From Candidatus Buchananbacteria bacterium RIFCSPHIGHO2_02_FULL_39_17 (GTDB lineage Bacteria > Patescibacteriota > Patescibacteriia > Buchananbacterales > UBA6539), in the NCBI GenBank assembly GCA_001817425.1, contig MHII01000004.1:3392-41488 (forward strand): a stretch of DNA of 38,097 bases, read 5' to 3'. Under the pieces are notes generated by a model. That model did not search any database, had not been told where the DNA came from, and saw only the letters and a program-made list of their open reading frames with translations. Positions within the stretch are counted from its first letter, which is position 1, and each line of letters opens with the position of its first letter. The translations under genes were made by a program, and so were the position numbers. Positions 1-38,097 of the stretch are shown in pieces.

Positions 1-55
1 CGCCTTGCCCGCGAGCCGAAGTGTAGCCCCTCCGCCCGCGAGTTAGCGCGGGGAC
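1..55. repeat. Partial copy of a CCCCGC/GCGGGG-bounded repeat element
   Basis: GC-rich segment in an AT-rich genome, cut by the window edge. Its right end (CCGCGAG, TTAG, then GCGCGGGG at about 36-53) matches the right end of the element at 28265-28387 (CCGCGAGCTTTAG then TGCGGGG) and resembles the one at 19104-19218. An inner AGCCGAAG also recurs in the 19104 copy. I infer a third member of the same family. Unlike the other two it is not followed by a recognisable gene start. Confidence 0.4.
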
Positions 56-57
56 GA

Positions 58-159
58 GCAGGAAAATTTTCTTTTCCTTTTAGAAGAAAAAATTGGTGGC
101 GCGCAAAATCAAAAAATGTAAAGAAAATTTTCCTGCGAGGCAGTGCCGTTTCGCGGCAC
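58..159. repeat. Inverted repeat and GC hairpin, no gene
   Basis: A 17-bp perfect inverted repeat (58-74 with 120-136, core GGAAAATTTTC) encloses an AT-rich loop. A separate hairpin GTGCCG/CGGCAC (143-148 with 154-159) lies just beyond. CTCCGCCC at 30-37 is also complementary to GGGCGGAG at 167-174, so most of 1-180 can fold as one large imperfect palindrome. No open reading frame of note. Function unknown; possibly the remainder of a mobile element. Confidence 0.4.
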
Positions 160-218
160 GGCGGCGGGGCGGAGCGAATTAGATTTTTTCAGGAATTTTT
201 ACTAAAATAGGTTCTGAC

Positions 219-298
219 GTGGTTGTAAAACCACACTAAAACCAGACTTTCCGATTTTTTGGAAACCATTTAATGGGCGGCGCATTGCGCCGCCCATT
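219..298. terminator. Cluster of three hairpins, possible terminator
   Basis: Three hairpins in a row: GTGGTT/AACCAC (219-224, 229-234), TTTCC/GGAAA (248-252, 261-265) and a very stable GC-rich one, AATGGGCGGCGCA with its complement (272-284, 286-298). The last is followed on the plus strand only by GATTTTAT, a weak T-run. It may end transcripts entering from the left of the window. Direction is uncertain. Confidence 0.35.
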
Positions 299-335
299 GA
301 TTTTATCTAGTGGATAATTTGTGGTTAATTTTGAT

Positions 336-364
336 TTGTCATGATTAATAAAAACAGGTAAGAT
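336..364 (+). promoter_or_regulatory. Candidate promoter of dnaB-recR operon
   Basis: TTGTCA (336-341), a 17-bp spacer, then TAAGAT (359-364). The -35 matches sigma-70 consensus at five of six positions, the -10 at four. A start near 371 would give a leader of about 160 nt containing the hairpins at 381-404 and 411-536. Confidence 0.45.
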
Positions 365-380
365 AAAGGGGCTAGGCAAG

Positions 381-536
381 GCTAAATAATAATATAAATT
401 TAGCATTATTATGCCCGGTAGTAGTCCCTCACCTAAAACTCTGAGGGATTATTCCAAGGGTAAACGTAGGCAATTAATTTGAATAAGTCTTTATAAAATA
501 ATTAATTAAAATAGGTGAGGGATCACTACCGGGTAT
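381..536 (+). promoter_or_regulatory. Structured 5' leader of dnaB, possible two-state RNA switch
   Basis: A first hairpin is formed by GCTAAAT/ATTTAGC (381-387, 398-404). A second, long-range helix pairs 411-434 with 513-536 over 24 positions with two mismatches and one G-U pair; its end includes the A and U of the dnaB start codon (535-536). The strand element TCCCTC at 425-430 has two possible partners: GAGGGA at 517-522 (long helix) and an identical GAGGGA at 443-448 (short local hairpin). The two pairings exclude each other. AGGTGAGG at 513-520 resembles a Shine-Dalgarno sequence but is buried and about 14 nt from the AUG. I infer translational control of dnaB; the ligand or trigger is unknown. 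Confidence 0.45.
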
Positions 537-1911
537 GGCTAAAGTTGCGGAAAATTTCGACAAAATTCCCCCTCAAAATATTGAAATGGAGCAGTCGCTT
601 TTGGGCTGCCTTTTAATTGACAAGGATGCGATCATTAAAATTGCTGATATTATTTCAGCTGATGATTTTTATAAAGATAATCACCGTTTAATTTTTGAAA
701 CGATCAAGGAACTCTATGAAAAAAGAGAGCCTATTGATTTATTAAGCTTAAGCAGCCGTTTGGAAGAAAAAGGTTTAATTGAACAGGTTGGCGGCCGGTC
801 TTATTTGGCGAGTTTAGCTAATAGCGTTCCCACGGCCAGCCACGTTGTCCACTATGCCACGGTGGTTCAAAATAAAGCGACTTTGCGCCGCTTGATTAAC
901 GCTTCATCAGAAATTAACAGTCTGGGCTATCAAGAAGCGGATAACATCAGTATTTTATTAGATCAAGCCGAGCAGCGCCTCTTCACTGTTTCCCAGAAGT
1001 ATCTTAAACGTACTTTCGTTCCCATTGCTGATGTTTTAACTGAAGCTTTTGACCGAATTGATGAATTGCACCGTGAATCGGGAAAATTACGCGGCGTGCC
1101 GACCTTTTTTAATGATTTGGATAATATTTTAGCCGGACTCCAGAAATCTGACTTGATCATCTTGGCGGCGCGGCCATCGGTGGGTAAAACCACTTTGGCC
1201 CTTGATATCGCCCGCAATGTTTCCGCGAGAGGCAAACTGCCGGTGGGCATTTTTAGCTTAGAGATGTCCAAAGAGCAATTAGTTGATCGTTTGCTTTGTG
1301 CGGAAGCGGGCGTTGATTTATGGAAAATGCGCACGGGGCGGCTGTCTGATCAAGGCGAAAATGATGACTTTAGCCGGATTAACCGAGCGATGGGAACTTT
1401 ATCAGAAGCCAAAATTTTTATTGATGACTCGGCCAGTGCGAACATTATGGAAATTCGCACTAAAGCCCGGCGTTTACAGTCTGAGCATGGTTTAGGTTTA
1501 ATTGTCCTTGATTATCTTCAATTAATGGAAGGTTTAGGCAATACCGAAAATCGGGTCCAAGAAGTTTCTGAAATTTCCCGCAACTTAAAAGCGATTGCCC
1601 GCGAACTTAATGTTCCGGTTTTAGCCTTGTCTCAACTTTCTCGTTCGGTTGAATCGCGCGATACCCATATTCCCCGCTTGGCTGATTTGCGTGAATCCGG
1701 CTCGATTGAGCAAGACGCTGACGTTGTCTTATTTATTTATCGCGAATCAGTTTATCAAAAAGATTTACCGCCGGACCGGATGCATTTAGCTGATATTTTT
1801 ATTGCCAAACATCGCAACGGGCCAACGGGCAAGGTTAAGCTTTTCTTTGATGAGCAAAATGTCACTTTCCGTAATTTGGAAAGAAAAATTACTGACCAAG
1901 AAAATAATTGA
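535..1911 (+). CDS. dnaB: Replicative DNA helicase DnaB
   Basis: Hexameric replication-fork helicase of 458 residues, normal length for the family. The N-terminal primase-interacting domain starts with the usual PPQNIEMEQSLLG motif (residues 12-24). The RecA-like motor domain has Walker A ARPSVGKTT (about 211-219), Walker B LIVLDYLQLM (about 322-331), the LSQLSR motif (about 364-369) and the DLRESGSIEQDADVV segment with the C-terminal catalytic arginines. No intein is present. The ATG at 535 is chosen because the conserved PPQNIE motif follows at the usual distance; there is no well-placed Shine-Dalgarno and the start is in a long hairpin. First gene of an operon with recR six bases downstream. 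Family assignment is secure. Confidence 0.97.
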   Translation: MAKVAENFDKIPPQNIEMEQSLLGCLLIDKDAIIKIADIISADDFYKDNHRLIFETIKELYEKREPIDLLSLSSRLEEKGLIEQVGGRSYLASLANSVPTASHVVHYATVVQNKATLRRLINASSEINSLGYQEADNISILLDQAEQRLFTVSQKYLKRTFVPIADVLTEAFDRIDELHRESGKLRGVPTFFNDLDNILAGLQKSDLIILAARPSVGKTTLALDIARNVSARGKLPVGIFSLEMSKEQLVDRLLCAEAGVDLWKMRTGRLSDQGENDDFSRINRAMGTLSEAKIFIDDSASANIMEIRTKARRLQSEHGLGLIVLDYLQLMEGLGNTENRVQEVSEISRNLKAIARELNVPVLALSQLSRSVESRDTHIPRLADLRESGSIEQDADVVLFIYRESVYQKDLPPDRMHLADIFIAKHRNGPTGKVKLFFDEQNVTFRNLERKITDQENN

Positions 1912-1917
1912 TAAAAA

Positions 1918-2520
1918 ATGGCAAATTATCCGACGCCGATTAAAAATTTAATTGATGAGTTTGCCGCTTTACCCGGCCTTGGCCCGAAAACCGCTGAACG
2001 GCTGGTTTTTTATTTATTGAAACGACCAACGACTGATTTAAATAAATTTGCCTCAGCCATTAGCCAGTTAAAAAATAAAATCACGGTTTGTCAAAAATGT
2101 CAAAACTACAGCGAAATTAGCCCTTGTGCCATTTGCCAATCTCGTCAAAGAAACCCAAAAGTGATTTGTTTGGTTGCCTTGCCTCAAGACTTATTAGCCA
2201 TTGAAAAAACTAACGAGTATCAGGGTGTTTATCATGTTTTAGGCGGGGTCATTGATCCACTGCAAGGGCTTACTCTGGAACAATTAAAAATTCAGGAATT
2301 AATCAATCGGATTAAAATTGATGGTGCGGTTGAAATTATTTTGGCGCTAAATTCGGATTTGCCCGGCGAAACTACCATTCTTTACTTGACAAAATTGTTA
2401 AAATCCTTTAAAAATATTAAGCTGACTCGTTTGGCTCAAGGTTTGCCCACGGGCAGCGACTTGGAATATGCCGATGAAATTACTTTGACCAATGCGCTTA
2501 AGGGCAGACGAGAAATTTAA
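1918..2520 (+). CDS. recR: Recombination mediator RecR
   Basis: RecR acts with RecO/RecF to load RecA at gaps. At 200 residues it has the standard layout: helix-hairpin-helix LPGLGPKTAERL (18-29), a four-cysteine zinc finger (C58, C61, C70, C73), a TOPRIM core (VICLVALPQDLLAIEKT, 82-98) and the YHVLGG motif (105-110). The TOPRIM glutamate that normally follows ICVV is replaced here (ICLVA, Ala87), while the later D91 is kept. Starts six bases after the dnaB stop, so probably cotranscribed. Family assignment is firm; the effect of the Ala87 change is not known from sequence. Confidence 0.95.
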   Translation: MANYPTPIKNLIDEFAALPGLGPKTAERLVFYLLKRPTTDLNKFASAISQLKNKITVCQKCQNYSEISPCAICQSRQRNPKVICLVALPQDLLAIEKTNEYQGVYHVLGGVIDPLQGLTLEQLKIQELINRIKIDGAVEIILALNSDLPGETTILYLTKLLKSFKNIKLTRLAQGLPTGSDLEYADEITLTNALKGRREI

Positions 2521-2530
2521 GGAGGGAAAA

Positions 2531-2899
2531 ATGCCGCTTGATATTCAGCTTCTTCGTTTATATTCTAGTTCAGCAGTTCAGTTGCCGATGATTTTAGCCG
2601 TCGAGAACGCCGACCCGGTTTTACGCCAGCCGGATTTTATCCGGCAGCGCGCTGCCTTGATCGTCCAACGTCTAATCGCTCGAATTTTGAATGAAATGCT
2701 TAAAGTCGTTCAACCCGTCCAGTTCCTTGCTGCCACCCAGTCAGTTAAACCAAATCAAGATGGAAAAAAACAACATCGGTTGACTGACGAAAACGGCAAT
2801 CCTTTTGCCATTAATGAGGCAATTGAGGCAGCGGTTTTGCAAGTGAGTCAAGCCGCCATCACGGCCGCGCAGAGGGCTAAGCAAAAGCGCCCGATTTAA
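2531..2899 (+). CDS. Hypothetical protein, third gene of dnaB-recR operon
   Basis: A soluble protein of 122 residues that I do not recognise. The start is set by an excellent ribosome site, AAGGAGG, five bases before the ATG at 2531; an in-frame ATG at 2492 would overlap recR by 29 bases and lacks one. The sequence is mostly helical and alanine/glutamine-rich, with a central motif DGKKQHRLTDENGNPF (about 74-89) and a basic C-terminus ending KQKRPI. No signal peptide or membrane segment. Its last codons form one arm of the operon terminator. Position after dnaB-recR suggests a nucleic-acid or housekeeping role, but that is only context. Confidence 0.8.
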   Translation: MPLDIQLLRLYSSSAVQLPMILAVENADPVLRQPDFIRQRAALIVQRLIARILNEMLKVVQPVQFLAATQSVKPNQDGKKQHRLTDENGNPFAINEAIEAAVLQVSQAAITAAQRAKQKRPI

Positions 2900-2918
2900 A
2901 TCGAGCGCTTCTTTTTTT
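2885..2918 (+). terminator. Intrinsic terminator of dnaB-recR operon
   Basis: Hairpin with arms AAGCGC-CGATTT and AAATCG-GCGCTT separated by one internal mismatch, followed by C and seven T (2912-2918). It overlaps the stop codon of the hypothetical gene. Confidence 0.85.
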
Positions 2919-2959
2919 ATTCTTTCATTCGTAGATTCGAATAAATTCGTAAATTAGCA

Positions 2960-3268
2960 TTATACTTTTTCAATTTTAACTAAACTATAGGGTTGACGGT
3001 GACCCACTCGTTTGCGGTAGCGAATTTTTGATTTAAATTTAGTCACCATAATTTTATCGTTTTTCCCCTGTTTAATAATTTGACCTTGGATTTTTTTTGC
3101 TAAAATTGGCTTGCCTAATTCAAAGTTTCCGCTAGCTTCGTCAACAATTAACAAAGCGTCAAAATTTACATTTTGCCCGGCACGCGCCGGGTTTTTTTCA
3201 ATTTTTACGGTTTGGCCAGCCGTGACCACGTATTGTTTACCGCCGGTTTTAATAACCGCTAAGGGCAT
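2960..3268 (-). CDS. rplU: Large ribosomal subunit protein bL21
   Basis: Protein bL21 of the 50S subunit, 102 residues, full length. It begins with the family signature (AVIKTGGKQYVV, 4-15) and keeps the basic C-terminal motif KSKIRYRKRVGHRQPYS (79-95). In most bacteria rpmA (bL27) follows rplU; here no bL27 gene lies next to it on either side. Own promoter at 3300-3328 and isolated from purF by a terminator, so apparently monocistronic. No clear Shine-Dalgarno before the ATG. Confidence 0.96.
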   Translation of the reverse strand: MPLAVIKTGGKQYVVTAGQTVKIEKNPARAGQNVNFDALLIVDEASGNFELGKPILAKKIQGQIIKQGKNDKIMVTKFKSKIRYRKRVGHRQPYSLVKIEKV

Positions 3269-3299
3269 AAAAGAGATATATTAATTTAATAACTTTTAC

Positions 3300-3328
3300 A
3301 GTTTAGCTTTAATTTTAAAAAAAGTCAA
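3300..3328 (-). promoter_or_regulatory. Promoter of rplU
   Basis: Reading the minus strand: TTGACT (3328-3323), a 17-bp spacer, TAAACT (3305-3300). Lies between the purF terminator and rplU. Confidence 0.65.
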
Positions 3329-3332
3329 GGAT

Positions 3333-3357
3333 AAAAAAAAGCAGCAGAAATGCTGCT
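3333..3357 (-). terminator. Intrinsic terminator of purF
   Basis: On the minus strand AGCAGCA and TGCTGCT form a 7-bp hairpin with a 4-base loop, followed by a T-run (3340-3333). The 5' arm overlaps the purF stop codon. Confidence 0.85.
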
Positions 3358-4811
3358 TAGAAAGGTGCTAAAGGATAATTACGGCTAAAACAGGCATCGC
3401 AAAAGCTTTTTAAGCCAACTTCGCGTAGAGCCTGTTGATAGCCGAGCAAAGAGAGATGGTATAGTGAATCAGCGCCGATGATTTGTTTGGTTTCCTCTAG
3501 GCTGTGGTTAGCCGCAATCAGCTCTTCTGGATGCTTAATATCCACCCCGTAATGACAAACGTCAACTATCCGAGGTGAAGCAATCGCAACATGAACTTCA
3601 GTTGCCCCGGCTTTACGCAGAAGTGCCACGTGTCTGGTGGCAGTTGTCGCTCGAACAATGGAGTCATCAACTTTAATGATTTTACGGCCAGCCACGATGG
3701 CCGAATCAGGATTGTGCTTTAAGTCAACATCTGCCTCCCTAGCCTTTTGCCCGGGGGTGATAAAATTTCTGGCGCTGTATTGGTTGCGATTTAAACCAAA
3801 GTCAAAAGGAAACTCACCATCAATGGCGTTCTCGATAGTTTGCTTATTTAGATTATCGAGTAGTCGCAGGTGATTTAGGATTTGAGCAAAAGACAGGGCG
3901 GTGGTTCGACCAGAGTCAAGAACTGGAATAACTAAAGCGTCTAATGGTAGTAGATTATAATGGTTCATTTCCAAGGCGGTGGCTCGGCCCAATGCTTTTC
4001 TTGCCGAACTAACGCTAACATCAAATATATTACTGTCTGGCCGGCTCAAGTAAACAAATTCGAAGCTACAGGGCGAAATAACACCTTTTTGATTTAGCTG
4101 ATAAGTATTGATTTCGCCGTCGGGAGTAACAATAATCACTTCCCCAGGCGCCAAATTTTTGACAAATTCAACGCCGGTGTGAGAAAAAGCACAGTTTTCT
4201 GAAGCAAAGGTATAACTGGAATTTGCCTTACCAAAACACAATGGCCGAAAGCCCCACGGGTCTTTAGCGGCAATCAAAAATCCATTCCACAAAATTAAGA
4301 GTGAAAAGGCGCCAGCGATCCGATTTAAAGTATCAAGAATTTTGTCAATGACATCGATTTTATCTGATCGGGCAATTAAGGAAAAAATTAACTCTGTATC
4401 GGCCGTGGTGTCAAATACCACCCCCTGCCGCTGAAGTTCTTCTCGGAGTTCGCCAATAGATAACCAATCACCATTCAAGTAACCTCTGACTAAATCACCG
4501 TTATGAGCAATTGCCATTTGGCTACCAAAAATTTCTTTAACCAGAGGCTGAGCATTGCGTAAGCCAGTTCCGCCAATGGTGCCATAACGAACATGACCAA
4601 TGCCAGTTTCGCCAGGAAACTGGGCTGAATCAATTTTTTCCCTCAAATGACTGACAAAACCAACTCGTTTTTGAGTTTTAATGTGGTTCATTTGATTATT
4701 CCAGACAGCAAAACCAGCTGACTCATGGCCTCGGTGTTGCAGACAAAATAGGCCACGAATAATCTGATCAACGGCATTATTGGCCCCACTGACTCCGTAG
4801 ATACCACACAT
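3357..4811 (-). CDS. purF: Amidophosphoribosyltransferase PurF
   Basis: First enzyme of de novo purine synthesis: PRPP plus glutamine to phosphoribosylamine. With the ATG at 4811 the protein is 484 residues and starts MCGIYG, exposing Cys2 as the N-terminal nucleophile; the AAGGAGAG site seven bases upstream supports this start over one 14 codons earlier. The class II glutaminase domain has HRGHESAG (26-33) and RYGT. The phosphoribosyltransferase domain has the PRPP loop VDDSIVRATT (381-390), where the usual G of RGTT is A. Cysteines 248, 419, 471 and 474 match the iron-sulfur ligands of the Bacillus-type enzyme. The segment NQYSARNFI (343-351) departs from the usual GRTFI motif. No other pur gene is nearby. 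Confidence 0.93.
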   Translation of the reverse strand: MCGIYGVSGANNAVDQIIRGLFCLQHRGHESAGFAVWNNQMNHIKTQKRVGFVSHLREKIDSAQFPGETGIGHVRYGTIGGTGLRNAQPLVKEIFGSQMAIAHNGDLVRGYLNGDWLSIGELREELQRQGVVFDTTADTELIFSLIARSDKIDVIDKILDTLNRIAGAFSLLILWNGFLIAAKDPWGFRPLCFGKANSSYTFASENCAFSHTGVEFVKNLAPGEVIIVTPDGEINTYQLNQKGVISPCSFEFVYLSRPDSNIFDVSVSSARKALGRATALEMNHYNLLPLDALVIPVLDSGRTTALSFAQILNHLRLLDNLNKQTIENAIDGEFPFDFGLNRNQYSARNFITPGQKAREADVDLKHNPDSAIVAGRKIIKVDDSIVRATTATRHVALLRKAGATEVHVAIASPRIVDVCHYGVDIKHPEELIAANHSLEETKQIIGADSLYHLSLLGYQQALREVGLKSFCDACFSRNYPLAPF

Positions 4812-4866
4812 TATATCTCTCCTTTTTATGATGATAAAAAAGTCAAGGTGCAAAACCCCCGATTGT

Positions 4867-4896
4867 ATCTTAAGTGATTTTTATTCAACTTGTCAA
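4867..4896 (-). promoter_or_regulatory. Promoter of purF
   Basis: Minus strand: perfect TTGACA (4896-4891), an 18-bp spacer, TAAGAT (4872-4867). The -35 box overlaps the stop codon of the upstream membrane protein gene. Confidence 0.65.
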
Positions 4897-6392
4897 TTAT
4901 TTAGGATTTTAGAAATATAATAATCAACCGGCGCAAAGTCATCGGTTAAAATTTTGATTCCCGGTTCAATTTTTGGTTCATGATCCCAAAAATTATCCAA
5001 AAGCGCTTTTTGTTCCAAATCAGCGGTTTTTAATAATTGCTTTTTAGCCAGACGATTATTTCCTTTGGTAGCAACGATAATGATATTTTGATGCTGAGTC
5101 AAATCTTTGTTGGTATTATATCGGGCGGGAAAAAGATATAATTGCGAGAAAATTTTTTTCAAAGTTAAATATTCCGCCTGAAAAAATAAAGAATTTTTTC
5201 CCTGAATCGAAGAGATGACATTTAAAATTAAAATACCGTCAGGTGTTAAGGCATCATAAATTTTTTTCATTGCTTCGGTAGTAGTTAGTTGAAAAGGAAT
5301 TGAATAATATGAAGCAAAGGCATCGCCGTAAATCACGTCATAAGTTTCTTTATTTTGGTTTAAATAAATTCTGGCGTCCTGATGAAGAATTTTAAGTCGT
5401 GGGTTAGGTTTTAAATTAAAATAATTTTTGGCGACGGCGGTCACTGCCGGATCAATTTCCACAACCGTCATTTCGGCTGACGAATAGCGCTTTAAAAAAT
5501 TAAGCGGCGCAATGTAGGCGCCGCCGCCTAAAGTCAAGGCCTTTTGAATTTTTGGCTTAAACAAACTGTCCAATAAATAAAGTTGGTGATATTTTGAATA
5601 AAGTTCCTCATTTTCTTTAAAAATTATTGAGTGAGCTTCCGTCGCTAAATATAAAATTCGAACCGGCTGCTGGCTAGTAAGATCAATTGTATCAACGACC
5701 CGAAGATGATTGTAAGCGCTGTCTCGTTCAAAGATATTTGGTGTTGGTAAAAATTGGAAGAAAGACCAAATAATTATTGTAAAAAATAAAATGAGAATTT
5801 TAAAAATTTTTCTGCCGCCTAAAAGTGAAATTAAAATTAAGGCAATAGCCAGACCAAAAATAATTTGGTTACTGCCAAAAGTCGGGATCAGGTAAAATCC
5901 GGCTAAAAAAGTGCCAACAATACTACCAATAGTTGATAAAGCGTAAAGATTGCCGGCGATACCTCCTGAACTTTCAAGATCCTTAATTTTTAGTCGTACG
6001 GCATAAGGTGAAATCATTCCCAACAAAACGCCGGGTAAAGCAAAAAGGATGATGGTGGCGAAGACTGCACCAGATTTAACGCCAAAATAAGTTGAATAGA
6101 ATAAAATAAAATCTTTAAAAATTGCGACTAAAAATATGGCCAATCCGGCCAAAAATAAAATTAGACATAAGAAAGCTAAGCTGGGATTTTTAGCGGAAAA
6201 TCTGCCGCCCAAATAATAACCTAAACTTAAGGCCCCCAAGACAATGCCGATTAAAGCCGTCCAAACAAAAATCGAAGTGCCAAGATATGGCGCCAAAAGC
6301 CTTGAGCCGATTAATTCCAAAATCATTACCAAAGCACCGGCAATAAAAACAATAATTTCCAGTCGGCTGATTTTTTGCCAAAATTTAATCAT
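4893..6392 (-). CDS. Membrane protein with spermidine-synthase-like domain
   Basis: About 499 residues. The N-terminal 210 residues are hydrophobic with roughly six to seven membrane helices; a Rossmann methyltransferase/aminopropyltransferase-like domain follows, with LGGGAY (288-293), the acidic strand-2 end VEIDP (311-315), DAR (339-341) and YDVIYGDAF (351-359). This is the layout of the fused 'MFS-like/spermidine synthase' proteins found in many bacteria. True spermidine synthases have a different catalytic aspartate context, so polyamine synthesis cannot be assumed. The ATG at 6392 overlaps the upstream stop by eight bases (translational coupling); an upstream TTG at 6413 is less likely. 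Last gene of the operon starting at 10555. Confidence 0.85.
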   Translation of the reverse strand: MIKFWQKISRLEIIVFIAGALVMILELIGSRLLAPYLGTSIFVWTALIGIVLGALSLGYYLGGRFSAKNPSLAFLCLILFLAGLAIFLVAIFKDFILFYSTYFGVKSGAVFATIILFALPGVLLGMISPYAVRLKIKDLESSGGIAGNLYALSTIGSIVGTFLAGFYLIPTFGSNQIIFGLAIALILISLLGGRKIFKILILFFTIIIWSFFQFLPTPNIFERDSAYNHLRVVDTIDLTSQQPVRILYLATEAHSIIFKENEELYSKYHQLYLLDSLFKPKIQKALTLGGGAYIAPLNFLKRYSSAEMTVVEIDPAVTAVAKNYFNLKPNPRLKILHQDARIYLNQNKETYDVIYGDAFASYYSIPFQLTTTEAMKKIYDALTPDGILILNVISSIQGKNSLFFQAEYLTLKKIFSQLYLFPARYNTNKDLTQHQNIIIVATKGNNRLAKKQLLKTADLEQKALLDNFWDHEPKIEPGIKILTDDFAPVDYYISKILNN

Positions 6393-7413
6393 TTTTTTTA
6401 AATTTATAAACAATGACTAAACTGCCAGCAAAAATAATCATTAAGCTGATTAAGACACCTAAAGCAATAATTTTACCAACTGAGGGTAAAAAAAGTGAAG
6501 CGAGGCCAAAGGCGGCAGAAATTAAATATAAAAACATTACCGCGCCTCGGTGAGTTAAGCCAATATCTAAAAGTCGAAAATGCAGATGACGGCTGTCGGC
6601 TTTGATTGGCGAAAGTCCTTGTCTAATTCGGCGAATAATTACCCAAGCCACATCTAAAACTGGTACACCCATAATTAATAGGGCGGTGGCGATTTTTGAG
6701 CCCGAAATAATCGCTAGCACGCCAAGAAGAAAGCCGCAAAAAACACTGCCTCCCTCACCCAGAAAAATTTTAGCCGGATGCCAATTAAAAATTAAAAAAC
6801 CCAGACAACTGCCGGCTAAAATCAGCGCCAAAAAAGACGTTCCGGAAGCGGCCACATCCCAAGATAAACTGACCAGATAAATAATTAAAGCGCTAATGGC
6901 GGTAATGCCACTCACTAATCCGTCCAAGCCGTCTAAAAGTTTGGTCGTGTAAATCATGCCTAAAATCCAAAAAAAGGCGGCGCTGACGCCCAGGGTGGCA
7001 GAAATTTGCAAAATTCCACCCAGGGGATTAGTGATAAACTCAATTTTTATTCCGGAAACTAAAATTATTATCGTGGCCAAAACTGGAAAAATAAACTGTC
7101 CGGCCGGCTTTAAATTATACCGATCGTCAAAATAACCGCCGATAATTAGAATTAAGCCGCCTAAAAGTATGGCTAAAATATTTAGATTAGAAATTTTTTG
7201 ATCAGTCAGCAAACCTTGCTGCCAAAAAATTAAAGCGGTTAAGCTGAAAGCTAAAAAAATCGCTGTCCCGCCCAAAAGCGGTATTGGTTTTTGATGGATT
7301 TTTCTGGGTGCTGGTGAATCAACAATTTTATACTTTAAGGCGATTTTTTTAGCTTGAATGGTAAAAATAAAAGAAAAAATAAAAGCAAGCGATAAAGCGA
7401 TTAAGTATGGCAT
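6385..7413 (-). CDS. wecA: Undecaprenyl-phosphate sugar-1-phosphate transferase (WecA/TagO-like)
   Basis: Polytopic membrane enzyme of 342 residues in the MraY/WecA family, which links a UDP-sugar phosphate to undecaprenyl phosphate to start a glycan. About ten membrane helices. Motifs: RKIHQKPIPLLGG (37-49), the aspartate pair in YFDDR (94-98), LLDGLDGL (159-166), NWHPAKIFLGEGGS (210-223) and HLHFRLLDIG (276-285). Two departures: Lys158 replaces the usual Asn before LLDGLDGL, and Glu220 replaces the Asp of the FxGDxGS motif. Its substrate sugar cannot be told. Three bases separate it from the Clp gene upstream and the gene downstream overlaps its stop, so it is firmly operonic. Probably supplies the lipid carrier for a surface glycan. 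Confidence 0.88.
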   Translation of the reverse strand: MPYLIALSLAFIFSFIFTIQAKKIALKYKIVDSPAPRKIHQKPIPLLGGTAIFLAFSLTALIFWQQGLLTDQKISNLNILAILLGGLILIIGGYFDDRYNLKPAGQFIFPVLATIIILVSGIKIEFITNPLGGILQISATLGVSAAFFWILGMIYTTKLLDGLDGLVSGITAISALIIYLVSLSWDVAASGTSFLALILAGSCLGFLIFNWHPAKIFLGEGGSVFCGFLLGVLAIISGSKIATALLIMGVPVLDVAWVIIRRIRQGLSPIKADSRHLHFRLLDIGLTHRGAVMFLYLISAAFGLASLFLPSVGKIIALGVLISLMIIFAGSLVIVYKFKKND

Positions 7414-7416
7414 GAT

Positions 7417-10191
7417 CTAAATTTTTTTAGCTTTCATAATATTAATTTTATCCGCCCCAGCTAAAACCACTTGATCGCGGCGAGTCGCTTCGCCGCTTAA
7501 AATCAGATTAGCTAATTTATCCTGAACTTTTTGCTGAATCACCCGGCGCAAGGGCCTAGCGCCAAACTGGGGGTCAAAGCCGGCTTGGGCTAATTCATTA
7601 ATCGCGTTTGGTTCAACCTGCAAACTAATCCCCTTTTCTTCGAGATTTTTGCCGACTTTATCTAGCATTAATTTAGTAATTTGTTTAACCTCTTCAAGGC
7701 CCAAGGGCTTAAAAACAATAATTCCGTCAAACCGATTTAAAAATTCAGGTCTAAAATATTGAGGTAACTGGTTTTCAATGAGCTGTTTTTTAATTTCTGA
7801 AATTTCAATATTTTGTTTGACTTTTTCCTGAATAAAACCGGTGCCGGCATTAGAAGTCGCGATGATAATGGTGTTAGTAAAATCAATGGTTCGGCCGGAA
7901 TTATCAGTCAGCCGGCCGTCATCCATGATTTGCAAAAAAATGTTTAAAATATCCGGGTGCGCCTTTTCAATTTCATCCAGTAAAACCAACGAAAAAGGAT
8001 TTTTTCTAACGCTTTCCGTTAGAAATCCGTCATCAGTGTTGGCATAGCCAAGCGGAGCACCAATTAAACGGTTTAAACTTGGCTTATCTTGGTATTCTGA
8101 CATATCCAAACGAATCATATTTTTTTCATGGCCAAAATAAACCTCGGCGACGGTTTTGGCTAATTCGGTTTTACCGACTCCGGTTGGCCCTAAAAATAGC
8201 AAATTAACAATCGGCCGGGTTTGATCGCGCATTTCCGCTCGAGCGCGCCTTAAACTTGAAGCAACCATTTCTACTGCTTCTTTTTGATTAATCAGTCGTT
8301 GATGAATTTTTGCTTCCAAATTCAAAAGCTTTTCCGATTCTTCCTGAGTAATATCGGCTAAAGGGATATGTGTTTTTTCTGAAATAATTAAAGCCACGTC
8401 ATTACCCGTAATTAAACTATTTTTTCCTTTTTCTTGCCTAATTTTAACGGCAGCTTGCTGTAAAATTTCCAAAGCTTTTTCCGGCAAATACCGTTCGTGG
8501 AAATATCGATTAGAAAGTTCAACAGTTTTGGCAATGGCATCATAAGAAAAAAATATTTGGTTTTGTCCCTCAAAAGTTCCGGCTTTGGCTTCTAAAATCT
8601 GAATTGCCTCATTGCCGGAAACTTCACGAATTTCAATTTTTTCAAAAACATTATCAAGCGAACTCTTGTTTTCAAGATAATGATGATAGTCGGTCGGCGT
8701 TGAGGTCGCTAAAGTTAAAATTGTATTATGACTCAAAGTTTGGGCCAAAACATCAGCGAGATCAATACTGCCTTGGCGGCCTGCGGCCATACCAGTTAAG
8801 TTATGAATATTGTCAATAAATAAAATAATATTTCCTGAACGTTTAATTTCCGATAAAATCATTAAGAGTCGCTCTTGAGCCTGACTCGGGTTAACACCGC
8901 TGACTAACTTTGCCACCTCTAGAGTGACCAAACGTCTGTCTTGTAAAAACTTCGGAACATCTTCCTCAACCATTTTTTGGGCAATGCCTTCAATAATGGT
9001 ATTTTTCCCGACCCCCGGCTGGCCGATCAAAAGCGCCAATCGCCTTGTCCCGCTTGCCATGATATTAAAAATTTCATTTATTTCCTGCTGGCGGCCGATG
9101 CATGGGGCAAAGTAGCCTGCCTTGGCATACAAGGTCAAATCTTGGCTAAAAACGTTTAAAATTGGGGTCGCCACCGCTGTCATCGCCCGGTTCATTGTGT
9201 TTTTAGGACGCAAAATCGCTTTTTGACGAAAACGTCGCCAGTTTTCAACCAACTGACGTCTAACTCTCAACCAAGCCGTAACATTAATAATTTTATTGGT
9301 GTCAATGTTTAAATCAGACAACAGCTCTTTAACTTCATTTTCCTGCATCGCCAGGACCTCTAAAAGTTCGGTCAGGTCAACTTTTTTCTGTTTTAATTGA
9401 TAGGCTAAGAAATAAGCCTGATAAGTAATCTCTAAAATTTGCCGGTTTAACACTACGGGTGAGCCTTCGTTTGGAATTTGTCGGGCTAAGCTATGACTAA
9501 TATGGTTTTTTAAATTAGCAAAAGGAACACCAAGACGGCTAAAAATCATCTGAATCGGGGGGTAACCTAAAAGGGAAATGAAAAGATGAATGGGTGTAGT
9601 CGTCGCATCTTGATATTTATGAGTTAATTGCCAAGCCTTAACCACTGACTCGGTCGCTTCCGTGATGAAATATTGACTGACATCAATTTGTTTTTCTTTA
9701 GGTATTTTTTTTATTTCTGACCAACTAATTAATGGCTGGGTAGGAAGTTTATCTTCATAATATATTTTTTTGGGTAGATTTTTATTTTTTTCCAAATCGC
9801 GATTAAACCGATAAAATAAATAGCAATCAGTGCCCAGCGTCAACCAAAAAATTAGCAAAAAAATATTTTTTTCTTGTAAAATATTTAATAAAAAAATTTC
9901 TTTTTCCAGTAAAATCAAAATTTGCCAGCCTAATAAAATTAAACCTAAGGCCCCGAAGAGGAGTAAACTTAAATTGATTAAAATTCGGACGAATTGTAAA
10001 AATTTATCTTGAGTAATTTGTTGTTGATTGATTTTTTTCCCCCAATAAAGAACTTGGCGGCCGGTGAGGCCCAAAACGGAAATTCCCAAACATTCAGGAC
10101 AAAATTTGTTATTAAGAACTCCTCGGCCTAGACAAGTTGGGCAGTTAATAAAATTTAGAGAAGAATTTGACAGTGTTTGTTTTTCAGGCAT
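7417..10191 (-). CDS. Membrane-anchored ClpC/ClpB-like AAA+ ATPase with degenerate D1
   Basis: A 924-residue double-AAA+ unfoldase with an unusual N-terminus: a zinc ribbon (C17, C20, C31, C34), two membrane helices (about 66-95, 108-128), a Clp N-domain-like helical region (about 170-300), then D1 and D2. D2 is intact: Walker A GPTGVGKT (668-675), Walker B LLDE (737-740), arginine finger in FLNRFD (R820), sensor-2 GARPLRR (877-883). D1 looks inactive: Walker A reads GQPGVGKN (Asn397 for Thr), Walker B reads FIDN (Asn461 for Glu), and the arginine-finger position reads SLDNVFE instead of the usual ERRFQ. The D1 pore segment also lacks an aromatic residue. No ClpC-type middle domain and no clear ClpP-binding loop were seen. 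Operon partners are membrane and glycan genes. Confidence 0.88.
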   Translation of the reverse strand: MPEKQTLSNSSLNFINCPTCLGRGVLNNKFCPECLGISVLGLTGRQVLYWGKKINQQQITQDKFLQFVRILINLSLLLFGALGLILLGWQILILLEKEIFLLNILQEKNIFLLIFWLTLGTDCYLFYRFNRDLEKNKNLPKKIYYEDKLPTQPLISWSEIKKIPKEKQIDVSQYFITEATESVVKAWQLTHKYQDATTTPIHLFISLLGYPPIQMIFSRLGVPFANLKNHISHSLARQIPNEGSPVVLNRQILEITYQAYFLAYQLKQKKVDLTELLEVLAMQENEVKELLSDLNIDTNKIINVTAWLRVRRQLVENWRRFRQKAILRPKNTMNRAMTAVATPILNVFSQDLTLYAKAGYFAPCIGRQQEINEIFNIMASGTRRLALLIGQPGVGKNTIIEGIAQKMVEEDVPKFLQDRRLVTLEVAKLVSGVNPSQAQERLLMILSEIKRSGNIILFIDNIHNLTGMAAGRQGSIDLADVLAQTLSHNTILTLATSTPTDYHHYLENKSSLDNVFEKIEIREVSGNEAIQILEAKAGTFEGQNQIFFSYDAIAKTVELSNRYFHERYLPEKALEILQQAAVKIRQEKGKNSLITGNDVALIISEKTHIPLADITQEESEKLLNLEAKIHQRLINQKEAVEMVASSLRRARAEMRDQTRPIVNLLFLGPTGVGKTELAKTVAEVYFGHEKNMIRLDMSEYQDKPSLNRLIGAPLGYANTDDGFLTESVRKNPFSLVLLDEIEKAHPDILNIFLQIMDDGRLTDNSGRTIDFTNTIIIATSNAGTGFIQEKVKQNIEISEIKKQLIENQLPQYFRPEFLNRFDGIIVFKPLGLEEVKQITKLMLDKVGKNLEEKGISLQVEPNAINELAQAGFDPQFGARPLRRVIQQKVQDKLANLILSGEATRRDQVVLAGADKINIMKAKKI

Positions 10192-10555
10192 AAAAAACTT
10201 GAAAATAAATTTGATAAGCCATGATGAGGGGTAATAATAAATAAAGCAAAAAAATCATTAAATCAACAATGAGCCAAAATAAAAGTCCAATTAAACGAAA
10301 GAATACTTGAGCCAAACGGACAAAAAAACTAATCAGGCGGCCTTCAAAATCAGACTGACCATACATTGGGACAAAAATATTTTTAAGCCAAATAAAAAAA
10401 CTCAAGCTTTCCTGTCGTTTTTGAATGTTATTTAAAAAATAAAGGCTGATTTTAATAAAGCCTTTAGTGTACCACCAAACTGGAAAATATAATAAATCTA
10501 AAATAAGGTCAACAATCGTTGCTTTCAAAATCGGCGAAATTAAAAAATAATTCAT
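10184..10555 (-). CDS. Small hydrophobic membrane protein
   Basis: About 123 residues, unrecognised. An amphipathic/hydrophobic first half (FPVWWYTKGFIKISLYF, 24-40) and a long hydrophobic stretch (about 84-116) suggest one or two membrane segments. The ATG at 10555 is preferred over a GTG at 10615 because the latter lies inside the MITE-like terminal repeat and upstream of a -10 box at 10587-10592. It overlaps the start of the Clp ATPase gene by eight bases, so the two are translationally coupled and may act as a membrane partner pair; that is inference. Confidence 0.7.
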   Translation of the reverse strand: MNYFLISPILKATIVDLILDLLYFPVWWYTKGFIKISLYFLNNIQKRQESLSFFIWLKNIFVPMYGQSDFEGRLISFFVRLAQVFFRLIGLLFWLIVDLMIFLLYLLLPLIMAYQIYFQVFYA

Positions 10556-10586
10556 ATTTTTTAAAATTATTGAAGTTACCTTATTA

Positions 10587-10592
10587 ATTATA
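10587..10592 (-). promoter_or_regulatory. -10 box of the membrane-Clp operon
   Basis: Minus strand TTG followed directly by TATAAT (10592-10587), giving a leader of about 25 nt before the ATG at 10555. No convincing -35; the expected position is in the MITE-like terminal repeat, which may have replaced the original upstream sequence. Confidence 0.4.
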
Positions 10593-10607
10593 CAATAAAA
10601 TGATAAA

Positions 10608-10807
10608 TCCCGCACCTTTTAGGCATAATGATCAATTTATTTAAATTAAGCTATTATTTTTTTGTTATAAATATTATTATCTTTAAAAAAATATTAAATA
10701 TATTTTTAATAAAAATGACGATCTTACTAGTTAAAAAAAATCTTAGTGAAAGAGATAATTGATAAGAAAAAATTAGTCATTTAAACAAATGCCTAAAAGG
10801 TGCGGGA
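10608..10807. mobile_element. MITE-like palindromic element, 200 bp
   Basis: Perfect 18-bp terminal inverted repeats (TCCCGCACCTTTTAGGCA at 10608-10625 and its complement at 10790-10807). Just inside, AATGATCAATT (10627-10637) is an imperfect complement of AATTAGTCATT. The interior is extremely AT-rich and has no gene. The same four bases, TAAA, flank both outer ends (10604-10607 and 10808-10811) and may be a target-site duplication. It lies exactly between the membrane-Clp operon and the terminator of the next gene. No transposase is present. I saw no second copy in this window. Confidence 0.6.
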
Positions 10808-10812
10808 TAAAT

Positions 10813-10846
10813 AAAAACCGAAACTAAGGTAAATCGTTAGTTTCGG
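10813..10846 (-). terminator. Intrinsic terminator of the 92-residue protein gene
   Basis: Minus strand: 10-bp perfect arms CCGAAACTAA/TTAGTTTCGG (10846-10837, 10827-10818) followed by TTTTTATTTA. The 5' arm includes the stop codon. Confidence 0.85.
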
Positions 10847-11115
10847 CGGTTTGGCTTAGGGGTTTTTCTTCTAGCCATAGACCTCGTTTTTCTGCTATAA
10901 ATAAGATCTTGAAATTCCTCCCAGTTTATCTGATAATATATTCTCTTAAGCCATCTTCTAAACCAGTTGTCCCGCTTAACTCGGCGATAAAATTTGTGCT
11001 TCCTTCTCGCCTCGAATTTAACGTATAAGTTAATGAACCAGAGAGCGATTATTGGCAGCAAAACCAGAATAATCAAAGTAATGGTTAAGTATGGATAATC
11101 GGTAAACAAGCTCAT
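10837..11115 (-). CDS. Small single-pass membrane protein
   Basis: 92 residues, not recognised. One membrane helix near the N-terminus (about 10-30, LTITLIILVLLPIIALWFI) followed by a strongly basic cytoplasmic tail rich in R, K and W (YRRVKRDNWFRRWLKRIYY, 43-61) and ending TPKPNRRN. Purine-rich Shine-Dalgarno (AGGAGGAGAG) before the ATG at 11115. It has its own promoter and terminator. The basic tail could bind nucleic acid or acidic lipid, but nothing in the sequence decides this. Confidence 0.75.
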   Translation of the reverse strand: MSLFTDYPYLTITLIILVLLPIIALWFINLYVKFEARRKHKFYRRVKRDNWFRRWLKRIYYQINWEEFQDLIYSRKTRSMARRKTPKPNRRN

Positions 11116-11174
11116 TTCTCTCTCCTCCTTCTCCTCCCTTCACCGGGTTGGTCACCCCCTCCTGCTAATAGCCA

Positions 11175-11203
11175 ATTTATATTTTTTGTCGCTAAAAGTC
11201 AAG
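11175..11203 (-). promoter_or_regulatory. Promoter of the 92-residue protein gene
   Basis: Minus strand: TTGACT (11203-11198), 17-bp spacer, TAAATT (11180-11175). The -35 box overlaps the 3' end of the upstream reductase gene. Confidence 0.55.
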
Positions 11204-11720
11204 TTTTAATTTTAGAATAATAAAGCAAGACTGATCCTTTGTCGTTTAACTTTTTGATTGAGATAAGTTTGAAAAAATTTGGCGGCAATTTAAGATCAAA
11301 AATATTTAAGCCTTGGCCAAAAATGATTGGCTCAATCGTCAGATAAATTTCATCAATTAGTTTTTCTTTTAGCATCAAACTATAAGTTTTGGTACCGCCT
11401 AAAATTGCGATTTTTGAAAAATTAAATTTTTTAAATAAATTTTTTAAACTGACGTTTTGCGGGTTACAATAAAAGCATAACTCACTTTTTTTAGAAATTG
11501 TCTTAACTTGGCTAGTGAAAACTAAGCAACGCCGACGTTGCAGTGGTTTAATTAATTTATAAGTGTTGTTGCCGACAACAATCAAATCTGATTGGTCTAA
11601 AAAATATTTTAAAAAAATTTTATCTTCACGGCTTGACCAGTCAGAATAATGTCTTTCATCTTGAGCAATCTTGCCGTCCAGAGTCGCAACAACAATGGCG
11701 GTAAATTTTATTTTTAGCAT
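11199..11720 (-). CDS. Dihydrofolate reductase / RibD C-terminal family protein
   Basis: 173 residues with the DHFR-like Rossmann fold of the RibD_C family. Seen: N-terminal strand with VVATLDGKIA (10-19), the NADPH-binding VVGNNTYKL (48-56), and the conserved ILGGTKTYSLML (106-117) followed by LIDEIYLTIEPIIFGQGLNIF (121-141). No deaminase domain, so it is not a full RibD. Members act as pyrimidine or folate reductases; which applies here is open. Its ATG lies one base after the stop of the small ORF upstream, forming an operon with the split PHA-type gene. Confidence 0.82.
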   Translation of the reverse strand: MLKIKFTAIVVATLDGKIAQDERHYSDWSSREDKIFLKYFLDQSDLIVVGNNTYKLIKPLQRRRCLVFTSQVKTISKKSELCFYCNPQNVSLKNLFKKFNFSKIAILGGTKTYSLMLKEKLIDEIYLTIEPIIFGQGLNIFDLKLPPNFFKLISIKKLNDKGSVLLYYSKIKT

Positions 11721-11721
11721 T

Positions 11722-11862
11722 TTAAAAATTAAAAATATCGTTATTTTTTTTAATTATTTCTTTAATTGTTTCCTCGGAGACAAAAGTTGTTAAGATATTA
11801 GGTAGATCGCCTTCTAAAATCGCCTCGGGATCAGCAATAATTAAGGTTCCGGAAAATTTCAT
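11722..11862 (-). CDS. C-terminal fragment of a split PHA-granule-type protein
   Basis: A 46-residue ORF starting with ATG at 11862 inside an ATGA overlap with the upstream ORF. It reads FSGTLIIADPEAILEGDLP, which resembles the C-terminal half (SGxIxV then LP) of the polyhydroxyalkanoic-acid-system family (PF09650 type). Joined to the 64-residue upstream ORF it would make one normal-length member. So this is either the second half of a gene broken by a frameshift or a separately translated half. Stop one base before the reductase ATG. Confidence 0.55.
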   Translation of the reverse strand: MKFSGTLIIADPEAILEGDLPNILTTFVSEETIKEIIKKNNDIFNF

Positions 11863-12053
11863 ATTTCATATTCCATATCCCATAACATTTTTTCAATGGC
11901 AAAATAAAAACGCATAAAATTATCCGTCCACTCTTTAGTTGGGTCAATCACTTCAATGCCGGGATATTTTTGTTTCAACAAATAATTTAAATAATCATCA
12001 ATTTTTTTGGTGGCATCTTTTTGCGTTGTTTGATGTGATAAAGTAATTTTCAT
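11859..12053 (-). CDS. N-terminal fragment of a split PHA-granule-type protein
   Basis: 64 residues beginning MKITLSHQTTQKDATKKIDDYL, then KEWTDNFMRFYFAIEKM (40-56). The pattern matches the N-terminal half of small PF09650-type proteins: phi-T-phi-x-H, an A-x-x-x-I helix, W-x-D/G-x and an F-x-phi strand. The reading frame then runs into LWDMEYEI and a TGA. The DNA there holds repeated ATATG units (11855-11878), consistent with a 26-base insertion that shifts frame between EKM and KFSGT. Function of CPR members is unknown. Confidence 0.6.
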   Translation of the reverse strand: MKITLSHQTTQKDATKKIDDYLNYLLKQKYPGIEVIDPTKEWTDNFMRFYFAIEKMLWDMEYEI

Positions 12054-12060
12054 AAGTCAG

Positions 12061-12085
12061 AAAAAATGCCCAATCAATCTTGGGC
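12061..12085 (-). terminator. Intrinsic terminator downstream of tgt
   Basis: Minus strand: GCCCAA/TTGGGC (12085-12080, 12073-12068) with a 6-base loop, then A and six T (12066-12061). Confidence 0.75.
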
Positions 12086-12102
12086 AAAAAAATTCATTGA
12101 TT

Positions 12103-12177
12103 TCATTCTTCGATTAACACCATGTTAATAATGTTTCTCACTTTTAGGCCGAGTCTCAATTGGTTTTTGTCCAGCAT
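12103..12177 (-). CDS. Possible 24-residue peptide after tgt
   Basis: A short ORF with AAGGAAG about seven bases before its ATG (12177), 14 bases after the tgt stop and before the terminator. The product is basic then hydrophobic (LRLGLKVRNIINMVLIEE at the C-terminus). It could be a real tiny gene or chance; no homologue known to me. Confidence 0.3.
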   Translation of the reverse strand: MLDKNQLRLGLKVRNIINMVLIEE

Positions 12178-12191
12178 TTTATCTTCCTTAA

Positions 12192-13280
12192 TCAAAGTGC
12201 TTGGTTTTTTATATTTTCTCTTATTTTTTTCATTAAGTCAAGATAGAATTTAAGATTATTTAAAGTGGCCAGTCTCATACCTAATGGCTCATTGGTTTGA
12301 AACAGATGATGTAAATAGGCTTTGGAATATTGTTTAAGATTAGTTTGATTGATTGGTGAGAAATCTTTGGCGAATTTGGCATTATTAATATTAATTGTCA
12401 TATAAAAATTTTGAGATTTGAGATTTGAGATTTGAGATTTCCATAGATATAGCCTACCGTGCCTGGCTTCGCGGGTGGGAATGACGCAGTCAAACATATC
12501 TACCCCCTGCCTAACCGCATAGGTAATTTCTTCGGGCCGGCCTAAACCCATTAGATAACGCGGCTTATTTTTTGGCAGCAATGACATCACCCATTTTAGA
12601 ACTTGTTTCATTTTTTCTCTTGGTTCACCAACGGCGACTCCGCCAATGGCATAACCGTCAAAATCAATTGCCGTGATTTCTTTGGCAGATTTTAAACGCA
12701 AATCTTTATAAATTCCGCCTTGAATAATTCCAAATAGAAACAGCGACTCATGGCTCGCGACTTGCGATTGGCATCTCTTGGCCCATCTGGTGGTTCTTTC
12801 CATCGCTTCCTTAACTTTTGTTTTATTAGCCGGATAGCCAACAACATCATCAAAAGCCATGGCAAGATCAACGCCTAAATTCCGCTGAATTTTGATTGAT
12901 AACTCAGGAGTCAGTAAAAATTTTTTACCACTTTTGGGTTCAGAAAATTCTACGCCTTTTTCTGAAATTTTTCTGATTTTAGCCAGCGAAAAAACTTGAA
13001 AACCGCCGGAATCAGTTAAAATCGGTCCCGACCAATTCATAAATTGATGCAGGCTGCCATTTTTTTTAATTAACGCTTGGCCCGGATTAATCATTAAATG
13101 GTAAGTGTTGGCGAGAAGAATTTGTGAATTTAAATTTTTAAGTTCTTCTGAGGTTAAATTTTTAACTGCCGCTTTAGTGGCGACAGGCATAAAAAAAGGA
13201 CCCAAGATTTTTCCGTGGGGAGTTTTTAGTTCAGTTAATCGAGCTTGGCTAATTTTTGATTTTTTTAATACTTTAAACAT
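12192..13280 (-). CDS. tgt: tRNA-guanine transglycosylase
   Basis: Exchanges guanine-34 for a queuine precursor in tRNAs with GUN anticodons. 362 residues. Active-site segments are intact: LTDSGGFQVFSL (88-99, Asp90), GIIQGGIYKDLR (184-195), YAIGGVAVGE (210-219), and GVDMFDCVIPTREARHG (259-275, nucleophile Asp264). The C-terminal zinc site is missing: where the family has CxCxxC before the Y-S-R-A-Y-L-H-H motif, this protein reads FSPINQTNLKQYSKAYLHHL (307-326) with no cysteine. Residues 281-292 (KSQISNLKSQNF) are encoded by a heptanucleotide repeat. The TGT family match is clear; activity without zinc is uncertain. Confidence 0.93.
   Translation of the reverse strand: MFKVLKKSKISQARLTELKTPHGKILGPFFMPVATKAAVKNLTSEELKNLNSQILLANTYHLMINPGQALIKKNGSLHQFMNWSGPILTDSGGFQVFSLAKIRKISEKGVEFSEPKSGKKFLLTPELSIKIQRNLGVDLAMAFDDVVGYPANKTKVKEAMERTTRWAKRCQSQVASHESLFLFGIIQGGIYKDLRLKSAKEITAIDFDGYAIGGVAVGEPREKMKQVLKWVMSLLPKNKPRYLMGLGRPEEITYAVRQGVDMFDCVIPTREARHGRLYLWKSQISNLKSQNFYMTININNAKFAKDFSPINQTNLKQYSKAYLHHLFQTNEPLGMRLATLNNLKFYLDLMKKIRENIKNQAL
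12413..12440. repeat. Four heptanucleotide units inside tgt
   Basis: GAGATTT repeated four times without interruption (plus strand), coding on the minus strand for the serine/glutamine/asparagine-rich stretch at TGT residues 281-290. It lies in the loop just before the degenerate zinc-site region. Confidence 0.9.
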
Positions 13281-13298
13281 AAAAAGAATTAAGAAGTA

Positions 13299-13353
13299 AG
13301 AATTAAGAATTTAGGAAAAAATTCTTGATTCTTGATTCCTAATTCTTAATTCT
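13299..13353. repeat. AAGAATTA-type inverted repeat at the 3' end of the DUF11-type gene
   Basis: Arms 13299-13317 and 13336-13353 (AGAATTAAGAATT core) are complementary over about 18 bp with one extra T. On the minus strand the hairpin spans the stop codon of the upstream gene and may terminate or stabilise its mRNA. Similar AAGAATTA/AGGAATTA repeats occur at 19241-19288, 24595-24625 and 32504-32518. Confidence 0.6.
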
Positions 13354-15259
13354 ATTCTGTAATATCTATCACCAAACCTTTACCGCCGCCGATCGGATCA
13401 TCTTCTAAATTTGAAGTAATGGCTTTTCCGGTTTTAGTAATTTGAGCGTTAGTTGATTTGTCCGTGGCGGTTAAATCGGTTTGATCGGTTAAAATTAAAA
13501 GTTTTCTGACTTGATTTTTCGTTGGGATGACAAAAACATCAAACCAAACATTAATGTCGTCAAAATTTTTATTAGGCGGGAGACGATTAATAGTCCAACT
13601 AATTTCCCGATTTTTTGAGCTGTAATTAATTTCTCCAACTTTAACTAAAAATTTATCCGCCCAATCAACGCCCTCGGGCAGGCGGGTAGTCACTTTAACG
13701 TCACTCACCTCAAAAAGACTATTAGCAATTGACCAATAAATGCGAAATGTGGTTTTTTCGCCCACCACCGGCGGTAAAGGACCAGTGCCCACTGCAATAT
13801 TATCATCATCAAAATAGCGGCCCTCTACCCTTAGCTCAATATCAGTATTGATGTTATTTATTATTTCATTACTACTAACTTCTAATTCATCACTTGCCAA
13901 TTCACCAATTTTTGCGATTTTTGCCGTGGCTTTACTTTTAATTGAGAGATTGTCTTTTTCTAAATTTAATTGGGCGGCACCTTTAGTTTTAATGGAAAAA
14001 TCAATGGTTTTTTCCGCTAAAGGAGAAATAAGATCAAATTCGGATATTTGATCTTTAGTCCAAGTAATTTTGTTGCTTTCCACTATGCCACCATGTTTAT
14101 CTTCCAAGCTGGTCCAATCAAGCGCTGGCGAATCCAAGGTGACAAATAAAATTAAATCATCCAAATCTTGCTGGCCTAAATTTTTATAAACAATGGAATA
14201 GGTTAGCTCCTGATCAAAACTGATTGGTTGACTTTGGCTTGAGCCATTAATAATCAGATTTAAACTTAAATTAGCCCTGATGATTTCCGTCGTCAATGTT
14301 TTTTCTTGCTGGAGAGAAAAAATTTCGTTCTTTTCATCCCAAAATCCAATTTGGATTTTGAATTCAGCTGTATTCTGATTTTGATCAGCAAGGTAGCCGC
14401 CTAAAATTTCGATTTCACCCTCTTCTTCTTTCGCTAAATTTTGAATTAGCCATTGATTATTCAAATTTCTTGCTTCTTCTGGTTTAGCGTAGGGTTTAAG
14501 TGAAGACTCCTGAAAAATAAAATTTGAAGGATAAACCGCTAAAATTTTAACATTTTTTAATTCTTGTTCCGAGTTATTTTTATAGGTAATTTTATAACTC
14601 CCCTTTTTTTGTGGCAAAATTTGACTTGGACCCGTAAGATCAATAGCTAAAATCGAGGAAGTAATTTGACTACTAAACGATTGCGTTTCCTTAAAAGCTG
14701 AACTAAAATTTTGCGGTTGATAGGAAGCGGTGGCGTAAATTGTTTTAACGGAACCAACCTCGCCAATAATTTTTCCTTTGATTTGGATTTTATCGCTTTG
14801 GCCTATAGCTAATTCCCCGATTTGCCAAGAGCTATTAAAGTTATTGGTCGGTAATGGTTCTGCACTGATAAATTCAAAGCCATCAGGGTAGCGAAAAATT
14901 ATTTCCACATTTTGAAGCGGCACTTTTTCCACACTTTTATATTCTAAAACATAAGTGACCTCATCGCCAGAAGCAATGCTTTGCTGTCCGGAAAATGTCA
15001 ATTTAATGCTTTTGGCGCCAAAGTTTCCGTCAGAATTAAAAATTAAAAATCCTAACCAAGCCGCTCCGGCCAACATTAAAACCACAATTAAAAATCCAAT
15101 AAAAATAAGGCTGCCTCTTTTTCGCGATTTAATTTCTAAATGGGAAATATCAGGCAGACTGCCATCTTGATTACGGTAAATCTTCATCAATCCTTTCTGG
15201 ATTATCTGGTCGTTATCTTCAGCTTGTTTTTTTAGTTGTTTTAATCTGTCTTTTTTCAT
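13352..15259 (-). CDS. Membrane-anchored surface protein with DUF11-like repeats
   Basis: 635 residues. A basic cytoplasmic head (1-48), one membrane helix (about 49-74), then an extracellular part of beta-rich repeats. The recurring pattern 'G-D-E-V-T-Y-x-L-E-Y-K' (98-108), 'KGSYKITYKNNS', 'DQELTYSIVYKNLGQQDL' and 'P(D/S)GFEF' is typical of DUF11/CARDB-type domains in which ends of strands read 'YxN'. No sortase motif or catalytic site. It is the last gene of the polysaccharide cluster and probably an envelope-exposed structural protein. The exact function is unknown. Confidence 0.75.
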   Translation of the reverse strand: MKKDRLKQLKKQAEDNDQIIQKGLMKIYRNQDGSLPDISHLEIKSRKRGSLIFIGFLIVVLMLAGAAWLGFLIFNSDGNFGAKSIKLTFSGQQSIASGDEVTYVLEYKSVEKVPLQNVEIIFRYPDGFEFISAEPLPTNNFNSSWQIGELAIGQSDKIQIKGKIIGEVGSVKTIYATASYQPQNFSSAFKETQSFSSQITSSILAIDLTGPSQILPQKKGSYKITYKNNSEQELKNVKILAVYPSNFIFQESSLKPYAKPEEARNLNNQWLIQNLAKEEEGEIEILGGYLADQNQNTAEFKIQIGFWDEKNEIFSLQQEKTLTTEIIRANLSLNLIINGSSQSQPISFDQELTYSIVYKNLGQQDLDDLILFVTLDSPALDWTSLEDKHGGIVESNKITWTKDQISEFDLISPLAEKTIDFSIKTKGAAQLNLEKDNLSIKSKATAKIAKIGELASDELEVSSNEIINNINTDIELRVEGRYFDDDNIAVGTGPLPPVVGEKTTFRIYWSIANSLFEVSDVKVTTRLPEGVDWADKFLVKVGEINYSSKNREISWTINRLPPNKNFDDINVWFDVFVIPTKNQVRKLLILTDQTDLTATDKSTNAQITKTGKAITSNLEDDPIGGGKGLVIDITE

Positions 15260-15322
15260 TTATAATATTGCTGGTCAAATACTCTAGCCTGCCAACTGGC
15301 GGAGAGCGAACACTTCGGAACC

Positions 15323-17857
15323 TTATTCACTATTTGTTAAAATAACACCATAAAACTGATCAGTTGATAATTGACCAATGAAATTTAAGTTTGTTTGATT
15401 GGCCGATAAGGTTGCGGGAAATAATGCTAAAGGTTTAAGTTGGTTATTAAGTTTAAGTTGACTGGTAAACTCACTACCGACACTACCTAATTGTTTTTGG
15501 GCAAGCAGACTATAATAAAAAGTATTCTGACCATCGAGGGCTAATTTAAAAGGTAATTGATATTTGATTTCGGCTTCTTGAGTTTCGCCCGGTTTTAATA
15601 AAAGCCAGTTAGCAAAAACCGTTTTGTTATTCTCTTGATAAATTTCCGTATTGGCAAAAGGCGAAATCTCATGTTTCGATTCAATGCTAATTAAATCTAA
15701 ATCTGGAGTTAGGTCCTCTCCCGGATCTTCAAATAATTTTGCGGGCGGACTCTTAAAACCACGAGCCGCCAATAGAATACTTCCTGCCGGAACATAAAAG
15801 CGGACATAACTATTATTTTGAACGCCAGTGAATATATTTTCTCCCCTAATACCGGTATGCTGGCGAATTAATTTAACGGTATTAATAATTGATCCATCAG
15901 ATTGAACTTCAGCTAGATGTTGAATCGTTTCCTTGATAACGCCGTCAGTTTTGCCGCCGGCGATATTACTGTGAATCACTGCCAAATAGTCACCATCAGA
16001 TTTTCTTAATTCACCGCTCCAGCCAAAATCTTTAATTACTTTTTGGACTCTGCTTTCATTAAAATAAACCATTAATTGCCGTTGATTTAATCCTTCAACT
16101 AGCAGGGTAAATAATTTTTTCAGTTGATTTTTATCAGCTTTGAATATTTTTTCAAGCAGTTTTGGCGCTAAATCAGCGATAAATTGTTTTGGTCGATTTT
16201 CTTTTCGGTCATATTCTAATTCAACAATTTTTTGCGTTTCCATAACAAAATTTTGAGCACTGATTTCTCGGCCATATTCCGGCATTGGAATTGGTCCAAA
16301 AATTTCCAGTAAACCCTCCATTAAAGTTGAAGTTAAAGTAATTACCCCATTAACACTCGGGCCATTAGCCTTTTGATAAAACCACTCAATTTTTTTAGCG
16401 GAGGTCGGAAAATCTGGCCACCAGTTCGCATCCTGAAATTCCCAGCGTGGATTAATCAAATGGAGCGGCTGAGGTGAAATAACTTTTGGCACTAAAGCGC
16501 CCTGAACATCATAAGTGCCGCCCGCCGGAATGTCTAACTTTTTAATTTCTCCTTGATCAATATCAAGTAGAGCAAAACTACCCATAAAACCACCTCCACC
16601 CCGCAATTCATTATTATTTAAAAAAATCAACAAATATCTTTGCCATTGTTGATGGCCTAAAATTTTTAACAGCGTCAGGTTAATTTCATAGAGGGTGGTT
16701 AAACCATCATCAATTTGGGGAAGATAATTTAAGACTTTTTTAAAATCTTCTTCGTGCCCCGCCGGCAAATCACTAATTTTAATTTTTTCAATGTCAATTT
16801 TTGCCTCATTAAATTTGGTGATGGCTTGCCGAATATCGTTTTGAAATAAAACTAATTTTTGGTAATAATCAGCGACGCTGTCAGCCTCGAGAAACTTATT
16901 TGCCCCATCAACTAAAATTTGACCGGTTTCAGAGATAATCTCTCCAGATTTTAATAAGCTTACCCCAAGATTGACTGACTGATTTTGTCCCGGTAGAAGT
17001 TTTAAAATTTCACCAGTTAAAATACTGAGCTGATTAATTTCATTGCGGGCAAGAGAAAAATTATTTTTGGCTTGGTTAAAATTTTGACTGGCCTTGGGCA
17101 AATCAAACTGCAAAACTGCATTTTGACCGGCCATCAAATCATCAATGGCATTACTAGTCATTAATAAAACTCGATCTTTAGTCTCAGACATGCCTTGAAA
17201 ATAAGTTAAGGCTTGTAAAGGTGAAATTAAAATAACAACAAATAAAATAAAAATGGCAATTTTTTTCTGCCAATTATAAGGCACATTAAGGCCGAAAAAA
17301 GTAAAACTCATCGGCGGGGCAAAAATATCTTCTATGTCCGAATCCGACGCTTGATCATTATCAAATTTTGTTGACTCAACTTTTTTGCGTCTAAGCCATA
17401 AATTTATTTTTTTCAATGGTATTAGTATTAAACTAAATAATTTAACTATTGAAAGCTCTAAGGCTAAATGGCTCGAGGTTGGATTTATAATAAAATTAAC
17501 CCCGATTTTTTTACCTGTTTTTGGGAAAAATCGGAGTGGCTTAACTAATAAATTACTCTTAACTAGCGGCAATGAGTTTATTTCAATAATTTCTGATTGA
17601 TGAGATAAAAAATTACCTGGATTTTTTAAATTCAACAAAAAATTTGACTTTATTTCCCGACCAACATGGACTGATATTTTTTCTAACTTTTTATTATTTT
17701 TATCTTTTTTATCTTTTGTCGCCAGTAATAAACCAGATCTTTTTTTATTCGGGGTTTGAGTTTTACTTTTTATGGGGATGGAAGCTTCTGTCTGGAAATT
17801 GTCCTGGTTAGCCAAAACGGCTGTCTTTTTTATTTTTTTATTTATTTTTTTTGCCAT
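15323..17857 (-). CDS. DUF4012 domain membrane protein
   Basis: 844 residues. A long lysine-rich, likely disordered cytoplasmic region (1-195), one membrane helix (about 199-218, FILFVVILISPLQAL), a helical region (225-400) and the DUF4012 signature LNNNELRGGGGFMGS (about 413-427), which is followed by a large beta-rich C-terminal domain. DUF4012 proteins are frequent in CPR and Gram-positive bacteria beside glycosyltransferases and are thought to work at the cell surface; the LytR-like resemblance proposed for such proteins cannot be judged here. Own promoter at 17887-17916. Confidence 0.85.
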   Translation of the reverse strand: MAKKINKKIKKTAVLANQDNFQTEASIPIKSKTQTPNKKRSGLLLATKDKKDKNNKKLEKISVHVGREIKSNFLLNLKNPGNFLSHQSEIIEINSLPLVKSNLLVKPLRFFPKTGKKIGVNFIINPTSSHLALELSIVKLFSLILIPLKKINLWLRRKKVESTKFDNDQASDSDIEDIFAPPMSFTFFGLNVPYNWQKKIAIFILFVVILISPLQALTYFQGMSETKDRVLLMTSNAIDDLMAGQNAVLQFDLPKASQNFNQAKNNFSLARNEINQLSILTGEILKLLPGQNQSVNLGVSLLKSGEIISETGQILVDGANKFLEADSVADYYQKLVLFQNDIRQAITKFNEAKIDIEKIKISDLPAGHEEDFKKVLNYLPQIDDGLTTLYEINLTLLKILGHQQWQRYLLIFLNNNELRGGGGFMGSFALLDIDQGEIKKLDIPAGGTYDVQGALVPKVISPQPLHLINPRWEFQDANWWPDFPTSAKKIEWFYQKANGPSVNGVITLTSTLMEGLLEIFGPIPMPEYGREISAQNFVMETQKIVELEYDRKENRPKQFIADLAPKLLEKIFKADKNQLKKLFTLLVEGLNQRQLMVYFNESRVQKVIKDFGWSGELRKSDGDYLAVIHSNIAGGKTDGVIKETIQHLAEVQSDGSIINTVKLIRQHTGIRGENIFTGVQNNSYVRFYVPAGSILLAARGFKSPPAKLFEDPGEDLTPDLDLISIESKHEISPFANTEIYQENNKTVFANWLLLKPGETQEAEIKYQLPFKLALDGQNTFYYSLLAQKQLGSVGSEFTSQLKLNNQLKPLALFPATLSANQTNLNFIGQLSTDQFYGVILTNSE

Positions 17858-17886
17858 TTTTAAAAAATTAAAAAAATAATGGTTTA

Positions 17887-17916
17887 ATTATACCATAAAA
17901 AGACTTTATAAGGCAA
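17887..17916 (-). promoter_or_regulatory. Promoter of the DUF4012 gene
   Basis: Minus strand: TTGCCT (17916-17911), 18-bp spacer, extended TGG-TATAAT (TATAAT 17892-17887). The -10 lies in a small hairpin (ATGGT/ACCAT) followed by a T-run, so the same bases might also end transcripts from the upstream glycosyltransferase. Confidence 0.6.
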
Positions 17917-17925
17917 CTGGACGAA

Positions 17926-19047
17926 TTAACTTATATCTTCATAGATCACTAAAGTTTTTTGGGCACAGGTTTGCCAGTTGAATTTTTTAAGTTGAACCGG
18001 CCCATTTTTTTTAACTTCAGCTCTAAAATTATAATCAGTCACTATTTGATAAATTTTTTTAGCAATATCGTTGGGATCATATGGATCAAAGTAAAGAGCC
18101 AACTCCCCCAGCATTTCTGGTAAACTGGTTGTTTTAGAAGCGGCTACTGGCGTGCCGCAGGCTAATGATTCCAAAGCGACTAGGCCAAAACCTTCGCAAA
18201 ATGAGGGTAAAATAAAAGCCTCTGCTCCTTGGTAAAACAATGGCAATTCATCGCTAGCAATAAAGCCCGGCGTAACAATATCATTTTTAAATTCAGATTT
18301 CTTGACTGCTTCTAAAATTTCTGGATAAGCTGGATCTGGTTTGCCGCCCAAAACCAACTGAAGATTAAGATTAAAATCTTTTTTTAAAATTTCAAAAGCT
18401 TTAATTAAACCAGTAAGATTTTTATGATCGCGCCAAACGCCAAGATAAAAGATAAATGGTTTAATCAGTTGATATTTTTTCTTAAATTCTATCAGTTTGT
18501 TTTTGGGAGTAACTTGTAAAAAAGATTGGTCGAAACCAAGATAAATTGTTTCAATTTTTTTCGAAGTGATTAAAAAATTTTTAACCAGGTTTTCTTTGGT
18601 GTGGTTGGAAACAGTAATAATTTTTTTCGCTCGCCTTAAGGCGCTATTGATTGTCAGAGAGTAACCAAATTTTCTAATCGCCGATTTTTTTACTTTTGGA
18701 CCAGGAAAAAATTTTGGCGTAATATCATGGATGGTTAATAAAAATTTTTTTGGATATAAAACAGGGGCATTGAAATGGGGAAAGTGAACTAAATCTAAAC
18801 GATAATTAAGTAAAATTTTTGGCAACTTAATCTGTTCTGACCAACTATACCAAGGTAAATTAACTTTAATTTTATTAACTCGATTATTAAGAGGTCGGAA
18901 ATTTGAATAGGCCGGATCATTCATAAACAAAAAATAATCATTTTTTTGGTCAATTAAAAAAAGATGGTCGGTTAAATTTTTGATATAGACACCGATACCG
19001 GTAGTTGATTCGGCACCGTACATTCTTGTATCAATACCAATACGCAT
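17926..19047 (-). CDS. GT4-family glycosyltransferase
   Basis: 373 residues, GT-B fold. N-terminal MRIGIDTRMYG with a GIGVYIKNL glycine loop (17-25); a C-terminal domain with LGVWRDHKNL (207-216) and the EX7E motif EGFGLVALESLACGTPVAAS (about 285-304). Retaining enzyme that uses a nucleotide sugar; donor and acceptor cannot be told. It lies downstream of the repeat element at 19104-19218 and has no Shine-Dalgarno (the sequence before the ATG reads CCTCC on the coding strand). Paralogous to the next gene upstream, which shares the MRIGID start. Confidence 0.9.
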   Translation of the reverse strand: MRIGIDTRMYGAESTTGIGVYIKNLTDHLFLIDQKNDYFLFMNDPAYSNFRPLNNRVNKIKVNLPWYSWSEQIKLPKILLNYRLDLVHFPHFNAPVLYPKKFLLTIHDITPKFFPGPKVKKSAIRKFGYSLTINSALRRAKKIITVSNHTKENLVKNFLITSKKIETIYLGFDQSFLQVTPKNKLIEFKKKYQLIKPFIFYLGVWRDHKNLTGLIKAFEILKKDFNLNLQLVLGGKPDPAYPEILEAVKKSEFKNDIVTPGFIASDELPLFYQGAEAFILPSFCEGFGLVALESLACGTPVAASKTTSLPEMLGELALYFDPYDPNDIAKKIYQIVTDYNFRAEVKKNGPVQLKKFNWQTCAQKTLVIYEDIS

Positions 19048-19103
19048 AAAGTTTAATAGGAGGGCAAATCATGATAAATTAGATTTATTTAGATCTAAAG
19101 GGT

Positions 19104-19218
19104 TCTCGCCCCGCTCTAAACCTTTAGCTAAAGTCTGATTATTAAACTAAAGTAAGCCGAAGGCGTTTCCGAGAACGGGAGTTAAAAATTATAAAAATAA
19201 TTCGGGCTTAGGGCGGGG
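19104..19218. mobile_element. CCCCGC/GCGGGG-bounded repeat element, copy B
   Basis: 115 bp between TCTCGCCCCGC (19104-19114) and GGGCGGGG (19211-19218). Shares with copy A (28265-28387) both ends and a core TTATTAA, TAAAG, AAGCCG, GGCG, TCCG in the same order; in both the core folds as a small GCC/GGC hairpin. It sits between a partial gene start (19219-19235) and the intact glycosyltransferase start (19031-19047). No coding capacity of its own. Mobility is inferred from its dispersed copies and the flanking duplications. Confidence 0.55.
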
Positions 19219-19235
19219 TCAATGCCAATGCGCAT
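19182..19235 (-). pseudogene. Orphan glycosyltransferase start abutting element B
   Basis: ATG at 19235 followed by codons for MRIGID and then the element sequence (P-A-L-S-P...) to a stop after 17 codons. The first 17 bases (19219-19235) are identical to the start of the glycosyltransferase at 20401 and match the start at 19047 at 15 of 17 positions. It may be the remnant of a lost paralogue or a duplication made on insertion. Could still be translated as a short upstream peptide. Confidence 0.5.
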
Positions 19236-19240
19236 TTTTC

Positions 19241-19288
19241 AAGAATTAGGAATTAGGAATTTCTTCCTTATGCTTAATTCTTAATTCC
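19241..19288. repeat. AGGAATTA/TAATTCTT inverted repeat at a gene end
   Basis: AAGAATTAGGAATTAGGAA followed after a few bases by TTCCTTATGCTTAATTCTTAATTC, able to form an imperfect hairpin around the 3' end of the glycosyltransferase gene (stop at 19274). Same repeat type as at 13299-13353. Confidence 0.5.
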
Positions 19289-20401
19289 GAGTTCTATTAT
19301 TTTTAGGATTTCAGCGGCGGTAGCTGGCCAACTGAATTTTTTCGCCTGTTCTAATCCCCTCTCGCTTAAAATTTGTTGCAGCTTTTCATCAGCCAGCAAT
19401 TCATCAATACTTTTCGCCAACTCATTAATGTTATAAGGGTCAATTAATAATCCGGCATCACCAATAACTTCAACTAACGATGAATTAAAACTAGTGATTA
19501 CTGGTTTGCCGCAAGCCATAGCTTCCAATACTGGCAAGCCAAAACCTTCATAGATAGAAGGGTAGACAAAAATTTTTGCCATTAGATAAAGCGATTTTTT
19601 ATCCTGGAGTGGAATATAACCAAGAAATTTAATTTTTTCTTTTTTGTTTGACCTCTCATAAAGTCGATAAATATTTTTATATTTCCAGGCTGGACTACCG
19701 GCAATAACTAGATCAACATCACTCTTGATTAATTCATAGGCTTTAATTAAACTACTTAAATTTTTTCTTGGTTCAAGATTGCCTAAATAAAAAATATAGT
19801 TATTACTCAATTGGTATTTATTTTTAACGGTTAAAAGTTGATTTTCATCGTCAGGTTGATTAAACAAGCTATTCAAGCCTTGGCTAATAACTTTAATTTT
19901 TTTGGGGTTAATTTGGTATAAATTTACTAAATCATTTTTTGTATTTTGAGAAACGGCAATGAGCCAATCAGCCTTTTGGCACAGTAATTTTGGTCTAATT
20001 AATTTATGCCAAAGGCGTTTTTTAAAGGTAAAAAAATCAGGGTAAATCTCAAAACTTAAATCATGAATGATCAAAATTTTTCTACATTTTTTTGAAAGAT
20101 GGGAAAACAGAAAACCAGGGGTTAAAAAAACATCAACCCCGCCGATCAATCTATCAATAGCCGGATATTTTAGAAAAGTCATTGATAAATTAAAAATTTT
20201 ATTTGGATAATTGTATTTTTTATACTCTACATTGGGATAATCAAACTTTGGCAGAGTCACAGACCTTGACGCATTATAAAACAAAAAATATTGATTTTGC
20301 TGATCAATTTTTAATAGCTCATTTAATAAATTATAAGTATATTCACTGATTCCTGAATAATATTTTTCCGTTAAGCAGCGAATATCAATGCCAATGCGCA
20401 T
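19274..20401 (-). CDS. GT4-family glycosyltransferase
   Basis: 375 residues, GT-B fold. N-terminal MRIGIDIRCL and SGISEYTYNLL (16-26); C-terminal LGNLEPRKNLSSLIKAY (about 206-222) and EX7E motif YEGFGLPVLEAMACGKPV (about 284-301). Retaining nucleotide-sugar transferase of unknown specificity, paralogous to the gene at 17926-19047. It follows the 20423-21538 gene by 21 bases in the polysaccharide operon. Confidence 0.9.
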   Translation of the reverse strand: MRIGIDIRCLTEKYYSGISEYTYNLLNELLKIDQQNQYFLFYNASRSVTLPKFDYPNVEYKKYNYPNKIFNLSMTFLKYPAIDRLIGGVDVFLTPGFLFSHLSKKCRKILIIHDLSFEIYPDFFTFKKRLWHKLIRPKLLCQKADWLIAVSQNTKNDLVNLYQINPKKIKVISQGLNSLFNQPDDENQLLTVKNKYQLSNNYIFYLGNLEPRKNLSSLIKAYELIKSDVDLVIAGSPAWKYKNIYRLYERSNKKEKIKFLGYIPLQDKKSLYLMAKIFVYPSIYEGFGLPVLEAMACGKPVITSFNSSLVEVIGDAGLLIDPYNINELAKSIDELLADEKLQQILSERGLEQAKKFSWPATAAEILKIIELGIKN

Positions 20402-20422
20402 AGTTCATTAATTCATATTTTT

Positions 20423-21538
20423 TTAAAAACATTTAATCTGTGTGCTTTTTAATTTTTGCCATTCAATTTCAACTAAATTTTTAATGGCATTTTTAAAGCG
20501 CTCCGTGCCGAATTGTTCAGCATAAGCTTTAATTTCTTCTGGTTTAAAATTCTCTGGTTTAAATCGGACAATGGTGTCGGCCAAAGCCTCCCAGCTTTGC
20601 TCGTCAAAAAATTTTCCGGTTTTGTCTGAAACTACAGTTTCACAAGCGCCGCCGGCGGCATAAGCAATCACTGGCCGACCGGCCGCCATTGATTCAATGG
20701 CGGTAATTCCGAAATCTTCTATTTGCGGATGAATAAAGGCAATGGCCTGACCATAATATTGAGCTAAATCTTTTTGGCTGAGTTTGCCTAAAAATTCAAT
20801 ATTTGGTTTGGCAATCGCCCGCAGGGCATGCTCTTCCGGACCCTGGCCAAAAATTTTTAAAGGAATACCTAACCGGTTAAAAGCTAAAACCGCTAAATCA
20901 AAACGTTTATAGCCGACTAAACGTCCGCCGGTTAAAAAATAACGGTCAACCTTATCGCTAATATAAAACTGACTAGTCGCTACTGGCGGATGAATAATTT
21001 GGCTTTCACGGCGATAATATTTTTTAATTCGATCGGAAACGTTTTTGGAATTAGCAATAAAATAATCAACTCGTTGAGCCGCCAACTGATCCCAAGTTCT
21101 AATCTTAGTTAAAAATAAAGGAATTATTTTTTTAATCAATCGATTATATTTTAATTCATCAATATAGCGGTGAGTATCAGACCAAAGGTAGCGAGTCGGT
21201 GTGTGGCAATAACAAAAATGAAGCGTATTTGATCGGGTAATCACGCCCTTAGCCATTGCGGAGCAGCTGGAAAGCACCACATCATAATCCATTAAATCAT
21301 AACTTTCCGTCGCCATTGGCATCAATGGCAAAAACCATTGGTAATGATTTAAAGCACCTGGCCAATGCTGTAAAAATGAGGTTTTAATATCTTTGCCCTT
21401 AAAAATTCCGCCCAATTTTTTTTGATCATAAAAAAGAGTATAGATCGGAGCCTGAGGCCAAATTTCCTGAAAAATTTCTAAAACTCTTTCTGCCCCACCT
21501 TCCTGGATTAAATGATCATGAATTAAAGCGATTTTCAT
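20423..21538 (-). CDS. GT4-family glycosyltransferase (WbaZ-like)
   Basis: 371 residues. Begins MKIALIHDHLIQEGGAERVL (1-20), typical of the WbaZ-like subgroup; has CYCHTPTRYLWSDTHRYI (about 119-136) and the C-terminal EX7E motif EDFGITAIESMAAGRPVIAY (about 280-299). Likely adds an early sugar to the lipid-linked glycan made by the transferase encoded just upstream; its ATG overlaps that gene's TGA in an ATGA. Specificity is unknown. Confidence 0.9.
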   Translation of the reverse strand: MKIALIHDHLIQEGGAERVLEIFQEIWPQAPIYTLFYDQKKLGGIFKGKDIKTSFLQHWPGALNHYQWFLPLMPMATESYDLMDYDVVLSSCSAMAKGVITRSNTLHFCYCHTPTRYLWSDTHRYIDELKYNRLIKKIIPLFLTKIRTWDQLAAQRVDYFIANSKNVSDRIKKYYRRESQIIHPPVATSQFYISDKVDRYFLTGGRLVGYKRFDLAVLAFNRLGIPLKIFGQGPEEHALRAIAKPNIEFLGKLSQKDLAQYYGQAIAFIHPQIEDFGITAIESMAAGRPVIAYAAGGACETVVSDKTGKFFDEQSWEALADTIVRFKPENFKPEEIKAYAEQFGTERFKNAIKNLVEIEWQKLKSTQIKCF

Positions 21539-22938
21539 GAAGCGTTTCTCCTTTTAATCACAGCCAATGGTGTTTTAGATAAAATTTGTAAATCCAGTCC
21601 CAATGACCAATTTTCAATATAAAAAATATCAAGCTTGACTTCGGCTTCAAAATCTAAATCTGATCGTCCCGAGATTTGAGCCAAGCCAGTTATGCCGGGT
21701 TTAATGGTTAAAACTTTTTTATGATGTCGCTGATATCTTTGGACTTCTTCAATTTCATGCGGCCGCGGACCGACTAAACTCATTTTGCCGACTAAAACCA
21801 AAAATAATTCCGGTAGTTCGTCAGCACTAAAACGGCGGATTAATCTGCCAACACGCGTAATTCTCGGATCATTTTGAAATTTTATCATCGGCGAACCGGT
21901 TCTTAAATTTTTTTGCTGTGCCAAAAAAGCTGAATCAAAGCGATAGTGATGCGCGTCTTTGATCATTGAACGAAATTTAAAATAAGTAAACGATTTGCCA
22001 TATTGGCCAATTCTTTTATATTTAAATAAAATTGGGCCGACTGAATCAAATTTAATCCAAATCGCGACTAGAATCATTACTGGTGCCAGGCAAATTAGTA
22101 AAATAATTGAGCCAAAAATATCAAAAATTCTTTTAGTAATTCGGCCCCAGCCATCTAAACTTGTTTTTTTGACTTCAACGATGGGAATGCCGGCATAGGT
22201 GGTCACGGCCAAATTTGTCAATTGAGTGCCGAGTAAATCAGCGGTGTATTTAAAATCCAAATGATTTTCATTGGCAAAATTAATTAATTCAATAGTTTGC
22301 TCGGTGTTTAAGCTAGGGCTGATTTGGATGATTTCATCAATTTTATCTTCCTTAACTTTTTTAGCCAAATCGGCTAAAGCGCTCTGGTTTAAGACCTGAT
22401 ATTGGTAAACCGCCCGATAGCCGAGTGATTGATGTTGGGAAAATTCTTCAGTTAAAATTTTCGCAATTTGACCATTACCGATTATGGCCAAACGATGAAC
22501 ACCAAAACCAACGCGATAGGAAATTTTTTGGATAATTTGTAAAATTAACCTCTCGGCGCTGACAAAAATAAAAGCTAAAATAAATGAAGCCAGAATAATA
22601 AAACGCGAATCAAATAAGTAGCGAGAAAAGACCATCACCGCCAAGACTAGGGCTAATCCGGCTGAACAACTGATAAAAATTCTGGCTAATTCCTGATGAA
22701 ATTTTTTTAGACCGCCAATTGAATAAAGACCAGCCAAAGCAAAAATTAAAATCCAGCCAATGGCAATAATTAAAACCAGACTGAAATAATCAGTAAAGGG
22801 CAGATTGAAAATGACTGGTCTAACTTCCTGGACCTGCGGCAAATAACGCAAAAAATAAGCACCCAGCGCTGCCATTACGACGGCGAGGTAATCAAGGGGT
22901 GGTTTGGCCGCGGTAAAAATCAACTCTGATTTCTTCAT
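21535..22938 (-). CDS. Polyprenyl glycosylphosphotransferase (WcaJ/WbaP family)
   Basis: Initiates polysaccharide synthesis by moving a sugar-1-phosphate onto undecaprenyl phosphate. 467 residues: four N-terminal membrane helices (about 15-30, 50-72, 88-106, 114-132), a nucleotide-binding-like domain (148-250, AIIGNGQIAKIL), then the catalytic domain from KRIFDI (269) with a re-entrant helix (276-296), KFRSM (321-325), DPRITRVGRLIRR (357-369), DELPEL and GPRPHE (390-395), and PGITGLAQISGR. First gene of the cluster, with its own promoter. Sugar specificity is not visible. Strong family match. Confidence 0.92.
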   Translation of the reverse strand: MKKSELIFTAAKPPLDYLAVVMAALGAYFLRYLPQVQEVRPVIFNLPFTDYFSLVLIIAIGWILIFALAGLYSIGGLKKFHQELARIFISCSAGLALVLAVMVFSRYLFDSRFIILASFILAFIFVSAERLILQIIQKISYRVGFGVHRLAIIGNGQIAKILTEEFSQHQSLGYRAVYQYQVLNQSALADLAKKVKEDKIDEIIQISPSLNTEQTIELINFANENHLDFKYTADLLGTQLTNLAVTTYAGIPIVEVKKTSLDGWGRITKRIFDIFGSIILLICLAPVMILVAIWIKFDSVGPILFKYKRIGQYGKSFTYFKFRSMIKDAHHYRFDSAFLAQQKNLRTGSPMIKFQNDPRITRVGRLIRRFSADELPELFLVLVGKMSLVGPRPHEIEEVQRYQRHHKKVLTIKPGITGLAQISGRSDLDFEAEVKLDIFYIENWSLGLDLQILSKTPLAVIKRRNAS

Positions 22939-22975
22939 TTAAATATTAAGAAAAAATAATTAAATAACTGTAATC

Positions 22976-23004
22976 AGAATAGCAAAAAATCAACGAAAAA
23001 TCAA
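22976..23004 (-). promoter_or_regulatory. Promoter of the polysaccharide operon
   Basis: Minus strand: TTGATT (23004-22999), 17-bp spacer, extended TGC-TATTCT (-10 at 22981-22976). Back to back with the rnpB promoter, whose -35 starts seven bases away. Confidence 0.55.
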
Positions 23005-23010
23005 TTTATC

Positions 23011-23039
23011 TTGACTAAATACAAAAAATATGATAGACT
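23011..23039 (+). promoter_or_regulatory. Promoter of rnpB
   Basis: TTGACT (23011-23016), 17-bp spacer, extended TGA-TAGACT (-10 at 23034-23039). The predicted start (about 23046-23048) coincides with the first base of RNase P helix P1. Confidence 0.7.
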
Positions 23040-23047
23040 AATTTAGT

Positions 23048-23545
23048 CCAAGTAAGCAAGGTGGTCGCCCCCTCACTTGGTCCGATGATTAGTATTTAGG
23101 AAACATAAATACCTTATATATTTAATCATTAAGCCAAGTGAGGGGGAGGAAAGTCCGAACACCATTCCCGATTTAATGTCGGGGTAAAATGGCAACTCCT
23201 AACGGGAGCCGAGAGTAACAAAAGAGTAGAAGCGCTTAAGACTTCTGCACTTTTGCCAAGCTTAGGGCAAGTGCAACAGAAAATATACCGCCTAAGTCCT
23301 CCGCAGTTGCGGTGGAACGGTAAGGTTGAAATCGTGGGCCCACCTTTGGGTGGGATACCCTCGCTTCGGCGAGATAAAGTAAGAGCCCACGGCCGACAGA
23401 CTGGTAACAGTCGGGTTGGTAAACTCCTGCCTGGTGCAATGCCAAATTAGGTAGGCAGCTTGATCCCGACGGCAACGTCGGGACCAGATAGATGACCACC
23501 CCCCTTAAAAGTGGGTGACAGAATTCGGCTTATTAGCTTACTTGG
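23048..23545 (+). ncRNA. rnpB: RNase P RNA (bacterial type A)
   Basis: Catalytic RNA that trims tRNA 5' leaders, about 498 nt. Helix P1 is CCAAGTAAGC (23048-23057) with GCTTACTTGG (23536-23545). The P4 strands are recognisable as GAGGAAAGTCCGAACACC (23146-23163) and ACAGAATTCGGCTTA (23519-23533). GTGCAACAGAAA (23271-23282) and the L15 CCA-binding motif GGTAAACTCC are present. P3 is unusually long: a 13-bp arm (CCCCCTCACTTGG with its complement) capped by two further stems (GATGATTA/TAATCATT and GTATTTA/TAAATAC). No tRNA or protein partner gene is adjacent. Confidence 0.96.
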
Positions 23546-23556
23546 ATAATAAAAAT

Positions 23557-23584
23557 CACCTTAATTATTGTTAAGGTGTTTTTT
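23557..23584 (+). terminator. Intrinsic terminator of rnpB
   Basis: Arms CACCTTAA/TTAAGGTG (23557-23564, 23571-23578) followed by six T (23579-23584). Confidence 0.85.
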
Positions 23585-23596
23585 ATTTGCTATAAT
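23568..23596 (+). promoter_or_regulatory. Promoter of the downstream ncRNA, overlapping the rnpB terminator
   Basis: TTGTTA (23568-23573), 17-bp spacer, perfect extended -10 TGC-TATAAT (23588-23596). The -35 box is formed by the loop and 3' arm of the rnpB terminator hairpin. Confidence 0.7.
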
Positions 23597-23602
23597 ATTT
23601 TC

Positions 23603-23777
23603 AACCGGCATCAATTTGCTGGTTCACACAAGCCGCCAGGGAGTGGATGTTATTTGGCTAGGATTGAGCCAGTCAAGCTCTCCAATAGATTAGGCGCTGA
23701 CCAAAGCCAAAAACATTTTGCACCTCTTCCGCACTCTACCTTTGGGTAAGCAAAAAGAGCTCTTGGCGGCTTTTTTT
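23603..23777 (+). ncRNA. Candidate structured RNA, possibly 6S-like
   Basis: About 175 nt with a strong promoter and a T-run end (23771-23777) but no ORF. A 5' hairpin CCGGCA/TGCTGG (23605-23610, 23617-23622) precedes a closing helix AAGCCGCCAGG (23630-23640) with its partner (23762-23772). Inside is a lopsided internal loop: six nucleotides on the 5' side and about 45 on the 3' side, the latter holding a TACC/GGTA hairpin. A 12-bp helix with one bulge (23647-23659 with 23705-23716) and a terminal GAGC/GCTC hairpin follow. Length, end-closing helix and large bubble recall 6S RNA, but I cannot confirm conserved 6S positions. It does not fit tmRNA or SRP RNA. Confidence 0.5.
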
Positions 23778-23791
23778 AATCTAAAATTATT

Positions 23792-24199
23792 TTAAATTTT
23801 TTCTGCTTCATCAATTGCCCGATTAACTAATTTATCGGCAAGTTTATTGTCAGTCCGACGGATATGAACATATTTAATTTTTTTAAAGCCTAAAGACAAA
23901 TTCCAAACCTTGACAAAAAGTGGCGCTAAATCTTTATCTTTAACCCGATACTGGCCAATCAATTGCTGTTGGACCAATTCACTGTCTAAAAATAAATCAA
24001 TTTCATCAGCGCCAAGTTCTTTAGCTTTTTCTAAGCCAAGAATCACTGCCTGATACTCTGCTTGGTTATTGGTGGTTTCGCCGATATATTTTTTAAAGGT
24101 TCGTTCTTGACCGCCAAATTTTAAAACTACGCCAATGCCGGCTGGCCCGGGATTACCTCTAGCACCGCCGTCAGTATAAATTGTTATTTTACCTGCCAT
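23792..24199 (-). CDS. rnhA: Ribonuclease HI family protein
   Basis: Degrades RNA in RNA-DNA hybrids. 135 residues, compact single-domain form. IYTDGGARGNPGPAGIG (7-23) carries catalytic Asp10; ETTNNQAEYQA (41-51) carries Glu48; LFLDSELV (69-76) carries Asp72; NKLADKL (118-124) carries Asp122. It lacks the basic protrusion of the E. coli enzyme. Its ATG overlaps the Nudix gene by 11 bases; last gene of recJ-nudix-rnhA and convergent with the ncRNA. Confidence 0.93.
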   Translation of the reverse strand: MAGKITIYTDGGARGNPGPAGIGVVLKFGGQERTFKKYIGETTNNQAEYQAVILGLEKAKELGADEIDLFLDSELVQQQLIGQYRVKDKDLAPLFVKVWNLSLGFKKIKYVHIRRTDNKLADKLVNRAIDEAEKI

Positions 24200-24611
24200 A
24201 AATTAACCACCCGTTCCTTTGAATAAAATTCTTAAATGGTAAAAATAACGGCTTAGGTAGCTTATTAACGAAAAACCAATCAGCGGAAACTACCTCTTTA
24301 GATTGAACTTTTATTTTTCCTGGTCTTTTGACTTTTAATTTAAACCAAAGGGTAATGTAGTGTTTTTTCGTTGATTTAAAGAAATCATTTGTCATTCCAA
24401 TAAATTTTGGATTGCTGGCTGTAATACCAACTTCTTCTTTAGTTTCGCGAATAGCGGTTTTAGCCGGCGATTCGCCAAAATTAATATGGCCGCCCGGCGG
24501 TGACCAAGTTAATCGGCCATGCTTCCTTTTTCGTAAAATCAAAAAATATTTTCCTTTATATTCTATTAAACTACCAACGCCAACTTGGACACGTCTTAAT
24601 TCTTGATTCAT
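24189..24611 (-). CDS. Nudix hydrolase
   Basis: 140 residues. The Nudix box is complete: G41-x5-E47-x7-R55-E56-T-K-E59-E60-V-G62-I (GHINFGES through RETKEEVGI). Typical substrates are nucleoside diphosphates linked to another group, such as oxidised dNTPs; the WSPPGGHI context recalls MutT/Ap4A-type members, but substrate is not decidable. The first codons (MNQELRR) are encoded by an AAGAATTA-type repeat, so the start may be a recent change; a later start would lose the first strand. Five bases after recJ. Confidence 0.88.
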   Translation of the reverse strand: MNQELRRVQVGVGSLIEYKGKYFLILRKRKHGRLTWSPPGGHINFGESPAKTAIRETKEEVGITASNPKFIGMTNDFFKSTKKHYITLWFKLKVKRPGKIKVQSKEVVSADWFFVNKLPKPLFLPFKNFIQRNGWLIYGR

Positions 24612-24616
24612 ACTTC

Positions 24617-26335
24617 TTAATTCTTTAACTTTAAATCAATAATTTTTAACTGCAATTCCCGATTACCATTCCATTCATTAACATCCACTTCAAAAATTAA
24701 GTCTAACTTATCCCCTATCCTTAATTTATCACACCAATGACCAAAACCAAAACCAATGGTTTTTTTAATGGCACCTGATTCTTCTTTAACCATTAAACGT
24801 AAATGTTTATTGTCCTGACCGACTGTTTTTGCCTCAACCACGGCCAAATCGGTGGCGAGAAAAATCGGCTTTGGATTTTTTTCGCCGTAAGGCATAAATT
24901 TTTTCAGTTCTTCAAAAAAATGCCAGTCGACTTCGGCTAATTTGACTTGAGTTTCGATTTCTAAACTTGGGGCTAATTTCAAATCACCCAGACTATCGTT
25001 TGCCAACTTAATCATTATTTTAGTAAATTCTTTAAGTGCTTTTTCATTTTTTAAAGTAAAGCCCGCCGCCTGACTGTGGCCGCCATAGCGGCTTAAAAGC
25101 TGATCGGCTTTTTGGATTGCTTCAATAACATTAAATTCGGCAATACTTCTGGCTGAGCCGGTAATTTCCCCGTTGTTGCGGCTAATAACCAAGCTGGGTA
25201 AATTAAATTCATCCGTTAAGCGGCCAGCGACTAAACCGACAACGCCAATCGGCCAACCATCACCAACGACAACTAAAATTTTCTGGTTTTTAACCTCGCC
25301 GATTATTTGTTTAGCTTCAAAATTAATTTTATCAGTTAATTGCTGGCGCTGCTGGTTGGTTTTATTAATTTCCTCAGCCATTTTCTCAGCCTGGGAAACT
25401 TCCTCGGTGATTAAAAGCTGATAGGCGAAGCTGGCGTGGTTAAGTCGGCCAGCGGCGTTCAAACGCGGTGTGATTTGCCAAGAAACCGATTTTTCGTCTA
25501 AAGTCGTCAAATTATTATTCATTTTTTCAATGAGTTTTAGAATACCTAAACGTTTGGTTTGATTTAAAACTACCAGCCCCCATTTGACTAAAACCCGATT
25601 TTCTTCTAAAAGCGGCTGAATGTCGGCAATGGTGCCAATCGCCACTAAATCAAGCAACCACTTTTCAAAACCTTCGGGTAATTGCTTAACGGAAAAATTT
25701 TTATGATGCTTAACTAAGCCCTGAACCACTTTAAAAGCAACGCCGCAGCCAGCTAAACTGCGAAATGGGTATTTTTCCTCATTTAAATTAGGATTAATAA
25801 TCGCATAGGCGCTAGGAATTTCCAACGGCTGATGATGATGATCGGTGATAATAACATCAACGCCTTTTTGGTTTAAAACATCAACTTCTTTTTTATTAGA
25901 AATACCACAGTCAACCGTGATCACCAAATTAGTTCCTTTTTCCGCTAAATCATTGGCGGCAGAAGCATTCAAGCCATAACCTTCAGTTTCACGAAAAGGA
26001 ATATAAACATCAACTTGCGCCCTGAGATTTTTTAACGCTTCAACCATAACCGCGCTGGAGCAAACTCCATCAGCGTCATAGTCGCCGTAAACAACGATTT
26101 TTTCCTTTTTCACGATAGCTTCTAAAATTCGCTTAACCGCTTTTTCCATCTGATTAAATAAAAAAGGGTCAAGTAAATCTTGGCCATAATCCGGGTTTAG
26201 AAATTGATCAATTTTTTCTTGATTAGTTAAGCCTCGATTATATAATAATTGCAAAACTACTGGATTAATTTCGGGGAATTTGGCTAAAAACTCCGTTGTA
26301 ATTTTTGGTTTAGTTAGCCACTGTTTTTCTCTCAT
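24617..26335 (-). CDS. recJ: Single-stranded-DNA exonuclease RecJ
   Basis: 5'-3' ssDNA exonuclease for recombination and repair. 572 residues, normal for RecJ. DHH domain motifs: VVYGDYDADGVCSSAV (81-96), VITVDCGISN (138-147), VIITDHHHQP (161-170), SLAGCGVAFK (193-202). The DHHA1 domain has the GRLTDEF and SRYGGHSQAAGFTL motifs, followed by an OB-fold C-terminus ending with the motif of nucleic-acid-binding strands. First gene of an operon with a Nudix hydrolase and RNase H. Divergent from the 36-residue ORF, only 20 bases away. Confidence 0.95.
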   Translation of the reverse strand: MREKQWLTKPKITTEFLAKFPEINPVVLQLLYNRGLTNQEKIDQFLNPDYGQDLLDPFLFNQMEKAVKRILEAIVKKEKIVVYGDYDADGVCSSAVMVEALKNLRAQVDVYIPFRETEGYGLNASAANDLAEKGTNLVITVDCGISNKKEVDVLNQKGVDVIITDHHHQPLEIPSAYAIINPNLNEEKYPFRSLAGCGVAFKVVQGLVKHHKNFSVKQLPEGFEKWLLDLVAIGTIADIQPLLEENRVLVKWGLVVLNQTKRLGILKLIEKMNNNLTTLDEKSVSWQITPRLNAAGRLNHASFAYQLLITEEVSQAEKMAEEINKTNQQRQQLTDKINFEAKQIIGEVKNQKILVVVGDGWPIGVVGLVAGRLTDEFNLPSLVISRNNGEITGSARSIAEFNVIEAIQKADQLLSRYGGHSQAAGFTLKNEKALKEFTKIMIKLANDSLGDLKLAPSLEIETQVKLAEVDWHFFEELKKFMPYGEKNPKPIFLATDLAVVEAKTVGQDNKHLRLMVKEESGAIKKTIGFGFGHWCDKLRIGDKLDLIFEVDVNEWNGNRELQLKIIDLKLKN

Positions 26336-26355
26336 AAAAATGTTAAAATGTATCT

Positions 26356-26466
26356 ATGAACAAAAATCGCAGAAAAATTATTAAAGTTTTTTGGTTTTTA
26401 GTAGCGGTTATTGTTATTTTAAGCATGGTCCTCTGGGTTGTTGGCCCTAATGCTTTAGTATTTTAA
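26356..26466 (+). CDS. 36-residue single-helix membrane protein, probably leaderless
   Basis: Basic start MNKNRRKIIK then one membrane helix (about 11-30, FWFLVAVIVILSMVLWVVG) and PNALVF. An extended -10 (TGT-TAAAAT, -10 at 26344-26349) places the transcription start on the A of the ATG, so the mRNA may have no leader. Only minus-strand genes surround it and it fills the gap between recJ and lepA exactly (one base from the lepA stop). Codon structure and hydrophobicity argue for a real gene; function unknown. Confidence 0.6.
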   Translation: MNKNRRKIIKVFWFLVAVIVILSMVLWVVGPNALVF

Positions 26467-26467
26467 A

Positions 26468-28237
26468 TTATCTTTTGAGCACCGCTAAAAAAGCTTGGGC
26501 GGGAATTCCAACCTTACCGGTTTGCATCATTTTTTTCTTGCCTTTTTTTTGTTTTTCCAAAAGTTTTCGTTTTCTCGTGTAATCGCCACCATAAAGCTTA
26601 GCGGTGACGTCTTTACGCAAAGCAGACAACCGTTCAGCGGCAATAATTTTACCGCCAATGGCCGCTTGGATTTTTACCATAAAAAGCTGACGCGGTAAAA
26701 TTTCTTTTAAAGTGGCAATAATTTTTCTCCCGACCTGATAAGCCTCATCTTGATAAACCAATGAACTTAAAGCCTCAATTTTTTCTTCCGCCACTAAAAT
26801 ATCAAGTCGAATAATTTCTGTCGGCTGATAATTTAATAAATCATAATTTAAGGAAGCGTAGCCGGAAGAAACGCTTTTTAACTTGTCGTAGAAATCAAGT
26901 AAAAGAGTGGTTAGGGGCAAATGATAATGCAAAACCGCGATATTTTCGTCTAAATATTCCGTGTTTAAATAAACGCCTCTTTTCTGGGAAACTAATTGCA
27001 TAATTCCCCCCAAATAAGCAACGGGTGAAAAAATATCAACTAGCATAATTGGTTCAAAAATTTGACTAATTTCTTCGGGTTTTGGCATTTCCTGCGGACT
27101 TCTAATCGTCAGGTTGATACCATTTTTTAATTTTAATTGATAAGCCACTGACGGCACGGTGACGATTAGATTTAAATCATATTCGCGTTTTAATCTTTCG
27201 GTGACAATTTCAAGATGAAGCAAACCTAAAAAACCGCAACGAAAGCCAAAGCCTAAGGCGGGAGAATTTTCCGGCTCATACATTAAGGCAGCATCGTTTA
27301 ATTTTAGTTTTTCAATAGCGTCACGCAGACGCGGGTATTCATTGCCTTCCTGACAAAATAATCCGGCAAAAACCATTGACTTAACTTCTCTATAACCAGC
27401 CAAAGGCGTAACATTAGCTTTTTCAAAAGTAATAGTATCACCAACGCGACAGTATTTTATCTCTTTTAGACCGGTAACAATATAGCCAATTTCGCCGCTT
27501 TTAAGCTCTGTGGTTTTTTCTAATTTTGGCTTAAAATAGCCGACTTCTAAAGCTTCCATGGCCTTGGCGGTTGAAATAAATCTAATTTTATCGCCAGCTT
27601 TAATTTTGCCGTTAAAAATTCTGACTTCTGCCACCACGCCTCGAAATTCGTCAAATTTAGAATCAAAAATTAAAGCTTGAAGCAACTCATCGTTTTTTGC
27701 CGGCGGCGGTGGAATTTTTTTAATTAAAGCTTCTAAGACTTCCTGAATGCCTTGACCAGTCTTAGCTGAGACTGAATAAATATCATTTGGCTCACAAGAA
27801 AGTAAATGGCAAATTTCGCTTCGTGTTTTTTCAATTTCAGCATTAGGCAAATCAATTTTATTAATCACGGGAATAATCGTCAGATTCTGTTCTAGGGCTA
27901 AATAAAGATTAGCCACGGTCTGCGCTTGGATACCCTGACTAGCGTCAACCAAAAGAATTGCGCCTTCGACTGCGGCTAAACTTCGGGAAACTTCATAGCT
28001 AAAATCAACATGGCCCGGTGTATCAATTAAGTTTAATTCATAGCCTTGCCAATTCATCCGTACGGGTTGAAGTTTAATCGTAATCCCACGTTCCCGTTCA
28101 ATATCCATTTGGTCTAAAATTTGTTCTTTCATTTCGCGTTGGGAAACCGTATTAGTCAATTCTAAAAAACGGTCCGCTAACGTGGACTTACCGTGATCAA
28201 TATGCGCGATAATGCAAAAATTACGAATGTTATTCAT
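26468..28237 (-). CDS. lepA: Elongation factor 4 (LepA)
   Basis: Ribosome-bound GTPase that back-translocates or assists 30S assembly. 589 residues. G1 AHIDHGKST (11-19), switch I GITIK (51-55), G3 DTPGHVDF (72-79), G4 NKID (126-129), the long domain order II-III-V, and the LepA-specific basic C-terminus (RKRKLLEKQKKGKKKM) are all present. The start ATG at 28237 lies at the inner edge of repeat element A; a second copy of codons 4-15 lies 194 bp upstream. A weak AGAGG precedes the ATG. A promoter inside the element probably drives it. Confidence 0.96.
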   Translation of the reverse strand: MNNIRNFCIIAHIDHGKSTLADRFLELTNTVSQREMKEQILDQMDIERERGITIKLQPVRMNWQGYELNLIDTPGHVDFSYEVSRSLAAVEGAILLVDASQGIQAQTVANLYLALEQNLTIIPVINKIDLPNAEIEKTRSEICHLLSCEPNDIYSVSAKTGQGIQEVLEALIKKIPPPPAKNDELLQALIFDSKFDEFRGVVAEVRIFNGKIKAGDKIRFISTAKAMEALEVGYFKPKLEKTTELKSGEIGYIVTGLKEIKYCRVGDTITFEKANVTPLAGYREVKSMVFAGLFCQEGNEYPRLRDAIEKLKLNDAALMYEPENSPALGFGFRCGFLGLLHLEIVTERLKREYDLNLIVTVPSVAYQLKLKNGINLTIRSPQEMPKPEEISQIFEPIMLVDIFSPVAYLGGIMQLVSQKRGVYLNTEYLDENIAVLHYHLPLTTLLLDFYDKLKSVSSGYASLNYDLLNYQPTEIIRLDILVAEEKIEALSSLVYQDEAYQVGRKIIATLKEILPRQLFMVKIQAAIGGKIIAAERLSALRKDVTAKLYGGDYTRKRKLLEKQKKGKKKMMQTGKVGIPAQAFLAVLKR

Positions 28238-28264
28238 AAATCAAAAAAACCTCTTTTACTATAA

Positions 28265-28387
28265 TCTCGCCCCGCGTTAAGCTTATAGATTATACCTCAG
28301 TTATTAATTAAAGCAAGCCGCGAGGCGACTCCGTGCCAACTAAACTATTTGATTTATTATTAAAAATCCGCGAGCTTTAGTGCGGGG
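28265..28387. mobile_element. CCCCGC/GCGGGG-bounded repeat element, copy A
   Basis: 123 bp from TCTCGCCCCGC (28265-28275) to GCGGGG (28382-28387). The core TTATTAA, TAAAG, AAGCCG, GAGGCG, TCCG is shared in order with copy B at 19104-19218. The core folds as GCC-GCGA-GGC, a GNRA-type tetraloop hairpin. It is inserted between murJ and lepA and flanked by 36-bp direct repeats of the lepA 5' coding region. It holds a promoter facing lepA. No ORF of its own. Confidence 0.6.
28289..28316 (-). promoter_or_regulatory. Promoter inside element A facing lepA
   Basis: Minus strand: TTGCTT (28316-28311), 16-bp spacer, perfect TATAAT (28294-28289). At the matching place in copy B the -35-like TTACTT is kept but the -10 is not. 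Confidence 0.5.
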
Positions 28388-28431
28388 TGATCAATATGCG
28401 CGATAATGCAAAAATTACGAATTTTTTCCAT
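28360..28431 (-). pseudogene. Truncated duplicate of the lepA start
   Basis: ATG at 28431 encodes MEKIRNFCIIAHIDH, the usual LepA N-terminus, then runs into element sequence (PALKLADF) and a stop: 23 codons. It starts 18 bases after the murJ stop, where the original lepA start probably was. Could be translated as an upstream peptide. Confidence 0.7.
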
Positions 28432-28449
28432 AGAACAACGCCTGAATTT

Positions 28450-30057
28450 CTAACTTAATTTTTCCTCCTCAATAATTTCTTTAGTCACCACTGGTTTTGC
28501 CGAGAGCTTATTTTTTAGAGCATCAATAAACATTTTTAGCTCTTCACTTTGAAGAAAAAATGCAACCATAAAATAAATTAATAAACCGCCTAAAGCTGCG
28601 GCACCAGTCTGAAGACTAATACCAATAAAAGTATTTAAGCCGAAATATTTTTCCATTGGATATTTAATCGCTTGGGCGACAATCGCCAACATAAAAGTGG
28701 AAATCAAAATTTTTATCGTCGAGATGGCAATTCGGCCACCGTCTAATCGTCCCAATTGAAAATGAAGGGCTAAAATTAATAAAACTAAATTCAAAATACT
28801 TGCCAATGAGAAAGCAATTGCTAATCCACTAACACCAAAATTGGGAGTCAGGGTAAAGGCAAAAATTAAATTAGCGAAGGCAGAGATCAAGCCTAAATAA
28901 AATGGGGTTTTACTGTCTAATTTGGCATAGAAAGCGCGAACTAAAACCAGGATTAGTGATTGAGCAAATAGACTGATAGCAAAAAATGATAAAGTTTCCA
29001 GGGTAATCACGGTGTCTTCCCAGTCAAATTTTCCTGCGCCTAAAATTACCCTAACGACTTGAGCTCGAAGAACAATTAATAAAGCTGAAGCGGGTAAAAT
29101 AAAAAAGAGTATTTGTCTAATCGCTAATGATAATATTTCAACAAAATCTTTTTTCTTTTTTACCTGCTGGGACAAGCTCGGAAAAACAGCAATAGCAAAA
29201 GAAACGCCGAAAAGACCCAAAGGAAAACTTTGAATATTATTGGCCAAATTAAAAACGGCAATACTGCCAACCGCTAAGGTTGAGCCAATCATGGTAATCA
29301 CTAATAAATTAATCTGACCAACCATTAGGGCTAAAGTTCGCGGTACCATCATTTTAATAATCTGCAAAACTCCCTTGTCAGTAAAATCTAAAATCCACTG
29401 ATAGTGATAGCCAAGCAGCCAGCTGGCAAAAACCTGAACGGCTAAATGGAGTAAGGAGCCAAAGACCACACCCCAAGCTAAACCGTAAATACCAAAAAAA
29501 TCAGTCAGAAAAATAGCACCAATAATAATACCAAGGTTATAAAGGATCGGCGCGATGGAAAATAAAAAAAATCTTTTAAAAGATTGGAGAACACCTGCAA
29601 AAACTCCAGCCAAACCAAGAAGGATTGGCGAAAAAAACATGATTCGAGATAAATTAGTGGTGACGTCTAACGATGATTGGTCAAAGCCTGGGGTGATAAT
29701 TTTTGTCAACCAAGGAGCCAAAAAAAACAATAGCCCGGAAAGTAAAACCAAAAATATAAAAATTAAATTAAGAATTATATTGACTAATCGCCAAGCTTTT
29801 TTGGGTTGATTTAGATATTGCGAAAAAACCGGAATAAACCCGGCAGAAAGCGCCCCTAAGATAAGTAAATTAAAAACTAAATCAGGGATTCTAAAGGCAG
29901 CGTAATAAATATCAAGTTCTCGGCTGGCGCCAAATTCTGAAGCTAAAACCCGATCCCTAAAAATTCCCAAAATTCTTGAAAGTAATGAAGTCGCACCAAT
30001 GATAATTGCCGCTGAGGTAATAGTTTTTGATTGATTTAAAAAAATTTTTTTTAACAT
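28450..30057 (-). CDS. murJ: Lipid II flippase MurJ (MviN)
   Basis: Integral membrane protein of 535 residues in the MOP superfamily that flips lipid II for peptidoglycan synthesis. About 14 membrane helices. It has the family's N-terminal segment SAAIIIGATSLLSRILGIFRD (about 15-35) with the conserved arginines, DIYYAAFRIPDL (49-60), and the SAGFIPVFSQYL motif (71-82). The cytoplasmic C-terminus ends in a charged tail EEEKLS. GGGGG(T)AAG precedes the ATG. Last gene of the HK-RR-corA-pfkB operon. Confidence 0.93.
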   Translation of the reverse strand: MLKKIFLNQSKTITSAAIIIGATSLLSRILGIFRDRVLASEFGASRELDIYYAAFRIPDLVFNLLILGALSAGFIPVFSQYLNQPKKAWRLVNIILNLIFIFLVLLSGLLFFLAPWLTKIITPGFDQSSLDVTTNLSRIMFFSPILLGLAGVFAGVLQSFKRFFLFSIAPILYNLGIIIGAIFLTDFFGIYGLAWGVVFGSLLHLAVQVFASWLLGYHYQWILDFTDKGVLQIIKMMVPRTLALMVGQINLLVITMIGSTLAVGSIAVFNLANNIQSFPLGLFGVSFAIAVFPSLSQQVKKKKDFVEILSLAIRQILFFILPASALLIVLRAQVVRVILGAGKFDWEDTVITLETLSFFAISLFAQSLILVLVRAFYAKLDSKTPFYLGLISAFANLIFAFTLTPNFGVSGLAIAFSLASILNLVLLILALHFQLGRLDGGRIAISTIKILISTFMLAIVAQAIKYPMEKYFGLNTFIGISLQTGAAALGGLLIYFMVAFFLQSEELKMFIDALKNKLSAKPVVTKEIIEEEKLS

Positions 30058-30075
30058 AAACTTACCCCCATTGCT

Positions 30076-30162
30076 TTACTCCATTTTCGCTATAATAATC
30101 ATAGCCGCAACCACGCCAGTTAGGACACCAATTAAAACAAACCACATTTGAAAATCGGTCAT
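30076..30162 (-). CDS. 28-residue single-helix membrane peptide
   Basis: ATG at 30162, nine bases after the PfkB stop; ends just before the murJ ribosome site. The product is one hydrophobic helix (MWFVLIGVLTGVVAAMIIIA) with short charged ends (MTDFQ and KME). Perfect fit in the intergenic gap and a clean frame argue for a real gene, perhaps a MurJ-associated peptide, but nothing proves it is translated. Confidence 0.45.
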   Translation of the reverse strand: MTDFQMWFVLIGVLTGVVAAMIIIAKME

Positions 30163-30170
30163 AAATCAAT

Positions 30171-31184
30171 TTATTTTAATTTTAATAATTTTTTTTCTAC
30201 TATTTCTCTTTTTAGTAAACCATTTTGCGCGCCGACTTTATTAACAACGGAAGCTGAATTAATCATCCCCCATTTTAAAGCTAAGATGATGTTATTTTTT
30301 TCAATTATATAACCAGCCAAAAAACTTGAACCAAAGGCATCGCCCACACCGGTTGTATCAACTGTCTTTGCCGGATAAATTTTTTGCTGATAAATATTTT
30401 TTCCATCATAAGCCCAAGCGCCTTTTTTACCGTTTGTGATAATAAGAATTTTTGGTCCCCATTCGCTTAAAATATTTAAAAGATAAAGCGGACGATTTAA
30501 GTAGTTAGGATTTTTTCGTCCGAGTTTTATTCCAGATAAAGCTAATTCAATCGCTTCATCTTTATTTAAAATTAAAATTTTTGCTTGGCTTAAAAATGGA
30601 GTCAACGCTTTTTTTCCGGCCTGAAGTTGCAATCGGCCCGGATTCCAAATAATTTTAATGTTTTCTTTAGCAGCAAAATTGAAAATTTCCTTAGCTTGTT
30701 TAAACCAATCCTTGTTAACTAATGAGGTTAAATAAAACCAATCCGTCTTTAAATTTAACGGCGGTTTAAAAACAAAATTTTTATTGGCGCCAGGCGTGAC
30801 AAAAACAATATGCTCCCGATCTCTTTTATTAGTCGCTAAAATAAAGGAAAAACCGCTTAATTCTTTTTTATCAATTTGTACCAAATTTTGGCTAACTTTC
30901 TCCTGCCTAAATTTTTTTAAAAATTCTTTTCCAATTTCGTCATTGCCAACCTTAGTCATAGCCGCAACTTTAAAACCTAACCTTGATAAGCTGACAGCGA
31001 TATTGCTTGCTCCTCCACCAAGGTTAAAATAGGCTTCCTTAACTGAAATTTTCGCTCCATATTCAAAGGCAAGCAACTGTTGCGCTGTCAAATTCTCTGG
31101 TGTGGAAATAATTTTTCCCGCATCGGTGTAAAAAGTCACATCCTTAACCGATCCACCGATACTAATAACATCAAATTTAGCCAT
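30171..31184 (-). CDS. PfkB-family carbohydrate/nucleoside kinase
   Basis: 337 residues, ribokinase fold. The N-terminal motif YFNLGGGASNIAVSLSRLG (52-70), substrate-binding lid, and the C-terminal signature DTTGVGDAFGSSFLAGY (276-292) with catalytic Asp282 and the GVGD anion hole are present. Many CPR bacteria have such kinases in nucleoside or ribose salvage; the substrate here is unknown. Three bases separate it from corA, so cotranscribed. Confidence 0.9.
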   Translation of the reverse strand: MAKFDVISIGGSVKDVTFYTDAGKIISTPENLTAQQLLAFEYGAKISVKEAYFNLGGGASNIAVSLSRLGFKVAAMTKVGNDEIGKEFLKKFRQEKVSQNLVQIDKKELSGFSFILATNKRDREHIVFVTPGANKNFVFKPPLNLKTDWFYLTSLVNKDWFKQAKEIFNFAAKENIKIIWNPGRLQLQAGKKALTPFLSQAKILILNKDEAIELALSGIKLGRKNPNYLNRPLYLLNILSEWGPKILIITNGKKGAWAYDGKNIYQQKIYPAKTVDTTGVGDAFGSSFLAGYIIEKNNIILALKWGMINSASVVNKVGAQNGLLKREIVEKKLLKLK

Positions 31185-31187
31185 AAA

Positions 31188-32102
31188 TTAAATCCAGTCT
31201 TTATTTTTTAAATAGATAAAAATGCCAATAATAATGGCGGAAAATAAACCAAAGAGGAGCCAAATAAAATTGGGGTGGTTGACGAATGGTAAATCAACAT
31301 TCATGCCATAAATACCGGAAAGTAAAGTTAATGGTAAAATCGCAACGGAAAAGCTAGTCAAAACTTTCATAATTTGATTAGTACGAAAGGAGATTAAAGA
31401 TTCGTTTATTTCTTGCATACTTAAGATTCGATCTTTGTAGCTTTCCAATAAAAACCAATTTTTTTCCACAAAATCATCTAAATCATCAAAGTAGACATGA
31501 ATTTCTTTTTTTAAAAAGCTAACATCAATCCGACTCAAGCGATTAGTCACTAATTTTTGGGAATCAATGACGGTTTTAAATTTTAGAACTAAGCGGCGTA
31601 GTGAAGCTAGATCATAAACAGTTTTTTTACTTTTTCCTTCCTCAATATCATTTTCAATCTTAGCAATTTCTTGTTCTAAATCGTTGTGGATATTCCAGAC
31701 GTTTCTCAACCAATCATCTAAAATTAAATAAAGTAAATAGCCACTATCTTTGGCAAAGGCCTCTTCCCGCAAGTGGTGATTATTAATTACTTTATAAAAA
31801 ATAGTATTTAAAAATTTTATTTTTTCCCGAGTGATTGTAACTAAATAATCCTTACCAATAAAAAAATACGCTTGGGTAATTGGTATTTTTTTTCGGCCCT
31901 TATCCCAAAGTGGCAGCTGAAAAACCAAAAAAAAGTAATTTTTGTAGACATCTAATTTTGAGCGTTGAATTTCGCCAGAACAATCCCTAAGGTCAAGGGG
32001 ATGGAATTTAAAATTATTTTTTAAAAAAATTAAATCTTGTCCATTAAACTCATTAATAAAATACCACGTAAAATTTTCCGCTTTTACCGTCTTGATTGGC
32101 AT
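31188..32102 (-). CDS. corA: CorA-family magnesium transporter
   Basis: 304 residues. A large soluble N-terminal funnel domain (1-245) with long helices, then two membrane helices (about 247-265, 279-297) with the signature YGMNVDLPF (265-273; GMN 266-268) at the pore. C-terminal KNKDWI is basic, as usual. Forms pentameric Mg2+/Co2+ channels in the inner membrane. Between the response regulator and the PfkB gene in the same operon. Confidence 0.92.
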   Translation of the reverse strand: MPIKTVKAENFTWYFINEFNGQDLIFLKNNFKFHPLDLRDCSGEIQRSKLDVYKNYFFLVFQLPLWDKGRKKIPITQAYFFIGKDYLVTITREKIKFLNTIFYKVINNHHLREEAFAKDSGYLLYLILDDWLRNVWNIHNDLEQEIAKIENDIEEGKSKKTVYDLASLRRLVLKFKTVIDSQKLVTNRLSRIDVSFLKKEIHVYFDDLDDFVEKNWFLLESYKDRILSMQEINESLISFRTNQIMKVLTSFSVAILPLTLLSGIYGMNVDLPFVNHPNFIWLLFGLFSAIIIGIFIYLKNKDWI

Positions 32103-32114
32103 AAAACCTGTCGT

Positions 32115-32498
32115 TTAATGAATTTTTAAAACGTTGTTGATTTTTTCTAAAATTTCGTCAATCTGGAAATCAGCCTTAACCAAATAATCAACCGCACCTA
32201 AGGCTAAGCCGCGACGAATTTCTTCGGTTTGCCCAAGATTAGAAAGGATAATCACCGGTATTGCTTTTGTCTCTTTCATCTCTTTAAGTTTTTTTAAACA
32301 TTCAAAACCACTCTTACCCGGCAACAGAATATCCAAAACGACCAAATCTGGTTTTTCTGATTTTGCTTTATCCAATCCTTCATCTGATTCCGTGGCCATC
32401 AAAACCTCGTATTGACTTTTATCTAAAATGGAACTAATAAGTTTAACGAGGGTTTGATCGTCTTCAATAATTAATATTTTATTTTTTCCACTTACCAT
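32115..32498 (-). CDS. Single-domain response regulator
   Basis: 127 residues, a lone receiver domain. Acidic pocket E12-D13-D14, phospho-acceptor Asp56 (VVLDILLPGKSGFE), Ser86 in the switch position and Lys108 are all in place. No DNA-binding or enzyme domain. Thus it probably acts as a phosphorelay step or by protein contact, as in CheY or Spo0F. Encoded 18 bases after the tandem kinase, its likely partner. No clear Shine-Dalgarno. Confidence 0.92.
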   Translation of the reverse strand: MVSGKNKILIIEDDQTLVKLISSILDKSQYEVLMATESDEGLDKAKSEKPDLVVLDILLPGKSGFECLKKLKEMKETKAIPVIILSNLGQTEEIRRGLALGAVDYLVKADFQIDEILEKINNVLKIH

Positions 32499-32516
32499 AT
32501 AATTATGAATTAAGAA

Positions 32517-34061
32517 TTAGACAAGTGGCAAGCTAAAATAAAAATTTGAACCTTGACCAAATTCGCTTGTGAACCAAATATCACCTTGGTGTAAATTGAT
32601 AATTGATTTAGAAATATAAAGACCAAGTCCAGTCCCTTCGACTTGGGATGCAAGGATTTTTTTGCTCCTAAAAAATCGAGTAAATAATTTTTGCTGATCT
32701 TGGACGGAAATGCCAACTCCGGTATCAGCAACACAAAAAACTAGATACCCTTTATTATTTTTTGTGTGATAAATTTTGCCATAATTTAATTTTTGGAAAA
32801 TGGGCTTTAATTCATTGCCACTTTTTTGACTAACTTGAATATCAATCTTTCCCCCTGCTGGCGTGTATTTAATCGCATTAGAAAGTAAATTAGTCAAAAC
32901 TTGAGCAATCCGACTCTCATCAGCCAAAACCAGAGGCAATGGTTTAATTTGCTTGAAAATTTTTAAATTGATTTTTTTGACCTTAATTGAAGAGTTAAAA
33001 GACGAAACCACTTCGGCTAAAACTGGATCAAGATTAAGTGGCTTAATATTAACTTCAAATTGACCTTCTTGCAATTTGGCTAAATTTAGTAAGTCTCTAA
33101 CCAAAACCAATAATCGTTCATTACCGTGATAGATCTGATCAATTAATTCAAGTTGATTTTTATTAAGTCGCCCTGGCTTTTGGCTTTTTAACATTTCCAG
33201 GCTCCATTTACTCACTCCTAAAGGAGCTTTTAACTCATGGACAGTAATGGTAACAAATTCTCTTTCCTTTTTTAAGATATCTTCCACTGATTCTCGTTCA
33301 CCTTCCACCTGATTTTCAAATTGACTTTTGGTTAAAGGTAAATAAAGAGTAAAAATTGACCCTCGATTTTCCCGACTTTTAAAAACTATTTTTCCGCCAC
33401 TCGCTTCAATAATTTTTTTGGCGATATAAAGATCGAGCCCCAAGCCTTCCGTTTGCGCTTTCATCGCATTGCGCGCTCGAAAAAATTTGGTAAAGACCAA
33501 GTGTTTTTGATCACTGGGGATACCAATGCCATCATCAACAATACGAAAAATTAAAAAATTTTTAGTCTTTTTTAGATAAATTCTAATAAGACCTTTACTC
33601 CGGCTGTAGCGAATTGCATTATCAATTAAATCATCTAAAATTAATTTAGCTTGTGAAAAATCAATAAAAACTTTAGGTAAATTTTTTTCTGATTTTAAAA
33701 TTATTGTACAATTAGAAGCTTTTGCCCAAGCCAAATGTTTTTTTATTAATTTTTTAGTCAGGCTAATGATATTTTCAAAATTGGGCATCAGACTGGTGCC
33801 TTTTTCGTCAAGACGTGAAGCCCGCAACAAATCATTCACGACTTTAACCATAAATTTATTATTTTGATAAGCAGCAATAACGATTTCTTTTTGCCTGGTT
33901 GAAAGTTTGCCGGCTCGACCAGAAAGTAAAGTATCTAGTGACCAGCGCACGGCAGAAATTGGCGTTCGCAACTGATGAGACGCCACGGTAATAAAATCAC
34001 TCTTAATATCCTCCAGCGTTTGAGCTGGCTCAAAAATTGTTGACTGATTCGTTCTAATCAT
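32517..34061 (-). CDS. Soluble tandem histidine kinase (two HisKA-HATPase modules)
   Basis: 514 residues without membrane helices, PAS or GAF domain. Module 1: phospho-accepting His29 in SHQLRTP, N-box DDLIDNAIRYS (143-153), G1 VDDGIGIP (175-182), G2 EGLGLDLYIAKK (205-216). Module 2: His275 in VHELKAPLG, N-box NLLSNAIKYTPAGG (391-404), ADTGVGIS (445-452), EGTGLGLYISKS (475-486). Both modules look complete. Module 1 begins almost at the N-terminus. The ATG at 34061 lies seven bases after an extended -10, so the mRNA may be leaderless. First gene of an operon with a lone receiver, corA, a kinase and murJ. Signal is unknown. Confidence 0.93.
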   Translation of the reverse strand: MIRTNQSTIFEPAQTLEDIKSDFITVASHQLRTPISAVRWSLDTLLSGRAGKLSTRQKEIVIAAYQNNKFMVKVVNDLLRASRLDEKGTSLMPNFENIISLTKKLIKKHLAWAKASNCTIILKSEKNLPKVFIDFSQAKLILDDLIDNAIRYSRSKGLIRIYLKKTKNFLIFRIVDDGIGIPSDQKHLVFTKFFRARNAMKAQTEGLGLDLYIAKKIIEASGGKIVFKSRENRGSIFTLYLPLTKSQFENQVEGERESVEDILKKEREFVTITVHELKAPLGVSKWSLEMLKSQKPGRLNKNQLELIDQIYHGNERLLVLVRDLLNLAKLQEGQFEVNIKPLNLDPVLAEVVSSFNSSIKVKKINLKIFKQIKPLPLVLADESRIAQVLTNLLSNAIKYTPAGGKIDIQVSQKSGNELKPIFQKLNYGKIYHTKNNKGYLVFCVADTGVGISVQDQQKLFTRFFRSKKILASQVEGTGLGLYISKSIINLHQGDIWFTSEFGQGSNFYFSLPLV

Positions 34062-34067
34062 ACCAAA

Positions 34068-34073
34068 ATTATA
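34068..34073 (-). promoter_or_regulatory. Extended -10 of the kinase operon
   Basis: Minus strand TGT-TATAAT (-10 at 34073-34068), no good -35. Seven bases on lies the A of the ATG. Confidence 0.5.
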
Positions 34074-34112
34074 ACATAATTATTCAACTCTGAATATAGT
34101 GGGAATTTAAAA

Positions 34113-34129
34113 CCCCCATATCTTGGGGG
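34113..34129 (-). terminator. Weak terminator between CAP gene and kinase operon
   Basis: Minus strand: CCCCCA/TGGGGG with a 5-base loop, followed by TTTTAAATT. The stem is strong but the T-run is short. Confidence 0.5.
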
Positions 34130-34148
34130 AAACAAATTTTTTGAAAAA

Positions 34149-35342
34149 TTAAAGAATTAAAAGAGTGGAATTAATTTGCTCAATAAAATGGAGTTTAACT
34201 AAGCTCATCGCTAAAATAAGAGCAATTACGGCTAAACTTTGAAAAATTACAGAAGGGTGCTGGATTTTAATTTTAATGAGAATATTTAGTCCTAGGGAAA
34301 TTAAAAGAAAAATTAAAAAAGCCAGAAAAAAAATGTTTGAATAATAAATAATCTGATCGACTAAAGTTTTGGTTCCGCCATCTTGGCTCTTGACGGCAAT
34401 CACAATCTGGCTAGTTTCCGTGTCATTTAAGGGAGGGGTTGGCGCTACCAGTTCTAAAACGAGTTGTTCGCCAGCGATCGATGCGGCATTAGATTTTGAT
34501 TCAGAGGCTTTCTCATCAATTTTTTTCAAGTCAACTTTTTCAACTAAAGGTGGCACGGCGACTAAGCCGGATAAATCTTTTCTTTGAGTCCCAAAGAATT
34601 GAACGAGTAAAATTGTTTTTTTGCCATTAAACTCGCCATTTAAAACCGCCATACCAATCTCTTTATATTTCGAGTTTAAAATATTTCGTTGATGAGTCGG
34701 ACTTTTCATAAAGGCGTCATGAACGGCTTCGGCGGTAATAAAATCCATGGCTAAGTTCTCACCCGCATAAATATAGTCATATTCCGCTCGGTTAATCCAT
34801 TGCCACGGCCGTCTGCCTTCCGGCGTGTCGTGAGCAAAATAATCACGGTTCAACATATCCTGACCTTTGGCATAAGCGTATTTATCAAGTATTGAATTAT
34901 CAACTAAAGGATCAAGGCCCACTTCTTTTCTTGAATTATTAATGAGATTAATTATGTTTGATGAAATAATTGCAGAAAGCTGTGCCGGTGATGGATAATA
35001 AGAAAATAGAAAAATAATAACTATAATTTTAGTTAAAATCGCGATAGCGGTGTAGCTGGCTAAACTTTTCGGCCTTAAGCTTTTCGGTTTGAAATTATTG
35101 CCCCGGTAAGGAATAAAAAAATCTAAAAGTAATCTTTTTGAATCTTGGCAAAAGCGACTAAAATTCTGCCGGCCTGAAGTTAGTTGTCGGATTTCTTTTT
35201 TTTCTTGCCTAAATAATTTCTGCCATTTTTTCGATTTAATAAATAATAAAAAAGGCAAGCCCAATGCCTTAAAAATCAAAGACAGAACTGCCATTAATTT
35301 CGTTTTTCTATTATTCAAAATTTTTTTCAGCCAATCAAACAT
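34149..35342 (-). CDS. CAP/SCP-domain membrane protein
   Basis: 397 residues. Basic N-terminus with a hydrophobic patch (17-35), a membrane helix (about 97-115), an extracellular CAP (SCP/YkwD-like) domain (about 130-252), a linker, and two C-terminal membrane helices (about 331-355, 365-384). CAP motifs: NNSRKEVGLDPL (135-146), YFAHDTPEGRRP (168-179, His171), GENLAM (194-199, Glu195) and SPTHQRNIL (214-222, His217), so the putative metal/active-site residues are kept. Bacterial members occur at the cell surface; catalysis is debated. Strong promoter upstream. Confidence 0.88.
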   Translation of the reverse strand: MFDWLKKILNNRKTKLMAVLSLIFKALGLPFLLFIKSKKWQKLFRQEKKEIRQLTSGRQNFSRFCQDSKRLLLDFFIPYRGNNFKPKSLRPKSLASYTAIAILTKIIVIIFLFSYYPSPAQLSAIISSNIINLINNSRKEVGLDPLVDNSILDKYAYAKGQDMLNRDYFAHDTPEGRRPWQWINRAEYDYIYAGENLAMDFITAEAVHDAFMKSPTHQRNILNSKYKEIGMAVLNGEFNGKKTILLVQFFGTQRKDLSGLVAVPPLVEKVDLKKIDEKASESKSNAASIAGEQLVLELVAPTPPLNDTETSQIVIAVKSQDGGTKTLVDQIIYYSNIFFLAFLIFLLISLGLNILIKIKIQHPSVIFQSLAVIALILAMSLVKLHFIEQINSTLLIL

Positions 35343-35368
35343 TTTTAGTCTAAATTTAATTATATATT

Positions 35369-35397
35369 ATAATATCATAAATCAAACATTTTGTCAA
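35369..35397 (-). promoter_or_regulatory. Strong promoter of the CAP-domain gene
   Basis: Minus strand: perfect TTGACA (35397-35392), 17-bp spacer, TATTAT (35374-35369). The best sigma-70-like match in the window. Confidence 0.75.
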
Positions 35398-35443
35398 ATT
35401 AGTTATTAAAAAACTCCGAAAAATTCAATTCTTCGCAGTTCAA

Positions 35444-35475
35444 ATTTAATCTAAGTTGGTTAATTTAGATTAAAT
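35444..35475 (-). terminator. Inverted repeat at the end of the SdrD-B-like gene
   Basis: Perfect 11-bp arms ATTTAATCTAA/TTAGATTAAAT (35475-35465, 35454-35444) spanning the stop codon. It is followed only by TTTG, so termination would be weak. Confidence 0.35.
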
Positions 35476-36796
35476 GGTTATGATCATCTTTTCCTGAATG
35501 ACCCTTTTCAACTGAAGATGAATGAGGTTGATTGTTAGCTAAATTATCGGATCTTGGCAAATTTTTATCAACTATTGATTCTGAATTTTCGTTTTTCTTT
35601 GAAAAATCAAAGGCCGATGGCTGGATGATTAGCGGTAAAGACTGTTTTGACTTATCAAAAATTAGGTAAGCTAAAGTTAAAACAAAAATAATAAATAACC
35701 AAGCGGAAAGCCAACATTGAGGATAGCCCAAAATTATAGGCACAATGATTAAAATGCCAATGAGCCACCAAAGACGCTGACTAATGACTTTTTTCCGTTT
35801 TCTCCCCTTCCGCCAAACAAAAAATATGGCAATTAAATTTAGAATTAAAAATAACCAAATGTAATTAAGGCAATTGGTCGGCAGGGTTTGAATATTTGAT
35901 AATTGAGCTAAGGGTTCTACAGTTGTGGCAACAGTACTGGCGACTAATTTGGGGATAATTTTATTTATTGCCTGAGGTGTTAATTCAGCTGCCAAAATTT
36001 TTTCTACTGGTTTTTGATCTTTTTTTTCTGTAATTTTTTCTTGTTTGATTGGTGATACTATTAATTTTGGTATCGCTTTAGTGGTAAAACTAAATTCTGG
36101 GCTAAAAACCAGCCGCGCGCCCCGCCACTGTTTTGGATTAGGCAAAGAAACAAGACGAAAATAATAGGTGGTTTCCGGTTCTAAATTTTCAAACTTTAAA
36201 GTATGAAATGTCGCTAATTCAAAATTTATTAGGCTTGAGTTTGAATAACCTAAGTTACTCTCATTTAATAATAAATTACCATCGCTTTTAGCCTGTTTGT
36301 CATAAACGATTTGGCTGATGGCTAAATAATTAGTAAACCAACTAATTTTCACTGAAGTTTCATTCTCAAATTCAATTTGTTGGTTAGTGATAGTTAGCAT
36401 TGGGCCAAAACCGTTTTGTTCAGGAATAATTTGATAAACACCAAAATTAAAATTTCTATCTTTTCTAGAATTACCATCTTTGACTTCTGCCCAGCCAGCG
36501 GGCAAATTAACCTTTACTTGATAACTATTAGAAATCAAATTTTCAAATGAATATTGGCCGTTGCTATCTGTTATCGATTTTTTAACCAATGTATGATTAT
36601 AAAAAAGTTCAACCTCCCAACCTGTCAATCTATCTTCGCCGTAATCTAAAAAATAATTAATGTTTAAATCCTCAAAAACAACGCCACTAATCGTGCTTGC
36701 TTCAACGGCTAAAGTCGGCTGAATAGAAATAATCAATAAAAAAAAGATAGCCAGAAGAGTGACTCTCTTAGATTCAAATTTTAACTTTATTGCCAT
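35465..36796 (-). CDS. Surface protein with SdrD-B-like and fibronectin-like domains
   Basis: 443 residues. Signal peptide (about 11-30, cleavage near TLA-VE). An SdrD B-like/SpaA-like beta-sandwich (about 33-120): GVVFEDLNINYFLDYGEDRL, TDSNGQYSFENL and SYQVKVNLPAGW. Then a fibronectin type III-like domain (about 133-240: VKISWFTN, LEPETTYYFRLV). A low-complexity region leads to about three C-terminal membrane helices (about 311-385) and a histidine-rich tail (HSSSVEKGHSGKDDHNHLI). Likely exposed and anchored at the cell surface; binding partner unknown. GGGAGGG lies upstream, but 13 bases from the ATG. Confidence 0.82.
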   Translation of the reverse strand: MAIKLKFESKRVTLLAIFFLLIISIQPTLAVEASTISGVVFEDLNINYFLDYGEDRLTGWEVELFYNHTLVKKSITDSNGQYSFENLISNSYQVKVNLPAGWAEVKDGNSRKDRNFNFGVYQIIPEQNGFGPMLTITNQQIEFENETSVKISWFTNYLAISQIVYDKQAKSDGNLLLNESNLGYSNSSLINFELATFHTLKFENLEPETTYYFRLVSLPNPKQWRGARLVFSPEFSFTTKAIPKLIVSPIKQEKITEKKDQKPVEKILAAELTPQAINKIIPKLVASTVATTVEPLAQLSNIQTLPTNCLNYIWLFLILNLIAIFFVWRKGRKRKKVISQRLWWLIGILIIVPIILGYPQCWLSAWLFIIFVLTLAYLIFDKSKQSLPLIIQPSAFDFSKKNENSESIVDKNLPRSDNLANNQPHSSSVEKGHSGKDDHNHLI

Positions 36797-36882
36797 ATCT
36801 TTTTAACCCTCCCGTTTAAATTAGCTCCCTAAAAATTAAAAAACAAAATAGGTTAAATGTATTGGCTTTTTTTATTTTTTTG

Positions 36883-36905
36883 TAAGGTGTTGTAGCTCCA
36901 CCTTA
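36883..36905. other. Hairpin in spacer, purpose unknown
   Basis: TAAGGTG/CACCTTA (7 bp, 9-base loop) in the spacer 36797-36994. T-runs lie on both plus-strand sides; on the minus strand, in which the genes here run, it is followed by A, so it is not a normal terminator for them. Confidence 0.35.
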
Positions 36906-36994
36906 TCAAATATTTTTTTCTTTCGCAATAATAGTCAAAATTAAGTTATCCACAACTTTAAATTTTTAAACTACAAAATAAATTTTATCGTCTG

Positions 36995-38071
36995 TCAATT
37001 AGATTGCTCCAACCCAGCAATTGTATAGCGATTTGACGCATTCCATAAAAGCCAGCCAAAACCATTAGCGTCATTGGTTGCCTTTTTTTCTAATTTAATC
37101 ATTTCCGGTGTATAATCAGCGCCAAGATCAAAGTCCTGCAACCACGGCCTGATTTTGGCTTGGTTATGAGGAATTTTATCCTTGACTCTCATTAAGCTGC
37201 GATAAATTATTTCATAAGGATATTGGGCCGGGTTATTAAATCCTTCAAAACCAGCCGGATAATGCGAGGGATAAACCATGGGCGAAATATAATCAAAATA
37301 CGGTGCCGCGTCTTCATAGCGCTGGCCGATATTTAAACCGTCAAAGCGCCAAAGAGTCATGCCAAATAAATCAGCTGAAGTAATAACTGGATAAAACGAT
37401 AAAGTTAGGGCGGTATAGCGGTAAAATTCCCTCATTGCCCGGCTTTTATCTTCACTATTGTCCAAGTTAGCATAGACAATTTGCTTAATGTCACCATCTG
37501 ACGGAAATCTAATATAGTCAAAATTAATCTCGTCAAAACCGATTTTTACGGCTTCTTTGGCTAAATCCAAGTTATAATCCCAGATAAATTTTTGAGTTGG
37601 ATCAACCCAACTCAACCCTTTATAGTCGCGCCAAATTTCCCCATTTTTTGCTCGCAAGGCAATCTGGGGCATTTTTTGGGCTAAATAAGGATCTTGAAAC
37701 ACGACAATTCGAGCAATGGTGTAAATCCCCTTTTTCTTTAATTCTTTTAACCAATCGGCTAAATCGGGAATTCTTACGTCCTCTGATTTAATTTGGTCAG
37801 CTAAAGCAATATTAGTATCAAAAAAAATTCGGCCGCTGTAGTCTTTAAGATCAATGACGACCGAATTTAATTCAGTTTGATCAATTAAATCAATCAATTC
37901 TCCTCGTCGCTTTTTATCACCGGCCGTATAAGCGGTTAGATAAATTCCTTTATTCTCAATTAATTTTGGTTTAGTTAATATTGGATCAGTTGATTCTTGA
38001 TTAAACGTCAAAAAAACAGAGAATAACAATGAAACAATAATAATTAATCCATTAACTAAAAAAAGTGACAT
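36995..38071 (-). CDS. DUF4015 putative glycoside hydrolase
   Basis: 358 residues: one N-terminal membrane or signal helix (about 3-22), then a TIM-barrel domain of the DUF4015 family, which is related to glycoside hydrolases. Motifs: GIYLTAYTAG (42-51), VVIDLKDYSGRI (71-82), GIYTIARIVVFQDPYL (115-130), WVDPT, GFDEINFDYIRFPSDG (178-193, with the acidic residues expected in the barrel), and YISPMVYPSHYP (261-272). Probably faces the outside and acts on a cell-envelope or environmental glycan; substrate unproven. An extended -10 (TGC-TAAAAT, 38087-38082) lies directly upstream. Confidence 0.85.
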   Translation of the reverse strand: MSLFLVNGLIIIVSLLFSVFLTFNQESTDPILTKPKLIENKGIYLTAYTAGDKKRRGELIDLIDQTELNSVVIDLKDYSGRIFFDTNIALADQIKSEDVRIPDLADWLKELKKKGIYTIARIVVFQDPYLAQKMPQIALRAKNGEIWRDYKGLSWVDPTQKFIWDYNLDLAKEAVKIGFDEINFDYIRFPSDGDIKQIVYANLDNSEDKSRAMREFYRYTALTLSFYPVITSADLFGMTLWRFDGLNIGQRYEDAAPYFDYISPMVYPSHYPAGFEGFNNPAQYPYEIIYRSLMRVKDKIPHNQAKIRPWLQDFDLGADYTPEMIKLEKKATNDANGFGWLLWNASNRYTIAGLEQSN

Positions 38072-38081
38072 ATCACTTTCT

Positions 38082-38087
38082 ATTTTA
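38082..38087 (-). promoter_or_regulatory. Extended -10 of the DUF4015 gene
   Basis: Minus strand TGC-TAAAAT; predicted transcription start about four bases before the ATG at 38071. The -35 would lie partly outside the window. Confidence 0.45.
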
Positions 38088-38097
38088 GCAAAATTAT

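Follow-up and report, generated by a model that had tools for sequence, protein, structure and literature searches.

Why should the beginning of a gene stand on the far side of a short DNA element, when the gene behind that element has a complete start of its own? The question is raised by a stretch of 38,097 nucleotides from Candidatus Buchananbacteria bacterium RIFCSPHIGHO2_02_FULL_39_17 (GenBank assembly GCA_001817425.1, contig MHII01000004.1), here called the window. A preliminary description of the window had noted two copies of such an element, A and B, and had proposed that insertion just inside gene starts is a property of the element. In the following, E denotes the element, X' the orphan start that runs up to its first base, X the working start behind it, and t the spacer between E and X. 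The cut is the position in X that corresponds to the junction of X' with E. Loci and related genomes are given by handles (L and G numbers). The features of the window are collected in Table 1.

Table 1. Features of the window around the two copies of the element, with the RNase P RNA gene of the same stretch.
Feature	Positions	Strand	Basis
Orphan start X', copy B, ATGCGCATTGGCATTGA (ATG and codons for MRIGID; the junction with E splits the Asp codon)	19219..19235	-	sequence
Element copy B, 115 nt	19104..19218	-	model R1, E value 1.1e-23
Spacer t, copy B, 56 nt, ahead of the working start	19048..19103	-	sequence
Working start X of the adjacent glycosyltransferase; cut-equivalent position 73 nt past the end of E	19031..19047	-	sequence
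Glycosyltransferase gene downstream of copy B, 373 aa	17926..19047	-	ORF
Orphan start X', copy A (lepA start), MEKIRNFCIIAHID, 44 nt	28388..28431	-	sequence
Element copy A, 123 nt	28265..28387	-	model R1, E value 1.1e-18
Spacer t, copy A, 27 nt	28238..28264	-	sequence
lepA gene; working start X at 28237-28194; cut-equivalent position 71 nt past the end of E	26468..28237	-	ORF
RNase P RNA, bacterial class A, with a long extra hairpin	23049..23548	+	169.8 bits

Copies A and B both match the same covariance model. A recount of the 17-base orphan of copy B agrees with the earlier figures: 15 bases are shared with the adjacent glycosyltransferase, and all 17 with the glycosyltransferase at 20401. 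In copy A, the orphan and the working lepA start are identical at 41 of 44 positions. Both orphans also enter E in the same frame, as had been described, giving D-P-A-L and H-P-A-L. Taken alone, copy B is a weak case (17 bp, score 13), but the number of repeats across the whole family is beyond chance. The observation on copy B is thus confirmed as real and general.

The family is best read as a structured, non-coding, mobile element of about 118 nt, or about 125 nt including its tail. Earlier copies in the window genome came from exact patterns; the covariance model, R1, was built from 13 copies. With R1, the window genome has 28 strong copies (E value <= 3.9e-9), copy B among them, and its further matches are weaker or are opposite-strand echoes of the palindromic ends. 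Counting the window genome, matches are found in 28 of 93 relatives at an E value <= 0.1, and in 24 of 380 genomes of the class at <= 1e-6. This distribution is patchy: G004 and G006 are rich in copies, and most genomes of the class have none. An exact pattern run across named genomes also has matches in Sungiibacteriota, Moranbacteria and Harrisonbacteria, all of which we take to be Patescibacteria. Exact-pattern matches outside these phyla may be chance palindromes. One exact pattern was tried on viral contigs and has no match there.

The fold of E is supported by paired changes. In an alignment of 70 matches (68 distinct) that was fitted to the model, and therefore leans towards it, pairing is found in 88.2% of cells, and changes on both sides of a pair occur in 114 cells, compared with 44.0 in shuffles, and affect 11 of 18 pairs. 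When the structures are slid by one to three columns as a control, at most 26 double-change cells are left. In an unfitted alignment of 13 sequences there are 14 such cells against 7.4. The outer helix, of six pairs, is paired in 92.6% of cells. We take these covarying helices to mean that E is a selected structure, either as RNA or as single-stranded DNA.

The sequences of E group by genome. For instance, the copies at tsaD and at a response regulator of the window genome (L040 and L042) are 85% identical. This clustering indicates that E spreads inside a genome. Exchange of whole E-bearing alleles between species by homology was considered and rejected, since E groups by genome and not by target gene, a signal that is itself weak (60-68% identity). 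The L040 and L042 copies share an extra hairpin inside E and are a recent intragenomic pair. Retrotransposition was also rejected. Reverse transcriptase (RVT_1) has no match in G004, despite the 19 matches to E in that genome at an E value <= 0.1, and likewise none in G011, G028, G063 and G071, so that reverse transcriptase does not track E. Putative XerC-type and serine recombinase ORFs lie less than 1.5 kb from two copies of the window genome that have no repeat (L051 and L054).

The repeat described for copies A and B was counted by comparing left flanks ending at E, ungapped, with the first 130 nt to the right of E, a score of at least 12 being taken as a hit. The comparison used 112 of 117 element records; a weak copy (own_L061) and four with short flanks (L111_92, L176_6, L165_17 and L189_710) were omitted. 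In 45 of the 112 copies the left flank recurs to the right of E, and the match extends as far as the junction. Control pairings give 7 hits in 672 with the right flanks of other copies, and 3 in 112 with the own right flank reversed. The expectation that every copy carries a start duplication thus holds in part: a repeat stands at the junction in these 45 copies, but none is detectable in the other 67.

The repeat lies at a preferred distance from E. Among the 45 hits there are two peaks, at 69-76 nt (24 copies) and at 47-57 nt (11 copies), whereas control hits are scattered. The distance goes with the type of tail at the end of E. Copies with a CGAGA-like tail have a repeat in 20 of 30 cases, and all 20 repeats end 69-74 nt past E. 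With a CARGC-like tail a repeat is found in 20 of 31 copies, at 33-101 nt and mostly at 33-66 nt, and with a T-type tail in 4 of 31. One further locus, L110 (G006:C21), is absent from the hits because its distance of 175 nt exceeds the 130-nt reach. A different palindrome of 101 nt, CCCGTTAG...CTAACGGGGCGAGA, stands there directly to the right of E, and from the end of this second palindrome to the cut there are 74 nt, so that the ruler restarts at that point. Palindromes similar to that of L110 (CCCCGTTAG/CTAACGGGG) occur in L188 and beside L095.

For 24 protein genes the repeated sequence is their own beginning, starting at the ATG and always in the sense orientation. Its length varies from 17 to 60 nt, and the cut accordingly lies 17-60 nt past the ATG. 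The genes include lepA in three genomes, gatB in two, polA in two and six copies of response regulators, together with uvrA, uvrD, tsaD, dnaK, secA, thrS and rplX; except for the response regulators, these names are presumptive, being based on the protein starts. Insertion just inside gene starts therefore recurs in many genes, but it is not the whole rule, as promoter regions and tRNA genes, the latter in both orientations, are hit too. At L039 of the window genome and at L158 the cut falls at TTGA|CA, which we read as a promoter -35 element.

The proposal that E inserts after an ATTGA sequence proved too narrow. That sequence fits a less strict junction, [G/C]A|[C/T], whose three positions are found in 31, 31 and 32 of 36 listed junctions (35 of the 45 repeat-bearing copies and L111_92). 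In seven gene starts that were checked, each start has between one and five such sites. For this reason, the short motif does not suffice to explain why the same base was chosen more than once in lepA, gatB, polA and the response regulators. The codon phase of the cut is biased as well, against a background for phase 2 of 206 in 494. A run of C at the start of E shifts some model junctions by one base, and the codon phase was re-anchored by hand; the frame from orphan into E is as in copies A and B in 22 of the 24 genes after this anchoring, and in 16 before it. In the translated copies, the reading frame of X' stops in E or soon after it.

The differences between the two starts of a gene are mostly synonymous. 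Of the differing codons in 20 gene pairs, 48 are synonymous and 35 non-synonymous, and from the sixth codon on the numbers are 27 and 5. The set comprises 20 of the 24 pairs (GT2, tsaD and the frameshifted RR2 and rplX were omitted, and polA and uvrD were trimmed by one codon). The synonymous share is 58%, and the maximum of 2000 neutral simulation runs is 31%. Upstream of the ATG, the picture is different. Over the 22 nt before it, likeness within a locus is no higher than between loci (mean rank 0.44; 20 of 22 genes, two spacers being too short), with a weak likeness possible in rplX, dnaK, uvrA and RR2. Taken together, the synonymous bias and the unrelated upstream sequence imply that both starts evolved as coding sequence, and that the gene, not some set point within a duplication, determines where the repeat begins. 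The orphan is frameshifted in RR2 and in rplX, and is thus not needed in every case. The most telling regularities go beyond the preliminary description: a constant spacing of about 72 nt, a divergence biased towards synonymous changes, and the lack of homology before the ATG.

A few loci allow the native side to be told from the other. In polA of G112 the orphan reads MKKEKIAIID, as in G083 of the same genus, where the gene is without E, and the working start reads MKQDKIAIID. In gatB of two genomes the orphans keep GAAATCCA, which is present in 6 of 7 E-less relatives whose gatB start was found; the working copies differ there. In G126 (L170, 857-989, minus strand), the Rfam L10 leader (65.2 bits, gathering score 44) lies to the left of E and rplJ to its right. 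In this operon E stands between rplJ and its usual L10 leader, which adjoins E and does not lie on it. A weaker case is lepA of G202, where the orphan is closer to some E-less genes, and the working start closer to that of the window genome. One locus of the window genome is mirrored (L046), with a complete tRNA-Ala to the left of E and a fragment to the right. In young pairs the native side is indistinguishable. Thus, in the few cases that can be compared, three or four in number, the orphan start is the native one.

The reading that we prefer, tentatively and with a probability of about 0.4, is that a mobile non-coding element inserts in the start of a gene and brings a substitute start with it. 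In the few testable cases X' and the leader upstream of it are native, from which it follows that the inserted piece there is E and the roughly 72 nt behind it. Such a unit measures about 190 nt in all and ends exactly at the cut. Its 72-nt arm would substitute for the interrupted part of the host, whether leader, ATG and first codons, the end of a tRNA or a promoter -35 element, and the host gene would survive through this arm. The limited length of the arm would explain why the cuts in 24 genes lie at only 17-60 nt. Integration may be carried out in trans by a putative site-specific enzyme, and the fold of E may be the part that this enzyme recognises, or the moving form itself. As for the fitted start, one guess is that it was acquired by a long duplication at the first insertion and later exchanged among related genomes. 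The fixed distance, the native orphan, the unrelated upstream sequence, the 17-60 nt limit and the mixture of sites are together explained most simply by an inserted unit of E and about 72 nt.

Several observations count against an inserted unit. There are the 67 of 112 copies without a repeat and the mirrored L046, and no integrase or transposase is linked to E. One lineage of E would have to carry arms fitted to many genes. A weak upstream likeness is possible in four genes, and the bias in codon phase is not accounted for. Furthermore, in some loci the two starts are nearly identical (35/35 at the junction in lepA of the window genome, 41/42 in L161 and 49/49 in L158), which is more readily explained by recent copying on the spot than by the import of a start.

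Such pairs are among the arguments for an ordinary transposition with a long target-site duplication of about 65-72 bp. In this model, the duplication regenerates the gene, so that insertion is harmless only near gene edges; the noncoding part on the left would be lost later, and the coding part kept by exchange between the repeats. The model explains the constant distance from E to the cut and the near-identity of the repeats in L158, L161 and RR3, and it allows the complete copy to lie on either side, as in L046. We nevertheless consider it unlikely. No clear homology is found before the ATG even in the youngest pairs, and in L158 the identity stops sharply after its 49 nt. The synonymous bias would require selection or exchange on a copy that is supposedly dead, and in polA and gatB the derived copy is the right one and not the left. 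The plain version, a 72-bp duplication, was rejected: the fixed distance fits, but the upstream homology is missing, and the unrelated sequence before the ATG does not fit an ordinary target-site duplication.

A second alternative, which appears quite unlikely, is that X' and E are transcribed together as a guide at the 5' end and a scaffold at the 3' end. E would move or act at sites matching X', at a fixed distance as in CRISPR-associated transposons (CASTs) and with wobble mismatches tolerated, and X would be either the target or a recoded, protected copy. X' does abut the closing stem of the conserved fold, the distance from E to the cut is fixed, and orthologues are hit at the same base (three copies in lepA, two in gatB and two in polA). 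The three lepA genes with E (window genome, G079 and G202) have ATCGCGCATAT before the cut in both copies, and it is found in 0 of 8 E-less lepA genes. The homing guides of CASTs tolerate wobble mismatches and target tRNA and conserved genes, according to a review (PMC11406308). However, no conserved PAM-like sequence follows the cut beyond C/T, several X match X' perfectly near the cut and would themselves be targets, and the match runs to the ATG, from 17 to 60 nt, with no fixed guide length. Escape mutations in a guide seed were rejected because lepA, uvrA, thrS, secA and others have no mismatch near the cut.

E might instead be a cis-regulatory leader RNA, in which X' is an upstream frame that mimics the gene start, or ribosomes might hop to X, leaving the Asp or His codon that ends X' for its counterpart there. 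In G126, G273 and G100, E does lie in 5' leaders shortly before an ATG, in two of them behind promoter-like sequence. In G126 and G273 E belongs, with a downstream hairpin, to a stretch of about 180 bp that stands ahead of unrelated genes, and a comparison of the two for an empty site finds a different gene after a common promoter. X' keeps its ATG and mostly its frame, the cut codon is usually GAC or CAC and faces GAY or CAY in X, and the late codons show the synonymous excess described above. Still, the same anatomy is found in tRNA genes, some of them antisense, and in untranslated promoter regions, X' is frameshifted in RR2 and rplX, and Shine-Dalgarno-like motifs are sparse (1 on the left and 5 on the right among 23 starts). 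A leader is therefore distinctly improbable. Translational bypass as a general account is excluded by the tRNA and promoter copies.

Very improbable, in our judgement, is a home-and-rescue element of about 190 bp, in which X' and E as guide and scaffold direct insertion or cutting at essential gene and tRNA starts and the 72-nt arm is a partly recoded substitute start. If true, the element would be hard to lose and would spread between species without genes of its own. Finally, the orphan of copy B could be the relic of a deleted third glycosyltransferase paralogue that adjoins E by coincidence, which the preliminary description had itself named as a possible refutation; the 17/17 identity allows this for copy B alone, but it cannot explain a family whose anatomy and distance recur at other genes and tRNAs, and in which two of the four response-regulator orphans of the window genome clearly match their own neighbour best, so that it is hardly credible.

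If the inserted unit with a substitute start is right, a genome-reduced lineage hosts a gene-free element that survives in essential genes by means of a fitted replacement. This would show a new way in which selfish elements of small size can persist in compact genomes, a long-standing question, and would be a lead to a novel recombination or RNA-guided enzyme with a 72-nt ruler. Annotators would have to treat a start codon that precedes such an element as a decoy.

We know of no named element that shares the layout of a split gene start with a working start at a fixed distance. Titles and abstracts, which made up most of the literature searched, hold nothing that describes E. No Rfam model matches E, either in the window or at 10 loci, and this includes the group I and II intron, riboswitch and leader models.

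Among elements that restore the end of an interrupted gene, SXT at prfC is an integrative example. As with E, the native fragment and the substitute end that the element brings lie on opposite sides of it, and conserved genes or tRNAs serve as sites. A native fragment with an opposite substitute end is found in polA, gatB (two genomes) and rplJ, more weakly in lepA of G202, and mirrored in L046. SXT-type elements, however, measure kilobases and have their own integrase and one site, whereas the unit of E would measure about 190 nt, with no genes and many sites. The roughly 190 nt between X' and X are too short for an integrase gene, and the unit contains none.

Guide RNAs offer another comparison. 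In the sgRNA of Cas9 and the omegaRNA of IscB, left-flank sequence is followed by a structured scaffold, the same order as X' and E; E differs in having no Rfam HEARO match and a full second copy of the target behind it. In CASTs, the match and the element end are separated by a fixed distance, as with E. Their homing guides also resemble X' in matching conserved genes and tRNAs with wobble mismatches (PMC11406308), but no CRISPR repeat or Tn7-type genes are seen with E, and the order is flank and scaffold, not an array of repeats and spacers. IStrons and group I introns, like E, are insertions in conserved genes and tRNA genes that do not harm the host (PMC4227781 and PMC3984707). E is far too short for these, matches no Rfam intron, and is also found in promoters and antisense to tRNAs.

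Small palindromic elements are similar in form. Like miniature inverted-repeat transposable elements (MITEs), E is short and non-coding and has terminal inverted repeats and many copies. The constant target-site duplication of MITEs is not found around E, where the repeat is 17-60 nt long and the upstream sequence is unrepeated. The palindromic elements of Rickettsia (reviewed in PMC10969869) are also about 100-150 bp long, non-coding, folded and multicopy, and lie in genes in one frame. They are read through inside the protein, whereas E splits the start and has a second, complete start at a fixed distance; an open frame through E inside a protein is absent in the translated copies. E thus resembles the small palindromic elements in size and fold and the end-restoring elements in logic. 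It departs from each in defining traits, and is therefore filed as a small, non-autonomous mobile element.
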